Below are positions 1-64,000 of a stretch of DNA of 64,000 bases, piece by piece. Every line of letters starts with the position of its first letter. The stretch's first letter is position 1. The stretch lies in NCBI RefSeq assembly GCF_000015505.1, contig NC_008760.1, positions 79,748 through 143,747 of the forward strand. The letters are read 5' to 3'. The notes below the pieces were generated by a model. The model did not search any database and was not told where the DNA came from. It worked only from the letters and a program-made list of their open reading frames with translations. This DNA is from Polaromonas naphthalenivorans CJ2. GTDB taxonomy: Bacteria > Pseudomonadota > Gammaproteobacteria > Burkholderiales > Burkholderiaceae_C. A program made the translations under genes and the position numbers.

Positions 1-72
1 CACCTGCTGGCGCGCGGCGAGGCGGTGTGCGAAATGGGCGTGGACGGGGTGCGCCGTTACCGGATGAAGTGA
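1..72 (+). CDS. 3' end of an unidentified gene (partial)
   Basis: The window opens inside a reading frame that ends at the TGA at 70-72. Only the last 23 residues are present, ending in VRRYRMK. That is too little to name a family. It is co-directional with the small gene and the ParB gene that follow, so it may belong to the same plasmid-maintenance region. Confidence 0.5.
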   Translation, partial: HLLARGEAVCEMGVDGVRRYRMK

Positions 73-400
73 GCATGGACGGCGGCCAGCCCCGCCAGTG
101 TTTTCATGATTGATGAGGCGTTGTCGCGGGAGATGCCCGGAGAGATTCAGCGAGGCTGTTTTGATCGGTCGCTGCACCGCGGCTACCCTTGCCAGGGGCA
201 GCCGATTGACTTGTCCCGGCGCACAGGCTGTTGCCTTCGAATGCAGCCCTGGCGACGCAAAGCGCGATCTGAAGCTGCGGACCGTAGTCCCTCACGCCAT
301 AGTTCTCGATGCGAAGTGGGCGTGCCGCTCAAGCTCTCGGGCTGCGCCCCGTGCCCGGATGGCCCGGGTCACGGCCTGAAGGCATTGATCCTTCACGCCT
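73..400. other. No supported gene
   Basis: Several open frames cross this stretch on both strands, but none has a convincing ribosome-binding site or a recognisable protein. It probably contains the leader of the downstream small-protein/parB pair. Confidence 0.4.
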
Positions 401-688
401 TTGCGCGCCAGGCTGTGGAGCTGCACGTCTTGCACCGTGCAAAAGCACGGGTCCACGTCAGACGGATCAAAAGACCCTTGGGAACTGAGCCTCAACGCGC
501 CGGGTTCCAGCGGGCTCGAAGTGAACCGGTTTCCGGGCATGTTGAGCTCCAGCATTGACAGCAGGAGACGCCGGGAGCGCGAGATGCGCGAACTGCTGGC
601 CGGGCAGGTCTGGCAGCCAGGCGCGCACCGCGAGGAAATTCGCAGCGTCCTGAGCGCCATCACCGATATGATGGCGCTCAGCCCATGA
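401..688 (+). CDS. Small hypothetical protein coupled to ParB
   Basis: Open frame of up to 95 residues starting with TTG; the true start may be further in. The last third is hydrophilic and helix-like (SRRRREREMRELLAGQV, then a Glu/Ser-rich stretch). Its stop overlaps the parB start as ATGA at 685-688, a classic translational-coupling arrangement, which is the main reason for accepting it. I do not recognise the family. Similar short frames sit ahead of parB/korB genes on plasmids, so a maintenance role is a reasonable guess only. Confidence 0.5.
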   Translation: MRARLWSCTSCTVQKHGSTSDGSKDPWELSLNAPGSSGLEVNRFPGMLSSSIDSRRRREREMRELLAGQVWQPGAHREEIRSVLSAITDMMALSP

Positions 689-1791
689 TGACTGATGACA
701 CTTCCCCCTTCCTCCCTTTTGTGGACCGCGCGCCCAGGCCCGTGGTCACGCTCAAACCACGCGCCCGGTTGGCCGAGGCAACGCTGGCCAGCCTGCGTGC
801 GGCGGGCAGCGCGGCACCAGGCGAGGCACTGCGCCTTCCCCTGGCCGACATCGACGAGGACCCCGACCAGCCCCGGACGGTGTTTGACGACGAGGAACTC
901 CAGAGCATGGCCCGGAGCATCCTGGCCCATGGCGTGGTGCAGCCCATCGTCGTGCGGCCTCCCGTGAACGGGCGCTACGTGCTGGCCTTTGGCGCGCGCC
1001 GCCTGCGCGCGTCCCGGCTGGCCGGCGTGACCGACATTCCGGCCGTGATCCGGGCCCAGGGACCGGGAGACTTTGCAGCGCAGCTGATCGAGAACCAGCA
1101 GCGCGCCGACCTGTCCAACTCCGACCTGGCCGCGGCCATTGCCCGCCTGGTCCGCGAAGGCCTGACCACCAGGCAGATCGCGGCCATCTGCGCGCTCAAG
1201 GACTACCAGGTGACGGCCTTCCGGCAGGCCGGGGACTTGCCGCCCGCCCTTAGCGCGCGCCTGGACACCGCGGACATGCGCGCGCTGTACGACTTGTTTC
1301 GCCAGTGGAGCAAGACGCCGGCGGAGGTCATCGCCGCCTTGCCCGAGGCCGGCACATTCCTCAGCGTGACCGAGGCGAGGCGCATCATTGGCGCGATCAC
1401 CGGCAAGCCCACCGGCAGCATCGTGCTCGAGCGCGCCCGGGCGCAGGCTGCGTTTCAGGACAGCGGCCAGAATCTGCCAGGAGGCGAGCCAGAGGACGAA
1501 CCCGAAAAAGCGCCCCCGGTGCGCGAGCCGCCTGCCAAGGAGCGCCCGCCGATCGAGGAGCCGCCCGCGCCAGAAGGCTTGCCGGCTCAGGCCCAACCCA
1601 AAGCCGCCCCCGGTACCGTGCAGGCGAGCCAGGGCGGCGCGCCCGTGTTCCTCGTGGCCGCGGGCAATGGGCCGAGCGGCCGGCTGGTGGTGGACCGGCG
1701 GGCCGGGCGGGCAGGCTGGGCGCTGGTAGCCTACGCCACCGGCATCGAGGAAGTGGATGCGGCGCAACTGCGGATCGTTCGCATCGAGTAA
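685..1791 (+). CDS. ParB/KorB-like partition protein
   Basis: 368-residue ParB/RepB/Spo0J-family protein. Residues about 45-130 form the ParB N-terminal domain, with the DEDPDQPR start and a GARRLRASRLAG version of the GERRxRA arginine patch used for CTP/DNA handling. A helix-turn-helix follows (LTTRQIAAICALKDYQV), then a Pro/Glu/Ala-rich linker, and about 60 C-terminal residues resembling the small dimerisation barrel of KorB. ParB proteins bind parS/operator sites, segregate replicons and, in the KorB branch, repress plasmid genes. No ParA is visible in the window. A second ATG at 688 is an equally possible start. The KorB assignment is inferred from domain order. Confidence 0.85.
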   Translation: MMTDDTSPFLPFVDRAPRPVVTLKPRARLAEATLASLRAAGSAAPGEALRLPLADIDEDPDQPRTVFDDEELQSMARSILAHGVVQPIVVRPPVNGRYVLAFGARRLRASRLAGVTDIPAVIRAQGPGDFAAQLIENQQRADLSNSDLAAAIARLVREGLTTRQIAAICALKDYQVTAFRQAGDLPPALSARLDTADMRALYDLFRQWSKTPAEVIAALPEAGTFLSVTEARRIIGAITGKPTGSIVLERARAQAAFQDSGQNLPGGEPEDEPEKAPPVREPPAKERPPIEEPPAPEGLPAQAQPKAAPGTVQASQGGAPVFLVAAGNGPSGRLVVDRRAGRAGWALVAYATGIEEVDAAQLRIVRIE

Positions 1792-2436
1792 ACCCATCAT
1801 CCCGTGTCCCTTGAAAAGGGGCCGCCCCTTCAGTTCCGCCGGCGGTTCGACCTCCATGGTGGCCCCGTGTTCAAGGGCCGCACCTGGAGCGCACACCGTT
1901 TTGCCTCAAGCCTGTCAATCGAAGCCTGACCGCTGAAGGCGGAAATGGCCTATCGGCTGCTCTTCCACCATAAATTTTAATTATGTCTATAGGCTTGGAT
2001 GACCACGATGCTGTACTCGGCCCGACTGTGGCTTGAGCATTAATTTTCAGCGCCTGACGTCTTTCTTGCCGCCGAATGCGCAATGGTATTGTCGAATGCT
2101 GGCTGATGAAGGTGCTGCGGCGCCAGCCAGTGCAGCCAAAGTCCACGCATCCATGCAACGGCGTAGAGCACCGAGACGGCGAAGATGCCCCACTGCTCAG
2201 CCTGCAAGGGTCAGCTCCTGCTCGAAGGCTGTATCGAGCTGCCTTTTGCCGAGCAGTTTGATTCGCAGGCAGGAAAAATTCGTCCCGTTTGAGGAACTGG
2301 CATCCGTTCCTGCCGCAAACACGTTCATCAACCGGCAACGCGCAGAAACCCCCCTTGCAGTGCACCCTGCATTGCCGCCAAAATGAACTGCCCGAAGCCG
2401 CACCATCGAACTCCAACGCGCAAAAGAGGTATTGCC
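1792..2436. other. Gene-poor gap of 645 bp
   Basis: No reading frame here looks coding. There is an AT-rich patch near 1970-2045 within otherwise GC-rich DNA, a possible promoter or recombination scar. A ribosome-binding-like AGAGG precedes the ATG at 2437. Confidence 0.4.
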
Positions 2437-3481
2437 ATGGCCGTGCCGATAAACGCTCATCCGTTCCCCAGCGCCCAGATGACCCGCATCAGCCGCCGCA
2501 GCACGCTGGGCGCGCTGTCCGCCGTTCTGCTCTGGCCCGGCGCCGGGCGCGCGCAGGCTCCGGATGCCGCGCGTCTGCAGTCCTGGCCGCTCAACACGCC
2601 GCGTGCCACCGGCATCCATGACTTGGCGCCGGCGCCGGATGGCGGGGTATGGTTCTCTGCGCAGCGCAGCGGGCACCTGGGCTGGTTTGACCCGCGCACG
2701 GGCAAGCCGGAACTGATTTCTTTAGGCGATGCTTCGTCGCCGCACGGCGTCATTGCCGGACCCGACGGCGCGGCCTGGCTGACCGACGGTGGGCAAAACG
2801 CCATAGCGCGCGTGAGCTGGCCAGCGCGTGAGGTGAGGCTTTTCCACCTGCCTGCCACAACGCCCCATGCCAACCTCAACACGTGCGCCTTTGATGGCGA
2901 CGGCGACCTGTGGTTTACCGGGCAAAGTGGCTATGTTGGCAAACTCGCCGTGCGCACCGGCTTGGTCAGCGTGAAAGCGTCACCGCGCGGACGCGGGCCC
3001 TACGGCATATGCGCCACGTCCCAGGGGGGACGTGTGGTGGTGCTCGCTGGCAGGGTCGTTCATTGCACAAATCGACCGAAAAACCGGCGTGTCACGCATC
3101 GTAGAACCACCCACGCAGCGCCAGGGCGCGCGCCGCGTCTGGTCCGACAGCCGTGGCCGCATCTGGGTGGCCGAATGGAACAGCGGCAACCTCTCCATGC
3201 ACGACCCGGCGCTGGGCATGGGGGCCAACAGTTGGCGCACCTGGAAAGCGCCAGGAGCCGATCCGCATGTGTACGCCGTGTACGTGGACGACCAGGACAT
3301 CGTCTGGGCCGCAGAGTGGAGCAACAACGCCATGCTGCGCTTCGACCCGGGCAGCGAGAAGTTCGCTGTGATACCCATGCCACGTCCCGCCGCTAACATC
3401 CGCCAGATACTGGGCCGGCCTGGGGAGGTTTGGCTGCCGGAAAGCGGGACCGAGTTTATTTCGGTGATCAAGACGGGGTGA
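2437..3481 (+). pseudogene. vgb: Streptogramin (virginiamycin B) lyase-like gene, frameshifted
   Basis: Exported seven-bladed beta-propeller of the Vgb family, with repeated GPDGAAWLTD / DGDLWFTGQSG / DSRGRIWVAEWN blade motifs. The N terminus carries a twin-arginine-type signal (MTRISRRSTLG, a hydrophobic stretch, then AQA). True Vgb linearises streptogramin B antibiotics, but many family members are uncharacterised periplasmic propellers. The frame breaks at a run of six G at 3024-3029: removing one G joins GICATSQGD to VWWCSLAGSF and restores about 347 residues to the TGA at 3481. This is either a real one-base insertion or a homopolymer error. It lies 35 bp upstream of the DAHP synthase start. 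Confidence 0.75.
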
Positions 3482-3516
3482 ATGCCGCGAAAAACAGCCC
3501 CCATCACGCAGACGCC

Positions 3517-4587
3517 ATGTCCACCCAAATCTCAGACATCCACATCGCCCAGGCCGACCCGCTTCCGCAACCCCGGCTGCTGCAGGGCGAACTGCCAGCG
3601 GGCGAAGCCGAAGCCGCATTCATTGCCGCCTCGCGCGCCGCCACCCGCAATATATTGCGCGGCCTGGATGACAGGCTGCTGGTTATCGTGGGCCCGTGCT
3701 CGATCCACGAGCCTGAGTCGGCCCTGGAATACGCTGCACGGCTGCGCCGGCTGGCCCCGCGCCTGGACGATTCGCTGCTGCTGGTGATGCGCGTCTACTT
3801 CGAAAAACCGCGCACGCGCATGGGCTGGAAGGGTTTGATCTACGATCCGGAACTCGACGGCCAGGGCGACATTGGCGCGGGCCTGCGCCATGCGCGGCGC
3901 ATCTTGCTGGAATGCGCGCGGCTGGGCGTGCCGGCGGCCTCTGAAATCCTGGACCTGGTGACGCCGCAGTATTACGCCGAACTGCTCACCTGGGGCGCGA
4001 TCGGCGCCCGCACGGTGCAAAGCCCGCTGCACCGGCAGATGGCTTCGGCCCTGTCGGCGCCCGTGGGCTTCAAGAACGCTACCAACGGCAGCGTGGGCGC
4101 CGCCATCGACGCCATCCATGTGGCCGTCCAGTCGCATCGCTTTCCCTCCATCTCGCTCGAAGGCAAGGCCATCGTCATCACGACCACCGGCAACCCTGAT
4201 GGCCACCTGGTGCTGCGCGGCGCCAGTGACGGGCCGAACTACGACGCCGCCAGCGTCAGCCGCGCCGCGGCGAGCCTGTCCCAGGCCGGCCTGCCCGCGC
4301 GGCTGGTGATCGACTGCAGCCACGGCAACAGCAACAAGGACTTTTCCAGGCAGCCCGCCGTGGCGGCCGATATCGCGCAGCAGATCGCCAGCGGCTCGAG
4401 CAGCATCTGCGGCCTCATGATTGAGAGCCACCTGGTCGAAGGCCGGCAGGACATCGTCGATGGCCGCCAAGGCCTGCGCTACGGGCAGAGCGTCACCGAC
4501 GCCTGCATCGGCTGGGAGGCGACCGTGGCCGTGCTGGAGCAGCTGGCGGCGTCCGTGCGCCAGCGCCGGGCGGGCGCCAGGGCTTGA
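3517..4587 (+). CDS. aroG: 3-deoxy-7-phosphoheptulonate (DAHP) synthase, class I
   Basis: 356-residue AroF/G/H-type enzyme condensing phosphoenolpyruvate with erythrose 4-phosphate, the first step of the shikimate pathway. Hallmarks are VGPCSIHEPESALEYA near residue 65, RVYFEKPRTRMGWKGL (substrate and phosphate contacts), GFKNATNGS and DCSHGNSNKD. The last replaces the usual SHANSxK, leaving the metal/substrate His in place. Length is normal and the gene appears intact. Which feedback type (Phe, Tyr or Trp) cannot be told from the sequence. ATG 3517 is chosen because the family homology begins there. It is not in an aromatic-amino-acid operon here, so it may be an accessory isoenzyme. Confidence 0.92.
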   Translation: MSTQISDIHIAQADPLPQPRLLQGELPAGEAEAAFIAASRAATRNILRGLDDRLLVIVGPCSIHEPESALEYAARLRRLAPRLDDSLLLVMRVYFEKPRTRMGWKGLIYDPELDGQGDIGAGLRHARRILLECARLGVPAASEILDLVTPQYYAELLTWGAIGARTVQSPLHRQMASALSAPVGFKNATNGSVGAAIDAIHVAVQSHRFPSISLEGKAIVITTTGNPDGHLVLRGASDGPNYDAASVSRAAASLSQAGLPARLVIDCSHGNSNKDFSRQPAVAADIAQQIASGSSSICGLMIESHLVEGRQDIVDGRQGLRYGQSVTDACIGWEATVAVLEQLAASVRQRRAGARA

Positions 4588-4760
4588 TTTTCTGGAGGGG
4601 GAAGAACAGCAGGCGGAACGACACGAGTTCTATCGGGGCGAAACCTTCGCCATGGCAGGCAGCATGGCCCGGCACAACCGCGTGGTCCTGAACCTGGCCA
4701 GCCGCATCGGTGAGCACCTGGACGGCACGCGCTGCCAAGTGTTCACCACGAGCATGAAAG
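4583..4760 (+). pseudogene. Uma2-family nuclease-fold fragment, cut by IS66
   Basis: Frame reading LDFLEGEEQQAERHEF, then GETFAMAGSMARHNRVV and CQVFTTSMK matches the first third of Uma2/DUF820 proteins, which have a PD-(D/E)XK-like fold and are abundant in cyanobacteria and proteobacteria. It has no start codon in frame and overlaps the aroG stop. It ends exactly at the IS66 end at 4761; the rest of the gene is not found on the other side at 11899. It is a dead fragment. Confidence 0.7.
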
Positions 4761-4799
4761 GTAAGCGTCTTGGCACGGCACCTTGACCGCGCTGCCGAT

Positions 4800-5003
4800 T
4801 CAGGATTGCGGTTGCCAGCGGTGAGGCAGTAGTTCGTCGATGCGAGAGTTCATGTGGCCAGGCAGCCTGGTTAGCACGTCCTTCAGATAAGCCCAGGGGT
4901 CATGGCCATGCAGCTTTGCCGACTGCAACAAACTCATCACGACGGCGGCCCGCTGGCCGGCCAGTTCGCTGCCGGCAAACAACCATGCCCGGCGCCCCAT
5001 TGC
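4800..5003 (-). pseudogene. tnpC: IS66 tnpC copy A, 3' part
   Basis: Encodes the last 67 or so residues of the IS66 DDE transposase (AMGRRAWLFAGSELAG to HRWQPQS). It is separated from the rest of the gene by the recombinase element at 5004-7607. Joining 9003-7615 with 5003-4800 gives 1593 bases, an uninterrupted 530-residue frame. Confidence 0.85.
4997..5003. repeat. 7-bp direct repeat, left junction of recombinase element
   Basis: CCATTGC at 4997-5003 recurs at 7608-7614 on the other side of the inserted element, and only one copy is present at the matching place in IS66 copy B. It is either a target duplication or the shared core of an att site. Confidence 0.7.
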
Positions 5004-5005
5004 AA

Positions 5006-5512
5006 TCACCGGGTCATTGTGCCCATGTCGGGCAAGAAGTTGAAGTCTTCTATCGCTGGCATCCGCTGTATGGACGCCGCCTCAAGCGCCAATACAGCGA
5101 GCAGCGTGCCAACGGCGAGGTAGTCCACCTGGAGGCGCGACCCGGCGTCGTGATCGTGGTTGCCGCCTGGATGCTCGATGCCGCAGCTTGCGCTCACATG
5201 GAACTGGGCGCCCCGCAAGCCTCTGTGGGCGCGCTGGCCGAGCTGCACCTGCTGCTGTCGCAGCGAGGATTTCGGCGAAGCTGCGCGGGTGTTTTCCACA
5301 CCTGCGAGGAGCGCCATGAGCCATCATGTACCCGGACATCGCCGACGGTTGACGACATCGGCATCACTTCAGCCATCTCCCCCACGCCAGCTGAGCCTGA
5401 CCCTCGAGTCCCCGGTCCTTCGGGACATGGCCTCGAGCGAACGGGCCGCCGTGGTCGCACGGCTGGCAACGCTGCTGCTGCAGGCAGCCGGCCTTCAAAC
5501 CGAAAGGAGTGA
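5006..5512 (+). CDS. DUF5372-like protein of the recombinase element (start not found)
   Basis: Frame containing EVEVFYRWHPLYGRRLKRQ, then HLEARPGVVIVVAAWMLD and LHLLLSQRGFRRS, which resembles the small DUF5372 proteins encoded beside large serine recombinases. No start codon lies in frame inside the element; the frame continues leftwards into antisense IS66 tnpC, where ATG 4985 could start a chimeric protein. The distal part overlaps the next gene in another frame, so the true end is uncertain. Function is unknown; it is presumably an accessory factor for recombination. Confidence 0.5.
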   Translation, partial: SPGHCAHVGQEVEVFYRWHPLYGRRLKRQYSEQRANGEVVHLEARPGVVIVVAAWMLDAAACAHMELGAPQASVGALAELHLLLSQRGFRRSCAGVFHTCEERHEPSCTRTSPTVDDIGITSAISPTPAEPDPRVPGPSGHGLERTGRRGRTAGNAAAAGSRPSNRKE

Positions 5513-5528
5513 TCATGACGACCTCTGA
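5316..5528 (+). CDS. Small accessory protein of the recombinase element
   Basis: 70-residue frame from ATG 5316, preceded by GAGGA. Its stop lies inside the recombinase gene (overlap 5515-5528), as expected for a coupled operon. The middle reads LTLESPVLRDMASSERAAVVARLATLLLQAAG, a plausible amphipathic helix. I do not recognise the family; its position suggests a helper for the recombinase. Confidence 0.55.
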   Translation: MSHHVPGHRRRLTTSASLQPSPPRQLSLTLESPVLRDMASSERAAVVARLATLLLQAAGLQTERSDHDDL

Positions 5529-7584
5529 TCTGTTGCCGGCCGCAGTGCTGCGTCGCAAAGCTGTCGTCTATGTGCGCCAGTCAACTCAGTCACAAGTGCA
5601 GACCAACCTGGAGAGCCAGCGCCGGCAGTACGACCTGGTGGCGCAAGCTCGCCGCCTCGGATTTGCGCAGGTGGAAGTCATCGACGATGACCTCGGCCGT
5701 TCCGCCAGCGGTATGGTGGACCGACCGGGCTTTGAGCGGCTCGTGGCCTGGTTGTGCGCTGGCGAAGTCGGCGCCGTCTTGTGCTTCGACGCCTCCCGGC
5801 TTGCCCGCAATGGACGTGACTGGCACCACCTGCTGGAGCTGTGTGGCCTGGTCGAGGCACGGGTCATTGACCCGGACGGCGTGTACGACCCGTGCCGGCC
5901 CAACGACCGTCTGCTGCTGGGCATGAAGGGCAGTATCAGCGAGTTCGAGCTCGGCGTGATCAGGGCAAGGATGTTCGAAGCGGCTCGTGCCAAGGCGCAT
6001 CGCGGTGAATTGCGCATCAGTGTCCCCATCGGCTACGTCTGGCACCGGCAGATCGGGTTGGGGTTGGATCCGGACATGCGCCTGCAGGAGACGATCCGGT
6101 TGATCTTCGCGCGCTTTCGCACGCTCGGCAGCGCCAGGCAGGTGATGCTTTCCCTTGCGGCAGACGATGTCCATTTCCCACGGCCCTCGGACGGCAAGAA
6201 GATGGTGAGCTTTGACTGGACGCCGATCCGCTACCGCAACGTGATCTCGATACTCAAGAATCCCTTCTATGCCGGCGTCTATGCATACGGCAAGAGTGAG
6301 AAGCGTACGACGCTCGTGCAAGGGCGACTTCGCAAGACCTACAAGCATGGCAAGCCGCTCGATCGGTGGGACGTGATGATCAAGGATCATCACGAAGCCT
6401 ACATCGACTGGGCCGAGTTCGAACGTAATCAAAAGCAGCTTGCCGTCAATGCCTACGGTAAAGTCGATGGAACGAAGTCCGGGCGCGGTGGCCGGGCGTT
6501 GCTCGCGGGAATGCTGTGCTGCGGGCGTTGTGGGCGGCGCCTGACGGTGGCGTATACGGGGCGCGGGGTGCCTCAACCGGTGTACCGATGTGACCGCCCC
6601 AATCTTCAGCTCGCTCAGCCGAGATGCTTCACGTTTGGCGCACGCCGACCCGACGAAGCGATTGCCCGGGAGCTGCTGCGCGCTGTGGAGCCCTTGGCCG
6701 TCGAGGCGGCATTGCAGGCTGAGCGGAGGTATATGCAAGTTCAAGCGGACCAGCGACGAATCGTGGAGCTGGAGTTGCAGCAGGCCCGTTACGAGGCTGG
6801 TTTGGCAGAGCGCCGCTACGCGGCCTGTGACCCAGACCATCGCTTGATTGCCGCACAACTGGAGAAGAGCTGGGAGGCTGCTTTGCAGCGCGTGCTCGCC
6901 TGTGAGCAGCGCTTGAACGTGGCCCGGCAGGTGCAGTCCTCTGCCAGGCCCGACTTGACCGGCTTGGAGGAAGATCTCGCGGCCGCGTGGGATGCGCCGG
7001 GCGTGACCATGCGCGCGCGCCAGCAGTTGCTGCGCACACTCGTCAAGGACATCGTTGCCGATGTCGACGACCAGGCCCGCGAGGTCGTGCTGACGATTCA
7101 CTGGCGCGGAGGCCAGCATTCGCAGGTGAGGGTCGTCAAGCCACGCACAGGCGAGCACGGCTGCCGCACGCCCGATGAAGCCCTGGCCGTCATGCGCAGC
7201 ATGGCAGGCAAGTGGTCTGACGAGCACATCGCCGCGACGCTCAATCGCATGGGACTGCCCACGGGCCAGGCCAAGACGTGGACCGCGCATCGCGTGAGCT
7301 CCGTGCGCAGGGTCAACGACATCCATGCGTACCGCTCGGCCGAGAAGGACGGGCAGTGGTTGACCATGTCAGAAGCGGCTGCCAAGCTCGGGGTCAACAA
7401 CCACCGCATTCGGCGCCTGATCAAGGAGGGATTGCTGCCGGCCGAACAGGTGGTGCCGCGGGCGCCGTATCAGATTCGGGCCAGCGACCTGCTCGAGCAG
7501 CGGGTGATTGACGCCATCGCGCGAACACTCAGCCCGTGTCGGGCCGTCAGCGAGAAGCAGATGTCAATGTTTTCAAGCACTTAA
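5515..7584 (+). CDS. Large serine recombinase
   Basis: 689-residue serine site-specific recombinase. The N-terminal resolvase catalytic domain starts VVYVRQSTQSQVQTNLESQ (nucleophile probably Ser23), with the SRLARNGRDWHHLLELC arginine region near 100. A recombinase domain follows (ILKNPFYAGVYAYGKS), then a zinc ribbon (CCGRCGRRL...YRC) and a coiled-coil region. The last 80 residues add a MerR/excisionase-like helix-turn-helix (MSEAAAKLGVNNHRIRRL), unusual for an integrase. It should cut and rejoin DNA at short core sites and is the probable mover of this element. ATG 5515 is chosen over GTG 5509 because AAAGGAG lies 8 bp upstream. Confidence 0.9.
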   Translation: MTTSDLLPAAVLRRKAVVYVRQSTQSQVQTNLESQRRQYDLVAQARRLGFAQVEVIDDDLGRSASGMVDRPGFERLVAWLCAGEVGAVLCFDASRLARNGRDWHHLLELCGLVEARVIDPDGVYDPCRPNDRLLLGMKGSISEFELGVIRARMFEAARAKAHRGELRISVPIGYVWHRQIGLGLDPDMRLQETIRLIFARFRTLGSARQVMLSLAADDVHFPRPSDGKKMVSFDWTPIRYRNVISILKNPFYAGVYAYGKSEKRTTLVQGRLRKTYKHGKPLDRWDVMIKDHHEAYIDWAEFERNQKQLAVNAYGKVDGTKSGRGGRALLAGMLCCGRCGRRLTVAYTGRGVPQPVYRCDRPNLQLAQPRCFTFGARRPDEAIARELLRAVEPLAVEAALQAERRYMQVQADQRRIVELELQQARYEAGLAERRYAACDPDHRLIAAQLEKSWEAALQRVLACEQRLNVARQVQSSARPDLTGLEEDLAAAWDAPGVTMRARQQLLRTLVKDIVADVDDQAREVVLTIHWRGGQHSQVRVVKPRTGEHGCRTPDEALAVMRSMAGKWSDEHIAATLNRMGLPTGQAKTWTAHRVSSVRRVNDIHAYRSAEKDGQWLTMSEAAAKLGVNNHRIRRLIKEGLLPAEQVVPRAPYQIRASDLLEQRVIDAIARTLSPCRAVSEKQMSMFSST

Positions 7585-7607
7585 CGAAGAGGGGCATTAT
7601 GAACACG

Positions 7608-7614
7608 CCATTGC
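7608..7614. repeat. 7-bp direct repeat, right junction of recombinase element
   Basis: Second copy of CCATTGC, followed directly by the resumed tnpC sequence CCATGGCCGAATC on the plus strand. Confidence 0.7.
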
Positions 7615-9003
7615 CCATGGCCGAATCAGATTTTCGAGATGGTTGTTATCAATCTGGACGTTGCCGTCGGCCAGATAAGTTGTCAGCGCTTCCCAGCGGT
7701 TCAGGCTGTAGTCAATCGCTTTGGCCGTGGCACTGCCCTCGGGCACGCGTTGCCTCTCCCGCTTCAGCCAGGCGTGCAGGTCCTTGCAAAGCGGCTTTGC
7801 GCTCGATTGCCTGATAGAGAGTCGATCTTCGGGCGACAAGCCTTTGACCTGGCGCTCGATCTGGTAGAGCGCGGCAATGCGCTGTATCACTTGCGTGCCC
7901 ACCGGACTCAGGCGGTCCTTGACCAGTTCATCAAACTTGCGACGCGCGTGCGCCAGGCAAGCTGCGCCGACGCGGCTCTCCTGCTTCAGGACCTGGTCGT
8001 ACACCCCGTACCCGTCGGAGATCAGCGTGCCCGACCAGCCCTTGAGAAATTCAAGCGGGTACTTGGCCCCTCTGCCCAGGCAAAATTCATACACCACGCC
8101 GGGTGAAACATCAAAGCCGCTTCTAGCATAAGCCCAGACGTAGGCCCGCTTGGTCTTGCCCGCGCCGGGGTCCAGCATGGCCACTGGCGTCTCGTCGGCA
8201 TGAACCACCGCGCAGCTGAGGACAAACTCCCGGTGCGCCGCATACAGGGGCACAAGGGCAGCGCCTGCCTGGCCAGACCACGATGCCAGCGTCGAGCGCG
8301 GCGTGTGAACGCCAGAGCGGGCGTTGATTTGTTCTTGCCGGTAATACGGAATGTGATCGACGAAGCGGCTCACGGCAGTGTGTGCCACCAGGCCTGCCGT
8401 GGGCATGCCTTTGTCGATGATCTGTGGCCCCACCGGTTCTTGTACCAGGGTCTGGCAGCACTTGCAGGCCCATTTGCCGCGGATGTGGCGGTGCACGAAG
8501 AATTCGGCTGGAATGATGTCCAGGCGTTCGCTCACGTCTTCACCGATACGCACCATGGCCTGACCGCATCCGCAGGTTGTGTTCTCTGGCTCGTGGTGGT
8601 GTTCGACCCGTTTGAGGTGTTCTGGCAGGGCTTGACGTTTGGGCTTACGGCGGGTGTCATGCTCGGTGTCTGCCGTGTCGCCAGAATCCTTGGCGACCGC
8701 CTTCAGTGCTGCAAGTTGTGCTTCCAAATCCGCCTGGTCGGCCGCCAGCGTTTCTTCAAACAACTGGCGCTGCTCAGCATTCATGCGCTCGGTCTTGGCA
8801 TCAAAGCGCCAAGCCTTCAGGCGGCGCAGCTCAAACAGGATGCTCTGGATACGCGCTTCCTTGAACTCGATGGTCTTCGCCTGCGAGTCAATTTGCTGGC
8901 TTTGCTGGCCAATGTGCTGGAGAACCTTGGCCGCCAACGCTGCAGCGGCCTCAGGGCCCAGACCGACGAAGTCCTGAGCGCTGAGGGTGTGCACGTTGAG
9001 CAT
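7608..9003 (-). pseudogene. tnpC: IS66 tnpC copy A, 5' part
   Basis: Codes for the first about 465 residues of the IS66 transposase: N-terminal coiled coil (VLQHIGQQSQQIDSQAKTI), the zinc-finger region (CGCGQAMVRIGEDV, KWACKCC) and most of the DDE domain (HADETPVAML, LISDGYGVYD). The start ATGCTCAACGTGC at 9003 is shared with copy B. The gene is disrupted only by the recombinase element. Confidence 0.88.
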
Positions 9004-9085
9004 GCTGTCATTGTGCAAAAGGCGCACAGCGATTGGAACTAGGGCATCTGCCAATTGCCCTGCGACACCGGCTGCGCCACAGTCG

Positions 9086-9427
9086 TCACAAGTGCGTAAT
9101 GGTCTGCATTTGTTCCAGCCGACTCCAGGGAAGGCCGAGCACCAGCGCATCGAATTGTGGCTTGGTCAATGTGATGGATGTCGCCATATCGGCACCACCG
9201 CGTGGCCATTCAAAACCACCCTGATTGAGCCGCCGGGCCGCACACCACAGGCCGAAGCCATCGTGCAGCAGTAGTTTGATGCGGTTGCCACGGGCGTTGG
9301 CAAACAGGTATCCATGGTGGGCCTGGGCAACCCCGAACACCTGCACCACCCGGGCCAGCAAGCGCTCCGTTCCCATGCGCATGTCGATGGGAGCTGTTGC
9401 CAGCCACAGCGCGTCGATGCGGATCAT
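9086..9427 (-). CDS. tnpB: IS66 accessory protein TnpB
   Basis: 113-residue IS66 Orf2 protein: MIRIDALWLATAPIDMRMG, then HHGYLFANARGNRIKLLLHDGFGLWCAARRLNQGGF, the family signature. It starts inside the tnpA stop (ATGA overlap at 9424-9427). TnpB is required for IS66 transposition, but its activity is not defined. It is intact in copy A. Confidence 0.9.
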   Translation of the reverse strand: MIRIDALWLATAPIDMRMGTERLLARVVQVFGVAQAHHGYLFANARGNRIKLLLHDGFGLWCAARRLNQGGFEWPRGGADMATSITLTKPQFDALVLGLPWSRLEQMQTITHL

Positions 9428-9783
9428 CGCAGCCACTCGCGTAGCCAGGCCGCGCACTCTGCCGCGGCGGCAACGGGCCAGCGCACTTCAATAGTGGCAG
9501 CGCCTCGGCGCAGTTCCATATGAATGTCCGGCAGCGCGGGTGCGGCCTGCTGTGCACAGGGCAATGCCAGTGCAACGAAGCCGGCACATTCGGGCCGTTG
9601 CCGCGTGCCGTCCGCCGGCGCCTGGCGGGCCTTGCGGCGCCATTTGTGCACGAGATTGGCGTTGAGCCCATGGGCCAGTGCGATCGCTGCGACGCAAGCG
9701 CCTGGCTGGCTGCATTCGCTCAAAACTTGCGTCCTGAACGCCTCGCTGTGAGGCCGTCGGGCAAGCGTTTTGGAGTGTTCCAT
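9424..9783 (-). CDS. tnpA: IS66 protein TnpA (helix-turn-helix)
   Basis: 119-residue IS66 Orf1 protein with a transposase_8-type HTH (FRTQVLSECSQPGACVAAIALAHGLNANLVHKWRR). Start ATG 9783 reads MEHSKTLARRP. It probably binds the IS ends. It is followed by tnpB with a 4-base overlap. Copy B lacks this gene entirely. Confidence 0.88.
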   Translation of the reverse strand: MEHSKTLARRPHSEAFRTQVLSECSQPGACVAAIALAHGLNANLVHKWRRKARQAPADGTRQRPECAGFVALALPCAQQAAPALPDIHMELRRGAATIEVRWPVAAAAECAAWLREWLR

Positions 9784-9865
9784 GAGGTGTCCACTTGAGT
9801 TCTTGGTGGACACCATCGTCGCCTGGCTACGCTACTGATTCAATATGTGATGCCCAGCCGCATAC

Positions 9866-10183
9866 CTGGCAACAGCTCCCATCGACATGCGCATGGGAAC
9901 GGAGCGCTTGCTGGCCCGGGTGGTGCAGGTGTTCGGGGTTGCCCAGGCCCACCATGGATACCTGTTTGCCAACGCCCGTGGCAACCGCATCAAACTACTG
10001 CTGCACGATGGCTTCGGCCTGTGGTGTGCGGCCCGGCGGCTCAATCAGGGTGGTTTTGAATGGCCACGCGGTGGTGCCGATATGGCGACATCCATCACAT
10101 TGACCAAGCCACAATTCGATGCGCTGGTGCTCGGCCTTCCCTGGAGTCGGCTGGAACAAATGCAGACCATTACGCACTTGTGA
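9866..10183 (+). pseudogene. tnpB: IS66 tnpB copy B, 5'-truncated
   Basis: Nucleotide-identical (by eye) to the corresponding part of copy A but begins within codon 10 or so (CTGGCAACAGCTCC), losing the first residues and the whole upstream tnpA. An internal ATG at 9887 could give a shortened product. Confidence 0.8.
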
Positions 10184-10265
10184 CGACTGTGGCGCAGCCG
10201 GTGTCGCAGGGCAATTGGCAGATGCCCTAGTTCCAATCGCTGTGCGCCTTTTGCACAATGACAGC

Positions 10266-11859
10266 ATGCTCAACGTGCACACCCTCAGCGCTCAGGACTT
10301 CGTCGGTCTGGGCCCTGAGGCCGCTGCAGCGTTGGCGGCCAAGGTTCTCCAGCACATTGGCCAGCAAAGCCAGCAAATTGACTCGCAGGCGAAGACCATC
10401 GAGTTCAAGGAAGCGCGTATCCAGAGCATCCTGTTTGAGCTGCGCCGCCTGAAGGCTTGGCGCTTTGATGCCAAGACCGAGCGCATGAATGCTGAGCAGC
10501 GCCAGTTGTTTGAAGAAACGCTGGCGGCCGACCAGGCGGATTTGGAAGCACAACTTGCAGCACTGAAGGCGGTCGCCAAGGATTCTGGCGACACGGCAGA
10601 CACCGAGCATGACACCCGCCGTAAGCCCAAACGTCAAGCCCTGCCAGAACACCTCAAACGGGTCGAACACCACCACGAGCCAGAGAACACAACCTGCGGA
10701 TGCGGTCAGGCCATGGTGCGTATCGGTGAAGACGTGAGCGAACGCCTGGACATCATTCCAGCCGAATTCTTCGTGCACCGCCACATCCGCGGCAAATGGG
10801 CCTGCAAGTGCTGCCAGACCCTGGTACAAGAACCGGTGGGGCCACAGATCATCGACAAAGGCATGCCCACGGCAGGCCTGGTGGCACACACTGCCGTGAG
10901 CCGCTTCGTCGATCACATTCCGTATTACCGGCAAGAACAAATCAACGCCCGCTCTGGCGTTCACACGCCGCGCTCGACGCTGGCATCGTGGTCTGGCCAG
11001 GCAGGCGCTGCCCTTGTGCCCCTGTATGCGGCGCACCGGGAGTTTGTCCTCAGCTGCGCGGTGGTTCATGCCGACGAGACGCCAGTGGCCATGCTGGACC
11101 CCGGCGCGGGCAAGACCAAGCGGGCCTACGTCTGGGCTTATGCTAGAAGCGGCTTTGATGTTTCACCCGGCGTGGTGTATGAATTTTGCCTGGGCAGAGG
11201 GGCCAAGTACCCGCTTGAATTTCTCAAGGGCTGGTCGGGCACGCTGATCTCCGACGGGTACGGGGTGTACGACCAGGTCCTGAAGCAGGAGAGCCGCGTC
11301 GGCGCAGCTTGCCTGGCGCACGCGCGTCGCAAGTTTGATGAACTGGTCAAGGACCGCCTGAGTCCGGTGGGCACGCAAGTGATACAGCGCATTGCCGCGC
11401 TCTACCAGATCGAGCGCCAGGTCAAAGGCTTGTCGCCCGAAGATCGACTCTCTATCAGGCAATCGAGCGCAAAGCCGCTTTGCAAGGACCTGCACGCCTG
11501 GCTGAAGCGGGAGAGGCAACGCGTGCCCGAGGGCAGTGCCACGGCCAAAGCGATTGACTACAGCCTGAACCGCTGGGAAGCGCTGACAACTTATCTGGCC
11601 GACGGCAACGTCCAGATTGATAACAACCATCTCGAAAATCTGATTCGGCCATGGGCAATGGGGCGCCGGGCATGGTTGTTTGCCGGCAGCGAACTGGCCG
11701 GCCAGCGGGCCGCCGTCGTGATGAGTTTTGTTGCAGTCGGCAAAGCTGCATGGCCATGACCCCTGGGCTTATCTGAAGGATGTGCTAACCAGGCTGCCTG
11801 GCCACATGAACTCTCGCATCGACGAACTACTGCCTCACCGCTGGCAACCGCAATCCTGA
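10266..11859 (+). pseudogene. tnpC: IS66 tnpC copy B, frameshifted near the end
   Basis: Same transposase as copy A but uninterrupted. At about 11724-11727 the run is TTTT, against TTT in copy A, so translation leaves the frame after AAVVMSF and stops at 11759. Correcting the extra T restores the same C terminus to TGA 11859. It provides the reference target for defining the recombinase insertion in copy A. Confidence 0.85.
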
Positions 11860-11899
11860 ATCGGCAGCGCGGTCAAGGTGCCGTGCCAAGACGCTTACG

Positions 11900-13081
11900 C
11901 ACTTCCAGACCTACCACCGGGTATTGAACCGCGCCGCATGGTCGAGCCTGGCGGCCAGCCGGATCTTGCTGCGGCTCCTGGTGCGCGCTTTTGCGCCCGA
12001 GGGGCCGTTGATCTTCGGGCTGGACGACACGATCGAGCGGCGCTGGGGCGCGCGCATTGCCGCGCGCGGCATCTACCGCGACCCGGTGCGCTCCTCGCGC
12101 AGCCATTTCGTGAAGGTCAGCGGCCTGCGCTGGCTGTGCATGATGCTCTTGGTACCCATCCCGTGGGCCGCCCGGGTCTGGGCGCTGCCGTTCCTCACCA
12201 CGCTGTGCCCATCCCAGCGCTGCCACGACAGCCAGGGCCGGCGGCACAAGAAGCTCACCGACTGGGCACGCCAGATGGTCCAGCAGGTCCGCCGATGGCT
12301 GCCAGGTCGGCAAATTGTCATCGTGGCCGACAGTGCCTTTGCCGCGCTGGACTTTCTCGGTGCAACCCGGCGTCATGCTTGTGTCATCACCCACTTGCGC
12401 CTGGATGCCGCGCTGTATGCGCCAGCGCCCGAGCGCTGCGCTGGCCAACGCGGACGCACGCGCCTCAAGGGCGAACGCCTGCCCGCGCTAAGCCAGGTGC
12501 TGGCCAATCCGGCCACCGCCTGGACCGCGCTGACAATGCCCTTTTGGTATGGCGAGCACGACCGGGCGGTCGAGGTCGCCAGCGGCACGGCCGTGTGGTA
12601 CCACTCCGGCATGGTGCCCATTGTGCTTCGCTGGGTCTTGATTCGCGATCCGCTCAAACAATTCGAGACCCAGGCCTTGCTGTGTACGGCACCAGAGGCC
12701 ACACCCGCTTTTATCCTCGATTGCTTCGTGCAGCGCTGGCAGGTAGAGGTCACGTTCGAGGAAGCGCGTGCGCATCTGGGCGTCGAGACCCAGCGGCAGT
12801 GGTCGGACAAGGCGATTGCGCGCACCACACCGTGCCTGTTTGGACTTTATTCCCTCGTCACGCTGGCTGCGCAGGATTTGTTCTCGACCGGGCAGCTCTA
12901 CCGGCGCTGCGCCGCCTGGTATCCCAAACCACAGGCTACGTTCTCTGACACCATCGCCTACGTGCGCCGCGAGTTATGGAGCCATGCGTATTTTTCAACC
13001 TCGCACAACGAAGCGGACATGATGAAAATCCCGCGCCCTCTGGTCGATCGCTTTATCGACACGCTTTGTTATGCGGCTTGA
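11900..13081 (+). pseudogene. IS701-like DDE transposase, N-terminus lost
   Basis: Begins in frame exactly at the IS66 end (HFQTYHRVLNRAAWSSL) and runs 390 or so residues to TGA 13081. It matches DDE_5/IS701-type transposases (LIFGLDDTIERRWG, IVIVADSAFAALDFLG, VEVTFEEARAHLGVETQRQWSD). About 70 N-terminal residues are missing and no complementary piece is seen at 4760, showing that DNA was deleted or exchanged when the IS66 pair formed. Confidence 0.8.
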
Positions 13082-13213
13082 ATGGATAAAGAATGAAAGG
13101 GACGTCCCCGTCCCGAGCGAGTTGCGACCCGTTGAAGTTGCGGTTTACGGCAACTCAGTGCCACGATGGAGAGGTCAAACTTTTCATCATCAACTCATTC
13201 GGAGGGGGAAATC

Positions 13214-14230
13214 ATGGCCATTATTACCATCGGAATCGATCTCGCCAAAAGCGTCTTTGCCGTGCATGGGGTCAATGAGTCCGGCAAGCCCGAGCTGGTG
13301 CGGCCCGAAGTCCCACGCGCCAAACTGATGGAACTTATCGCCAACGTGCCGCCCTGCCTGATCGGCATGGAAGCGTGCAGCGGCGCCCATCACTGGGCGC
13401 GTGAATTTTCCAGGTTTGGCCATACCGTGCGTCTGATGGCACCCAAGTTTGTGGCTCCCTACCGCATGAGCGGCAAACGCGGCAAGAATGATGCCGCCGA
13501 TGCTGCGGCCATCTGTGAGGCGGTGGCGCGTCCCAACATGCGTTTTGTTCCGCTCAAGAGCATCGAGCAGCAGTCCCGCCTGTTCGTGCACCGCGCACGC
13601 CAGGGCTACGTGGAGCAGCGCACCGCCCTGATCAACCGCATCCGCGGCCTGCTGTCAGAATTGGGCATCGTGCTGCCGCTCAAGGCGGCGACCGTGCGCC
13701 TGGAAGCGCACAAACACCTCGAAGACCTGCCGGGCTGGTGCAACACGGTGGTCGGAGATGCCTTGAGCGAGCTCACCCACCTCGATGAACGCATCGCCCA
13801 ATACGACAAGTACATCGCCCAGGCCGCCGCCGAGGACCCGCAGTCCCGCCAACTCATGCACCTCAGCGGCATTGGCCCCACCACGGCCAGCGCCATCGTG
13901 GCCACGGTGGGCAAAGGCCACGACTTCAGTTGCGGGCGCCAGTTCTGCGCCTGGCTGGGCCTGGTGCCTGGCCAGTACAGCTCGGGCGGCAAGCAGCGCC
14001 TGGGGCGAATCACCAAGGCGGGAGACAGCTACCTGCGCACCTTGCTGGTCCTGGGCGCCAGGGCGGCGCTGGCAACGGCGAAGAACAAGACGGACCCGGT
14101 AAGCCGCTGGGCTATTTCGGTACAGGAACGCCGGGGTTACTGGAAGGCGGTCGTGGCCATTGCGGCCAAGAACGCCCGGATGTGCTGGGCCATGCTGCAG
14201 CGCGGGGAGGCGTTCAAGATGCCCGCGTGA
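13214..14230 (+). CDS. IS110-family transposase (DEDD recombinase)
   Basis: 338-residue protein: N-terminal RuvC-like DEDD domain (GIDLAKSVFAVHGV, GMEACSGAHHWAR, KRGKNDAADAAAI) and a C-terminal transposase_20 domain with its catalytic serine region (SGIGPTTASAIVATVG, CAWLGLVPGQYSSGGK). GGAGG is spaced 8 bp before ATG 13214. IS110 elements move by a bridge-RNA-guided mechanism, the RNA usually coming from the flanking non-coding DNA. The gene is intact. The IS limits are not determinable here because the family makes no terminal repeats or clear target duplications. Confidence 0.92.
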   Translation: MAIITIGIDLAKSVFAVHGVNESGKPELVRPEVPRAKLMELIANVPPCLIGMEACSGAHHWAREFSRFGHTVRLMAPKFVAPYRMSGKRGKNDAADAAAICEAVARPNMRFVPLKSIEQQSRLFVHRARQGYVEQRTALINRIRGLLSELGIVLPLKAATVRLEAHKHLEDLPGWCNTVVGDALSELTHLDERIAQYDKYIAQAAAEDPQSRQLMHLSGIGPTTASAIVATVGKGHDFSCGRQFCAWLGLVPGQYSSGGKQRLGRITKAGDSYLRTLLVLGARAALATAKNKTDPVSRWAISVQERRGYWKAVVAIAAKNARMCWAMLQRGEAFKMPA

Positions 14231-14947
14231 GCTGACGCAGACACCAACGTATCCAGAAGTTTGTAGACGTCACCGTGGAATGACTTGTCGTTGATGAGTC
14301 AAAGGTTGGGACCTGCGCCGGGGAATGCTCGTTAAGCTCGAGAAGGTCAACAGGGTAAGCAATCAGCCCTGAGCCTTGAATAAAGAATGGAGCCCTCGGC
14401 GCGCGTCTTTCATCAGGGTCCGCTGCAAATAATGCAGCAAGAAATGACCGGTTGTAGTCTCGCCGTCCACATGCCTTGCGCTCACCAGGCAACGACACAG
14501 CATCGACAGGGTGACGATGAAATGAAGAAGTCAGGTTCCGTGGTCAATCGCTACGCGATTCAACCACGGTGGAAATCTGTTTGACAAAGGTGGGGACGCC
14601 CTTGTAGCCGAGCTAACAGGCCTACAGGGACTTACAGGGACTTACAGGGACTCCCCACACAGTCAAGTATTGCTGCTACTGATTAAATTGCTTTTCCTTG
14701 ATTACACTATTCAGCGTTGGCGTGAGGTGAAGCGGCTAGGAAACGAGGAACAGACTGCACACTTACAGACGGGCTTATTGCACGGATGGTGCGACCCCAG
14801 ATACGAACCGCTTGGCGGGACTCCATTTGCTGAACGGGACGATGCCGAAGCATTCCCTTGCCTGTTATCGAGTTTTCCCACCACCGGTCTGACCTGTCTA
14901 CTGCATCTTCAATTTCACGTCCTGCAGAAATATGCCTGTCGACTCAA
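14231..14947. other. Non-coding DNA between two IS110 genes
   Basis: 717 bp without a supported gene. It includes the downstream flank of the first IS110 gene, where such elements may carry bridge RNA, an inverted motif around 14549-14575 (AATCGCTACGCGATT palindrome) and a short tandem repeat at 14621-14650. Confidence 0.45.
14621..14650. repeat. Three tandem 10-bp repeats (CTTACAGGGA)
   Basis: CCTACAGGGA, CTTACAGGGA, CTTACAGGGA in a row, followed by CTCCCCACAC. GGGGAGTCCC occurs again at 16093-16102, on the far side of the second IS110 gene. The repeat may mark the insertion target or one end of that element. Confidence 0.5.
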
Positions 14948-16018
14948 CTACGTCATTGCTGTTGCCGCACAAGCTGGGTTGACACTCAAATGCCTGGGAT
15001 CAAAGCGACATCCTTTGGTCATCATGGCCCACAAGATGCGCGCATTTTTGTTTGCCATTGCCACGGCCGCCTTTTGCCAGCCCGATTTTTCTCGCAGTTG
15101 ATACAGCCACTTTGAGATAGGGTCATCGCGCTTTTGTGCCGTCATCACCACTGACTTTGCACCCTGTATCAGCAACATGCGCAGGTACATGTCGCCGCGC
15201 TTGGTGATGCCGCCCAGACTGTTCTTGCCCCCGCTGGAGTTTTGTCTCGGCGTCAATCCCAACCAGGCTCCAAACTGTGCGCCATTCTTGAACTGATTGA
15301 AGTCGCCCACTGTTGCCACCACAGCCGAGGCCGTCACCGGGCCAACGCCCATAAGCGCTTTGGCAGCCTTGGCTTGCGCGTCATCCTTGACATGCGCAGT
15401 GATGCGTTCATCGCACCATTTGATGCGCTCATCAATGTCTTTCCAGTGGTCATAGGCCTCTTGGACGACCAGTCGCGCCAACCCGCAAAGATCATTACCG
15501 GCGTCCTCCAGCATGTCGGTCAACTTCTCGCGCAATTTCTCCGGGCTCTTGGACGCCACCAGGCCGAATTCAGCCAACATGCCCCGGATGCGATTGATGC
15601 TCGCTGTGCGTTCTTCTTTCAACCCCTCGCGTAATCTGTGCACGCACAATATGCCTTGCTGAACCGTGGTTTTGAGTGGGACAAAGCGCATGGTTGGCCT
15701 GGACGCCGCTTCGCAAATGGCTGCGGCATCATTGGCGTCATTCTTGCCACCTTTGCCCTGCAGACGATAGGGTGCCACCAGGTGGGGTGCGATGATTTTT
15801 ACGTTCAACCCCAAAGCCATGAGTTTGCGGGTCCAATAGTGGGAGCCACCACAGGCCTCCATCGCCACTAGGCAGCCTGCCGGTAGCTGCCCGCACCATG
15901 ACACAAACTTGTCTCGGCTGAGTTGCCGGTTGGTGACGAGTTTGCCACCCGCATCAACGGCGTTTACCTGGATCACGGATTTTGCCAAATCCACTCCGAC
16001 TCGTGTAATCTCGCTCAT
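14948..16018 (-). CDS. IS110-family transposase (second type)
   Basis: 356-residue DEDD transposase, different from the one at 13214: GVDLAKSVIQVNAVD, AMEACGGSHYWTRKL, KGGKNDANDAAAI, then MGVGPVTASAVVATVGDFNQF and WLGLTPRQNSSGGKNS. Start ATG 16018 is chosen because AAAGGGGAAG precedes it. It is intact and oriented toward the first IS110 gene. CTCCCCAC motifs occur on both outer sides. Confidence 0.92.
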   Translation of the reverse strand: MSEITRVGVDLAKSVIQVNAVDAGGKLVTNRQLSRDKFVSWCGQLPAGCLVAMEACGGSHYWTRKLMALGLNVKIIAPHLVAPYRLQGKGGKNDANDAAAICEAASRPTMRFVPLKTTVQQGILCVHRLREGLKEERTASINRIRGMLAEFGLVASKSPEKLREKLTDMLEDAGNDLCGLARLVVQEAYDHWKDIDERIKWCDERITAHVKDDAQAKAAKALMGVGPVTASAVVATVGDFNQFKNGAQFGAWLGLTPRQNSSGGKNSLGGITKRGDMYLRMLLIQGAKSVVMTAQKRDDPISKWLYQLREKSGWQKAAVAMANKNARILWAMMTKGCRFDPRHLSVNPACAATAMT

Positions 16019-16207
16019 GGGACTTCCCCTTTCAAAGGTTTTAGATTGACTTCCACAAACCAATCTTGGCACTTGATGCCGCTACCAGAAAGTGGGGAGT
16101 CCCTTCGTATTTGCTGAAATACCTCGAAGCGAAGTCTGCCGGTTTTCAGGCTCACCCGATAATCTGAAGCAGTCCTTTTTCTGACCCGATACCAACCCAG
16201 TCCACCC

Positions 16208-17309
16208 ATGCGCGGAGCCGACACCTTCACCGAAAGCCCGTTCACGCTGCATCGCCTGGAAGACTTCGTGCCGCCCGACCATCCTCTGCGCGCGATACGC
16301 CAGATGGTCAACGAGGCGCTGGGAAAGATGGACGGGTTGTTTGCCGGGATGTATGAGCCACACAGCCAAGGCGGGCGGCCCAGCATCGCGCCTGAGAAAC
16401 TGCTGCGCGCCATGCTGCTTCAGGTGTTCTACAGCATCCGCTCGGAACGCCAACTCATGGAGCAGGTGCAGTACAACCTTCTCTACCGCTGGTTCATCGG
16501 CCTGGCCATGGAGGAGGCGGTGTGGGTGCCCACGGTGTTCACGAAAAACCGCGAGCGCTTGCTGGCGCACGATGCGGTCATCGAGTTGTTCAACCATGTG
16601 CTGCAAGGCGCCGAGGAGCACGGCTGGCTCTCGGGCGAGCACTTCAGCGTGGACGGCACTCTTCAATTCAGGCCTGGGCGAGCCACAAGAGCTTTGTGCG
16701 CAAGGACGGCAGCGACGGCGACCAGGGAGGCGGCAGTTTCAAGGGGCAGACGCGCTCGAACGAGACGCACGAATCAAGCACTGATGCCGACGCCAGGCTG
16801 TACCGCAAGGGGAAAACGGCCAGTGAACTGCGCTTCATGGGCCACACGCTGAGCGACAACCGCCACGGCCTGATTGCCAGCGCGCTGGTGACGCAGGCCG
16901 ACGGCTACGCCGAACGCGAAGCGGCCAAGGCTATTGAATTAACGATGCCAGGCAGGTGTTGCCTGATGAGCAAACCGCCATCACGCTGGGCGCGGACAAG
17001 GGCTATGACGCCCAGGAGTTCATCGAGGCGTGCCTGGAGATGGGCGTCACGCCGCATGTGGCGCAAAACACCTCCGGCAGGCGCTCGGCGGTGCCTAATG
17101 CAATTGCGCAGACAGACGGCTACGCCGTTTCGCAGCAAAAGAGAAAGCTCATCGAGCAGGGTTTTGGCTGGGCCAAAACGGTGGGCCGTATTCGGCAGGT
17201 GATGGTGCGCGGCTTGGAACGCGTTGACCAGATGTTTGTGCTGACGATGGCCGCGTACAACCTCACGCGCATGCGCACTTTGGGACAAATCCGTCTGCAA
17301 GGGCAATAA
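16208..17309 (+). pseudogene. IS5-like transposase, two frameshifts
   Basis: The N-terminal part is intact (MRGADTFTESPFTLHRLEDFVPPDHPLR, GGRPSIAPEKLLRAMLLQ). The frame breaks near 16665 inside the DGT(L)IQAWASHKS catalytic region and again near 16935 ahead of NDARQVLPDEQTAITLGADKGYD; each break fits a 2-base insertion. The C-terminal DDE part (QGFGWAKTVGRIRQVMVRGL) is intact to TAA 17309. It is inactive unless the breaks are errors. Confidence 0.8.
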
Positions 17310-17597
17310 GTGAAGAAAAAGGCGACAGGCGTACTTTCAAGCCACCAACAGGAGTTCAAAAAGGCACTGTGCTTTAAAAATATGAAAGATAACTGCAAAA
17401 ACAAACCACTTCGAGACAGTTGCTGCGCGGGCGCAGTCAGTATTTCAGGCCTGCTAAGACTGCCTCATGAAATAAACCATTCATGTAAATTGAAGCAATA
17501 TTTGTGATTTTTTATATCCGTATGGCTTAACTTGGTTTTCCACTCGAGGATCATCCGTATGCTATTTGCTCAACAAGTTAAATAAACGGAGGGCTTG

Positions 17598-18272
17598 ATG
17601 CTCGTCTCGAAACTTCTACTGGCAACCAGTATTTGCTTAATGCTCGCTTGCCCATCTCTATTTGTAATAGCGCAGGAGACCGACAATTCGACCTTGCATC
17701 AAGCTCAAGCTGGTGAGCCGCCGGGAACGTCGCACTCGGTGATTTCTACAGTCAGCGATATTGAACGCTATAAGCTTGATCTCGAGATTAAGAAGTTTGA
17801 CTTCGAACGCGAAAAGTATCGCGACAGCATAGATATTGAACGTACAAAGGCATGGATTTCCGCTCTATCCATTGTGATTCCACTATTAGTCGTTGCAGCA
17901 ACGATCGGCTTCAGCGTAAGAACCCAGAAGCAGCAAGCGGACCTTACGAGGCAGGCGCTTCAGGAAGAATCACAAAGGGATTTCGATCTCAAAGTCGCAG
18001 AAGCACTGATCAGTGCGCCGGGACCGGTCGAAGCCCATAACCGGGCGCTGGCGCTAAAAGATTTACTTCCTCATCGACTTTCGTCCGATTTTGCCAATGC
18101 GTTCGAGCCAGAAAAGCATGGCCGGTTACAGGCTCCTGAAGGGCGGAAAGAGTTTATGCGATTGGTTGCTGCGAAGCCTGATAACAAAGATGCAATTATT
18201 AAACTTTGGAAAGAATTATGGCCTGGGGATGTGTGGGTGCAAAAGGTGTCGAGCAACGACTCCTTAACTTGA
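17598..18272 (+). CDS. Membrane-anchored protein of unknown function
   Basis: 224 residues. Signal peptide or first membrane segment (LLLATSICLMLACPSLFVIA, then QE), a charged coiled-coil-like stretch (SDIERYKLDLEIKKFDFEREKYRDSIDIERTK), a second membrane segment (AWISALSIVIPLLVVAATIGFSV) and a soluble C-terminal tail. GGAGG precedes ATG 17598. Base composition is clearly lower in GC than its neighbours, suggesting acquisition. This coil-helix architecture is common in uncharacterised periplasm/cytoplasm-spanning proteins; I cannot assign a function. Confidence 0.7.
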   Translation: MLVSKLLLATSICLMLACPSLFVIAQETDNSTLHQAQAGEPPGTSHSVISTVSDIERYKLDLEIKKFDFEREKYRDSIDIERTKAWISALSIVIPLLVVAATIGFSVRTQKQQADLTRQALQEESQRDFDLKVAEALISAPGPVEAHNRALALKDLLPHRLSSDFANAFEPEKHGRLQAPEGRKEFMRLVAAKPDNKDAIIKLWKELWPGDVWVQKVSSNDSLT

Positions 18273-18418
18273 CTTTTACCCGTTTGAAGCATGTTTTTGA
18301 AATGCAAACCCGGCTGATGCAGCCTATGGATGATCGCCTGGAGGAAACTGAACAACGAAGGCTCGCTGCCTCAGGCGCAGCAGGATAGGTGCCTGGGTCA
18401 ACTCGCCAAAAACCGAAT

Positions 18419-18780
18419 ATGAATGAACTTGGCGAGCTCCGCCAGCAAATTGCCGAGATGCAAAAGCAGGCCGCGGATCTGCAGAAAAAGAACCGGCGCG
18501 CCATCCTTGCCGAACTGCGCGAGCAAATGGCCGCCTATGGCATCACCGCCGAGGAGCTCAGCCGTCCCGCTGCCAAGGCCCCAAAGCCCAGGCAGCCGCT
18601 GGCCAGACCGTCGAGCCCCCCAAGGGCAAGAAGCCGGCAGTGCCTTCGCCAATGAAGTACCGCGGACCCGAGGGTCAGCAGTAGACCGGCCACGGAATGG
18701 CGCCCAAGTGGCTCAAAGACTTGATCGCAGAAGGAAAAGCCCGGGAGGATTTCCTGATCCGCCAGGACGCGGCAGCGTAG
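18419..18780 (+). pseudogene. H-NS family gene, decayed copy
   Basis: Closely similar to the intact gene at 31857. The coiled-coil N terminus MNELGELRQQIAEMQKQAADLQKK and the start of the linker are readable. A frameshift near 18600-18615 moves the rest to another frame (KGKKPAVPSPMKYRGPEGQ), followed by an in-frame TAG (18682-18684) where the homolog has a tryptophan codon. The DNA-binding tail APKWLKDLIAEGKAREDFLI is still recognisable to TAG 18780. H-NS proteins silence AT-rich foreign DNA; this copy cannot make a full protein. Confidence 0.8.
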
Positions 18781-18947
18781 GGTAGGGCAGGGCAGCAACA
18801 GCGTAAAAAAAAGCGGCTTGAATCGGGCCGCCTTTCAGGCACGGCGCCATGCTGGCTCGCCCGGCATGTGAAACCAATCGATCGTTGAGCGTCCCCGGCA
18901 GGAAGCCGCCCAGCCCGGTTGCCCCATGGCTGAGCCGGTTTTTTTGC

Positions 18948-18971
18948 ATGGGGGCGCTGACGCCCCCATGG
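18948..18971. other. Perfect 10-bp hairpin
   Basis: CATGGGGGCG, loop CTGA, CGCCCCCATG, just past the end of the DUF1326 gene (minus strand). It has no T tract on the correct side of the stem (the T7 at 18940 or so reads as A7 in minus-strand RNA), so it is not a canonical intrinsic terminator. It may still end or stabilise the DUF1326 transcript. Confidence 0.55.
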
Positions 18972-18994
18972 GTTGAACGAACACCCGGACGGAA

Positions 18995-19609
18995 TCAACC
19001 CGCCCAGGCAAAGGGCGCAAAGTGCCCGTTGCGCATGCCGGTTGCGTCCTCCCAGTCAATGCCGAATGCGTGAAAGCGGCTGCGCGTCGCCCTGGCAAGA
19101 GACAGCCGGCTATTGACGGGATGCGCGATGTTGTCAATGCCGATGGCCTGGCCAGGCGCGGTGACACTTGCCAGTCCTTCGCAAGCCTGGTTCACCAGTT
19201 CTCCAGCGCTCACTGAATACATCAGTCCGTTGGCCTCGAAGCGGATCGGCCGCCGCTCGACGCCTGCGATGCGGCCAACGAGCGGTGCGAGCATGGCCAT
19301 CGGCCCCCCGGCTGACCCGGTGGCAATCGCACGGATCGCCTCCACTTGCGGCGGCGAAGCCGTTTCGTCCACGATAAGCCCGACGGCGATGTCGCCCTGA
19401 CCCATCGGGCCCGGCGAATGCAGCATCACAATGAACGACAGGCCGCCCAGTCTGACACCGTCTTTCTCGCCTTTGTCGATGTGCAGGGCGACCGCAGCCT
19501 TGCAGTCGCCTTCGGTCGGCTGCGCTGTGAGGTTGGAGGTGAGGCAGGGGCAAAGAAATGCGCAATTGCATGTCTCCATGTATTGCCCGGTGATAGTCCA
19601 GCTAGACAT
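18995..19609 (-). CDS. DUF1326 domain protein
   Basis: 204-residue DUF1326 protein, starting MSSWTITGQYMETCNCAFLCPC. The CxC/CPC cluster at residues 14-22 looks like a metal- or redox-active site. The remainder is a globular domain (HIDKGEKDGVRLGGLSFIVMLHSPGPM, AIATGSAGGPMAMLAPLV). Function is not established. It is divergent from the DUF2182 membrane protein at 19742, a pairing seen in other proteobacteria, which suggests a joint metal-linked role. Length is typical and the gene looks intact. Confidence 0.85.
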   Translation of the reverse strand: MSSWTITGQYMETCNCAFLCPCLTSNLTAQPTEGDCKAAVALHIDKGEKDGVRLGGLSFIVMLHSPGPMGQGDIAVGLIVDETASPPQVEAIRAIATGSAGGPMAMLAPLVGRIAGVERRPIRFEANGLMYSVSAGELVNQACEGLASVTAPGQAIGIDNIAHPVNSRLSLARATRSRFHAFGIDWEDATGMRNGHFAPFAWAG

Positions 19610-19741
19610 CGCGATACTCCTTCAGGAAAAGGTCGGCTTGCCGCCGGCCTGCAGAAGATCTATGGTCAAACCAGTTTATGCCGATGTTTGAGCGTGTGCA
19701 ATGCGGCTTTCGGGCCGTCAACGCATGAAGGGAAGGGATCG

Positions 19742-20536
19742 ATGCAACAGCAAGAGCGTGCTTCGGGGAACAAGCCGCCACCAGGCCTGGGTTCCCTCGT
19801 TGCCCGCCAGCCCATGCTGACGATGTGCATCCTGGCCGTGAGCGTCATCGGCTGGGCGGTCCTGGCCTGGATGGCGGTTGACATGGAGCACCCTTTTGCC
19901 CAACTGACGATGCCGGTCTCTTCGAAGTGGAGCGTCGCCAACATGCTGGCGATCTGGACCATGTGGTCGCTCATGATGGCCGCGATGATGCTGCCCTCGG
20001 CGCTGCCCATGGTCCTGACGTTCGTCAACCTCAGCGGGCGCAGCCGACAGCGGGCGCGAGGATGCAGCTTCGTTGCCGCCTATGTGCTGATCTGGCTCAC
20101 CTTCAGCGCGGGGGCGGCGGCCGCACAGTGGGCGTTGCAGGCCATGGGCTGGGTCAACCCCATGATCGTCAGCACGTCCGCCTGGCTGACGGGACTGCTG
20201 CTTGTCGCTGCCGGCCTGTATCAGTTTTCGCGGCTCAAACACCTGTGCCTGTCGCGCTGTCGCACGCCGGTGGTTTTTTTGCTCGGGCAGTGGCGCGCTG
20301 GCGTATCCGGGGCCTTTGTCATGGGCGTGCAGCACGGACTGTTGTGCCTGGGCTGCTGCTGGGCGCTGATGGCCTTGCTGTTCGTGGGTGGGGTGATGAA
20401 CCTGGCCTGGATCGCTGCGCTGTCGATGGCCGTGGCGATCGAGAAACTTGCGCCCGGTGGGGAGCGAATGGCCAAAGCCCTCGGGCTGGTGCTGATGGCC
20501 GCCGGGCTGCTCAAGCTGGTGGTGCTCATGGCTTAG
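19742..20536 (+). CDS. DUF2182 integral membrane protein
   Basis: 264-residue DUF2182 protein (annotated elsewhere as a predicted metal-binding integral membrane protein), with about seven membrane helices. The signature is MMAAMMLPSALPMVLTF with its methionine run, and GVQHGLLCLGCCWALMALLF with Cys and His. ATG 19742 has GAAGGGA upstream. The Met- and Cys-rich helices suggest copper or another soft metal; this is inference. It is divergently arranged with the DUF1326 gene and probably shares the 130-bp control region. Confidence 0.85.
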   Translation: MQQQERASGNKPPPGLGSLVARQPMLTMCILAVSVIGWAVLAWMAVDMEHPFAQLTMPVSSKWSVANMLAIWTMWSLMMAAMMLPSALPMVLTFVNLSGRSRQRARGCSFVAAYVLIWLTFSAGAAAAQWALQAMGWVNPMIVSTSAWLTGLLLVAAGLYQFSRLKHLCLSRCRTPVVFLLGQWRAGVSGAFVMGVQHGLLCLGCCWALMALLFVGGVMNLAWIAALSMAVAIEKLAPGGERMAKALGLVLMAAGLLKLVVLMA

Positions 20537-20714
20537 GAAGGAAGGCAGCCCGGTTGGCTGGCGCAGGCAAGCGTGCTTGTGCATCCCTGAACAGGCACTT
20601 GACCTTGCCGGCATGCCAGGGCCGCTCGTTCAGGATGAGCGTGGCGCCCATTGACGTGCGGACACAGGCGGCTTGAAAACGTCGTGTCGACGCCATGCTG
20701 CATGCCGGGCCCTT

Positions 20715-21152
20715 TCACTGCGTGATCACGACCAGCACGCTGCACGGTGCCTGCTCGATCAGCGCCTTGGAGACCGAGCCCCGCCACCAGCGCGCGGCCC
20801 ATCCGTCCAGATGCTTGTGACCCACCACGATCAGGTCGGCCCCGATCCGGCGGGCATACTGCGTGATTTCACTCACCGCATCCCCGATCACCACCTCGCC
20901 GCGCGCGCTCAAGCCCGCATCGGCCAGCCTGCGCACGCCAGTGTCGAGGATTCCCTGGTAGCGGGTTTTTTCGCTTTCCTGCACCGTTTCGTTATAGACG
21001 ACGCCCTCCGTCCCGACGGAGGCCAGCGGAAATGGCATCACGGCAATCAGCGTCAGGTCGGAATGGCTCCACTGGGCAATTTCATGGCAGTCCAGCAAGG
21101 CCTGCTGCCCGGGGGCAGAACCGTCGTAAGCCAGCAAGATTCGTTTGTACAT
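20715..21152 (-). CDS. Universal stress protein (UspA family)
   Basis: 145-residue single-domain Usp: MYKRILLAYDGSAPGQQALLDC (ATP-site aspartate), central helices, and DLIVVGHKHLDGWAARWWRGSVSKALIEQAPCSVLVV. The G-2x-G-9x-GS ATP-binding signature is altered around GHKHLDG, so nucleotide binding is uncertain. It lies 31 bp after the dodecin gene on the same strand and may be co-transcribed. Its first 12 or so codons are repeated at 56007-56038. Confidence 0.88.
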   Translation of the reverse strand: MYKRILLAYDGSAPGQQALLDCHEIAQWSHSDLTLIAVMPFPLASVGTEGVVYNETVQESEKTRYQGILDTGVRRLADAGLSARGEVVIGDAVSEITQYARRIGADLIVVGHKHLDGWAARWWRGSVSKALIEQAPCSVLVVITQ

Positions 21153-21183
21153 GGCAGGCCTTCAAGTTTTAAGGGGCTGGCGA

Positions 21184-21391
21184 TTACTCCAGCGTGAAGC
21201 CGATTCTCAGCGACACCTGCCAGTGCGCCACCTTGCCATCGACCACATGGCCCCGGGTCTCGGTGACGGTGAACCACTGGGATGCTGCGCACCGTCTCAT
21301 GCACCCTGGCAATGGCCGTGCTCACGGCCTCTTCAATACTGACGCTGGGCGAGCCGGTCAGCTCCAGCAGCTTGTAGACATGGTTGCTCAT
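21184..21391 (-). pseudogene. Dodecin (flavin-binding), one-base frameshift
   Basis: Start [37 protein letters not shown] is a clear dodecin N terminus. Reading is then broken by CCC where the second copy at 56.1 kb has CC (near 21277). Correcting this gives [31 protein letters not shown], a complete 69-residue dodecin ending TAA 21184. Dodecins form dodecamers that store flavin or CoA. Either a recent mutation or a sequence error. Confidence 0.8.
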
Positions 21392-21614
21392 CACGTTGCT
21401 CCCAGAGTGGATCGGCTTGTGCAGCCAAATCTTACGCGCTGTGCGATGGAACTACAAACACATAGCCACACGGGCAAGCAGCGTTGGCGGGGTGAGGCTT
21501 GATTCCTTGAAGGCCACAAAGATGGGCAGCCTATGTCCCCTACACTGAGCCAGCTTGGCAACGCTTGAGCTACCCGCTAAAAAGCGGCATGAAACCCAAC
21601 CTGGAGCTATTGCA

Positions 21615-22013
21615 ATGATCGAAGCCCTGGTATCGGGCAAGCTGCACGGCCAGCCCGCCCAAAAGACCGGCAGGACGGGAACGCTGTTCGTGGTCGCCAA
21701 GATGCGCGCCCATGCCGGCGATAGCGATGTGTTCGTGAACGTGATCGCCTTCAGCCAGGCCGCTTGCGAGGCCCTGCTGGCCCTGGGCGACAGCGACGCC
21801 GTGGCGCTGGCCGGCAGCCTCGTGCCCAAGGCATGGATCGACCGCGAGGGCACGGCCCGCCCGGCGCTGGACCTGGTGGCCGGCCAGGTCTTGACTGCTT
21901 ACCATGTGAGCCGCAAGCGCAAGGCGCTCGAGCGCAGGCCGCCTGGACCGTCCGACTCCCAGCAGCCAGCCCGGCATGATGAGCTTGACGATGGGCGTCC
22001 GCTGGACTTTTGA
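21615..22013 (+). CDS. Single-stranded-DNA-binding-like protein
   Basis: 132 residues. MIEALVSGKLHGQPAQKTGRTGTLFVVAKMRA resembles the OB-fold start of short SSB-like proteins, followed by VFVNVIAFSQAACEALLALGDSDAVALAGSLVPKAWIDREG. The C-terminal tail is acidic and ends in DDGRPLDF, close to the DDIPF-type tip SSB proteins use to recruit partners. It is likely a plasmid/ICE-type SSB paralogue. A CCGCTAAAAAGCGG hairpin lies just upstream. The first bases recur at 56.5 kb as a truncated copy. Confidence 0.7.
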   Translation: MIEALVSGKLHGQPAQKTGRTGTLFVVAKMRAHAGDSDVFVNVIAFSQAACEALLALGDSDAVALAGSLVPKAWIDREGTARPALDLVAGQVLTAYHVSRKRKALERRPPGPSDSQQPARHDELDDGRPLDF

Positions 22014-22278
22014 GTCCGCCCCCCTCTCATCGATCAAGGACAGACAAAGCCGTAATTTCTGCTTTGCCCGTGGGGGAGTTCACCAATGCCGCGGCGATGA
22101 GCTCATGCCAGAGATGGACTTCGAGCCTGGAACGCAAGACGTCTTTGAGATTGCACGGCCAGCAGCCTCGATTGTCCTGGCTTGCAGGGTGATCCATGCT
22201 TTGCCGGCATCACTGTCAACTCCGCATCAGTGCCAACACCGACAGTCCAGGCGCAGCCTGCATCGACTGGGCCTGAAT

Positions 22279-22446
22279 CTACACGCTGACGTTGGGAGCC
22301 CACGCAGCGATCACCAGCATGCAACCCATCAGCGTCAGGCCAATGGACATCCGCAGGCGCAGGCGACGTTTCACTCGGGCCCTGTGATCGCAGTAATCGC
22401 GGTAGTCCCCGTTGTTCCAGTTCACGCTGCGGTTGAGAAAAAACAT
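22279..22446 (-). CDS. Small membrane protein
   Basis: 55-residue frame starting MFFLNRSVNWNNGDYRDYCDHRARVKRRLRLR, then one membrane helix (MSIGLTLMGCMLVIAAW). The basic segment before the helix predicts the N terminus inside. ATG 22446 is preceded by GGAAGTGC. Unknown family; coding status rests on the clean topology and RBS. Confidence 0.45.
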   Translation of the reverse strand: MFFLNRSVNWNNGDYRDYCDHRARVKRRLRLRMSIGLTLMGCMLVIAAWAPNVSV

Positions 22447-22780
22447 AGCACTTCCTTGTCCATGCGTTGTTGATGTGCTTACTTGCGCAGTGCAGCTCGA
22501 CCCTTTTGCACTGCCGCGTCGCACCTGCGTTGTCTGAATCCAGTTTCGTCAATGCAGTGCTTATTGCCCATCACTTCAAATGGTTACTTCCTTGAAGTTT
22601 TGATACGCTGTGTTTTAAGCTCATCCATGAGAACCCTTGCGGAACCCATGGCGGTTTTTGAAGCTTGAACCAGGTCAGTACCATTGTGTAAATCACGTAA
22701 ACATAAGTAAGTAAAGACTTCTGCAAAAAAGACAATCCTGCCCATGTCAGCCTCTCCAGCATGACAGCCATTTTCGGCCG
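22447..22780. other. AT-richer gap
   Basis: 334 bp with no gene I can support. A 66-codon minus-strand frame (22571-22771) exists but has no clear RBS and is left out. Confidence 0.4.
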
Positions 22781-24298
22781 TCAGCGCATGCGGCTTGCCT
22801 CCAGGCTGCTCAAAACATCAGGAACGATGCGGTAGATTTGCGCGGCGATGAACATCGCTCCGAGCGGATCCCCAAAGGTACCCGCTGTTGGCGGCCCTAT
22901 CACGCGGACTGCCCGTTGTTTCGTGCCCTTGGCGGTCAACGCCCGGCAATGCTCATCGACCGCGAAGCCGATACCGCATGCATCGGGAGTGAGCCAGCCC
23001 TTGTCCATCAAGGCAGACAGAAATGGATTCGATGAAACCCTCGCCAGAACGTCCAGGCCCGTGCAATTGATGATGACCTCGAACGCTTCGCACCGCTTGG
23101 CATTGCCCTGTCTGGGCGCAAAACAAACCCGCAGCGGGCCGCTTGCTTCAAGCGCAGCCACTGACTGAATTCGATCCACCCTGAACTCGATGCGACCCTG
23201 CGCCTGCGCAGCCTGCACCAGGCTTTGCGTCTGTGGCGGCGAGCGAAAGCGGTGCACGTCGTACCAGGTCCGCGCTTTCTTGAGAAATCGTCGTTTTTCC
23301 GCTGTGGGCAACAGGGGCCAGGTCCGCCACACCACGTCGCGCAGCTCATCAAAGGCCAAGTGCCAGCTTGCGCCCTGCGCCTGGACCTCCCCAATACGCT
23401 GTCGAAGCGCCCGGATCCAGGCTCGCAACGTGGGCTCAACCCCCGGTTGCGTGAGAAAGTCCGGCGCCGGCCCCAGGATTCGATCCAGCATCTGGCGGCC
23501 CGTGGCCGTTGCAGGCGCAACCGGCACGGTCGGGGGCGGTGAAAGGGGGCCGGCAGAGGGCGCCTGGGGACGTGGCTGCAATCCGCGTCTTGAAATGCTC
23601 ACCATCTTGCCCGTGTGCCCTTGCCGCAGGAGGGTCGCCAGGACATCGAGCGCCGTCAGGCTGCTGCCGATGATCAAGACGCTGGCTTGAGCAGGAATTT
23701 CAAGCAACCGTTGGGTGTCGAGCGGATTTTCAACAACCCCGGGATGTGCCGCCAGCGAGGCATCCAGCGGCGCTTGCAGCCTCGGTTGCGGATTGCCGGT
23801 GGCGATGATCAGCAGGTCGCACACCAGTGAGTGTCCTGCATCGGTCACCAGCTCGACCGAATCGCCTTTTTCCAACGCATCGACTGCGCGGGCTCGAAGA
23901 TGCGTGATGGTCGATTGCGTCGCTGGCCATTGAGCGTGTTCACGGAAGGCAGATTCCATATACCTGCCAAAGTCTGCACGCCGCACGAAAGCGCTGCCAT
24001 CGGGCAGCAGCGCCTGCGAGTCGGCCGAAAAGATGCCTTGCTTTTCACACCATCGCGTGAAATGCCCTGAATCCTGAGGGTCGATGGAGTGAACCCAGGT
24101 CGGACCATTCAAGCGGTGATCGGGATCGGTGGTCGAATAGGCCAGGCCCAGGCCAACCCGGTCACGGGGCTCGATGAGGGTGATGTGCAAAGGTGCTGGG
24201 CTGCTTCTCACCAGCTGGACCGCCGCACAGACACCGCTGAAGCCACCTCCGACAATGGCAATATGGCTCGGTTTATCAGGCAACACTGTGTGCTCCAT
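22781..24298 (-). CDS. FAD/NAD(P)-binding oxidoreductase (COG4529 type)
   Basis: About 505 residues. N-terminal Rossmann FAD motif HIAIVGGGFSGVCAAVQLVRS, GLGLAYSTTDPDHRLNGPTW, then a second dinucleotide motif LIIGSSLTALDVLATLLRQG near residue 215 and the ATGNPQ-type sequence (LLIIATGNPQPR). It belongs to the HI0933-unrelated NAD-binding_9 group; substrate is unknown. A start 19 codons upstream at 24355 is possible. 24298 is used because the family homology begins just after MEHTVLPDKPS. Monocistronic, with no obvious partner nearby. Confidence 0.75.
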   Translation of the reverse strand: MEHTVLPDKPSHIAIVGGGFSGVCAAVQLVRSSPAPLHITLIEPRDRVGLGLAYSTTDPDHRLNGPTWVHSIDPQDSGHFTRWCEKQGIFSADSQALLPDGSAFVRRADFGRYMESAFREHAQWPATQSTITHLRARAVDALEKGDSVELVTDAGHSLVCDLLIIATGNPQPRLQAPLDASLAAHPGVVENPLDTQRLLEIPAQASVLIIGSSLTALDVLATLLRQGHTGKMVSISRRGLQPRPQAPSAGPLSPPPTVPVAPATATGRQMLDRILGPAPDFLTQPGVEPTLRAWIRALRQRIGEVQAQGASWHLAFDELRDVVWRTWPLLPTAEKRRFLKKARTWYDVHRFRSPPQTQSLVQAAQAQGRIEFRVDRIQSVAALEASGPLRVCFAPRQGNAKRCEAFEVIINCTGLDVLARVSSNPFLSALMDKGWLTPDACGIGFAVDEHCRALTAKGTKQRAVRVIGPPTAGTFGDPLGAMFIAAQIYRIVPDVLSSLEASRMR

Positions 24299-24687
24299 AG
24301 CGTTTTCGGGGATGCCAGGATGACCACCGCTTTGCTCGACCCCATCACGCATCACGCATCACGGCAAAGGGACGGGAAACCGGCAACGATTCATTGCGTT
24401 TCAAGCCAAGGAAAAATCCCTCAGCCTCATCAGTTCAACTGAAAGGATTTTGTACGCTGTGACGGGGAAAGTTTTAAACGCTACTTGACCCTGTACGCAA
24501 TGGACTTCTGCACATTCAGCGCCACCATGGGGAAATTACGCTGTCTGCAAAATGAGAACGAGCAACTCAAGCGCGAACTGGTCTCTGCCCCACACTCGAA
24601 GACGAGGTCGTGTGCCAATAAAGCCGCATCTGCCTGTGAATTATCCCCCCCAAGGCTATGCCTCGACCAAGTATTGGGCAAGGAATA
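24299..24687. other. No supported gene
   Basis: The stretch contains short frames only. A triplicated ATCACGC around 24346-24363 sits just upstream of the oxidoreductase gene. Confidence 0.35.
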
Positions 24688-24930
24688 TTAGGACCTGGAC
24701 GGATATATCCCCTCCAACGCAATGCAAAAGTGCGTGTTGGGATCTGGCTCTTTACCCTTCAGATTCGGCAATGCGAAGGTCGTAGCACCGTCTCCTCCAT
24801 AGGTTGTGCCCAGTAAACTGAAGAGGGCAGTATTTTGCGAAATGGCCATGAGTTGCCCTTCGCAGAATGCCCAGCCGTTTGGGGCGAAGTTATACGGAAG
24901 CAGTTGAATTTGACCGAGAAATGGTTCCAT
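24688..24930 (-). CDS. Short phage tail-collar (microcystin-dependent-like) protein
   Basis: 80 residues: MEPFLGQIQLLPYNFAPNGWAFCEGQLMAISQNTALFSLLGTTYGGDGATTFALPNLKG is the tail-collar domain. It then ends quickly with NTHFCIALEGIYPSRS, as in the short members of the family (most are about 170 residues). GGGAG precedes ATG 24930. These are phage-tail-fibre-like proteins of uncertain role in bacteria. It is intact as a short form. Confidence 0.75.
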   Translation of the reverse strand: MEPFLGQIQLLPYNFAPNGWAFCEGQLMAISQNTALFSLLGTTYGGDGATTFALPNLKGKEPDPNTHFCIALEGIYPSRS

Positions 24931-25009
24931 GGTAAGGCTCCCTATGGTGGCGGTAAAGCGCGATGAACGGTAGGATACTGTTGGCGAATTGTCAAGTTCA
25001 TGACGCCAG

Positions 25010-25540
25010 CCGGGCAAAGCGCGTCGTTCGTGTTTTCTCCCGAAACTGACTGGTTAGGCATGCCGTGACCCGCTTGACATTCATGGCGACCCCCGTCGCC
25101 ACATGCTGCAGGCTCGTTATGGCCAATCCCCGGTAATGCTTGCGGCGCAATCCGACTGCGCGCATGGCCTGCGACAGGGTTGCCCAATGCATCGCAGACA
25201 GCAGGAACTTTGGTGTTCAGGCCTTTGCGCGTCACGCCGATGGCCTGGCCGCTTTCCTTTCGGGCTCCTGCCGAGGCTTGGATAGGCTCGTCAGCAGGTC
25301 GAGTCCACCATCATGGCTTCTAGATCGGGCTGCTGCGCACCCTTGAAAAGGCGTTCGCAATGGCCTTTGCCGCACCAGTAGGCGTACCGCTGGTACACCG
25401 CGCTCCATTTTCCCCAATCGCTCGGGAAGATCGCGCCAGGGGGCGTCCGTGCGGGCCATCCACAGCAGGGCATTGAAAAATGTCCTGTTCGCACCACCGG
25501 GACGGCTCTTCATTGATGCATCATGACGCGAAAGCAGGCC
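25010..25540 (-). pseudogene. IS5-type transposase remnant, multiply frameshifted
   Basis: Pieces in different minus-strand frames read MKSRPGGANRTFFNALLWMARTDAPWRDLPERLGK, then WSAVYQRYAYWCGKGHCERLF with LEAMMVDST (first catalytic Asp) and GLNTKVPAVCDALGNPV. This is an IS5/IS427-group transposase with at least two frame changes and no C terminus. It is interrupted on its left by the tail-collar gene region and on its right by IS630. Confidence 0.7.
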
Positions 25541-25554
25541 CGACTAGTGTCTCG

Positions 25555-26217
25555 TCATGAGGAAGTTGTCGGGTAAAGGCGTTTTAGCTTGATGCGGGCA
25601 TCCTTGGTTGTGAATTGCCAGTTGACTTTGGCCTGAAGGTTGTCGCGGCGGGCCTGCCAGGCAGCGACTTCGCTGCGCACGGTCTCGATGCTGTCGATGC
25701 GCCGGCTCAGGCACTGATCCACCATAACGTTGATTTCGATCTCGGCCATGTTCAGCCAGCTGCCGTGCTTGGGCGTGTAGACGAACTCGAAGCGGTCCCA
25801 CAGCGCCTTGGCCTGCTCGGGGGAAAACGCCTCGTACAGTGAGCCCGGGGTGTGGGTGTTGAGGTTGTCCATCACGAGTGTGATGCGCTCGGCGTCGGGG
25901 TAGCTGGCGGCAATGTCCTGCACGAACACCGCCCAGTCCGTTTTGGTCCGCCGCTCAGTGACCTTGGTTAGGCGCCGCCCGGCCAGCGGCTCGCTAGCCA
26001 TGAACACGTTGCACACGCCGCAGCGTTCGTATTCGTAGTCATGGCGCTCGGGCCGCCCGGGCGCCGCTGCAATAGGCTCGCGGGTCTCGCGAATGAGCTG
26101 GCGAGGCGTCTCATCCATGCACACCACGGGGTGCTTCGCGTCCATAGGGCGGCTGTAGATGTCCAGCACCTTTTCCATGGCGGCCACGAAGGCGGCGCTC
26201 GCTGGCGGCGCGATCAC
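25555..26217 (-). CDS. IS630 transposase, DDE domain frame
   Basis: Downstream frame from GTG 26217 (reading WVIAPPASAAFVAAMEKVLD): catalytic segments PVVCMDETP, ITLVMDNLNTHTPGSLYEAF and WLNMAEIEINVM form the DDE triad of IS630 DDE_3. It has no good start of its own and is probably made by fusion to the upstream frame through slippage at the A7 run (T7 on the plus strand, 26249-26255). Confidence 0.82.
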   Translation of the reverse strand: MIAPPASAAFVAAMEKVLDIYSRPMDAKHPVVCMDETPRQLIRETREPIAAAPGRPERHDYEYERCGVCNVFMASEPLAGRRLTKVTERRTKTDWAVFVQDIAASYPDAERITLVMDNLNTHTPGSLYEAFSPEQAKALWDRFEFVYTPKHGSWLNMAEIEINVMVDQCLSRRIDSIETVRSEVAAWQARRDNLQAKVNWQFTTKDARIKLKRLYPTTSS

Positions 26218-26687
26218 CCAGCCGACTTTCCTCCAGGGTTTGAGTTCGTTTTTTTGAGAGCCCGCCGCACCGTCTCATGGGACACGGTGTCGATATATTC
26301 CAGTTCGACCAGCCGGTCAGCCAGCAGCCGTAGCGACCAGCGGGCCTGGCCTTCGGGCGGCGCCGAGCAACTCAGCGCCAGCAGCTGCGCCTCCAGGCGG
26401 CCATCGATCTTCAGGTCGTACTCGCACCTGGAGGGCTGGCGGTTCAGCGTGAGGTCCAGGCCTTCGAGGACAAACTTCTTCTTGATGCGGTCCACCTTGC
26501 GCTCACTCACGCACAGCATGGTTGCGATGTCACACGTGCGAGCGCGTTCGGTTCGCCCTCCTGATTGGTCACAGTTGAGCAGTATCAAGGCATTGATGAC
26601 TTTGGACGCTGCGTGGGTGCCTTTGCCTGCAATGCCCTGCAGCTCGGCTCTTTCTGGCTCGGATAACGTGACTTTGTAATGTTCCAT
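26214..26687 (-). CDS. IS630 transposase, HTH frame
   Basis: 157-residue frame with the winged-helix DNA-binding part (MEHYKVTLSEPERAELQGIAGKG, DIATMLCVSERKVDRIKKKFV, DTVSHETVRRALKK). The frame runs past an A7 tract; a -1 shift there gives KKNELKPWRKVGWVIAPP, continuous with the DDE frame. The overlap of 4 bases and the slippery run make programmed frameshifting more likely than decay. Confidence 0.8.
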   Translation of the reverse strand: MEHYKVTLSEPERAELQGIAGKGTHAASKVINALILLNCDQSGGRTERARTCDIATMLCVSERKVDRIKKKFVLEGLDLTLNRQPSRCEYDLKIDGRLEAQLLALSCSAPPEGQARWSLRLLADRLVELEYIDTVSHETVRRALKKTNSNPGGKSAG

Positions 26688-26730
26688 CCCCCATTGTCCA
26701 CGTCACATAGCTCATGACGCGACACTAGGC

Positions 26731-26845
26731 GCAATGCTGTTCACTTAAGTCCTTTACCCTGAGTTTGTCAAAGTAGCTCGCCACTTAACAAAGCTTCGGC
26801 ATGCACGATTCGGACAGGTTGCGGTACCTAACTGAACAGCATTGC
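26731..26845. repeat. 115-bp MITE-like element or IS remnant with inverted ends
   Basis: GCAATGCTGTTCACTTAAGT at 26731 and the complement of GCAATGCTGTTCAGTTAGGT ending at 26845 form a 20-bp inverted repeat with three mismatches. The interior has no gene. The end sequence resembles that of a larger IS4-type element (from memory, not searched), so it may be a non-autonomous derivative or solo remnant. Confidence 0.5.
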
Positions 26846-26996
26846 AGCTAGGCGCGAGCTTTTCCCGGCCGAGCGCGCCGTAACACAGCCGGTGCTGGTC
26901 AGCCAGGTTGTGCAGCGCCTGCAGCGCCGAGCGCTTTTTTCGATCAATGGGTGAAGTCCTACCCTTGCGCTCCCCGTGCCGCGCTATGGTATCGGC

Positions 26997-28016
26997 ATGG
27001 TCATCATCAAGCATCAAGGGGTCATCCTTGCATCCGCGCTGGGGCGCGGGGCAGCAGCCGTCGCGGGCGCATGGCTGCTGATGCTCGGTCATGCCGCTTC
27101 ATCGCCTTTTCCCGATCAACCGAAGACAACGGCTGCACCGCGCAGCGCAGCACTGGCGCCCGTGCAGCGGACCGCCTGTCCCTTGCAGCCGGCAGCGGCA
27201 GCAACCGGCAGGAAGGACGGGAAATTTTCTCTGCAGGCCGACTTGTCCGGCATGACCGCGAAAAATATCGCCTCGTTCATTGTCCTGGGCAAGGAAGCGG
27301 CTGCGGCAGGCCGGCCGCGCGACGCCGAAGTGGCGTTCCTGATGTCGTGCCGGGTGGCCGACAAGCTCAAGGGAATGGACTCCGTCGAGTCCGCCGACGC
27401 GAAGTACCAGCTGGGCTGGCTTTATGCGGGACTCGCCTTGGAGGACGGCTCTGCCAGAGCCAGCCGCGCCGAGCTGCGCAGGCGCGCCCAACGCCTGTAC
27501 GCCGACAGCCTGCGCACGTACCTGGCCAGGTACGGCCAAGCCCATGAAAAGTCACGGTTCGCGGCCGAAGGGCTCAAGGCGCTGGGCCAGCCGGTCAGGT
27601 CGGCGCAGGAGGGCACTTCACCGCCTTCTCAAGCCTTGATGCCGCCATCGCAGGCCCGCCGCAATGAGGCCGCACAAGCAGCGCTGCCGGCGCCGCATGG
27701 GCCGAGCACGGCAGCGCCGCCCGGGCCGAGTTTTGACTGCGCCAAGGCGCGCTCGATGCCCGAGAAGATGATTTGTTCGGACGCCGAGCTTGCCCGGCTC
27801 GACCGCGAACTGGGCCGGGTGTACGCGCGGGCCAAAAGCGCGGCGGCCGACGGCGCCGCCTTTGGGCGCCAGAACAGCGAGGAGTGGCGCCGGCGCGAGG
27901 CAACGTGCCGGGACCGGGAGTGCCTGCTGCGCTGGTATGCCAACAGGCACGATCAGCTGATGCATGTCATTGAAGGGCCGAAGCAGGAGCCAGCGCCATC
28001 AACGGTCTCCCGATAA
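26997..28016 (+). CDS. Secreted protein with LprI-like C-terminal domain
   Basis: 339 residues. Signal peptide (VILASALGRGAAAVAGAWLLMLGHAASS), a helical TPR-like middle (AFLMSCRVADKLKGMDSVESADAKYQLGWLYAGLALEDG), a Pro/Ala-rich linker, and a C-terminal lysozyme-inhibitor LprI/DUF1311-type domain with paired cysteines (FDCAKARSMPEKMICSDAELARLDRELGRVYARA, then EATCRDRECLLRWY). Such domains can inhibit lysozyme or act as envelope adaptors. ATG 26997 is preferred over GTG 26976. No clear partner gene. Confidence 0.7.
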   Translation: MVIIKHQGVILASALGRGAAAVAGAWLLMLGHAASSPFPDQPKTTAAPRSAALAPVQRTACPLQPAAAATGRKDGKFSLQADLSGMTAKNIASFIVLGKEAAAAGRPRDAEVAFLMSCRVADKLKGMDSVESADAKYQLGWLYAGLALEDGSARASRAELRRRAQRLYADSLRTYLARYGQAHEKSRFAAEGLKALGQPVRSAQEGTSPPSQALMPPSQARRNEAAQAALPAPHGPSTAAPPGPSFDCAKARSMPEKMICSDAELARLDRELGRVYARAKSAAADGAAFGRQNSEEWRRREATCRDRECLLRWYANRHDQLMHVIEGPKQEPAPSTVSR

Positions 28017-28453
28017 ACTATTTTGTGGCGACGCTGAGCTTTGCTTCGTTTGCCGCCCTGCCCATATCGGCAGCGGAATCAAGCAAGTCGGCCATATCCT
28101 AATGTCCACATACCTTTGGAAGGTGCTCTACAGCCTGAAGCAGCAGCAGCGTGCCGGAAGTCGCCAACGACGAGACACGCGAGTATTCGACCGCCTCGAT
28201 GTCTGAGCTGAAGAAGATGGTGGGCATCAGCGTGTTGCTGGGGTTGTCCCAACAGGTGCGCGATGGCGGCATGAACCTGCCCAGGCCAGGCGCACGGCGT
28301 GACAGCCAAGGCAGCCTCCACGGCAATCAGCCATACCTGCAGTGAGAGCCTGATGCGGGACACTGAACATAATTCTCAAAGGTAGCCAATTTTGCAAGAG
28401 GGAACACCTTCCACGAATTATCATTACGTTAGCCCCCAAGAAGCCCGCACGCC
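28017..28453. other. Gap with weak coding traces
   Basis: 437 bp. A plus-strand frame 28151-28345 (EYSTASMSELKKMVGISVLLGLSQQ) has a protein-like composition but no RBS or known family. Treated as non-coding or remnant. Confidence 0.35.
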
Positions 28454-28822
28454 ATGAAACGCATACCCGAGCAGCCCGACCGGGAAAACCGCATCGCCTT
28501 CGAGATCGTCGTGGATGCCTACGACGCGGCGGAACGGGCCATGGGCTGGTACTGCTACCTCCAAGACGAACTGCAAGTGCCGTTCAAGGCGACGTGCCGG
28601 TCAGCTCGCGCGACGTCACCGCTGGAAGTCGGCGTCGAGGTCGAAGTGGTCGACCTGGCAAGCGAAGACGACTGCATGTCTGAGATCTTCGTACTCGTCA
28701 GGTACGCAAAGTCCCGGCTTGCCGTGCCACTCGAACAGCTTGCGTGTCATGCGCTGGATAAGCAAACGTGCCAGGCCGTTGCCGATTGGCACTATTGGGT
28801 GGCACGTGGCTACGAATACTGA
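28454..28822 (+). CDS. CcbP-like calcium-binding protein
   Basis: 122-residue acidic protein matching the CcbP family, first described in Anabaena as a calcium-sequestering protein: RIAFEIVVDAYDAAERAMGWYCYLQDEL, then FKATC, VEVEVVDLASEDDC, EIFVLVRYAKSRLAVPLEQL and DWHYWVARGYEY. All conserved acidic positions of the N-terminal part seem present. Probably a small cytoplasmic Ca-binding protein; its role in this bacterium is unknown. It is followed by the small gene at 28876. Confidence 0.75.
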   Translation: MKRIPEQPDRENRIAFEIVVDAYDAAERAMGWYCYLQDELQVPFKATCRSARATSPLEVGVEVEVVDLASEDDCMSEIFVLVRYAKSRLAVPLEQLACHALDKQTCQAVADWHYWVARGYEY

Positions 28823-28875
28823 CGGCGGGCCTGCTCACCGCCCCGATCTGCTCACCAGCCAACACCGATCCGGCC

Positions 28876-29163
28876 ATGAGGTTGAACGACGACGAATTCC
28901 TCGACGCGTGCCAGAACATCGAAGCTGGCCTGAAAACACAGTATGAGCGACATCCAGGTCTCACGGACGAAAGATGCGCGTTCGCGCTTGGCCTGGCCAA
29001 GATCGCGGTGAAACAGCGGTTTGGATGTGCAAGGAACGAGTGCTGCAAAGTGGGTCCGGACCAGCAGGGAATCATCGACGGGTGCGTCGAGTGCGCGGCA
29101 ACGCGCGTGGACAACGCCAATGGGCCAACACACCACGTTGTATTGCAGTCTCTGGCGGTATAG
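28876..29163 (+). CDS. Small conserved protein, altered C-terminus
   Basis: 95 residues: MRLNDDEFLDACQNIEAGLKTQYERHPGLTDERCAFALGLAKIAVKQRFGCARNE. I recognise this as a conserved small protein of Burkholderiales, but not its function. The usual basic, aromatic C-terminus is missing; after GIIDGCVECAATRVDNANG the sequence diverges, suggesting a 3' truncation. Start ATG 28876 lies within the pattern of the family. Confidence 0.5.
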   Translation: MRLNDDEFLDACQNIEAGLKTQYERHPGLTDERCAFALGLAKIAVKQRFGCARNECCKVGPDQQGIIDGCVECAATRVDNANGPTHHVVLQSLAV

Positions 29164-29222
29164 AGCACGATGGCCGTCAGTACAGCACATTCCTGTGCAG
29201 AGCCTGTAGGAGGTGCCCGATC

Positions 29223-29627
29223 ATGCAGATGTTGATTCCTGAAGTGACCACGGACGTATTGCAGGCCTTTGCCGACGCGTGGAATCGCCACGATGTCGAT
29301 GTTCTCATGTCGTTCATGACAGAGGACTGCGTCTTCGAGTCCTCTGCTGGCGCTGATGTCTGCGGCACCCGGTACGTTGGCAGACAAGCCGTGCGAGCGG
29401 GCTTCGCGCAGGTCTGGGGGGTCTTTCCCGATGCCCACTGGGGCAATGTGCGCCATTTTGTCCATGGAAACCGAGGCGTCTCCGAGTGGACGTTCACGGG
29501 AACACGTGCGGATGGAACCCGCGTCGAAGTTCATGGTTGTGATCTGTTCACCTTTCGCGACGGCAAGATCTTGCTGAAGAACTCTTACCGCAAGAACCGT
29601 CCACCCAGTGAGAACTCAACGCGATGA
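29223..29627 (+). CDS. SnoaL-like / NTF2-fold protein
   Basis: 134 residues with the SnoaL-like polyketide-cyclase fold: VLQAFADAWNRHDVDVLMSFMTEDCVFESSAG, then GVFPDAHWGNVRHFVHGNRGVSEWTFTGTRADGTRVEVHGCDLFTFRDGKILLKNSYRKNR. GGAGG lies at about 29209 ahead of ATG 29223. The fold is used by many small-molecule isomerases and dehydratases and also by binding proteins, so the substrate is unknown. Intact. Confidence 0.8.
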   Translation: MQMLIPEVTTDVLQAFADAWNRHDVDVLMSFMTEDCVFESSAGADVCGTRYVGRQAVRAGFAQVWGVFPDAHWGNVRHFVHGNRGVSEWTFTGTRADGTRVEVHGCDLFTFRDGKILLKNSYRKNRPPSENSTR

Positions 29628-29951
29628 CACCCGCCCCTTCGTTTTACCGGCCTTTCCTCAGCAGCCGGTGAACTGAAGTGTTGAAGGTCAGGTATCCGGA
29701 AATTTGAAGGTGAGCGTCCAGTCTTTTGGCGACCGTCCATTGATCGTTAGAAATGCAGCATGTGATTCCGATCGTCCGTGTCGGCTTGACTTCCAACCGA
29801 ATTGATGTGCAGTCAATGATCGTTCATGACCGGCTCTTGATGGCCCGATAAGTTCGTTCGAATCGACAATGTGTGCGGTTGCCGAGCGGACAGTCGAGCT
29901 GTAGCAGTGACGCGCGCTTCGAGCGGACTCCTCGGAGTCAAAGAATGATGC
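29628..29951. other. No supported gene
   Basis: 324 bp. Minus-strand frame sequence ending FLTINGRSPKDWTLTFKFPDT (stop near 29688) could be the tail of an old gene continuing beyond the IS4 insertion at 31386, but no family is recognised. Confidence 0.35.
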
Positions 29952-29960
29952 GGTTCTACG
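29952..29960. repeat. 9-bp target duplication of the IS4 element
   Basis: GGTTCTACG occurs at 29952-29960 and again at 31377-31385, immediately outside the IS ends: the 9-bp duplication expected of IS4/Tn5-type transposition. Confidence 0.9.
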
Positions 29961-31376
29961 CATCTCATTACACACAAATCCCCGTTTCGCTGTAGCTCCT
30001 GGCGTAGCGGGCACCTTCCACGAAGACGGCAATTTCCTGCAGGCCCAACCATAGCGTTCTGGCACCGGGCTCACCATCGCCTTTTCGCCCCAAAAACCCG
30101 CCTCGCCGGGCAATCAGCCGGATGACTTCGTTGAGTCCGGGCATCTTTTTCGGTATCGGCTTTTTGTTCAGGATGTACGCCGCACGCCACTCGTCGGGCT
30201 CAAACACCAGTTCGGCATCGAGCTCGGGCACCGTGCGCCCCAGCCGCATCAAGCGGTTGATGCGCCAGGCAATGACCAGGTATATCGCCAGCGCTGACTC
30301 CAGCCGGTCTTTGTCGCTCAGCTGCAGCCGCTCGACTCGGCAGCCCTCCTTGAGAATCAAGAAAAAAAGCTCGATTTCCCAGCGCGAGCGGTACCAGTCG
30401 ATCAGCTCGCTGGCCTGTTCCAGTGTGCTGGCCACGCGGTTGCTCAGCAGCCGCCAGACCACGGGCTTGACGCCTGCCGGGGCGTTGACCTCCGAGGCCA
30501 CCAGGCAGCTGACCTCGATGACTCCCTTGTCCCTGTCGCTCAGCTGGACGCGCTCAATGCGGATGTCCTGCTCGACCGTGCGGCTCTTTCGGCCCCGCCC
30601 GGCTGGCAGCATGAAGCGGATGCGCCCCAGAGAAGTTTGCACCATCACCCGGTCCCACAGCTTGTCCCCGCCCGGCAGCACCCGGTTGTGCTGGCTGCGC
30701 ACCAGGTAGTCGGCCGGGTAGCCCAAGTCCCGCGCCTTGACCATCAACTCCAGCATGTCCGACTCGCGGTCGCCGATGCACACATGGCGCGTTTGGGGCA
30801 GCTGCTGGGCACTCTCAGCGATTCGCTCGTAGCTCTCAATCCAGCGGGTGCTTTCGCACGGCCCGCCGCGCTTGCCGTCTGCTGCCTTGAATTCGCGCGC
30901 CCACGTCCAGGCATTGAATACGCCCAGCGGCTCGCGCTCAGGACTCACAACATAGGTGGGGTGCAAATACAGCCCGCGCTGGGCCTCGTAGTTCAAGGGC
31001 CCCAGACCCTCGATGTCCTGTCCGTGGTAGTCCAGCTCGGTTGTGTCCTGAAGGCACAGCACCACTTGGTGCTGTGCCATGCGCGCCTGGCTGGCCTGCA
31101 AGTGGGGCGCGAGCACCTTGTCCCAGCTCACCTCTTCGTTGCACAAAAACCGGTAAGCCGCTGCCGTTTCTGCCCAACTCTGGCAAGCGCCGGGAATGCT
31201 GGCCGAGGGCTTTTGCCCCAGTCGCTCTGCCAGCAGCACGGCGCGCCGGTTCAGGCGCTCATCGCCCAGTTCGATCGTCTTGAACTCTTCATCGCCCCAG
31301 CCCATTGTTGCTTCCTTGACCGTTTAACTTCACCAAACCCCAAGTCTATCGGCTCAACTATGTGTGTAATGGGATG
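29961..31376 (-). mobile_element. IS4-family (Tn5-like) element, intact
   Basis: 1416 bp. The 14-15-bp inner part of the ends matches as CATTACACACA / TGTGTGTAATG, with CATCTC and GGGATG at the tips. Perfect 9-bp target duplications indicate a recent or undisturbed insertion. It is related to the copy at 54598-55999. Confidence 0.9.
29968..31305 (-). CDS. IS4-family transposase (copy 1)
   Basis: 445 residues, Tn5-transposase-like: MGWGDEEFKTIELGDERLNRR (Tn_Tnp N-terminal domain), DTTELDYHG (first catalytic Asp), GDRESDMLEL (second) and the YREK-like WYRSRWEIELFFLILKEGC (Glu). All three acidic residues are present, so it is probably active. It differs at many positions from the copy at 54616, so the two are separate arrivals, not a duplication. 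Confidence 0.92.
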   Translation of the reverse strand: MGWGDEEFKTIELGDERLNRRAVLLAERLGQKPSASIPGACQSWAETAAAYRFLCNEEVSWDKVLAPHLQASQARMAQHQVVLCLQDTTELDYHGQDIEGLGPLNYEAQRGLYLHPTYVVSPEREPLGVFNAWTWAREFKAADGKRGGPCESTRWIESYERIAESAQQLPQTRHVCIGDRESDMLELMVKARDLGYPADYLVRSQHNRVLPGGDKLWDRVMVQTSLGRIRFMLPAGRGRKSRTVEQDIRIERVQLSDRDKGVIEVSCLVASEVNAPAGVKPVVWRLLSNRVASTLEQASELIDWYRSRWEIELFFLILKEGCRVERLQLSDKDRLESALAIYLVIAWRINRLMRLGRTVPELDAELVFEPDEWRAAYILNKKPIPKKMPGLNEVIRLIARRGGFLGRKGDGEPGARTLWLGLQEIAVFVEGARYARSYSETGICV

Positions 31377-31385
31377 GGTTCTACG

Positions 31386-31856
31386 GCTGCACAGCAGTAC
31401 GCGCATTTCGACCTTAATTATCCGGTTGATCTGCGCAATCCGCAGTAGACACGTCGTTGACGACGACACCCAGGCCGCAAAACGAAGTTGTCCAAGTTGT
31501 TCGCGTTTCTTGTGGATAACTTTGTTGATGAGGGGCCAAAAATCCATCCAAACCAAGTCAGGGCGCGGCTTGCGCAAGGCTGCCTGCATTTTACGCAGTG
31601 CTGCGGGTCAAGAAATGGTTGTTACTGCGTCAAGGGCATCCTTGACGGCAACGTAACACCAAAAGGGTTGGTGCTGACCACTGCCCATCGCGGGAGTCGC
31701 TCCAGGGTGTGCAAGTCGCGCTTTTTATTGCCGGCCTCAGTGAGCTTTGACCCCTGTTCGCCAATGCGTCAAGCCCTCTAGCAAACCGTACAACGAAGGC
31801 GCGCACCCCCCAGGCGCAGTACGATACGTGCTGCTACAACTTTAGAAAACCCCGAC
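31386..31856. other. Non-coding DNA with a DnaA-type box and hairpin
   Basis: 471 bp before the H-NS gene. TGTGGATAA at 31511-31519 is a perfect complement of the DnaA consensus TTATCCACA. CGTCAAGG-GCAT-CCTTGACG (31628-31647) is a perfect 8-bp stem. A single DnaA box is not an origin by itself. No gene is supported. Confidence 0.4.
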
Positions 31857-32222
31857 ATGAATGAACTCATCAAGCTCCGCCAGCAAATCGCCGAGATGGA
31901 AAAGCAGGCCGCGGATCTGCAGAAAAAGAACCGGCCCGCCGTGCTGGCCCAGTTGCGCGAGCAAATGGCCGCCTACGGCATCACGGCTGATGAACTGAGC
32001 CGTCCGGCGGCCAAAGCCACCAAGCCCAAGGCGACGCTGGCCAAGCCTGCGGCGAGCCCGACCAAGGGCAAGAAGCCCGTAGTGCATTCGCCCGCGAAAT
32101 ACCGCGGCCCCGAAGGCCAGGAGTGGAGCGGCCGGGGAACGGCGCCCAAGTGGCTCAATGATTTGCTGGCGGGCGGCAAAACCCGGGACGATTTACTGAT
32201 CCGACAGGACACTGCAGCGTAG
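31857..32222 (+). CDS. H-NS family nucleoid protein
   Basis: 121 residues. N-terminal coiled coil for oligomerisation (MNELIKLRQQIAEMEKQAADLQKKNRPAVL), Lys/Pro/Ala linker, then the H-NS C-terminal DNA-binding domain YRGPEGQEWSGRGTAPKWLNDLLAGGKTRDDLLI, with the TAPKW variant of the minor-groove loop. Such proteins silence AT-rich acquired genes, fitting an IS-laden region. It is the intact sibling of the decayed gene at 18419. It ends near a bidirectional terminator. Confidence 0.88.
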   Translation: MNELIKLRQQIAEMEKQAADLQKKNRPAVLAQLREQMAAYGITADELSRPAAKATKPKATLAKPAASPTKGKKPVVHSPAKYRGPEGQEWSGRGTAPKWLNDLLAGGKTRDDLLIRQDTAA

Positions 32223-32310
32223 GGCACAGGGCAGGGCAGCAACAGCGTCATGACAGGCGGCTTGAATCGGGCCACCTTTGCATGCATGGCGTCAAGCTGC
32301 CCGCAAAAAA

Positions 32311-32340
32311 AAGCCTCAGCACATGAACGCGCTGAGGCTT
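32311..32340. terminator. Bidirectional intrinsic terminator
   Basis: Perfect 10-bp stem AAGCCTCAGC / GCTGAGGCTT with an A8 run to the left and a T-rich run to the right. It lies between the convergent H-NS gene (plus) and tRNA-fMet (minus) and can stop both. Confidence 0.85.
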
Positions 32341-32346
32341 TTGTCT

Positions 32347-32423
<77 letters not shown>

Positions 32424-33109
32424 GAAATTTCGAAAGCGACTTTGCCTGAAAGGCTTGATCGCTGTTGTGCTTGTTATGCTGTTACTTCACAGTACAGGGC
32501 ATTTGCAGGACACTTCCATTGTACGGCAGCACTGGGGTTGGTTTTTCATCGCCTGAAAACCCAACTTCAGCGATGACACCCGTGCCTTGATGGCCGCAGG
32601 CTAGATACCAGCACGGCAGCTAGCCAGCTAGCCAGCTAGCCAGCTAGCCAGCTAGCCAGGGTATGAAAGCTTACTCGGCTTGCACTGCAAGCTTGCTCCG
32701 AAAGCCTTGGTGAGCCTCACCAGAAATAACATCGGCAACTCAATGGCCCAGCCACCGGACTTGCCAAGCGAAAAGATCAGGCTGCTGCGCGCCAGCAAGT
32801 TCAGGGCAATTTGCGCGCGGATGAAAGCACTGAACGTTCATGGACAGCTCGGTCGGTGTTGATGGTAAAACTGGATGCTGAATGATTTCGGCGGGACCGT
32901 GCGTTTCTACCGCTGGACACGCAGGTTGCGGGTAAGGAATGATGTTGCCCACGCGTCCTGAAGCATAATTTCAAGGGTGTGGGTGCCAAAGCATTCGCAC
33001 AGAGTCAGGTGATCGGTCAGTTTCGCATGCGACGGCGCTACTTTTCGTGTGTGTTGTGCTTTCGGGACTCCATCGCTTTTGTTTTTGTGTTTTTCGAGGA
33101 GTCCCCTTC
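32424..33109. other. Long non-coding stretch before the RRM gene
   Basis: 686 bp without a supported gene. It contains the CAGCTAGC tandem repeat (32617-32659) and the upstream region of the RRM gene, with a T-rich stretch (33078-33095) that may be a long cold-shock-type 5' UTR. Confidence 0.45.
32617..32659. repeat. CAGCTAGC tandem repeat, five copies
   Basis: Five exact 8-bp units plus CAG. Each unit contains the palindrome GCTAGC, so the array is rich in overlapping palindromes. No reading frame crosses it convincingly. Confidence 0.9.
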
Positions 33110-33562
33110 ATGGGCAACAAACTATACGTCGGCAACCTGCCTTACACGGTGCGTGACGAAGACCTGCAGCAATCGTTTGGTCAATTCGGTGCTGTCACCA
33201 GCGCCAAAGTCATGATGGAGCGCGACACGGGTCGATCCAAAGGCTTTGGCTTTGTCGAGATGGCCAACGACGCCCAAGCACAAGCGGCCATCAACGGCAT
33301 GAACGGTCAGCCTCTGGGCGGGCGCAGCATTACCGTGAACGAAGCCCGTCCAATGGAGGCACGTCCTCCACGTACCGGCGGTTTCGGCGGTGGTGGCGGT
33401 GGAGATCGTTCTGGCGGAGGCGGTTATGGTGGCGGTGATCGCTCTGGCGGTGGCGGCGGCTATAGCGGCGGCCGTTCGGGTGGGGGCGGCTATGGCGGTG
33501 GGGACCGTTCGGGTGGCGGTGGTTACGGCGGCGGCGGTGGTGGTGGTCGCGGCGGCTACTAA
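33110..33562 (+). CDS. RRM RNA-binding protein with glycine-rich tail
   Basis: 150 residues. One RNA-recognition motif: RNP2 LYVGNLPY near residue 5 and RNP1 KGFGFVEM near 45 (here RSKGFGFVEM), then a Gly/Arg/Ser/Tyr-rich tail (repeats of GGGGYGGGDRSGG) resembling cold-inducible RNA-binding proteins. AGGAG is spaced 9 bp before ATG 33110. It probably binds RNA at low temperature as a chaperone. It is followed by a strong terminator. Confidence 0.92.
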   Translation: MGNKLYVGNLPYTVRDEDLQQSFGQFGAVTSAKVMMERDTGRSKGFGFVEMANDAQAQAAINGMNGQPLGGRSITVNEARPMEARPPRTGGFGGGGGGDRSGGGGYGGGDRSGGGGGYSGGRSGGGGYGGGDRSGGGGYGGGGGGGRGGY

Positions 33563-33635
33563 GCCCGGCATACCCGGTCAACGGCAAAGATGGCGCTTGA
33601 CACCAGCGTCCCTGGCCTTGCGCTGAGCACAGCAT

Positions 33636-33669
33636 AAAAGGCTTCCAAACTTCGGTTTGGAAGCCTTTT
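33636..33669 (+). terminator. Strong intrinsic terminator of the RRM gene
   Basis: Perfect 15-bp stem AAAAGGCTTCCAAAC / GTTTGGAAGCCTTTT closed by a TTCG tetraloop and followed by T. It is functional for the plus strand and, with its A-run on the left, could work for the minus strand too. Confidence 0.92.
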
Positions 33670-33895
33670 TACCTTGAAGGGCCTGTGCAGGTTGGCACCC
33701 ACACAGAATTGACCCCCTACTGTCGATTTATGTTTTACCCTTCCTGCAAGCCGCAATCCCCGCGCAGCGCAAGCATTCCAGTGTATGAAAGCGAAGACAG
33801 CCAGCATGGATAAGACCTTCATTGCCGGCGACCCGCGTACCATGCGCCTGAAACCTTTGTCCAACAAACTTCAACCACGACAAACCGCTTTGCCC

Positions 33896-34771
33896 ATGGA
33901 CAACCTTTCTTCGTACACCCCGCCCAAGGTCTGGTCTGGCCTCAAGGAAAGCGGTGGCCGCTTCGCCAGCATCAACCGGCCGACCGCAGGCCCGACCCAT
34001 GACAAGGCGCTGCCGGTCGGGCGCCATCCGCTGCAGCTGTATTCGCTGGGAACGCCCAACGGCGTCAAGGTGACGGTGATGCTCGAGGAACTGCTGGCCG
34101 CGGGGCACACCGGCGCGGAGTACGACGCCTGGCTGATCCGCATCCAGGACGGCGAGCAGTTCGGCAGCGGTTTCGTCTCGGTTAACCCCAACTCCAAGAT
34201 CCCGGCGCTGCTGGACCGCAGCGGAGCGGCGCCGGTTCGGGTGTTTGAGTCCGGCGCTATTCTGCTGTACCTTGCCGAGAAATTCGGCGCCTTTCTTCCC
34301 TCAAGCGGCGCCAAGCGTGCCGAATGCCTGTCGTGGCTGTTCTGGCAGATGGGCAGCGCGCCTTTTCTGGGCGGGGGGTTTGGTCACTTCTACGCGTATG
34401 CGCCCACAAAAATTGAGTACGCGATCGACCGGTACGCGATGGAGGTCAAGCGCCAGCTGGACGTGCTCGACCGTCGCCTGGCCGAGAGTCCTTTTCTAGC
34501 GGGCGACGAGTACACCGTGGCCGACATGGCGGTGTGGCCTTGGTACGGCGCGCTGGTCAAGGGTCAGCTCTACGAAGCAGGCGAATTCCTGCAGGTTCAG
34601 GCGTACCGCCATGTGCTGCGCTGGACGGACCAGATCGCCCAGCGTCCGGCCGCCCAGCGCGGCCGCATGGTCAACCGCACCATCGGCGCGCTGTCCAGCC
34701 AATTGCACGAGCGCCACGATGCCGGCGACTTTGACACCCGAACGCAGGACAAGCTGGCCGCGCCGCCTTGA
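33896..34771 (+). CDS. yghU: YghU-type glutathione S-transferase / disulfide-bond reductase
   Basis: 291 residues. Strongly YghU-like along its length: KVWSGLKESGGRFASINRPTAGPTHDKALPVGRHPLQLYSLGTPNGVKVTVMLEELL, YDAWLIRIQDGEQFGSGFVSVNPNSKIPAL, AEKFGAFLP, PFLGGGFGHFYAYAPTKIEYAIDRYAMEVKRQLDVLD. YghU uses two glutathiones and has disulfide-bond reductase activity. ATG 33896 matches the family start; the frame is open for 37 codons upstream, but these lack homology. It is followed after 55 bp by another GST, likely as an operon. Confidence 0.9.
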   Translation: MDNLSSYTPPKVWSGLKESGGRFASINRPTAGPTHDKALPVGRHPLQLYSLGTPNGVKVTVMLEELLAAGHTGAEYDAWLIRIQDGEQFGSGFVSVNPNSKIPALLDRSGAAPVRVFESGAILLYLAEKFGAFLPSSGAKRAECLSWLFWQMGSAPFLGGGFGHFYAYAPTKIEYAIDRYAMEVKRQLDVLDRRLAESPFLAGDEYTVADMAVWPWYGALVKGQLYEAGEFLQVQAYRHVLRWTDQIAQRPAAQRGRMVNRTIGALSSQLHERHDAGDFDTRTQDKLAAPP

Positions 34772-34785
34772 TGCTCAGTTGACTT

Positions 34786-34805
34786 TCCTGTCCTGTCCTG
34801 TCCTG
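34786..34805. repeat. TCCTG pentamer repeat, four copies
   Basis: Four exact TCCTG units and a fifth TCCTC in the 55-bp spacer between the two GST genes, ending 21 bp before the second start codon. Unit-number changes would alter spacing rather than frame. Confidence 0.85.
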
Positions 34806-34826
34806 TCCTCCAAGCGGAATGCAATC

Positions 34827-35459
34827 ATGATCACCCTGTACGACTGCGCCACCGCGCCCAGCCCGCGCCGCGCCCGCATTTTTCTCGCCGAAAAGGGCGT
34901 TGCCTACGAGACGGTCCAGGTGGACCTGAGGAATTCCGAGCAATTGAGCGTTGCCTACCAAAAAATCAATCCGCAGTGCACAGTCCCGGCGCTGCGCACG
35001 CCAGAAGGGGAAGTGCTTACCGATAATGCGGCGATCACGGCCTACCTGGAGGCGCGTTACCCGCAGCCGCCGCTGCTGGGCGCCACCCCAATTGAAAAGG
35101 CGCACATTGCCAGCTGGAACTGGCGCGTCGAGTTTGAAGGGTTGCTCGCCGTCGCCGAAGCGCTGCGCAACAGCGCCCCCAGCATGGCCAACCGGGCGCT
35201 GCCCGGACAGGTGGACTACCCGCAGATTGCCGAACTGGCCCAGCGCGGCTTGGTCAGGGTGCAGCAGTTTTTTAGCATGCTCAACGACCGCCTGGCCGGG
35301 AGCGACTTCATTGCCACTGACAGCTTCTCCGTAGCCGACATCACGGCCGTGGTGGCTGTTGACTTTGCACGCGTGGTGAAGCTCAAGCCCGGTGAACAAC
35401 ACCCGCACCTGCAGCGCTGGCGAGCGGCGATGTCCCAGCGGCCATCAATGTCTTTGTAG
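34827..35459 (+). CDS. Glutathione S-transferase
   Basis: 210 residues. Thioredoxin-fold N terminus MITLYDCATAPSPRRARIFLAEKGVAYETVQVDLRNSEQ, glutathione-contact NPQCTVPALRTPEGEVLTDNAAITAYLEARYP, and an all-helical C-terminal domain with DSFSVADITAVVAVDFA. It conjugates or binds glutathione; substrate unknown. It probably forms an operon with yghU. Intact. Confidence 0.88.
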   Translation: MITLYDCATAPSPRRARIFLAEKGVAYETVQVDLRNSEQLSVAYQKINPQCTVPALRTPEGEVLTDNAAITAYLEARYPQPPLLGATPIEKAHIASWNWRVEFEGLLAVAEALRNSAPSMANRALPGQVDYPQIAELAQRGLVRVQQFFSMLNDRLAGSDFIATDSFSVADITAVVAVDFARVVKLKPGEQHPHLQRWRAAMSQRPSMSL

Positions 35460-35648
35460 ACGCTTAAAGCGCAATTGATCAGCGTGATGACTTGTGGCCT
35501 GCGGCACCAAGCCTTGCCTTTATGGCGCACTCGCGCTAAATTGACCGACCACAAACGCTGCAAATCGCAAGCAGCCTGGCGCCGAACCATTGACCGTTAT
35601 GGTGCCCGCGTCAAGGCTGCGTAAAAATCCCAAACGGACGTCACACAC

Positions 35649-36076
35649 ATGAGCCATCTAGAACACAGCCCGGTCAAGGCGGAACTGGACCGTCTCACCA
35701 TGAAGTTCTTCCATGCTGTGTCTTTCGAGCCCGGCGAAGCGCCTTCGTACGCAAGCATTGCGGCCTTGTTCATCGAACGCGGCTTGCTCATCAAGAACGT
35801 CGGCTCTGCACCCGAGATCTCATCCGTTCAGGAGTTCATTGCGCCACGCGAGGCGCTGGTGAGCTCGGGCACGCTCACGCGGTTTCATGAGTCCGAGATT
35901 CTGGGAATCCACCGTGATTTTCGGCAACGTGGCGCATCGATTCAGTGCCTACGCGAAATCCGGCACATTGAACGCAAAGCCGTTCAAAGCCCGAGGGCTG
36001 GAAGATGAGTGCCATGGCGTGGGACGACGAGAGGCCCGGTCTTTGCGTCGCCGAGTTGACCGAGCATTCAAGATGA
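35649..36076 (+). pseudogene. DUF4440/SnoaL-like protein, frameshifted
   Basis: Reads MSHLEHSPVKAELDRLTMKFFHAVSFEPGEAPSYASIAALFIERGLLI and IAPREALVSSGTLTRFHESEI normally. GGAATCC near 35905 (expected GGATCC) then shifts the frame; the alternative frame gives GNVAHRFSAYAKSGTLNAKPFKARG. A further break joins WKMSAMAWDDERPGL to TGA 36076. Probably a decayed NTF2-fold protein. Confidence 0.7.
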
Positions 36077-36136
36077 ACTCAGCGGCTGCCAGTGAACTGA
36101 ACATAATTCCAGAAAATGCTCAAACTTCTCAGTAAT

Positions 36137-37694
36137 TGTCAATGCTAAGTTCAGATGTCGCATTCCCTGCAAAGTAGAAATGTCGCTTAACTGATCTTGA
36201 TCGAATCAAACTCACACTGTTGTCCCTGTGCAGACTTTCAGGACTGCAAGTTCAAGGTCTTCTGGCGTGAACTGACTTGAGAGCTTCGTGCCCGGTTGAG
36301 CTTTTTGTCGATACGGGGCTTTTCCCTGATTGGTTCGCGAGGGGGTATCTGATTTGTGCCGGTCATCACGCTGGGCCTGCAGGATCTGTACCGCCTGCAA
36401 TACGTGGCTGAGTCGTTTGTTTTCGACGATCGCACTTGTGTCCATCTGCGCCAACCGGTCGTAGCGTTCGTACGCCAGGTTCGCGCCATCGGCCCTCAGT
36501 TCAATCCGGCCGTCGGGGTATTCGAAAACATCGATATAGCGGTGAATCAAGGAACGGTTGACCGGCGTGTCCTTAAGCAGGTAAATCACCCGGTCATGCT
36601 GCAGCGTCAGAGACTGCGAGACCTTTCGCTGAAGCCGCCAGGTAAACAGCAGGTCCAAGTCTTCATCGTCGCGCACGGGCCGGTGCGCATCGAATTGGCT
36701 TTTCGGCGGCTTGGCAAAGCGTGCGTTGAAGTCGGCCATGAAGTGCGGTGCGAACGCGTTGGCGGCCTCGCGCGTGTTGATTCCGCGCAGGCGCAGCTCT
36801 TTGACCAGGCGGTCCTGCAGCGTCAGGTTGGCCCGCTCGACGCGGCCCTTGGCCTGGCTGGAGTTGGCGCACCAGATGTCAATGTTCAGCTCGAAGAGCA
36901 CACGCCCGAACTGGGTGGTTCCGCGGCCAAAGTCGGTTGAGTCGCGCACCGAGCGAAAGATGCTGGCCTTGTCGCTGTAGAACGCCACAGGCTTGCCGTG
37001 CTGCTCAAGGTAGGCGCGTGTGGCTTCGAAGTAGGCAAAGGCCGATTCGGTGGGCACGAAGTGCAGTTGCATCAGCCGGCTGGTGGCGTCATCGATATAC
37101 ACCAGCAGCGTGCAAGGTGCCGAGCGAGACTCGAACCAGGCATGATCACTGCCATCAATCTGGATGAGTTCGCCAACACAGGCGCGGCGGTTGCGCGGCT
37201 GGTAGATTTTGGCTGCGCGCTGTTTGCGCGGCGTCCACAATCCGGCCGCAATCATCAAAGCTCGCACGGTCTCTACGCTGAGCTGGAGCCCATGACATTC
37301 AATGAGCTTCTCACAGGCCAACGTCGGGCCGAAGTCCGGGTAACGCGCCTGGATCAGGCCAAGGGCGCGTTGCGCGACTCCAGGGGCCAATTGGTGGTTG
37401 CTGGGGCGGCCTCGTTTGCGCGAGACCAGCCCTTGGACACCGTCGTGCTTGTAACGCTGAACTAGCCGCTCAAGCTGACGTCGGCTAAGCCCGAGTTGCT
37501 CGGCAGCCTGGCCGACACGCGCCATGCGGTCCACCACAGCCTGGACGGTCTTGAGACGATCGGTTTCGCGCATGGACATGGTAATAGTTGCCGTAGGAGT
37601 TGACATCACTGTTCCTCGAGCCCAGAAACTGGACGAGGCAACAATGCGCCATTTCTATTTGGGACAAATGCGACATTACTATTTAGCGCCTACA
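36137..37694 (-). mobile_element. ISNCY-family element with 5-bp target duplication
   Basis: The ends align as TGTCAATGCTAA...ATGTCGCATT...TAGAAATGTCGC and TGTAGGCGCTAA...ATGTCGCATT...TAGAAATGGCGC. Direct repeats GTAAT flank both (36132-36136 and 37695-37699). The element carries one intact transposase gene. Confidence 0.88.
36212..37606 (-). CDS. ISNCY-family transposase
   Basis: 464 residues: N-terminal HTH (QAVVDRMARVGQAAEQLGLSRRQLERLVQRYK), RGRPSNHQL, and an integrase-like DDE core (ELIQIDGSDHAWFE, LLVYIDDATSRLM, FYSDKASIF, NSSQAKGRVERAN). Motifs are complete. ATG 37606 has GAGG 8 bp upstream. Confidence 0.92.
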   Translation of the reverse strand: MSTPTATITMSMRETDRLKTVQAVVDRMARVGQAAEQLGLSRRQLERLVQRYKHDGVQGLVSRKRGRPSNHQLAPGVAQRALGLIQARYPDFGPTLACEKLIECHGLQLSVETVRALMIAAGLWTPRKQRAAKIYQPRNRRACVGELIQIDGSDHAWFESRSAPCTLLVYIDDATSRLMQLHFVPTESAFAYFEATRAYLEQHGKPVAFYSDKASIFRSVRDSTDFGRGTTQFGRVLFELNIDIWCANSSQAKGRVERANLTLQDRLVKELRLRGINTREAANAFAPHFMADFNARFAKPPKSQFDAHRPVRDDEDLDLLFTWRLQRKVSQSLTLQHDRVIYLLKDTPVNRSLIHRYIDVFEYPDGRIELRADGANLAYERYDRLAQMDTSAIVENKRLSHVLQAVQILQAQRDDRHKSDTPSRTNQGKAPYRQKAQPGTKLSSQFTPEDLELAVLKVCTGTTV

Positions 37695-37731
37695 GTAATA
37701 TATTCCACGACATCTCTTATGTTAAGTATGC

Positions 37732-38163
37732 TTACAATTTATTCTCACTCGGTGCCTGGCTTGATATCGCGCAGGCCTGCCTTTCAAAAAAGTTGCTGGC
37801 GTGGGCACTGCGGCCGTTGACGACTTGCCACAAACTGGACAACGCGTAAGCCGGCAAAAAGAACAGTCCCCACTGCTCGTACTGCCGAACGTGCGCATGT
37901 TCGTGCGCTCGCAGGACGCACAGCGTTGACTGGTCAATTCCCACGATGGCATGGCCCAGCGTCATGGCGCCAAAGCCTACTTGCTCTGGCAGTCTGGCGA
38001 CGATGCGGCCAAGCCAGCCGCCGTGAAACTCGGCCACCCCCGCCACGAAACGCAGCCGGCCGCCCAAGCAGAGCATGACCAGCCCGGCAGCCAGGCCGAG
38101 CAGCGTGTTGGGCGCGGCCCATGCATAGGCAATGAGACGAAACAAAAATCGACGGATGTGCAT
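37732..38163 (-). CDS. Small membrane protein with HEHAH motif
   Basis: 143 residues. N-terminal membrane segment (FRLIAYAWAAPNTLLGLAAGLVMLCLGGRL), then GFGAMTLGHAIVGIDQSTLCVLRAHEHAHVRQYEQWGLFFLPAYALSSLWQVV. The LRAHEHAHVRQYEQWG block, with three closely spaced His and a Glu, resembles a metal-binding or zinc-protease-type motif, but no protease family is recognised. The low-GC tail (SNFFERQ, then SENKL) suggests a 3' end close to the ISNCY insertion but not broken by it. Confidence 0.65.
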   Translation of the reverse strand: MHIRRFLFRLIAYAWAAPNTLLGLAAGLVMLCLGGRLRFVAGVAEFHGGWLGRIVARLPEQVGFGAMTLGHAIVGIDQSTLCVLRAHEHAHVRQYEQWGLFFLPAYALSSLWQVVNGRSAHASNFFERQACAISSQAPSENKL

Positions 38164-38418
38164 TGATGGCCTGACGTGAATGCGCCGTGGACTCTGGCTC
38201 AGTAGCCATTGTCGGCCCGGTCGCACGGTTTCGTGCCTGGTTGAAGGCGAGTTCAGCCAACACAAGGTTGGGTATCCAGCAAAGCCACGCGATAACCGGA
38301 TAGGCATTTTCAAAGGGGATACCCTACACCATGGATGCCCGCATCCAGAGCCTGAGCGTTCCGGCGGCGAATGTAAGCGCGAAGTTGCGCACCATCAAGC
38401 CAGATACCAACTGCCGGC

Positions 38419-41064
38419 TTACGTTAACCGCGCCATGCTTTTTCTGAGGTAAGTTGCCGTAAGACTGGTGCCATTGCGCGCAACGTCCACGGGGGTTCCG
38501 CTTGCAACGATTTTTCCTCCTGCCGTGCCTCCTCCTGGCCCCAAGTCAATCACCCAGTCACACGCGGCTATCACCCTCATATCGTGCTCCACGACAATGA
38601 CGGTGTTGCCGGCGTCAACCAGCCCCTGCAGCTGAGAAAGCAACTTATCGACGTCGGCGGCATGCAGGCCCGTGGTGGGTTCGTCAAGTACATACAGAGC
38701 GTCACCGCGCTGTGCCCGCTGCAATTCAGTGGCAAGCTTCACGCGCTGTGCTTCACCACCCGAGAGCTCGGTCGCCGGCTGGCCCAGACGCAGGTAGCCC
38801 AGGCCGATGTCGCTCAGCAGCTTAAGAGGCTTCGCAATGACGGCTTCATTACAGAAAAACGCTTGTGCGTCTTCAACCGTCATGTGCAGGACATCAGCAA
38901 TATTCTTGCCCCGCAGGGTTACCTGCAGTGTGTCCTCGTTGAACCGCGCGCCATGGCACGCAGGGCACGGTGCGTACACGCTGGGCATGAAAAGAAGCTC
39001 GACCGATACAAACCCTTCGCCCTCGCAGGTTTCGCAGCGTCCTTTGGCCACATTGAACGAAAAGCGTCCCACATCGAAGTCATGCGACCGCGCGGCAGGG
39101 GTGTCCGCGAAAAGCTTTCTGACATGATTGAACAGTCCCGTGTAGGTGGCCAAGTTGGAGCGAGGCGTGCGGCCAATGGGCTTTTGGTCAACATGCACGA
39201 GTCGTTTGATGCCCTCCATTCCGCTCGCGATGCGGCCGCTGGCGCGAGGCAGTGCAAAGTCTTGCAGCGCGTCGAGTTCTTCCTCGGCATGCGGGGTTTC
39301 GCTTCCCAGGCTCTCCCGTACCAGCTGAACCAGCGCCTGGGTCACAAGGCTGGACTTTCCCGACCCGGACACGCCCGTTACGGCAGACATCGCTTTCAAG
39401 GGAAACCGTGCATCGATGCCAGCCAGGTTGTTCATCGAAACGGCGCTCAGCGCCAGCCAGTCCGTTGGGGTCCGGGGCGTGCGCTGCAGCTCATTCTCTC
39501 GGCCGAACAGATACCTTGCGGTCTGGGAGTTGTGCACCTGCTCAAACCCTGCTGGGGGTCCGCTGTACAGCACTTCACCGCCACCTTCTCCCGCTGCCGG
39601 ACCGACGTCGACCAACCAGTCCGCGCAGCGCATCATGTCCAGGTCATGCTCGACAACGAAGACTGAATTGCCCGAACGCTTCAACTGCTCAAACGCCTCC
39701 ATCATCGCTTCGTTGTCCGCAGGGTGCAGCCCTGCGGATGGCTCATCCAGCACGTAAATCACCCCGAACAGGTTGGAGCGGATTTGGGTCGCGAGGCGAA
39801 GGCGCTGCAATTCTCCGGGCGAGAGCGTCGGGGTCGCCCGGTCGATAGACAGGTATCCCAGGCCAAGGCGTTGGAGCGATGTGATGCGCGCCATCAGGTC
39901 GCTCGCCATGCGCTGGGCTGCCATGCGCTTTTCCGGTGACAGGTTGACCGTGCGCCGCACGTCGCTGGCCCCAGCATGTGACGAGCCACCGGCACCCACC
40001 CGACGGGCCGTGTCTTTTCGTGCTTCCTCCCGGCTCAAGTTTGCTGGGACCTGTACTTCGGGGATGTCAAATATGCCGCTGGCTGCCGGGGCAAGAATCA
40101 AGGCCAGGCGGTCGAGGGACAACTGCGACAACTCGCCAATGTCCAGCCCCGCGAAAGTGACCGAAAGGGATTCGCGCTTGAGGCGCTTGCCGTGACAGAG
40201 GGGGCACGCACTGCCGACCATGAAACCTGAGACCCGCTTTTTCATCAATGCGCTGTGTGTGGTGGCAAAGGTGTGCAGTACGTGTTTTCGAGCGCCGATG
40301 AATGTTCCCTGGTAGCTGGGTTCGGCGTTGCGGCGCAGGGCTGCGCGCGTCTGCTCTGGGGTCAATCCCGCATAGACGGGTACGGTGGGCTGCTCGTCCG
40401 TAAACAGTATCCATTCCCGGTCCTTGGCAGGCAGGTCTCGCCAGGGCGTGTCGACGTCAAAACCGAGTGAAACCAGAATGTCGCGCAAGTTCTGGCCTTG
40501 CCAGGCCGTCGGCCATGCGGCCACCGCACGCTCGCGAATGGTCAAGGAATCGTCGGGCACCATGGTCTTTTCATTGACATCAAAGACCCGGCCCAGGCCG
40601 TGACACTGCGGACACGCCCCTTGCACCGTGTTGGGCGAAAAGTCTTCTGCGTAAAGCATGGGCTGGCTTGGCGGATACGTTCCCGCCCTTGAAAAAAGCA
40701 TCCGCACGCTGCTGGAAATGGTCGTCACGCTTCCCACCGACGAGCGGGCGTTGGCAGTTCCGCGCTGCTGCTGCAGTGCGACGGCGGGAGGCAGTCCCTC
40801 TATCGAATCCACGTCGGGAACGCCGACTTGGTCGATGAGGCGCCGAGCATACGGAGAGACGGATTCAAAGTATCGGCGCTGCGCCTCAGCGTACAGGGTA
40901 CCGAACGCAAGCGAGGATTTTCCTGAACCGGAAACGCCTGTGAACACCACCAGTGCGTCGCGAGGAATATCGACATCAACGTTTTTCAGGTTGTGCTCGC
41001 GCGCACCCCGGACTCGGACCATGCCCTGGCGAGCGCTTTCATTGTTCAGTAAGCTGTTATTCAT
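38419..41064 (-). CDS. uvrA: Class II UvrA-like ABC ATPase
   Basis: 881 residues. Two nucleotide-binding domains, each with Walker [11 protein letters not shown] and Walker B ([26 protein letters not shown]). Signatures are [11 protein letters not shown] and [11 protein letters not shown]. Zinc modules are [16 protein letters not shown] and CETCEGEG...CPACHGAR. The sequence is shorter than canonical UvrA (about 940) in the region that contacts UvrB, the mark of UvrA2-type paralogues linked in other bacteria to DNA-damage or drug tolerance (DrrC/UvrA2). No UvrB is nearby. Intact; start ATG 41064. Confidence 0.88.
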
Positions 41065-41431
41065 TCGTTGTAATTTCTGCTGCAGTCACCGTTCGTCCCG
41101 AGTGGCAAAAGGCGGTCGGGATTACGGCAAATGGTTTCCCACTTCGCAGGCATAGTGAAACTGATGTGAGAACTCTCATGACCGCTCAGTTTGCCTTGGT
41201 CGCCTGTAGCTTGCCGACTTCCCTGCGGCGGCGTTCGGTGAGATAAAAGTAATTGCTGATGATGTTTGGGTCTGTTCCTAAATGCAGCAGGCAAGAGCCA
41301 GTCATCTTTGCAGGCAATATCCGACAAACAAGCGCATAGGGGCGCCGATGAACCAAAATCTGGCCAGAGCGTTCGGCAGCGTCAGGGCAGTACAAGGCTT
41401 CCAGGGCAGCAATGGCCGCCTGCGCAGGCTC
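41065..41431. other. No supported gene
   Basis: 367 bp. Minus-strand text around 41190-41395 (LTERRRREVGKLQATKAN) hints at an old transposase remnant, but I cannot support it. Confidence 0.35.
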
Positions 41432-42337
41432 CTACATCAAGACTTCTGCCGGCGCACTTATTGGCTGGCCTCGTCGCGCCGTCCATGAACTGCCGGCGGC
41501 GGCAAGCATGATGAAAACAATGGCCAGCCACTGCACTGCAGCCAGGTGCTCATCAAGCATCAGCAAGCCCAGCAGCGCAGCGACCGCCGGCTCCATGCTG
41601 GTCATGATGCCAAACGCTTCCTGCGGCAAGCGCTTCAAGGCCATCATCTCCAGGGAAATGGGAATGGCGCTGGAGATGGCAGCCACGGCCAGGCCAAACA
41701 GCAGGATGCGGGGGTCCAGCAGGGCACTGCCCGCATGCCAGACACCGAACGGCACCACGGTGAGAGCCGCCACGGTCAATCCCAACGCCACAGAATGGCC
41801 AGCGTGCAGGTGGCTCAAGCGCTTGCCAAAAACGATGTAAGCGCCCCAGCACACTGCGGCTGCCAGTGCGTACATCACGCCTTCGGGGTCCAGGCTGGCA
41901 ACGCTATGGCCCAAGGGCAGCAGCAGACCCAGCCCCATCACGGCCAGCGCCAGCCACAAAAAATCTATCGGCTTGCGCGAATACATCATGGCCACCGCCA
42001 GGGGTCCGGAGAACTCGATGGCGACTGCCACGCCGAACGGAATGGTGCGCAGCGACATGTAGAAAAGAAGGTTCATGAAGCCCAGCGCAACGCCATACTT
42101 CAGGATGGCCACCGCATCGGCGCGTAATAGGGGCCAGCGCCAGGGCCGCCACAACGCCAGCAGCAGCAAGGCTGAAAACCCAACGCGCAAGGCGGTCGTG
42201 CCCAGGGAGCCTACCTGCGGAAAAAGCTGCTTGGCAAAGGAGGTGCCAATGCCCAGCGCGGTCACGGAGCCGAGCACGGCAAGAATGGGTAAAAGGTTTG
42301 CAAGTCGGCGAGAAGTCATCCTTCGAACATAACCCAT
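41432..42337 (-). CDS. EamA/RhtA-type transporter
   Basis: About 301 residues with ten predicted membrane helices in two EamA repeats: ALRVGFSALLLLALWRPWRW, NLLFYMSLRTIPFGVAVAIEFSGPLAVAM and, in the second half, EAFGIMTSMEPAVAALLGLLMLDEHLAAVQWLAIVFIMLA. Similar to RhtA threonine/homoserine exporters of the DMT superfamily; substrate unknown. The start could also be 42319 (MTSRRLANLL). Intact. Confidence 0.85.
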   Translation of the reverse strand: MGYVRRMTSRRLANLLPILAVLGSVTALGIGTSFAKQLFPQVGSLGTTALRVGFSALLLLALWRPWRWPLLRADAVAILKYGVALGFMNLLFYMSLRTIPFGVAVAIEFSGPLAVAMMYSRKPIDFLWLALAVMGLGLLLPLGHSVASLDPEGVMYALAAAVCWGAYIVFGKRLSHLHAGHSVALGLTVAALTVVPFGVWHAGSALLDPRILLFGLAVAAISSAIPISLEMMALKRLPQEAFGIMTSMEPAVAALLGLLMLDEHLAAVQWLAIVFIMLAAAGSSWTARRGQPISAPAEVLM

Positions 42338-42900
42338 GCCGTCGCGGGCACTTTCCAGACAGAGGTTGATTGACGCCTGTGTTGCGAACACCAGAAATTC
42401 AACCACTATTGACTTGGACAGCGGAAGAACAAAGCGGCGCTAGTGCTTGCTAGCTTGGCTGGTCGGAACCCCCGTAGCTTGCGTCAGCAGGGGTGAGGAA
42501 ACCGTTATCTGGGCCACGATGTTGTCGCCAGCGTTGGCCTTGAAAAACGAATACGGGTTTCTGTTGACAGTGCCCATGAGCCTCCAATGGCCGCGCAAAT
42601 TTTGACGAGCCATGGGCGGGTAATTTTTGAACGCAACTCAACCGCGGCTGGATTCAAGACAGCGGCGGTGTGCAGCCAAACAGGTTCCTGTTCGCGCGGT
42701 ATGCGCTTGGCGTGTAGTCATCACGCAAGCCGCGTTGCCCAGGATGGCGATGGTTGAGAGAACCCTCGCCATTGGTTCCAACAGTTTTAGTCAACGCCTC
42801 AGCCTGAGGAGACAAAACATTCGCTCCCTGCGTGACCAGCAGGAGGATGGCGCGCAGCAGGGCTCTAGCGGGTGGCCACCGGCTCCATGGCCACCTTGGA
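42338..42900. other. Gap, probably remnant of lost genes
   Basis: 563 bp between the EamA gene and the lipocalin fragment with no gene I can identify. Confidence 0.35.
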
Positions 42901-43087
42901 TCAGTCCGGCTGCAGGGTCTTTTCCAGGCGCTGGAGGTCAAAGCCCTGGCGCGACAGCCGTGCCAGCAAGGCTTCGTAGGCAACAGGGTCAACTTTTGGG
43001 CTTCTGGACAAAATCCACAGGTACTCGCGCTTGGGCTCACTGACGGCCACGAGTTGGTAAGCCGGGTCCAGGTCGATGACCCAGTAG
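42901..43087 (-). pseudogene. Lipocalin (Blc-like) C-terminal fragment
   Basis: 62 codons ending TGA 42901: WVIDLDPAYQLVAVSEPKREYLWILSRSPKVD, then YEALLARLSRQGFDLQRLEKTLQPD, the last strands and helix of a bacterial outer-membrane lipocalin. Its 5' part is missing: the frame ends at the IS701 terminus at 43088. The rest of the gene is not seen after the element. Confidence 0.8.
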
Positions 43088-44522
43088 CACTACTCTGCCA
43101 GGTAAAAGCGTAGACTTTCTGAATATGGCTGTCTGGAGGGCTCTCCATGGATACCACGATTTCTACCGGGACCGAGTGGCACGAGGATTTTCAAGAATGG
43201 CTCCAGCCGTTCCTGGCCGTTTTCAGGCGTTCCGAGCAGCGCTGCTGGGCACCGCTGTATCTGCAGGGACTCCTGGGAGCGGGAGCGCGCAAGAGCGTCG
43301 AACCCATGGCCGAACGCGTGTGCCCCGGACAGACGCAGCAACTCCACCACTTCGTTTCGACGTCGCCGTGGTCGACTGCCCCGTTGGAGCAGGTGCTTCG
43401 CAAGACGGCTGATGCCTTGGTAGGCGGCAAAGACGCCGCACTGATCGTGGACGACACGGCGCTTCCCAAGCAGGGCAAGCACTCGGTGGGGGTCAAGCGC
43501 CAGCACTGCGGCGTGCTCGGCAAGCAGGCCAACTGCCAGGTGCTGGTATCGCTTACCCTGGCGCGCAAGGAGGTGCCCGTACCGATCGCCCTGCGGCTGT
43601 ACCTGCCCGAAGACTGGGCGCAAGACCAGACGCGTCGCGCAGCCGCCAAGGTGCCCGAGTCGCTCGGGTTCGAGACCAAGGGCGACATCGCGCTGGCTCA
43701 GATCGATGCCACGCTGGCCGATGGCGTGCGCTTTGGCATGGTGCTGGCCGATGCGGGCTATGGCAGTTCGGCAGGCTTTCGCGCTGGGCTTACGCAGCGA
43801 GGGCTACGATGGGCAGTGGGCGTGCAGCCCACGCAGAAGGTCTATCCAGCTGATGTGCGGCTCGATGTGCCGGCCGATCCCCCGGTGGGGCGCCCCGCCA
43901 AGCATCCAAGACCTTCAGTACCGAGCGTGTCAGTGGTGCAGATGATTGAAACATTGGGTTCCAAGGCCCTGCGGCGCTGTTCCTGGCGCGGCGGCACCAA
44001 AGGCATGCTCAGCGCGCGCTTTGCTGCTGTGCGGGTGTGCGTTGCTGACGGCGCGCTGGTATCGCATTGGCAGCATCTTCCGGGCCAGGCCGCATGGCTG
44101 GTGTGCGAAGTGCGCTCCAGTGGCGAGCGCAAGTATTACTTCACTAACCACCCGGCTGACACGCCGCGCATAACGCTGGTGCGCGCGATCAAGGCCCGCT
44201 GGGCATGCGAACAGGCGCTCTAGCCAACTCAAGGACGAACTTGGCCTGGACCATTACGAGGGCAGATCCTGGCTGGGACTGCACCATCACGCGCTGCTGA
44301 GCATGATCGCATTTGGCTATTTGCAGCACCGACGCCTGGCGAGTGCTTTACAGGCGGGGAAAAAAACCGGCATCCAATGCACCGGGTCCCCCGCCACAGC
44401 CGTCATTGCCGGCGGTACGCCGCGCCATCATCGCCATGCTTCATCCCGTGATTTACGTTCGGTGCCCTCACTGCAGCGCCACGATAGACCTGCGTCGGCG
44501 TGAGTGACATGGCAGAGTAGTG
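43088..44522 (+). mobile_element. IS701-type element, left copy
   Basis: Ends CACTACTCTGCCAGGT (43088) and the complement of CACTACTCTGCCATGT (ending 44522). It contains one transposase gene with a late frameshift. A second copy in the same orientation starts at 53162. Confidence 0.82.
43147..44506 (+). pseudogene. IS701-family transposase, frameshifted near the end
   Basis: MDTTISTGTEWHEDFQEWLQPFLAVFRRSEQRCWAPLYLQGL, ALIVDDTALPKQGKHSVGVKRQ (first catalytic Asp), FGMVLADAGYGSSAGFR and the [27 protein letters not shown] region are intact. A TAG at 44221-44223 ends the frame; the next frame continues [38 protein letters not shown]. The catalytic Glu region therefore lies after the break, and activity is doubtful. 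Confidence 0.82.
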
Positions 44523-45718
44523 TTAACTGCTTTTACTGTTCCACTGCACCTCAGACCCCTTCATCCACCGCTTCGGATCCAGCCTGAACGAGCATGTGCA
44601 TTTCCATGTGTGCGTGGTCGATGGGGTGTTTGAGGAGGTGGCGGGCGATGCCGATGCCGATGCCGATGCCGATGCCGATGTCGATGACAAAGCATCCTCG
44701 CCGGGCGTGATCTTCCACCCAGCCAGCGGGATTGATGCGCCGGCCGTGGCCCAGGTGCAGGCTGATTTGCGCCGTCGCATCCTGCGCGCCTTTGTCGGCC
44801 GGGGCCTGCTGGAGAGTTGTGAGGCCAAAGACATGCTGGCCTACCAGCACAGCGGCTTCTCGGTCGACGCCGGTGTGTGCATTGAGGCGCACGCCCGCGC
44901 AGCACTGGAGCGGCTGCTCAGCTTCCCAACCCCGCGCGCGGCAGGCGTTCATGAAGAAACTATTACTTTCCGTTATGAAGCGCGGGCTTTATATTTTGTT
45001 TCTTGTGAGGTATTGCGCCCGGCCACCCTTGGCCATGGACCACCTGCGCAAAGAGGGCGCCGCCCTGGTGTACCGCTGCGCCAAACAACACAGCGAGCCT
45101 ACGGGCGACAAGCGCGGCGCCAAGGTGGACGAACTGACGCTCACGCCGCTGGAGCTGATCGCCCGCATCGCCGCCCTGGTGCCACCACCACGCACCCACC
45201 GCCATCGCTATTTTGGCGTGCTGGCTCCGAACTCGCCACTGAGGGCAAGCGTGACGGCTTTTGCTACACCGGCGCATCCGGCCACGCAGGCCGAGCCAGC
45301 CGCCACGGGCGAGGGCAAGGGCGCGCCTGGTGTGGTGCCACTGGGCAATGCAGCCCCAACCCAGCCCGAGCCTGCCCAGCCGATAACACCCAAGCGCTCA
45401 CCGGCGCACTACCTGTGGGCAATGTTGATTGCCAGAATCTACGAGGTTTTCCCGCTGCTGTGTCCGATGTGCGGCGGGCAGATGCGCCTGATCGCCTTCA
45501 TCACCGAGGGCACACAGGTCAGGAAGATCCTCGATCACATCGGCGTGGAATCCGAGCCCCCGCACATCGCCTCGGCACGCGGGCCGCCGCTGTGGGAGGA
45601 CTGTGGTGATGCGCAGATGGATGACGGGGCGCAAGTCGAGCCGGACTGGGGAGCCGACTGGGATGGGGCAGCGCAACCCGCACCGGACTTTGATGTCGAT
45701 CAGCGCGTCAACTGGTGA
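44523..45718 (+). pseudogene. IS91-type transposase remnant
   Basis: Begins FIHRFGSSLNEHVHFHVCVVDGVFE and continues FHPASGIDAPAVAQVQADLRRRILRAFVGRGLLESCEAKDMLAYQHSGFSVDAG, the Y2-transposase/IS91 family. The N-terminal half is absent. The frame is broken near 44925-45005 by AT-rich extra DNA, then resumes RYCARPPLAMDHLRKEGAALVYRCAKQHSEP, PPPRTHRHRYFGVLAPNSPLR and MCGGQMRLIAFITEGTQ to TGA 45718. An Asp-Ala repeat run is expanded at 44647-44688. Confidence 0.8.
44647..44688 (+). repeat. GATGCC hexamer repeat
   Basis: Five GATGCC units, then GATGTC and GATGAC, encoding an Asp-Ala run in the IS91 transposase remnant. Other family members (from memory) have no such run. Confidence 0.85.
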
Positions 45719-45882
45719 CAGGTCAAAGCGGCGTTTCAGACTCGCTGCGGGCTAGGCCTGCGTTCGTTGCCGAGCGCAGACTGTTTGGCGCGCAGGGGTG
45801 TCGCCAATCACGTGGTTCAGCGGCTCAAACCTCAGGGTGCGGGGGCGTTTTGGCACGCCCGACCCGTGCCATACTTGGGCTT

Positions 45883-46728
45883 ATGCGATTGAATTTCCTA
45901 TCCGTAGGGCAGCCGGAGCCCGATTCCGTCCGCAGCGCGAGTGTGCACACCGACGCCGAGACGGCCGATCCGTTGGACCGCCAGGGCGTGAAGTCGGTCG
46001 AGGTTGCCGGGCGCATCCTCGAAGCCCTCATGGCCCGTCACATCAGCGTGTCCCTCAAGGACCTCAGCACGGAAACGCGCATTCCCGCGGCCAAACTCCA
46101 TCGTTATCTCACCAGCCTCATCCGGGCGCGCCTGGTCCGGCAGGATGCGCGGACACGGCTGTACCAGCTGGGCGCCTTTGCCATGGAGCTGGGCGCGGCG
46201 GCGATGAACTCGTCGGACGCGATGATCGATGCGGTGCGCCGTCAGCGCGTCGTGCGCGACGCCATCGACGAAACCATTTCGCTGTCCATTTGGAGCGCGA
46301 AGGGGCCGATCGTCGTCAATGTCGAAGAAAGCAGCCGCTCGGTCCTGCTGACGGTCAGGTCGGGAACCTTGCTGCCCATTTGTTCGACGGGTGCCGGCAT
46401 CGTGTTCGCATCTTTCCTTGCGCCCCATTTGGCCAACGCCCTGGTCTCAAATGAACTGGAGGCGAAGGATCCCGATCAGGAACCCATCGTCGCGACCCTC
46501 GACGAACTGAATGAACTCAGGCGCACTGTAAAACAGGACATGTTTTTCGTGAACAAAGGGCACCTGCTATCGGGCGTCATGGCGATCGCGACGCCGCTGT
46601 TCGACCATGCCGGTCGCGTCATCGCCGTGCTGTCTGTGGTGGGCCGCGAGAGCCACTTTACACCCGAACGGGAAGCGAGCGTCATCGCCCAGATCCTGCA
46701 ATTCGCTGGGCACAAGCAGGGCCGGTGA
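45883..46728 (+). CDS. IclR-family transcriptional regulator
   Basis: 281 residues. Winged HTH KSVEVAGRILEALMARHISVSLKDLSTETRIPAAKLHRYLTSLIRARLVRQD, and an effector domain (SVLLTVRSGTLLPICSTGAGIVFASFLAP, then GVMAIATPLFDHAGRVIAVLSVVG). ATG 45883 is chosen because the frame upstream is IS91 debris. IclR proteins respond to small acids or metabolites. It lies 116 bp ahead of the nitrilase gene on the same strand and is the obvious controller of the nitrilase-liv operon. Confidence 0.9.
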   Translation: MRLNFLSVGQPEPDSVRSASVHTDAETADPLDRQGVKSVEVAGRILEALMARHISVSLKDLSTETRIPAAKLHRYLTSLIRARLVRQDARTRLYQLGAFAMELGAAAMNSSDAMIDAVRRQRVVRDAIDETISLSIWSAKGPIVVNVEESSRSVLLTVRSGTLLPICSTGAGIVFASFLAPHLANALVSNELEAKDPDQEPIVATLDELNELRRTVKQDMFFVNKGHLLSGVMAIATPLFDHAGRVIAVLSVVGRESHFTPEREASVIAQILQFAGHKQGR

Positions 46729-46780
46729 CAGCCGCCCATCGTCAAATTACGAAATGCGGAATGCATTGAGACGATACTTT

Positions 46781-46809
46781 TTGACACTGCCGAGTAGACA
46801 CTTTGTAAT
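46781..46809 (+). promoter_or_regulatory. Sigma-70 promoter of the nitrilase-liv operon
   Basis: TTGACA (46781-46786), 17-bp spacer, TGTAAT (46804-46809), 36 bp before the nitrilase ATG. Just upstream, GAAATGCGGAATGCATTGAG (46751-46770), with its AATGCATT palindrome, is a candidate IclR operator. The segment is markedly AT-richer than the flanking genes. Confidence 0.7.
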
Positions 46810-46844
46810 GGCATCCAGTTAACAGCCATTTAAAAGGATCGGTG

Positions 46845-47870
46845 ATGCCAAAATTTGCAAAATTCAAAGCGGCCGCGGTGCAGGCGGCGCCCTGCTTTCT
46901 CGATACGCCCGCTACCATGCAGAAAGTTGGCAAGCTGGTTCGCGAAGCCGCTTCCGCCGGCGCCAGCATTGTGGTTTTCCCCGAAGTATTCGTCTCCGGC
47001 TACCCTTACTGGAACTGGCTCAAGAATCCTCTCGACGGCAGCGCCTGGTTTCAGCGTCTTTACTTCAGCGCCATCGACGTGCCCGGTCCGGAGGTCGAAG
47101 AGCTTTGCCGCCTGTCCCGTGACAACAATATCCACATTGCCATTGGTGTCAACGAGCGCGGCGCCAAGAGCGTGGGCACGATCTACAACACCAATCTGCT
47201 GTTCTCGCCCGAAAAAGGCCTGATCAACCGCCAGCGCAAACTGGTGCCGACTTTCGCCGAAAAGTTGTCGTGGACCGCCGGCGATGCGCATGGCCTGCGC
47301 GTGTCGGAAACCGAGATCGGTCCGATCGGCATGCTGGCCTGCGGCGAGAACACCAACACGCTGGCGCGCTTCGCGCTTCTCGCCGAAGGCGAACTGCTGC
47401 ACATCGCCAATTTCGTCGCGTTTCCCTTCGTTTCGAGCTACGACATGCCGTCCGCCATCAAGACGCGCATCGGTGCGCATTCGTTCGAAGGCAAGGTGTT
47501 CAGCATCGTCGCGTGTTCGGCCATGTCGCCCGAGATCGTCGATGCGATTGCCTCGAACGACGAAGAGCGCGAGCGCATGTCCGGCTCGCCCAACGCGTTC
47601 TCGGCGATTTTTAATCCGCACGGCGTGATCATCTCCGACCCCCTGGTGGACGTCGAAGGCATCACGTATGCCGACATCGACCTGGCCGAGTGCATCGCGC
47701 CCAAGCAATACCACGACATCCTGGGCCACTACAACCGGTTCGACATTTTCAGTCTTCAAATCAACCGCACCGAGCAATCTCCGATTCGGTATATCGGCGA
47801 TGCCACAGAGCCCTCCGGCGTCGGCGCTTCCGAGCATGAGACCGCGCCTGCCGCAATTCCGGCGCAATAA
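46845..47870 (+). CDS. Nitrilase
   Basis: 341 residues of the carbon-nitrogen hydrolase family, nitrilase branch (R-CN + 2 H2O to R-COOH + NH3). The catalytic triad is visible: Glu47 in FPEVFVSGYPYW, Lys132 in RQRKLVPTFAEK, and Cys166 in MLACGENTN. Length and motif spacing are those of true nitrilases, not amidases. Substrate class (aliphatic, arylaceto or indole-acetonitrile) cannot be read from sequence. AAAGGA precedes ATG 46845. It is the first structural gene after the IclR promoter and precedes a complete Liv-type importer by 45 bp. Confidence 0.9.
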   Translation: MPKFAKFKAAAVQAAPCFLDTPATMQKVGKLVREAASAGASIVVFPEVFVSGYPYWNWLKNPLDGSAWFQRLYFSAIDVPGPEVEELCRLSRDNNIHIAIGVNERGAKSVGTIYNTNLLFSPEKGLINRQRKLVPTFAEKLSWTAGDAHGLRVSETEIGPIGMLACGENTNTLARFALLAEGELLHIANFVAFPFVSSYDMPSAIKTRIGAHSFEGKVFSIVACSAMSPEIVDAIASNDEERERMSGSPNAFSAIFNPHGVIISDPLVDVEGITYADIDLAECIAPKQYHDILGHYNRFDIFSLQINRTEQSPIRYIGDATEPSGVGASEHETAPAAIPAQ

Positions 47871-47915
47871 ATACTCAATTTTTTAGTCACGGCACCCGCA
47901 ACCCGAGAGAGACCC

Positions 47916-49088
47916 ATGGCCACTTTTCACCTCCGTTTCGTCCAAATCTTGTCCGTTGCCGCACTGGGCATGGCAACCACCGTCGTCCATGCACAGGAAA
48001 AAATCAGGATAGGCTTCATGCTTCCGTATAGCGGCACTTTTGCCGCCCTCGGCGTCGCCATCGAAAACGGATTCAAACTGTATGTCGCCGAAAACGGAGG
48101 CAAGCTGGCTAACCGCGAAGTCGAGTATTTCAAGCTCGACGACGAATCGGATCCGTCCAAGGCGATCCAGAATGCGAACCGCCTGGTCCAGCGCGACAAG
48201 GTCGATGTGCTGATCGGTTCCGTGCACTCGGGTGTGGCGCTGGCATTGACCAAGGTCGCCAAGGACAACGACGTCACGCTCATCGTTCCGAACGCCGGCG
48301 TGGGCGCCGTGACCGGGGCCCTGTGTGCACCCAACATTTTCCGCTCGTCCTACTCGGCCTGGCAAACGGCATACTCGATGGGCAAGGTCGCAGCCCAGAA
48401 AGGCAAGAAAACGGCGATGACCATCACTTGGAAATACTCGGCCGGCGAGGAACAGGTCGCGGCATTCCGCCAGGGCTTCGAGGAAAGCGGCGGCAAGGTG
48501 CTGCGCGACCTGAACGTGCCGTTTCCGAATGTGGAGTTCCAGGCCACCCTGACCGAAGCGGCATCGGCCAAGCCGGACGCCATTTTCGCTTTCTTCGCCG
48601 GCGGAGCCGCAGTCAAGTTCGTGCAGGATTATGCCGCCGCCGGCCTCAACAGGTCGATCACGCTGTACGGCTCGGGCTTCCTCACCGACGGCACGCTTCA
48701 GGCGCAGGGCAAGAGCGCACAAGGAATCCTGACGACGCTGCACTACGGCGATGGCCTGAATACGCCGCGCAACAACGCATTCCGTACCTCTTACGCGAAG
48801 ACCTACAAATTGCAGCCGGATGTCTACGCTGTCCAGGGCTACGACGCCGCGCAAATGTTTGCGGCGGGCGTCAAGGCAGTCGGCGGCGACGTCAAGCAGA
48901 AGGACGCCTTGCGCAAAGCCATCCGCGCAGCCCGGATCGACAGCCCGCGCGGCAGCTTCGTGCTGTCCAAGGCCGGCAATCCGGTCCAGGACTTCTACCT
49001 GCGCGAAGCGGTCGGCAACGAGAACAAGGTGATTGGCATCGCCGTCAAGGCCCTGGCCGACCCGGCCAAGGGCTGCCGCATGCTCTGA
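47916..49088 (+). CDS. livK: Branched-chain-amino-acid-type ABC substrate-binding protein
   Basis: 390 residues. Sec signal peptide (VQILSVAALGMATTVVHAQ), then a type I periplasmic-binding fold: IRIGFMLPYSGTFAALGVAIENGFKLYVAENGG, DESDPSKAIQNANRLVQRDKVDVLIGSVHSGVALAL, and PDVYAVQGYDAAQMFAAG. It delivers a small ligand to the LivHMGF pump. The operon position after a nitrilase suggests the ligand is a nitrile, an amide or the acid product, but this is inference; the fold also serves amino acids, urea and aromatics. Confidence 0.9.
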   Translation: MATFHLRFVQILSVAALGMATTVVHAQEKIRIGFMLPYSGTFAALGVAIENGFKLYVAENGGKLANREVEYFKLDDESDPSKAIQNANRLVQRDKVDVLIGSVHSGVALALTKVAKDNDVTLIVPNAGVGAVTGALCAPNIFRSSYSAWQTAYSMGKVAAQKGKKTAMTITWKYSAGEEQVAAFRQGFEESGGKVLRDLNVPFPNVEFQATLTEAASAKPDAIFAFFAGGAAVKFVQDYAAAGLNRSITLYGSGFLTDGTLQAQGKSAQGILTTLHYGDGLNTPRNNAFRTSYAKTYKLQPDVYAVQGYDAAQMFAAGVKAVGGDVKQKDALRKAIRAARIDSPRGSFVLSKAGNPVQDFYLREAVGNENKVIGIAVKALADPAKGCRML

Positions 49089-49189
49089 TGCTCGACCGCG
49101 GGTGCTCCGCAAGGGCACCCATGTGACTGGAAACCGCGGACGCCCTCCGTGGTTTTGCTTGCCCCCTGTACCGACGGACTTAACCAACT

Positions 49190-50053
49190 ATGGATTTAGC
49201 CAACTTTCTCATCCAGCTGCTCAACAGCGTGCAATACGGCCTGCTGCTGTTCATGCTGGCCGCGGGCCTCACGCTGATCTTCGGCATCATGGACGTGGTC
49301 AATCTTGCGCATGGAAGTTTTTACATGCTGGGCGCCTACCTGGCGTACTCGCTGTCCGGCGCGTTCGACAGCCTGCTGCTCGCGATTCTGGTCGGCACTA
49401 TCTTGTCGGTGCTGTTCGGACTGGCGCTGGAGCGGCTGCTGTTTCGCCACTTCTACGACCGCGACCACCTCGACCAGGTGCTGCTGACCTTTGGCCTGAT
49501 CTACATCTTCGAGGAACTGCGCTCGATTCTGTGGGGCGACGATGTGCATGGCGCCAAAATTCCCGACCTGCTCAGCGCCTCGATTCCGCTGACCGAGACC
49601 ATGTCGTATCCGGTGTACCGCTTGTTCATGTCGGGTGTCTGCATCGTACTGGCCATCGGCCTGTACCTGCTGATCTCGAAGACGCGCCTGGGGATGAAAA
49701 TCCGCGCCGGCGCCTTCAACCGCGAGATGACCGAGTCGCTGGGAATCAACATCAAGCTGATCCATGGCGCCGTGTTCGCACTTGGCGTCGGCCTGGCCGC
49801 GATTGCCGGCATGATCGCCGCGCCGATCTCCAGCGTCTACCCGAACATGGGTTCGCAAGTGCTCATTACCTGTTTTGTGGTGGTGGTAATCGGCGGCATC
49901 GGCTCGGTGCGGGGCGCGCTGATCGCCGCCCTGCTGGTTGGCCTCGTGGACACTTTTGGCAAAGTGCTGTTGCCGCAAGTGGCGGGCATGCTGGTCTATA
50001 TATTAATGGCGGCCGTGCTGCTGTGGAAGCCGGAAGGGATGTTCAAACAATGA
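49190..50053 (+). CDS. livH: ABC importer permease LivH
   Basis: 287 residues with about eight membrane helices: MDLANFLIQLLNSVQYGLLLFMLAAGLTLIFGIMDVVNLAHGSFYMLGAYLAY is the LivH signature. It is followed by GMKIRAGAFNREMTESLGIN (coupling loop) and GGIGSVRGALIAALLVGLVDTFGK. It forms the translocation pore with LivM. Intact; 101 bp after livK. Confidence 0.92.
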   Translation: MDLANFLIQLLNSVQYGLLLFMLAAGLTLIFGIMDVVNLAHGSFYMLGAYLAYSLSGAFDSLLLAILVGTILSVLFGLALERLLFRHFYDRDHLDQVLLTFGLIYIFEELRSILWGDDVHGAKIPDLLSASIPLTETMSYPVYRLFMSGVCIVLAIGLYLLISKTRLGMKIRAGAFNREMTESLGINIKLIHGAVFALGVGLAAIAGMIAAPISSVYPNMGSQVLITCFVVVVIGGIGSVRGALIAALLVGLVDTFGKVLLPQVAGMLVYILMAAVLLWKPEGMFKQ

Positions 50054-50102
50054 TAACGATGCATCGATACGTCCGAATGACTGGTGCGCGGGGGCGTAAC
50101 TG

Positions 50103-51125
50103 ATGGCCGCTCCCAAAGCCAATCTCGAAACCCTGCCGCGCAGCGTGCAACTGGCACTGATGATGGGCCTGGTCGCGCTGGCTGCCTTCCCGTTCGTCAG
50201 CGGCGATTACTACACTGAAATGGTAACGCGCATGATGATCATGGCTATCTTCGCCATGAGCCTCGATTTGCTGCAAGGCGTTACCGGCCTGGTTTCGCTG
50301 GGACATGCCGCGTATTTCGGGCTGGCCGGCTATGCGCTGGCCTTCCTGACGCCCGAGTCGGAACCGGTGAACCTGTGGTGGTCGCTGCCGCTCGCCGTGC
50401 TCGCGTCCGGGCTGGCTGCGCTGATCGTCGGCTTTTTCGTGGTGCGTACGCGCGGCATCTACTTCATCATGGTCACCATGGCATTCGCCCAGATGATCTA
50501 TTTCCTGTTCCACGACAACGACTCGCTGGGCGGCTCGGACGGGCTGTACGTTAACTTCAAGCCGATTGCCACGCTGTTCGGCTGGACCCCGTTCGACCTC
50601 GACAGCAAGGTCACGATGTACTACTTCACACTGGTGCTGGTGGTCGCGGTCTATGCATTCCTGCGCTGCGTGCTGTGGAGTCCGTTCGGCCGCGCGCTGG
50701 CAGGCATCCGCGTCAACGAGCACCGCATGCGCGCCATGGGCTTTGGCACCGTCGGCTACAAGCTCACGGCCTTCACGCTGGCCGGCGCGCTGGCCGGACT
50801 GGCCGGCTATCTGACGGGCGTGCAATCCGGCTACGTCAATCCCGAGCTGATGGGATTTCACATGAGCGCGCACGCGATCATGATGGTGATCCTGGGCGGC
50901 ATGGGCAACTTCGCCGGGGCGATCGTGGGCGCGTTCGCGTTCGAGTACCTGCTGCACGTGTTCAAGGAACTGCCTCAGGTGGGCAGCGTCGACCTCGGCA
51001 AGCACTGGCAACTATGGATGGGCATATTCATTGTCGGCCTGGTGGTGCTTGCGCCGCGCGGCCTGCTGGGCCTGTTCGGACGACTCCGCCAAAGCAAGAA
51101 TGCAAAGGGAGATTCGCATGAGTGA
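50103..51125 (+). CDS. livM: ABC importer permease LivM
   Basis: 340 residues. Multi-helix permease: MMIMAIFAMSLDLLQGVTGLVSLGHAAYFGLAGYALAFL, FVVRTRGIYFIMVTMAFAQMIYF, and the coupling region LAGIRVNEHRMRAMGFGTVGYKLTAFTLAGALAGLAGYL. Its stop overlaps the livG start (8-base overlap at 51118-51125), so the two are translationally coupled. Confidence 0.92.
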   Translation: MAAPKANLETLPRSVQLALMMGLVALAAFPFVSGDYYTEMVTRMMIMAIFAMSLDLLQGVTGLVSLGHAAYFGLAGYALAFLTPESEPVNLWWSLPLAVLASGLAALIVGFFVVRTRGIYFIMVTMAFAQMIYFLFHDNDSLGGSDGLYVNFKPIATLFGWTPFDLDSKVTMYYFTLVLVVAVYAFLRCVLWSPFGRALAGIRVNEHRMRAMGFGTVGYKLTAFTLAGALAGLAGYLTGVQSGYVNPELMGFHMSAHAIMMVILGGMGNFAGAIVGAFAFEYLLHVFKELPQVGSVDLGKHWQLWMGIFIVGLVVLAPRGLLGLFGRLRQSKNAKGDSHE

Positions 51126-51879
51126 GGTGCTGCTGTCGGCCAAAAACCTGACCAAGCGCTATGGCGGCCTTGCAGCCGTCAATAACGTCTCGGTCGATCT
51201 GTGGACGGGCCGCGTCCACGCCGTGATCGGCCCCAACGGCGCCGGCAAGTCGTCGCTGACCAATGTGCTGACGGGCGATGTGCCGCTTAGCTCGGGCACG
51301 GTGACCTTGTGCGGCAAGGATGTGACGGGCTGGAGTCCGGAGAAAATTGCGCGCCAGGGCATGGGGCGCAGCTACCAGAAAACCAACATCTTTCTCCCCT
51401 TTACGGTGTGGGAGAACGTGCGGCTGGCTTCGCAGTCGCGTACGCCGCAGGCGGCGCGCTGGTTCTCTGACACCCGGGGCAACAGCGCCGGGTTCAGCGT
51501 GACCACCGAGCGCGCGACCAGGGCGATTGAGCTGGCCGGCCTGCAACACCGGACCACTGCCATTGCAGGCACCATCAGTCATGGCGAACAGCGACAGCTG
51601 GAAATCGCGATGTCGCTGGCGACCGAACCGCGCGTGCTGCTGCTCGACGAACCACTGGCGGGCATGGGCGTGGCCGAGGCTGAACGCATGGTCGAGCTGC
51701 TGCTCAAACTCAAGAAGGACCACGCCATCATGCTGGTGGAGCACGACATGGACGCGGTATTCGCCCTTGCCGACCAGTTGACCGTAATGGTCGACGGACA
51801 GGTGATTGCCAGCGGCACGCCCGCGGAAATCCGCGCCGACGCCAACGTGCAGGCCGCCTATCTGGGGGAGGAGCATTAG
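51118..51879 (+). CDS. livG: ABC importer ATPase LivG
   Basis: 253 residues. Walker A GPNGAGKSSL, the Q-loop region, signature ISHGEQRQLEIAMSL, Walker B VLLLDEPLAGM, and switch His in IMLVEHDMDAVFALAD. It begins MSEVLLSAKNLTKRYGGLAAVNNVSVD, typical for LivG. Start ATG 51118 overlaps livM. Confidence 0.92.
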   Translation: MSEVLLSAKNLTKRYGGLAAVNNVSVDLWTGRVHAVIGPNGAGKSSLTNVLTGDVPLSSGTVTLCGKDVTGWSPEKIARQGMGRSYQKTNIFLPFTVWENVRLASQSRTPQAARWFSDTRGNSAGFSVTTERATRAIELAGLQHRTTAIAGTISHGEQRQLEIAMSLATEPRVLLLDEPLAGMGVAEAERMVELLLKLKKDHAIMLVEHDMDAVFALADQLTVMVDGQVIASGTPAEIRADANVQAAYLGEEH

Positions 51880-51880
51880 G

Positions 51881-51970
51881 ATGAAATTCTCTCGCATTCA
51901 CGGCGTCGCTGTTTCACCGCCTGCGGGGGGCGCACAGCCCGCCCCTAGCACGGCCCAACTGGAGTCTTGA
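51881..51970 (+). CDS. 29-residue micro-ORF between livG and livF
   Basis: ATG 51881 to TGA 51968-51970, exactly filling the gap: it starts right after the livG stop and ends one base before the livF ATG at 51972. GGGGGAGGAG ahead of it is a strong ribosome-binding site lying inside the end of livG. The product is MKFSRIHGVAVSPP, then a Gly/Ala/Pro-rich tail. It may be a real peptide or merely keep ribosomes on the message for coupling to livF. Coding status is not proven. Confidence 0.4.
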   Translation: MKFSRIHGVAVSPPAGGAQPAPSTAQLES

Positions 51971-51971
51971 G

Positions 51972-52685
51972 ATGGCCGATATGCTGATCAACGCTAAAAC
52001 CCTGCATACCTATTACGGCGCCAGCCACATCTTGCGCGGAATTGACTTTTCCGTTGCCCGGGGCGAAAGCATCGGCCTGATGGGGCGCAACGGCATGGGC
52101 AAGAGCACCCTGCTCAAGAGCATCATGGGGCTGGTCAAGCCAAGGAGCGGGACGGTAGAGATCGCGGGCAAGCCGATGACCGGCCGCGCGCCCTACGAGA
52201 TCGCCACGCTCGGGGTCGCCTACGTTCCTGAAGGGCGCGGCATCTTCGGCAACCTCAGCGTGGTGGAAAACCTCAAGATGGCCGCCCGCGCCGGAACCCG
52301 CGGCCAGCGCGACTGGACCTACGAACGCGTGCTGGAGACCTTTCCCCGCCTAACCGAACGCCTGGGCCACGGCGGCCAGCAACTGTCGGGCGGCGAGCAG
52401 CAGATGCTGACCATCGGCCGCGCGCTGATGACCAATCCCGACGTGCTGATCCTCGACGAAGCCACCGAGGGCCTGGCGCCGCTGATCGCGCGCGAGATCT
52501 GGCGCATCTGCGGCGTCATCCGCGAAAGCGGCATCAGCAGCGTCATCGTGGACAAGAACTGGAAGCACGTGACCCAGATCACCGACCGCAACGTGATCCT
52601 GGTCAAGGGCGAGGTGGTGTTCGAAGGATCGTCCGCGCAGCTGACTTCGCAGCCGCAGTTGCTGGAACAGTATCTTGGGGTGTGA
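51972..52685 (+). CDS. livF: ABC importer ATPase LivF
   Basis: 237 residues. Walker A GRNGMGKSTL, signature QLSGGEQQMLTIGRAL, Walker B VLILDEATEGLAPL. The switch region reads SSVIVDKNWKHVTQI, with Lys/Asn where other LivF have the EQN pattern. Last gene of the operon; an IS701 copy and gene fragments follow. Confidence 0.92.
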   Translation: MADMLINAKTLHTYYGASHILRGIDFSVARGESIGLMGRNGMGKSTLLKSIMGLVKPRSGTVEIAGKPMTGRAPYEIATLGVAYVPEGRGIFGNLSVVENLKMAARAGTRGQRDWTYERVLETFPRLTERLGHGGQQLSGGEQQMLTIGRALMTNPDVLILDEATEGLAPLIAREIWRICGVIRESGISSVIVDKNWKHVTQITDRNVILVKGEVVFEGSSAQLTSQPQLLEQYLGV

Positions 52686-52879
52686 AGGGCTGGCCGGATT
52701 GCTGTGTTTTGTAATTGGTGCGATCCCGGTGAGCCAAACCCGTTTTTCATACCGAGAACATGACCCAAGACACCAAGAAATTGCGTGATGACGACATTGC
52801 CGGCGCAATTCTCAAACAGGCGCGCAGCCTCCGCCTGTCCCAATTTGTAGTAACCCGTCGCGATGTGGAAGCGGATCTG

Positions 52880-53161
52880 CCAGCTTGTACGCTTCCTCGG
52901 CCGCCTGTTGGGCTCGCGGATCCTTCGTTTGCTGGTATGCCAGGGCCAGGTTGTTGAGTGCAACAGCGTTCTTCGGATGCTGTTTCAACGTGGACTCCAG
53001 TTGCTCTGCCGCCGCCTGGAACTGCTTGTCGGCCAGCAGCGTTTCGGCCTTGAACAGCTGTGCCCGCAGGTCATCGGGATGCTGCTGCAACCACTGCGCA
53101 AGGCGCGCCGCGGCCTGCTCCTGCTTGCCTGCGGCGCGCAGGGCGTTGACGGTCTTGATAG
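52880..53161 (-). pseudogene. TPR-repeat protein fragment (PrsT-like)
   Basis: IKTVNALRAAGKQEQAAARLAQWLQQHPDDLRAQLFKAETLLADKQFQAAAEQLESTL, then NAVALNNLALAYQQTKDPRAQQAAEEAYKLA: three TPR units like those at the C terminus of PEP-CTERM/XrtA-system TPR lipoproteins. The frame starts at the IS701 end and breaks after AYKLA; a related piece (HIATGYYKLGQAEAARLFE) follows in another frame. It is the tail of a gene destroyed by IS701 and a deletion. Confidence 0.65.
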
Positions 53162-53299
53162 CACTACTCTGCCAGGTAAAAGCGTAGACTTTCTGAATAT
53201 GGCTGTCTGGAGGGCTCTCCATGGATACCACGATTTCTGCCGGAACCGACTGGCACGAGGATTTTCAAGAATGGCTCCAGCCGTTCCTGGCTGTTTTCA
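53162..53299 (+). mobile_element. IS701-type element, right copy, left part
   Basis: Same 5' end and start of transposase as 43088 (CACTACTCTGCCAGGT, then MDTTISAGTDWHEDFQEWLQPFLAVF) with a few base differences. It is interrupted at 53300 by IS630 and resumes at 54430. Confidence 0.85.
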
Positions 53300-54429
53300 T
53301 ACTATTTAGCCTTCAAAGATATAGATGTTATCCAACTGAATCCAGTAAGACTCTGCATGCGTTCATGATCTGATTCGAGTGATCGCAAGCCTTTGCTGAG
53401 CGCCTTGTCCGCAGCCTCCAGGCTGGCAAAGGCAGTGTTGCCGATACAGTCCTCGCGCAGTGCATCCCAGATGTGCTCGGCTGGATTGATCTCTGGGCTG
53501 TAGGGCGACAGCAAGACCAGACGGATGTTGTGCGGAACCTCAAGTTCTTGGGCGATGTGCCAGCCCGCTTGGTCCATCACCATGACGATGTATTCAATCG
53601 GGGTGACGTTGTGAGACGGTGGACAAGAACATTGACATCGTGTGCGCGTTCACCCACGGCAGAATCAGGCTATCCATCCCTGCATCGTGTGGACTGACCG
53701 CAGCAAAGGCATAACTGAATTTGCGCAGGAGCCGAGCGCCGACCACCGGACGCACTCCAGCAGGAGCCCAGCAACGTCTGGGCTTGCCCAAAAGACCAAA
53801 ACGCCCCTCGTCTTGAAACATCAATCGAACGCTGCGGCCCTGTTTAGCCTGGCGCACGACCTCTTGGCGTACCAGAGTGCGGAGTTTTTTTAAAGGCGTC
53901 CTGTGCCTGCATGTCTGCCTTTGGATGACGTGGTCGGGGTATGACTTTGCGCCAACCATGGCGGTCGAGCATTCGATACACGGTAGACGATGCCACCGCA
54001 CTTCCCACCTTTTCCTCCATCGCCTGTTTGATCTCGCTGACATGGAGCAGTCCGCCAGCCTGGGCCTTTGTCGTAAACGGAGCCAGTAGTCGACCTTCTT
54101 CTGCTGGACTTAAGTGCTGATGATGCCGACCACCACGACCGCGCAAGTCAAACAGGGCATCACCCTCCTTGGCCCAACGCGAATGGATGACATGGACAGT
54201 GGCCGTTGACCAGCCCAGAAGTTGGGCTATCTGAGCCGCCGTACTGCCTAACGTGGCGCGAATGAGAACGCACTGAATGCGTTGGTACTCGGCGTGACTG
54301 TTGGCTCGCTTGAGTCGATCCGCCAAAGCCGCAATCGTTGGCTTGTCACACGAGATCAGATTCTTCATGCTCGGCTCCTGAAGGGATGGAAGCCATCATA
54401 CGATCTAATCCATTGAATGCAAAGTGGTA
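53300..54429 (-). mobile_element. IS630-family element inside IS701
   Basis: Ends TACTATTTAGC (53300) and the complement of TACCACTTTGC (ending 54429) with TCA on both sides (53297-53299, 54430-54432). It carries one disrupted transposase gene and splits the right IS701 copy. Confidence 0.75.
53302..54368 (-). pseudogene. IS630 transposase, two frame breaks
   Basis: The first frame has the HTH part (KPTIAALADRLKRANSHAEYQRIQCVLIRATLG, QIAQLLGWSTATVHVIHSRW). Frame change 1 is at an A7 run (T7 on plus, 53885-53891) before LRTLVRQEVVRQAK. Frame change 2 is near 53590, where one extra base separates SQRHPD from YIVMVMDQAGWHIAQELEVP (catalytic Asp) and PYSPEINPAEHIWD (catalytic Glu). The first could be programmed slippage; the second looks like mutation. 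Confidence 0.8.
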
Positions 54430-54597
54430 TCAGACGTTCCGAGCAGCTCTGCTGGGCACCGCTGTACCTGCAGGGACTCCTGGGAGCGGGAGCGCGCAAG
54501 AGTGTCGAGCCCATGGCCGAACGCGTGTGCCCCGGGCAGACGCAGCAACTCCACCACTTCGTGTCGACGTCGCCGTGGTCGACTGCCCCCTTGGAGC
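54430..54597 (+). mobile_element. IS701-type element, right copy, middle part
   Basis: Continues the transposase start (RSEQLCWAPLYLQGLLGAGARKSVEPMAERVCPGQTQQLHHFV) up to the IS4 end at 54598. The remaining two thirds of this IS701 copy are missing from the other side of IS4. Confidence 0.85.
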
Positions 54598-55999
54598 CAT
54601 CCCATTACACACAAGTCACCCATCGTTGAACTGCCGGGCATAACGGGCACCCTCGACGAAGACGGCAATCTCCTGCATGCCCAGCCAAATCGTCCTGGCG
54701 CCCGGTTCACCATCGTGCTTTCTGCCCAGAAAGCCGCCGCGCTGGGCAATCAGGCGAACCACGGTGTTGAGCGTGGGCGTCTGCCGGGGCACGGGCTTTT
54801 TGTTCAGGATAAACGCCGCTCGCCACTCGTCGGGCTCGAACACCAGGTCGGCCGGTAAATTGGGCAAGGTGCGCCCCAGCCGCATCAGGCGGTTGATGCG
54901 CCAGGCAATCACCATGTACAGCGCCAGCGCGGTCTGCAGCCGCTCGGTGTCGGCCAGTTGCAAGCGCTCAACACGGCAGCCTTCCTTAAGCACCAAGAAA
55001 AATAACTCAATTTCCCACCGAGCGCGATACCAATCGACGAGTTCCACTGCCGCTGCCAGCGTATTCGCCGTCCGGTTGGTCAGCAGCCGCCAGACCACTG
55101 GCTTGGCGCCTGCGGGGGCGTTGACTTGCGAGGCAATGAGGCAGGTCACTTCGAGCTCTCCGCCCTGGCGGTCGGGCAACACCACGCGCTGGGCGCGCAC
55201 CTCCTGCTCGACCGCGCGGGCCTTACGCCCGCGCCCTGCGGGCATCTCAAAGCAGATATGCCCCAGCGGCGTGCTAGCCATGACAGCATCCCACAGCTTG
55301 CCCCCTTCGGGCACCACCCGGTTGTGCTGGCAGCGCACCAGGTAGTCGGCCGCATGGTTCATCTTGCGGGCCATCACCAGCAGCGCCAGGATGTCCGACT
55401 CGCGGTCGCCGATGCACACATGGCGCGTGCCGGGCAACTCTGTAGCCTGCTCGGCGATACGCTCATAGCTCTCTATCCAGCGCACGCTTTCGAGCACGCC
55501 GCCGCGCGGCGCATCGCTCGTCTTGAACTCGCGCGCCCACGTCCAGGCGTTCATCACCCCCAACGGCTCGTGCTGGGGCGTGACCACGTAGGTCGGGTGC
55601 AAATACAGCCCACGCTGAGCCTCGTAGCTCAGCGGCCCCAGGCCCGTTATCGCCTGGCCGTTGTAGTCCAGTTCGGTGGTGTCCTGCAGGCACAGCACCA
55701 CCGCGTGCTCGCGGATGCGGGCCATCGCCGCCTGGCGGTGGGCCGTCATCACCTCTTCAAAGCTGACCTGCTCGTTGCGCAGAAACCGGTAGGCCGCTGC
55801 CGTCTCGGCCCAGTTCTCGCACGCTCCCGGAATACTTGCTCCGGGCTTTTGTCCCAGCCGCTCGGCCAGCAGCACGGCGCGCCGGTTCAGACGCGGGTCG
55901 CCCAAATCAATCGTCTCGAATTCCTGTTCCGCCCAGCCCATGCACTCGCCCCTTTTGTCATTGAGCTGCCTATGTTACGAACTTGTGTGTAATGGGATG
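54598..55999 (-). mobile_element. IS4-family (Tn5-like) element, second copy
   Basis: Perfect 18-bp ends CATCCCATTACACACAAG and CTTGTGTGTAATGGGATG. No target duplication: the left flank is IS701, the right flank is the usp start. The element therefore sits at a rearrangement joint rather than at a simple insertion. Confidence 0.88.
54616..55941 (-). CDS. IS4-family transposase (copy 2)
   Basis: 441 residues, Tn5-like: MGWAEQEFETIDLGDPRLNRRAVLLAERLGQKPGASIPGACENW, DTTELDYNG, GDRESDILAL and WYRARWEIELFFLVLKEGC supply the DDE residues. Same length and order as copy 1 but clearly diverged in sequence. Intact. Confidence 0.92.
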   Translation of the reverse strand: MGWAEQEFETIDLGDPRLNRRAVLLAERLGQKPGASIPGACENWAETAAAYRFLRNEQVSFEEVMTAHRQAAMARIREHAVVLCLQDTTELDYNGQAITGLGPLSYEAQRGLYLHPTYVVTPQHEPLGVMNAWTWAREFKTSDAPRGGVLESVRWIESYERIAEQATELPGTRHVCIGDRESDILALLVMARKMNHAADYLVRCQHNRVVPEGGKLWDAVMASTPLGHICFEMPAGRGRKARAVEQEVRAQRVVLPDRQGGELEVTCLIASQVNAPAGAKPVVWRLLTNRTANTLAAAVELVDWYRARWEIELFFLVLKEGCRVERLQLADTERLQTALALYMVIAWRINRLMRLGRTLPNLPADLVFEPDEWRAAFILNKKPVPRQTPTLNTVVRLIAQRGGFLGRKHDGEPGARTIWLGMQEIAVFVEGARYARQFNDG

Positions 56000-56006
56000 G
56001 GCTGAG

Positions 56007-56527
56007 CCGTCATAAGCCAGCAAGATTCGCTTGTACATGGCAGACCTTCAAGTGTTAAGAGGGCTGGCGATTACTCCAGCGTGAAGCCGATCTTGAGCGA
56101 CACCTGCCAGTGCGCCACCTTGCCATCGACCACATGGCCGCGCGTCTCGGTGAGGGTGAACCACTGGATGCTGCGCACCGTTTCATGCGCCCTGGCAATT
56201 GCCGTGCTCACGGCCTCTTCAATACTGACGCTGGACGAGCGGGTCAGCTCCAGCAGCTTGTAGACATGGGGTTGCTCATCATATGGCTCCCGGAGTGGAT
56301 CGGCCTGTCCAGCGAAATCTTACGCGCTGTGCGATGGAACTACAAACACACAGCCACATGGGCAAGCAGCGTTGGCGAGGTGATGCTCGATTCCATGAAG
56401 GTCAGAAAGATGGGCAGCATATGTCCCCTACACTGAGCCACCTTGGCAACGCTTGAGCTACCCGCTAAAAAAGCGGCATGAAACCCAACCTGGAGCTACT
56501 CAATGATCGAAGCCCTGGTAGCGGGCA
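56007..56527. repeat. Duplicate of the usp-dodecin-ssb segment
   Basis: Direct near-copy of about 21121-21638: the first codons of the Usp gene (56007-56038, minus), a dodecin gene, the spacer with CCGCTAAAAAAGCGG and the first bases of the SSB-like gene. It starts at the IS4 end and stops inside the MocR gene, whose 3' end it replaces. Confidence 0.85.
56071..56278 (-). pseudogene. Dodecin gene, second copy, broken near the start
   Basis: Body is in frame ([61 protein letters not shown]). At the start, GAGCAACCCCATGTC has two extra C relative to GAGCAACCATGTC in the first copy, so MSN is out of frame with the rest and no other start exists. Complementary to copy 1, which breaks elsewhere. 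Confidence 0.75.
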
Positions 56528-57593
56528 GTCGCTTGGCTTGTCGGAACACCGGCACCAGCTCGGGCGGCAGCACCAGGTAGCCCAGTCGAAGTTGCGGGGA
56601 CAGCGCCTTGGAAAAAGTGCCGATGTAGATCACGCGGCCGTCGGTGTCAATCGACTGCAGCGCGTCGATGGGGCGCTGGCCATAACGGAACTCGCCGTCG
56701 TAGTCGTCCTCGACGATCCAGGCGTCGTGGCGCGCTGCCCATTGCAGCAGGTCCAGGCGCCGTCCGATGGGCAACACCCCTCCCAGCGGGAACTGGTGCG
56801 ATGGCGTCACGTACGCCAGGCGGACACGCTCGTCCTGGGAAAGGCTGGCGGTATCCAGGCCATGCTCGTCCACCGGCGTGGTCAAGCACCTGGCGCCGGT
56901 TGCCTCAAAGCAGCGCCTTGCCATCAGGTAACCGGGATCTTCAAAGACAAATGCATCCCCGGCATCGAGCAGCAGCCGCGCGCACGGGTCGATGGCCTGC
57001 TGCGATCCATGCACCACCAGGATCTGCTCGGCCTCGCAGGCCAGTCCCCGGGCACGCCGCAAATAGCCCTGCAGGGCGCTCCTGAGCCAGGCGTCACCTT
57101 CGGGCGGGACGTAGTAGAGGCTGCGCTGCTGACGCAGCAGTTCGGCCTGGTAGGCACGCCGCCAGACCAGGGTCGGAAAGTCCCGGGAAGCCACCGCGCC
57201 GTACAGGAAGTCGAAGCGGACAGGTTCGGCGTCAGGCAATGCCGGCATGCCGATTCCCGTCAGGCGGCGCCCAAACCCGGACAGGGATGGCGCACGCCTG
57301 GCGCGCCGGCTTGCATTGGTTCCGGGTGCTGCGGGCGCAGCCAGCGGGCTGGCCACCCGGGCAACCCGCCCCATGGCCGTGACAAGGAAGCCCTCGGCCG
57401 CCAATTGCTCGTAGGCGGCGGTGACGGTGGTGCGCGACACCGCCAACTCGGCAGCCAGGGATCTCGTGGAGGGCGCGCGTGCGCCCGGGACCAGCGTGCC
57501 GTCGGCAATCTGATTGCGCAGCAGGTCGTAAATTCGGCGTCCGGCCCCGGTGGCGCCGGGGTGGCAGTCGGTTGGCTTGCGAGACTGGACCAT
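56496..57593 (-). pseudogene. MocR/PdxR-type regulator, C-terminus replaced
   Basis: GntR winged helix (GRRIYDLLRNQIADGTLVPGARAPSTRSLAAELAVSRTTVTAAYEQLAAEG) fused to a fold-type I aminotransferase-like domain (PPEGDAWLRSALQGYLRRARG, EDPGYLMARRCFEATGA, IVEDDYDGEFRYGQRPIDALQS, YIGTFSKALSPQLRLGYLVLP, with the PLP Lys in TFSKAL). About 115 C-terminal residues are missing; the frame runs into the duplicated ssb segment after FRQAKRLP. It is divergent from paiB, a common pairing. Confidence 0.85.
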
Positions 57594-57647
57594 GAATAAT
57601 GATGAAAACTGGATCTTTTAATTGTGCCGGTTGTGGGCGACAGTGAC

Positions 57648-58163
57648 ATGGATTACCAACTCATCCATTCATTCACGATGTACATCCCCGACCACTTTGC
57701 TGAAACCCGGCCTGACGAACTCGGCCGCATCATCCGCGAGCACCCGCTGGGCATGCTCGTCACACATGGGAGCGCCGGACTCGATGCTGACCACATCCCG
57801 TTCGAGTTCGATGCTGGCGTGCAAACGCCTGGCGTTCTTTCGGCCCATGTGGCCCGTGCCAACACGCTGTGGCAGCGCTGCCCCACGGGCACGCCGGTCA
57901 TGGTCGTGTTTCGCGGTGCCGAGGCCTACATCTCGCCCAACTGGTACCCGAGCAAGCACGAGGCGCATCGCCAGGTGCCGACCTGGAACTACGAGGTGGT
58001 GCATGCGCATGGCACGATCACCATCCATGAGGATGAGCGCTTCGTTCGCCGCATCGTCGCGCGCCTGACACGCCAGCACGAGGCGGCCGAACCCAGGCCC
58101 TGGAAGATGGGGGACGCCGCGCCCGAGTACATCGACACCCTGCTGCGCAGCATCGTGGGCATC
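57648..58163 (+). pseudogene. PaiB-type FMN-binding regulator, 3' end lost
   Basis: MYIPDHFAETRPDELGRIIREHPLGMLVTHGSAGLDADHIPFEFD, GVLSAHVARANTLWQR, VVFRGAEAYISPNWYPSKHEAHRQVPTWNYEVVHAHGTI and YIDTLLRSIVGI match the PaiB/FMN-binding negative regulator family through about residue 170. The last 30-40 residues are replaced by the IS982 end. Start could also be 57678. Divergent from the MocR gene. Confidence 0.82.
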
Positions 58164-59100
58164 CCGGCAATGGTGCAACTTGATGCGAGGTTTGACAGCT
58201 TGCAGGCAGTAAGCCACGATGCCCGCCATGAGGTTGACGGCGAAATTCATCAGCGAGCGATGCCGGGTGTGCTCGATCTGGCACAGGTTCTTGAGTTCAT
58301 CGAAGACCGTTTCGACCAGTGAGCGTTTGCGCAGCAAGGCGCGGTCAAAGTCAGAGCGCACGACCTCCTTCATGTTCTTGCGTACCCGCGTGACGAGTTC
58401 GATGCCCTGGTCCTTCATCTTTTGCGCAAACTCCTGGCCAATGTAGCCCTTGTCGGCGTAAACCGTGCCGAACAGGCTTGACGCGATGGCCAGCAATCCC
58501 TTGCGGCTCAATCGATGTTGCCCGGCGTGACCCGGATGGCCAGCAGTTCGCCCTGATGGTTGATGACCGCGTGCAGCTTGAAGCCATAAAACCAGCCGGT
58601 GGAGGATTTGCCGCGCTGGGCGAGGCCCTTGAAAACGCGGTGACGATTGATGCGCAGGTTGTGGCAAACGGCCAGCGGCGTTGAGTCGGCAATCGAAATT
58701 CCGGTGCAGGCGCCCTTGAGCGCGTCGAACAAGGCCGCCAGGATCACGGCGCAGCGCGGCATCAGCTGCACGAAGCGGGTAGACGACAGGCGCTGGGGAA
58801 ACTCCGCTTTCATGAAGCGGCAGACAACGTCCAGGTAGAACGCCTTGAACTGGCGGGCCCGCATCCTGTGGAACAACACCACAATGGTGCTCATCTCGGA
58901 CAGAGACATCAGGCCAGGCCGATTGCGCCGTCGTTTGCCGATGTCACCCTGAGCACTGGAGTGCTCCAGCATGCCTTTGTCCAGCAAGGGTTCGAACTGC
59001 TGGCAGAAATCATCAATCAGGCAGAACAGCTCGGTGGCTTTGTCCATGGCGCGGCATCTCCATAGGTATCGGTTTGCCCCTATTTTTGACCCAGAACCTG
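58164..59100 (-). mobile_element. IS982-family remnant
   Basis: Region between the cut PaiB gene and the aceE end, holding one broken IS982 transposase. Exact ends were not resolved. Confidence 0.6.
58167..59047 (-). pseudogene. IS982-family transposase, frameshifted
   Basis: MDKATELFCLIDDFCQQFEPLLDKG, LMSLSEMSTIVVLFHRMRARQFKAFY, ADSTPLAVCHNLRI (Asp) and GFKLHAVINHQGELLAIRVTPGNID, then a stop. The next frame continues RKGLLAIASSLFGTVYADKGYIGQEF (second Asp) and KRSLVETVFDELKNLCQIEHTRHRS (Glu). The break is at about 58513. Confidence 0.82.
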
Positions 59101-59205
59101 TCTGCTGTCACCCTGGCGCCAGAGTGCTGCTTATCCAAAACTCAGGTTATGACAGACATGCGTTTCCTTGTTCTTGTTGTTCAGGCGTAGGACGAAGTCG
59201 CCGGA

Positions 59206-61884
59206 TCAGTCCTGGGCCAGCAGCGTGAGGGCGGCCTGCGCAATGCTGGATGCATCGACGCCAAAGAAGGCACGCAGTGCCGCACGCGTGTCACTCCGAC
59301 CAAAACCGTCAGTGCCCAGGGTGAGGTAGTCGCGCCCATCGGGCACGAAGGCACGCACGCTTTCCGGCACGGCACGGACATAGTCGGTCGCGGCAATGAT
59401 GGGGCCGCTGCTTGCGCGCAGCATGTTGGCAATGAAAGGCACCGATTCGCTCCTTTTCCCCGCTGGCGTGTGCTGGGTGCTGGCTTGGCCTTCGCGTGCG
59501 AGTTCGCTCCAGCTCGTCACGCTGAACACGGTCACCGAGATGCCCTGCAGGGCCAGTTGCTGCGCGGCCTTGATCACCTCAAGAAGAATGGCCCCCGACC
59601 CCATCAAGGTCACTTCTCTGGATATTTCAGCGGCATGGCCCTCGTTGTTCATTGGCAAATAGCTATTGAATTTATAGCACCCTTGAATTACATCGTGCTC
59701 CACCCCGGCGGGTAGGGTGGGCTGGGCGTAGTTCTCGTTCATCATGGTGATGTAGTAGAAAATGTCCCTTTGCTCCACCATCATCTCTCGCATGCCGTGG
59801 TCGATGATGACGGCCAGCTCACCGGCAAACGCCGGGTCGTAGGCCTTGCAGTTGGGAATGGTGGCGGCCACCAGGTGGCTGGTGCCGTCCTGGTGCTGCA
59901 GCCCTTCGCCGCCCAGCGTGGTCCGGCCCGAGGTGGCACCGAGCAAAAAGCCGCGCGCGCGCTGGTCGGCCGCTGCCCAGATCTGGTCGCCCACGCGCTG
60001 AAAGCCAAACATGGAGTAATAGATGTAGAACGGCAGCATGGCCAGGCCATGCACGCTGTAGCTGGTGCTTGCTGCCGTCCAGCTGGCCAGCGCGCCCGCC
60101 TCGGAAATGCCCTCTTCCAGAATCTGGCCGTCCATGGCCTCGCGGTAGCTCAGCACCGAGCCGATGTCCTCGGGCGCGTAGCGCTGGCCGACGCTGGAGT
60201 AGATGCCGACCTGCTTGAACAGGTTGGCCATGCCAAAGGTTCGGGCCTCGTCGGCCACGATCGGTACGATCCGTTGGCCCAGGGCCTTGTCCTTGAGCAG
60301 GTTGCCCAGCATGCGCACAAAGGCCATGGTGGTGCTCATCTCCTTGCCGTCGGCCTTGAGGGCGAACTGGGCGTAGCTGGCAATCTCGGGTACAGCGACC
60401 TGCTCGCAGGTGGTGTAGCGCTTGGGCAGGTAGCCGCCCAGTTTCTGGCGCTGCGCATGCAGGTATTGCATCTCCAGGCTGTCGGCTGGCGGCTGGTAAA
60501 AACTCAGCGAGGTGACCTGATCGTCCGTCAAGGGCAGCTGGAAGCGATTGCGAAACGCAATCAGGTCGGTCTCGTCAAACTTCTTGTGGCTGTGCGTGGT
60601 CATCTTGCCTTGGCCCGCGCTGCCCATGCCGTAGCCTTTCTTGGTGTGCGCCAGGATCACCGTGGGCTGGCCCTTGTGCTGCGCAGCAGCGGCGTAGGCG
60701 GCGTAAATCTTCACCATGTCGTGGCCGCCACGCTTGAGGCGGTCGATCTGCTCGTCCGTCATGCCTTGGGCCAGCGCGGCCAGGGCCTCGTTCTGGCCAA
60801 AGAATGTTTCGCGGTTGTAGCGCCCATCCTTGGCGGCAAACGTCTGCATCTGGCCGTCCACCGTGTTGGCAAAAACCTTGGCGAGCGCGCCGCTCACATC
60901 GCGTGCAAACAGACCGTCCCAGTCGCTGCCCCACACCAGCTTGATGACGTTCCAGCCCGCACCGGCAAAGAGCTGCTCGAGTTCGTCGATGATGCGGCCA
61001 TTGCCGCGCACCGGGCCGTCGAGCCGCTGCAAGTTGCAGTTGACCACCCAGACCAGGTTATCCAGCTTTTCACGCGCGGCCAGCGTCAAGGCGCTCATCG
61101 ATTCGGGTTCATCCATCTCGCCGTCGCCAAACACGCCCCACACCTTTCTGGCCGAGCAATCGAGCAGCTGGCGGTGCGTGAGGTAGCGCATGAAGCGCGC
61201 ATGGTAGATCGAGCTGATCGGGCCGATGCCCATCGAGCCGGTGGGAAACTGCCAGAAATCGGGCATCAGGTAGGGATGCGGATAGCTGCACAGGCCGCGT
61301 GGTCCCTGCCCGGTGGTGGCCGCCGGAGCTGACAATTCCTGCCGGTAGTAGCTCAAATCCTCGACGTCCAGTCGGCCTTCCAGATAGGCCCGTGCATACA
61401 CGCCCGGCGAGCTGTGCGGCTGGAAGAACACCAGGTCGCCCAGGTGCTCACGCCCCGGCGCCTCGCAGCGGGCATGAAAAAAATGGTTGTAGCCCGTCTC
61501 GAACAGGTCGGCCGCACTGGCGTAGCTGGCAATGTGGCCGCCGAGCTCGCCATAGGCCTGGTTGGCCCGCACCACCATGGCCAGCGCATTCCAGCGCACG
61601 AGCGAAGCCAGGCGCTCCTCCATGGCCAAGTCACCGGGAAACACGGGCTGCTGATCGACCGCAATGGTGTTGACATAAGGCGTGCCGCGTGCCGGCTGCC
61701 AGGCGATCTTCGGGTCGCGGCTCATCGCATCGAGCATGTCAAGAATTTGCCGCGTGCGCCCGGGTCCGGACGCCTGCAGCAAGGACATGAGTGCATCTCG
61801 CCATTCGGCGCTTTCTGCCGGATCAGGATCGACGGGCTCAACGGAGCGAAAAGGGGCAAGTTGCTGATGCATGGGAGGATTCAT
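59206..61884 (-). CDS. AceE-type 2-oxo-acid dehydrogenase E1 (homodimeric)
   Basis: About 892 residues of the homodimeric PDH E1 family: TGYNHFFHARCEAPGREHLGDLVFFQPHSSPGVYARAYLEG, the thiamine-diphosphate motif GVFGDGEMDEPESMSALTLAAREKLDNLVWVVNCNLQRLDGPVRGNG, and SYREAMDGQILEEGISEAGALASWTAA. It decarboxylates a 2-oxo acid and passes the acyl group to an E2. No E2 (aceF) or E3 gene is adjacent, unlike a pyruvate dehydrogenase operon. Orphan paralogues of this kind beside Lrp regulators include MdeB, the 2-oxobutyrate dehydrogenase E1 of Pseudomonas. With acdS 1.1 kb away, 2-oxobutyrate is the likely substrate (inference). Start 61884 or 61872. Confidence 0.88.
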   Translation of the reverse strand: MNPPMHQQLAPFRSVEPVDPDPAESAEWRDALMSLLQASGPGRTRQILDMLDAMSRDPKIAWQPARGTPYVNTIAVDQQPVFPGDLAMEERLASLVRWNALAMVVRANQAYGELGGHIASYASAADLFETGYNHFFHARCEAPGREHLGDLVFFQPHSSPGVYARAYLEGRLDVEDLSYYRQELSAPAATTGQGPRGLCSYPHPYLMPDFWQFPTGSMGIGPISSIYHARFMRYLTHRQLLDCSARKVWGVFGDGEMDEPESMSALTLAAREKLDNLVWVVNCNLQRLDGPVRGNGRIIDELEQLFAGAGWNVIKLVWGSDWDGLFARDVSGALAKVFANTVDGQMQTFAAKDGRYNRETFFGQNEALAALAQGMTDEQIDRLKRGGHDMVKIYAAYAAAAQHKGQPTVILAHTKKGYGMGSAGQGKMTTHSHKKFDETDLIAFRNRFQLPLTDDQVTSLSFYQPPADSLEMQYLHAQRQKLGGYLPKRYTTCEQVAVPEIASYAQFALKADGKEMSTTMAFVRMLGNLLKDKALGQRIVPIVADEARTFGMANLFKQVGIYSSVGQRYAPEDIGSVLSYREAMDGQILEEGISEAGALASWTAASTSYSVHGLAMLPFYIYYSMFGFQRVGDQIWAAADQRARGFLLGATSGRTTLGGEGLQHQDGTSHLVAATIPNCKAYDPAFAGELAVIIDHGMREMMVEQRDIFYYITMMNENYAQPTLPAGVEHDVIQGCYKFNSYLPMNNEGHAAEISREVTLMGSGAILLEVIKAAQQLALQGISVTVFSVTSWSELAREGQASTQHTPAGKRSESVPFIANMLRASSGPIIAATDYVRAVPESVRAFVPDGRDYLTLGTDGFGRSDTRAALRAFFGVDASSIAQAALTLLAQD

Positions 61885-62005
61885 TCCAAGGGTGTCAATA
61901 GGTGTACTACTGTAGAAAGAAAATGGCAGAATTTGCAGCTTGAATAGATACATGATCGGCCATATAGCGGCACATCATGCCGTCCAGATAAGGTTTTGAA
62001 GCATT

Positions 62006-62221
62006 ATGGAACTCGACAGCATTGATCGAAAGATATTGAACGAACTGCAGGCCGATGCCAGCGTGTCGAATGTGGAGCTTGCCCGGCGTGTCCACCTCTC
62101 GCCGTCGCCTTGCCTGGCGCGTGTCCGCGCTCTGGAGGCGCAGGGCTTGATCCGGCAGTACGTTGCCTTGCTCGACGCCAAGCAGTTGGGCTTGCCCTGC
62201 ATTGGCATCTCAGTGTCGTAA
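62006..62221 (+). pseudogene. Lrp/AsnC regulator, HTH only (truncated)
   Basis: 71 residues: MELDSIDRKILNELQADASVSNVELARRVHLSPSPCLARVRALEAQGLIRQYVALLD is a complete Lrp winged helix, but the RAM effector domain stops at GISVS. Full-length Lrp proteins are about 150 residues. Divergent from the E1 gene, as MdeR is from its targets. It may still bind DNA as a short protein, but it cannot sense a ligand or assemble normally. Confidence 0.75.
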
Positions 62222-62311
62222 ATCTATCGGCGACGAGAGCGCTGGCTCACAGAGAGTGATCTGCCGCAACTGGCGATGGCCAAGCCCAGAAATTTGGTCC
62301 ATGCGACTGAT

Positions 62312-62776
62312 TCATACGGGAATGGCCGTTGTCTCGAACACTTCCTTGAGGCATACAAATGTTCGTACCTGCCGCACGCCCGGCAGGCTTACAAGCTGCG
62401 CGCTATGCATTTCATTGAACGAGTCGATGCCCCGGATTCGTAATTTGATGAAATAGTCGAACTCACCCGTGACCAGTTGTACTTCGAGGCAGCCAGTCAG
62501 GGCTGCAGCAGCCTTCTCGAACGCGGTAAACGATTCGGCAGTCGAGCGGTCCAGCACCACGCCGATGATGACCAGGCCGTTGTAGCCCAGCGCACGCGGG
62601 TTCACCAGCGCCACGGTTTTGCGGATCAACCCCAGTTCCTTGAGCTTGGCAATGCGGCGCGAGCAGGCGGGCGGGCTGAGGTTCGTTTTTTCGGCCAGGT
62701 CGATGTTGGGCAGCGAGGCGTCCTGCTGCAGCAGCTTCAGCAATTTGCGGTCAATCCGGTCGAGTGTGATTTCCAT
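62312..62776 (-). CDS. acdR: Lrp/AsnC regulator, AcdR-like
   Basis: 154 residues: MEITLDRIDRKLLKLLQQDASLPNIDLAEKTNLSPPACSRRIAKLKELGLIRKTVALV (HTH) and a full RAM domain (GYNGLVIIGVVLDRSTAESFTAFEKAAAAL, VTGEFDYFIKLRIRGIDSFNEMHSAQL). It lies divergently from acdS across a 230-bp AT-rich region, the known acdR-acdS arrangement, where AcdR activates acdS in response to ACC. Intact. Confidence 0.85.
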   Translation of the reverse strand: MEITLDRIDRKLLKLLQQDASLPNIDLAEKTNLSPPACSRRIAKLKELGLIRKTVALVNPRALGYNGLVIIGVVLDRSTAESFTAFEKAAAALTGCLEVQLVTGEFDYFIKLRIRGIDSFNEMHSAQLVSLPGVRQVRTFVCLKEVFETTAIPV

Positions 62777-63006
62777 GGATGTATTGGATAAATATTGCGT
62801 GAATTTAAAAAATATCGAAATAAATTTCTTAAAAATTTAATAAAAAGATTATTGGATGATATTTCATCGTGAAAGTTTGCAATTAATTTCTGACAGATCT
62901 GGCTACGATTTGATCACGACTGCGCAACACACTTCAGCCAACCATGCCCTCCTTTTTTGCGGCCATCACAGTCCACGCAATGGGGCTTTCACCGGAACCA
63001 CGATCC
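62777..63006. promoter_or_regulatory. acdR-acdS divergent control region
   Basis: 230 bp, much AT-richer than the genes on either side, especially 62780-62880 (A- and T-runs such as TTTCTTAAAAATTTAATAAAAAG). This is the usual kind of site for Lrp-type wrapping. TTGCAA (62877) and TACGAT (62904) are 21 bp apart, too far for a standard promoter, so I assign no -35/-10. Confidence 0.6.
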
Positions 63007-64000
63007 ATGCCACTCACGCTCAATCTCCAGAAGTTTCCCCGGCATTCGCTGACGTTCGGGCCCACGCCCATTCAGCCGCTCAAGCGCCTGAGCGCCCACC
63101 TGAGCGGCAAGATTGAGCTCTACGCCAAACGCGAGGACTGCAACAGCGGCTTGGCCTTCGGCGGCAACAAGACCCGCAAGCTGGAGTACCTGATTCCCGA
63201 GGCGCTGGCGCAAGGCTGCGACACGCTGGTCTCTATTGGCGGCATCCAGTCCAACCAGACGCGCCAGGTGGCGGCGGTGGCGGCGCACCTGGGCATGAAG
63301 TGCGTGCTGGTGCAGGAAAACTGGGTGAACTATTCCGACGCCGTGTACGACCGCGTCGGCAACATCGAAATGTCACGCATCATGGGTGCTGACGTGCGCC
63401 TGGATGCGGCCGGTTTCGATATCGGCATTCGCCCGAGCTGGGAACAGGCCATGGACGATGTGCGCCAGGCCGGAGGCAAGCCCTTCGCCATTCCAGCTGG
63501 CTGCTCCGAACATCCTTATGGTGGGCTGGGCTTTGTCGGCTTTGCCGAAGAGGTGCGGGCGCAGGAAGCCGAGCTGGGCTTCAAGTTCGACTACATCGTC
63601 GTCTGCTCGGTCACCGGCAGCACGCAGGCCGGCATGGTGGTTGGTTTTGCCGCAGATGGTCGTGCCGACCGGGTGATAGGCATTGATGCCTCCGCCAAGC
63701 CTGAGCAAACCAGTGCGCAAATCCTGCGCATTGCGCAGAACACCGCCAGGCTGGTCGAGCTGGACCGTGACATCACTGCGAAAGACGTGGTGCTCGATAC
63801 CCGCTACGGCGGGCCCGAGTACGGCCTGCCGAGCGAAGGCACGCTGGAAGCCATCCGCCTGTGTGCCCGGCAGGAGGGCATGCTGACCGACCCGGTCTAT
63901 GAAGGCAAGTCCATGCACGGCATGATCGACATGGTGCGCCGCGGTGAGTTCCCCGAGGGTTCCCGGGTGCTGTATGCCCATCTGGGTGGTGTACCTGCGC
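63007..64000 (+). CDS. acdS: 1-aminocyclopropane-1-carboxylate (ACC) deaminase (runs off the window)
   Basis: 331 residues present; the family is about 338, so only a few codons are missing at the right edge. PLP-binding Lys55 lies in [11 protein letters not shown], with [21 protein letters not shown] and [12 protein letters not shown] typical of the family. The residues that separate true ACC deaminase from D-cysteine desulfhydrase are present: Tyr-Glu at 298-299 (VYEGKSMHG) and Leu326 (YAHLGG). It converts ACC, the ethylene precursor of plants, to 2-oxobutyrate and ammonia. ATG 63007 is the family start. Confidence 0.95.

Follow-up and report, generated by a model that had tools for sequence, protein, structure and literature searches.

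ACC is the plant precursor of ethylene and is destroyed by soil bacteria that carry acdS. ACC deaminase has been studied widely as a bacterial trait that lowers plant ethylene, and 2-oxobutyrate is usually just named as its product. What becomes of this 2-oxobutyrate is the question raised by the end of the window (the whole 64,000-nucleotide stretch of Polaromonas naphthalenivorans CJ2 DNA analysed here), where acdS lies close to an E1 of the AceE type. We consider it likely that the locus is an ACC-catabolic cluster, in which AcdS would release 2-oxobutyrate and an MdeB-type E1, together with AceF and Lpd, would oxidise this product to propionyl-CoA.

Gene content of the acdS locus

The gene set named by the initial annotation, an intact AceE-like E1, a truncated Lrp, an AcdR-like Lrp and acdS, was present at 59206-64000, arranged as follows.

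59206..61881, minus strand: MdeB-type (TIGR03186) homodimeric E1 of 891 aa, predicted to belong to a 2-oxobutyrate dehydrogenase (profile score, tree, active-site residues)
61882..62005, no strand: intergenic stretch separating the E1 gene from the divergent truncated Lrp gene (position only)
62006..62221, plus strand: truncated Lrp, relic of the regulator on the E1 side, 71 of about 155 aa (Lrp model match; whole in L069 and L129)
62312..62776, minus strand: AcdR-like Lrp regulator, divergent from acdS (profile search)
62777..63006, no strand: acdR-acdS intergenic region, A+T-rich, 38% GC (composition)
63007..64000, plus strand: acdS, ACC deaminase, truncated at its 3' end where the contig stops (TIGR01274; alignment to 1rqx)

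The E1 frame is open from 59206 to 61953 on the minus strand, with its likely start at 61881. Codon-scored gene calling was used here instead of longest-ORF calling, whose long frames opposite E1 lie on the wrong strand. No E2 or E3 gene was found beside the E1 within the window, consistent with its description as an orphan. The stretch at 61882-62005 is, from its position, the probable E1 promoter and regulator site. A piece of IS982 at 58508-59047 adjoins the E1.

The acdS gene scored 631.3 bits against TIGR01274 (cut-off 392). Alignment to the solved Pseudomonas enzyme (1rqx) located Lys51, Tyr294, Glu295 and Leu322, which we take to be diagnostic for ACC deaminase, and confirmed the Tyr-Glu and Leu residues noted initially. 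Although its frame opens at 62944, the family model and PDB alignment begin near 63019; translation probably starts from the ATG at 63007. The match ends at position 326 of 337 of the model, at the end of the contig (G000:C4, 143747 bases), which is also the end of the window; about 11 codons and everything beyond them therefore fall outside the sequence. The divergent AcdR-like regulator had likewise been described correctly as an Lrp-type gene, and shares 91% identity with the copy at locus L069 and 57% with that at locus L129. A candidate short palindromic stretch near 62854-62869, picked by eye, lies in the acdR-acdS gap.

The second Lrp had been called truncated, and it is, because its 71 aa match only positions 11-72 of the 164-position Lrp model. 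The gene in the same place is intact in L069 and L129, and the window copy is what remains of the regulator belonging to the E1. Since this Lrp is truncated, E1 expression may be altered in this strain. An intact E1-side Lrp regulator is a trait of MdeB-type loci that was not found here; we did not take it as defining the enzyme, because 49 of 110 scanned relatives have no Lrp within 450 bp of E1. AcdR was considered as a direct regulator of E1 and rejected, as no supporting evidence was found. AcdR need not control E1, which has a divergent Lrp gene at most 450 bp upstream in 61 of the 110 relatives.

Pairing of acdS and E1 across genomes

We surveyed 250 genomes of the same family, 35 with and 215 without acdS, counting as E1 any protein above the TIGR03186 cut-off. 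The two genes lay at most 5 kb apart in 8 of the 35 acdS genomes, the window genome included (7 of 34 when it is left out), against about 0.07 expected, and five of the eight carried acdS-E1 runs. An E1 above the cut-off was present in 92 of the 250 genomes. It was found in 29 of 35 acdS genomes versus 63 of 215 lacking acdS (Fisher p 2e-9), an excess which may be due in part to larger genomes, as genome size was not controlled in this count. Six of the 35 family acdS genomes had no such E1. Outside the family it was missing from 26 of 32 acdS genomes; of the 22 that belong to other classes of the phylum, 21 lacked it.

The adjacency, which would have told against the initial annotation had it been unique to this strain, also extends to named records of Burkholderia, Pseudomonas, Polaromonas, Rhodoferax and Variovorax. 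It takes four forms: AcdR-acdS-E1 runs, in which 48-186 bp separate the matches; acdS/AcdR/Lrp/E1; Lrp/E1/AcdR/acdS; and acdS/AcdR/DUF3100/E1/E2/E3 in V. paradoxus VAI-C. Among the 110 scanned relatives, mdeA adjoins E1 in 13; the products of mdeA and acdS have in common that they yield 2-oxobutyrate. An E2 gene adjoins the paralogue in 8 of the 110, and the E1 is therefore not always an orphan. A cystathionine gamma-lyase beside the E1 of L083 was also considered; a PLP enzyme of the Cys/Met type and a gene resembling cystathionine beta-synthase lie there, and the locus was not counted because no model cut-off was reached.

The E1 could instead be a general-use 2-oxobutyrate enzyme serving methionine, threonine or cystathionine breakdown, with its acdS neighbourhood incidental in this strain. 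That 21 of the 29 same-family genomes carrying both genes have them on separate contigs or at distances above 5 kb would fit such a role, as would the E1s of genomes without acdS, the mdeA-linked copies and the divergent Lrp that many relatives keep for E1 itself. We nevertheless regard it as unlikely, since linkage far exceeds expectation, recurs in four layouts and characterises a whole clade of seven E1s in our tree, every one adjoining acdS; moreover, no match to methionine gamma-lyase (mdeA, NF005695) above the cut-off was found in the 9 paired genomes searched.

Sequence and phylogeny of the E1

The MdeB-type assignment favoured here was examined at the level of the E1 protein. It scored 1440.5 bits against NCBIfam TIGR03186, above the cut-off of 1408.3, and 1274.4 bits against the aceE model TIGR00759 (cut-off 859.9), which is below its TIGR03186 score. 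The operon AceE of the same genome reached 1275.7 bits against TIGR03186, below the cut-off. In a tree of 30 AceE and 131 paralogue rows the two groups were split with a support of 99. The window E1 fell outside the AceE clade; the initial annotation had named grouping with housekeeping AceE as evidence against its reading. Its nearest neighbours were the acdS-linked E1 of Rhodoferax (L129) and an E1 of genome G062, followed by mdeA-linked E1s. The mdeA-side references are E1s adjoining mdeA, the P. putida MdeB sequence itself being absent from the tree. E1s linked to acdS and to mdeA are intermingled in the tree, the acdS link requires 8 changes across the tree, and no alignment column separated the acdS side from the mdeA side at 85% (14 versus 13 rows). 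Against the L129 E1, dN was 0.069 and dS 0.62, which points to purifying selection.

All nine E. coli AceE positions compared, which we take to be active-site residues, are conserved in the window E1, as are N-terminal residues matching Asp7 and Asp9, presumably involved in E2 docking. Two other positions differ. At Val192, which in E. coli AceE we place by the thiamine cofactor, Gly occupies 128 of 131 paralogues and Val 30 of 30 AceE rows; at Gly141, Pro occupies 124 of 131 paralogues and Gly 30 of 30 AceE rows. The shared family, catalytic residues and high aceE score would suit an additional AceE isozyme for pyruvate oxidation in different conditions, a reading made very improbable by the position outside the AceE clade, the higher TIGR03186 score, Gly at Val192, Pro at Gly141 and the full pyruvate dehydrogenase operon already in the genome. 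Judged by these features, the window E1 is not a housekeeping AceE. That it is a 2-oxoglutarate dehydrogenase E1, following the name alpha-ketoglutarate dehydrogenase given to TIGR03186 by NCBIfam and to mdeB in RefSeq plasmid records, can practically be dismissed, since a normal sucA-sucB-lpd set is present in the genome, the neighbours acdS and mdeA yield 2-oxobutyrate and the nearest solved protein is AceE; the RefSeq name appears misleading for an E1 of the TIGR03186 type.

A predicted route from ACC to succinyl-CoA

A 2-oxobutyrate module, as first proposed from the sequence, is well supported by these comparisons, through the separation of the E1 from AceE and its recurrent pairing with acdS. 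In the proposed ACC-catabolic cluster, AcdR would switch on acdS when ACC is present, and AcdS would convert ACC to ammonia and 2-oxobutyrate. The adjoining MdeB-type E1, whose substrate we infer to be 2-oxobutyrate, would then carry out its thiamine diphosphate-dependent decarboxylation. A separate aceE-aceF-lpd operon lies at G000:C9, and AceF and SucB are the only E2s in the genome, with one E2 of the AceF type. E2 and E3 would therefore be borrowed, in agreement with the initial annotation, and the propionyl group would be handed to two components of the housekeeping pyruvate dehydrogenase, AceF (E2), on which the E1 is predicted to dock, and Lpd (E3), with propionyl-CoA as the result. The genome holds probable genes for the conversion of propionyl-CoA to succinyl-CoA, which would proceed through a carboxylase and methylmalonyl-CoA mutase. 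The alternative route by 2-methylcitrate synthase was rejected, as the search gave no match above the cut-off, the best match being citrate synthase.

The E1 next to acdS thus probably burns leftover 2-oxobutyrate as fuel, with a predicted benefit for growth. As the pairing recurs in several lineages, bacteria that carry it may draw not only nitrogen but also carbon from ACC. We lean slightly towards a broader view, that acdS in several beta- and gammaproteobacterial lineages serves dedicated carbon scavenging, that acdS repeatedly gained an MdeB-type E1 as a partner, accompanied in one record by its own E2 and E3, and that the Val-to-Gly change near the thiamine cofactor site marks 2-oxobutyrate as opposed to pyruvate E1s. 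A recurrent 2-oxobutyrate E1 beside acdS, if true, would predict which acdS strains are able to live on ACC carbon and could explain growth on ACC carbon where it has been reported.

Comparison with known systems

In the mdeRAB system of Pseudomonas putida, MdeB acts on 2-oxobutyrate. A description of the mde operon was reportedly published by Inoue et al. in 1997. Like MdeB, the window E1 is AceE-like, above the TIGR03186 cut-off, and adjoins Lrp genes and a PLP enzyme releasing 2-oxobutyrate, and it falls in the same large clade as the mdeA-linked E1s of Pseudomonas RIT623 and Pantoea Cy-639. Unlike in mdeRAB, the PLP enzyme is ACC deaminase rather than methionine gamma-lyase, and the intact neighbouring Lrp is AcdR, the E1-side Lrp being truncated. 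With housekeeping AceE the window E1 shares the family, the catalytic residues and the putative E2-docking N-terminal residues, but it has no adjoining aceF-lpd, belongs to a separate clade and differs at the Val192 and Gly141 positions.

As in proteobacterial acdR-acdS loci, the window has a divergent Lrp-type AcdR and an ACC deaminase with the diagnostic residues. It differs from those loci in having an adjoining E1 for the product; selected passages of the acdS survey PMC4048297 mention no such E1, and its main text does not contain the word "dehydrogenase". Nor was an acdS-linked E1 described in the titles, abstract openings and selected passages of the literature searched. On present comparison, the window cluster would be an MdeB module in which ACC deaminase replaces methionine gamma-lyase, and this variant appears to be new.

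Gene layout beside acdS

The four genes that the initial annotation placed in a cluster at the right end of the window, namely E1, Lrp, AcdR and acdS, were all found there:

59206-61881, minus strand: homodimeric E1 gene, frame open to 61953
62006-62221, plus strand: Lrp frame of 71 residues
62312-62776, minus strand: AcdR-like Lrp gene
63007-64000, plus strand: acdS (631.3 bits against the ACC deaminase model TIGR01274, cut-off 392)

AcdS has Lys51, Tyr294, Glu295 and Leu322 in common with the solved Pseudomonas enzyme, residues which we take to be diagnostic of ACC deaminase. The contig ends with the window at 64000, inside acdS; the gene is therefore without its last codons and the view of the locus ends there. 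An IS982 piece and further insertion-sequence genes lie to the left of E1. Side by side at 53302-55941 are an IS4 family transposase (54616-55941) and short frames that by eye resemble IS630 (53302-53583 and 53594-54368, with winged-helix domains at 53844-54368). A divergent pair at 56496-58322, a PdxR-like MocR regulator and an FMN-binding PF04299 gene, was apparently broken by insertions: the regulator matches model positions 5-330 of 448 and appears cut short, and the PF04299 gene apparently continues at its 3' end into the IS982 piece.

The E1 lies outside the AceE clade

The window E1 scored 1440.5 bits against TIGR03186, the NCBIfam model for MdeB-type E1s (cut-off 1408.3), versus 1274.4 against the aceE model TIGR00759. 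The other AceE-like E1 of the genome, in an ordinary aceE-aceF-lpd operon, scored in reverse (aceE model 1421.7, TIGR03186 1275.7). A tree of 161 E1s (FastTree local support values) likewise upheld the proposal that this E1 is distinct from housekeeping AceE, separating 30 AceE rows, 29 of which adjoin an E2 gene, from 131 paralogue rows that include the window E1 (support 99). Closest to it were the E1s of Rhodoferax ferrireducens OTU1 (acdS-linked) and genome G062 (support 100), followed by an mdeA-adjoining Rhodoferax E1 (95) and then by seven rows, three of them mdeA-linked and two acdS-linked (99). The mdeA-adjoining E1s stood in the tree for P. putida MdeB itself; among them, that of Pseudomonas RIT623 is over the TIGR03186 cut-off at 1588 bits. 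RefSeq plasmid records label such E1s mdeB, alpha-ketoglutarate dehydrogenase, and we infer that this NCBIfam name for TIGR03186 looks like an error for alpha-ketobutyrate dehydrogenase.

The window E1 retains all of E. coli AceE positions 106, 140, 177, 230, 407, 522, 571, 599 and 640, which we assume to have active-site roles, and also the N-terminal Asp7, Asp9, Glu12 and Trp16, presumably part of the E2-docking region. By thresholds set for the alignment comparison, eleven positions distinguish AceE from the paralogue clade, and two of these, E. coli Val192 and Gly141, adjoin catalytic positions. Val192 is Val in 30/30 AceE rows; the 131 paralogues have Gly (128) or Ala (2), with one missing. 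Gly141, also invariant in the 30 AceE rows, is Pro in 124 paralogues and Ala in five (two missing). Val192 lines the thiamine site of AceE, and a smaller residue there would make space for the extra methyl of 2-oxobutyrate. No alignment column told acdS-linked (n = 14) from mdeA-linked (n = 13) E1s at 85 percent. Position 401 (window residue 424), presumably in a mobile active-site loop, is Gln in 105/131 paralogues and Glu in 26/30 AceE rows.

The acdS-E1 pairing recurs

Among 250 genomes of the same family, an AceE-like match was present in 244 and was over the TIGR03186 cut-off in 92. acdS was found in 35, and an over-cut-off E1 occurred in 29 of these versus 63 of the 215 genomes that lack acdS (Fisher p 2e-9), an excess that may be partly due to larger genomes. 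The two genes were at most 5 kb apart in 8/35 genomes with CJ2 counted, where random placement would give about 0.07 pairs, and 21.5 kb apart in one further genome; in five of the eight close pairs they share a strand in the order acdS-E1, with 48-186 bp between matches. The adjacency thus extends beyond the CJ2 strain, to 7/34 other acdS genomes of the family and to named loci: among the best 80 examined, some on short contigs, acdS was within 5 kb of E1 in five (Rhodoferax ferrireducens OTU1, Polaromonas CF318, Pseudomonas kilonensis, Burkholderia stagnalis and B. arboris).

Outside the family, two overlapping samples, one of 399 genomes from the order and one of 398 from the phylum, gave 32 further acdS genomes, all searched for E1; six had one over the cut-off, at 1.3 kb from acdS in G404 and 8.8 kb in G384. 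For acdS genomes from other classes of the phylum the figure was 1/22. Six plasmid-collection regions were examined. In V. paradoxus VAI-C, acdS, AcdR, a DUF3100 gene, E1 (matched as three separate pieces) and genes for E2 and E3 follow one another; in B. cenocepacia CMCC(B)23006 the arrangement is AcdR-acdS-E1; no acdS match lay beside E1 in the other four. On a 162-row tree the acdS link needed eight changes, of which well-supported branches alone require at least six; some may be losses. One group of seven E1s is acdS-linked throughout (support 100); its sources are five genomes of the family, one genome from another family within the order, and B. cenocepacia. In the L075 locus of genome G208, acdS is separated from the Lrp gene on the E1 side by a gene for a reverse transcriptase at 10904-12655 (584 aa, PF00078; retron-like by eye).

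Regulators, E2 supply and propionyl-CoA

In 61 of the 110 paralogue loci that were scanned, E1 has a divergent Lrp gene no more than 450 bp upstream, at a median distance of about 150 bp; these E1-side Lrps are 29-42 percent identical to the window AcdR. The 62006-62221 frame is a remnant of such a gene: a locus of the same genus (L069) and the R. ferrireducens locus (L129) have the whole gene in the same place. Between the window E1 and that of L129, dN is 0.069 and dS 0.62, indicating purifying selection, which is consistent with recent loss of the regulator and gives no date for it. No second Lrp was found near E1 in the AcdR-acdS-E1 runs (L070-L074).

A PF00198 search of the genome found two E2 genes, aceF in the PDH operon and sucB beside sucA and lpd; the window E1 must therefore use AceF, use SucB or act without an E2, and AceF is its likely partner. 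For the later steps of the route, one cluster on another contig (G000:C9, 2.506-2.514 Mb) encodes biotin carboxylase, carboxyltransferase, MeaB and methylmalonyl-CoA mutase. The carboxyltransferase falls in the methylmalonyl-CoA decarboxylase subfamily (797.6 bits, below that model's cut-off). No 2-methylcitrate synthase was over its model cut-off in the genome search.

Other partners of the E1 and the MdeB module

2-Oxobutyrate is a product common to methionine gamma-lyase and ACC deaminase. The gene for the former, mdeA, adjoins E1 in 13 of the 110 paralogue loci scanned (20 further rows were left out of the mdeA scan), called in L094 by NF005695 (734 bits, cut-off 666) and in the remainder by similarity to that protein. 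In all 13, mdeA is flanked by an Lrp gene on the side away from E1; four have a second Lrp next to E1. None of nine genomes with an acdS-E1 pair had a methionine gamma-lyase over the NF005695 cut-off, the one model used.

An E2 gene adjoins eight of the 110. On a 204-kb Burkholderia cepacia plasmid (L218), an Lrp gene comes after mdeB-aceF-lpdA; pBPHY02 of Paraburkholderia phymatum (L215) has mdeB with ilvB and, close by, stretches that resemble aceF and lpd but carry no annotation. In L083 (5314-8174), a Cys/Met PLP enzyme gene and a cystathionine beta-synthase-like gene, both below all model cut-offs, adjoin E1 divergently; should the former encode a cystathionine gamma-lyase, 2-oxobutyrate would have a third source. 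Two genomes (L106, L108) encode, near E1, a TctC binding protein and a PLP protein that resembles threonine synthase.

In their acdS survey (PMC4048297), Nascimento et al. cover AcdR and other neighbours, describe ACC deaminase products as potential nitrogen and carbon sources, and do not use 'dehydrogenase' in the main text. The phenotype of growth on ACC carbon is already known in print. Ketobutyrate, oxobutyrate and propion- are absent from the main text of PMC10356760, as are pyruvate dehydrogenase and propionyl from that of the review PMC5827301. The literature searched, mostly titles and abstract beginnings, held no description of an acdS-linked E1. In a Pseudomonas donghuensis transcriptome, tomato exudate induces an aceE/mdeB gene and mdeA, which that paper interprets as methionine catabolism (PMC10256816).

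The proposal that the E1 would dispose of the 2-oxobutyrate made by AcdS, with a borrowed E2/E3, survives the tests run on these sequences, and now concerns a recurrent association instead of a single locus. The acdS-E1 cluster is a putative MdeB module, like the known one in its MdeB-type E1 and unlike it in the 2-oxobutyrate-releasing enzyme, encoded by acdS here and by mdeA there.
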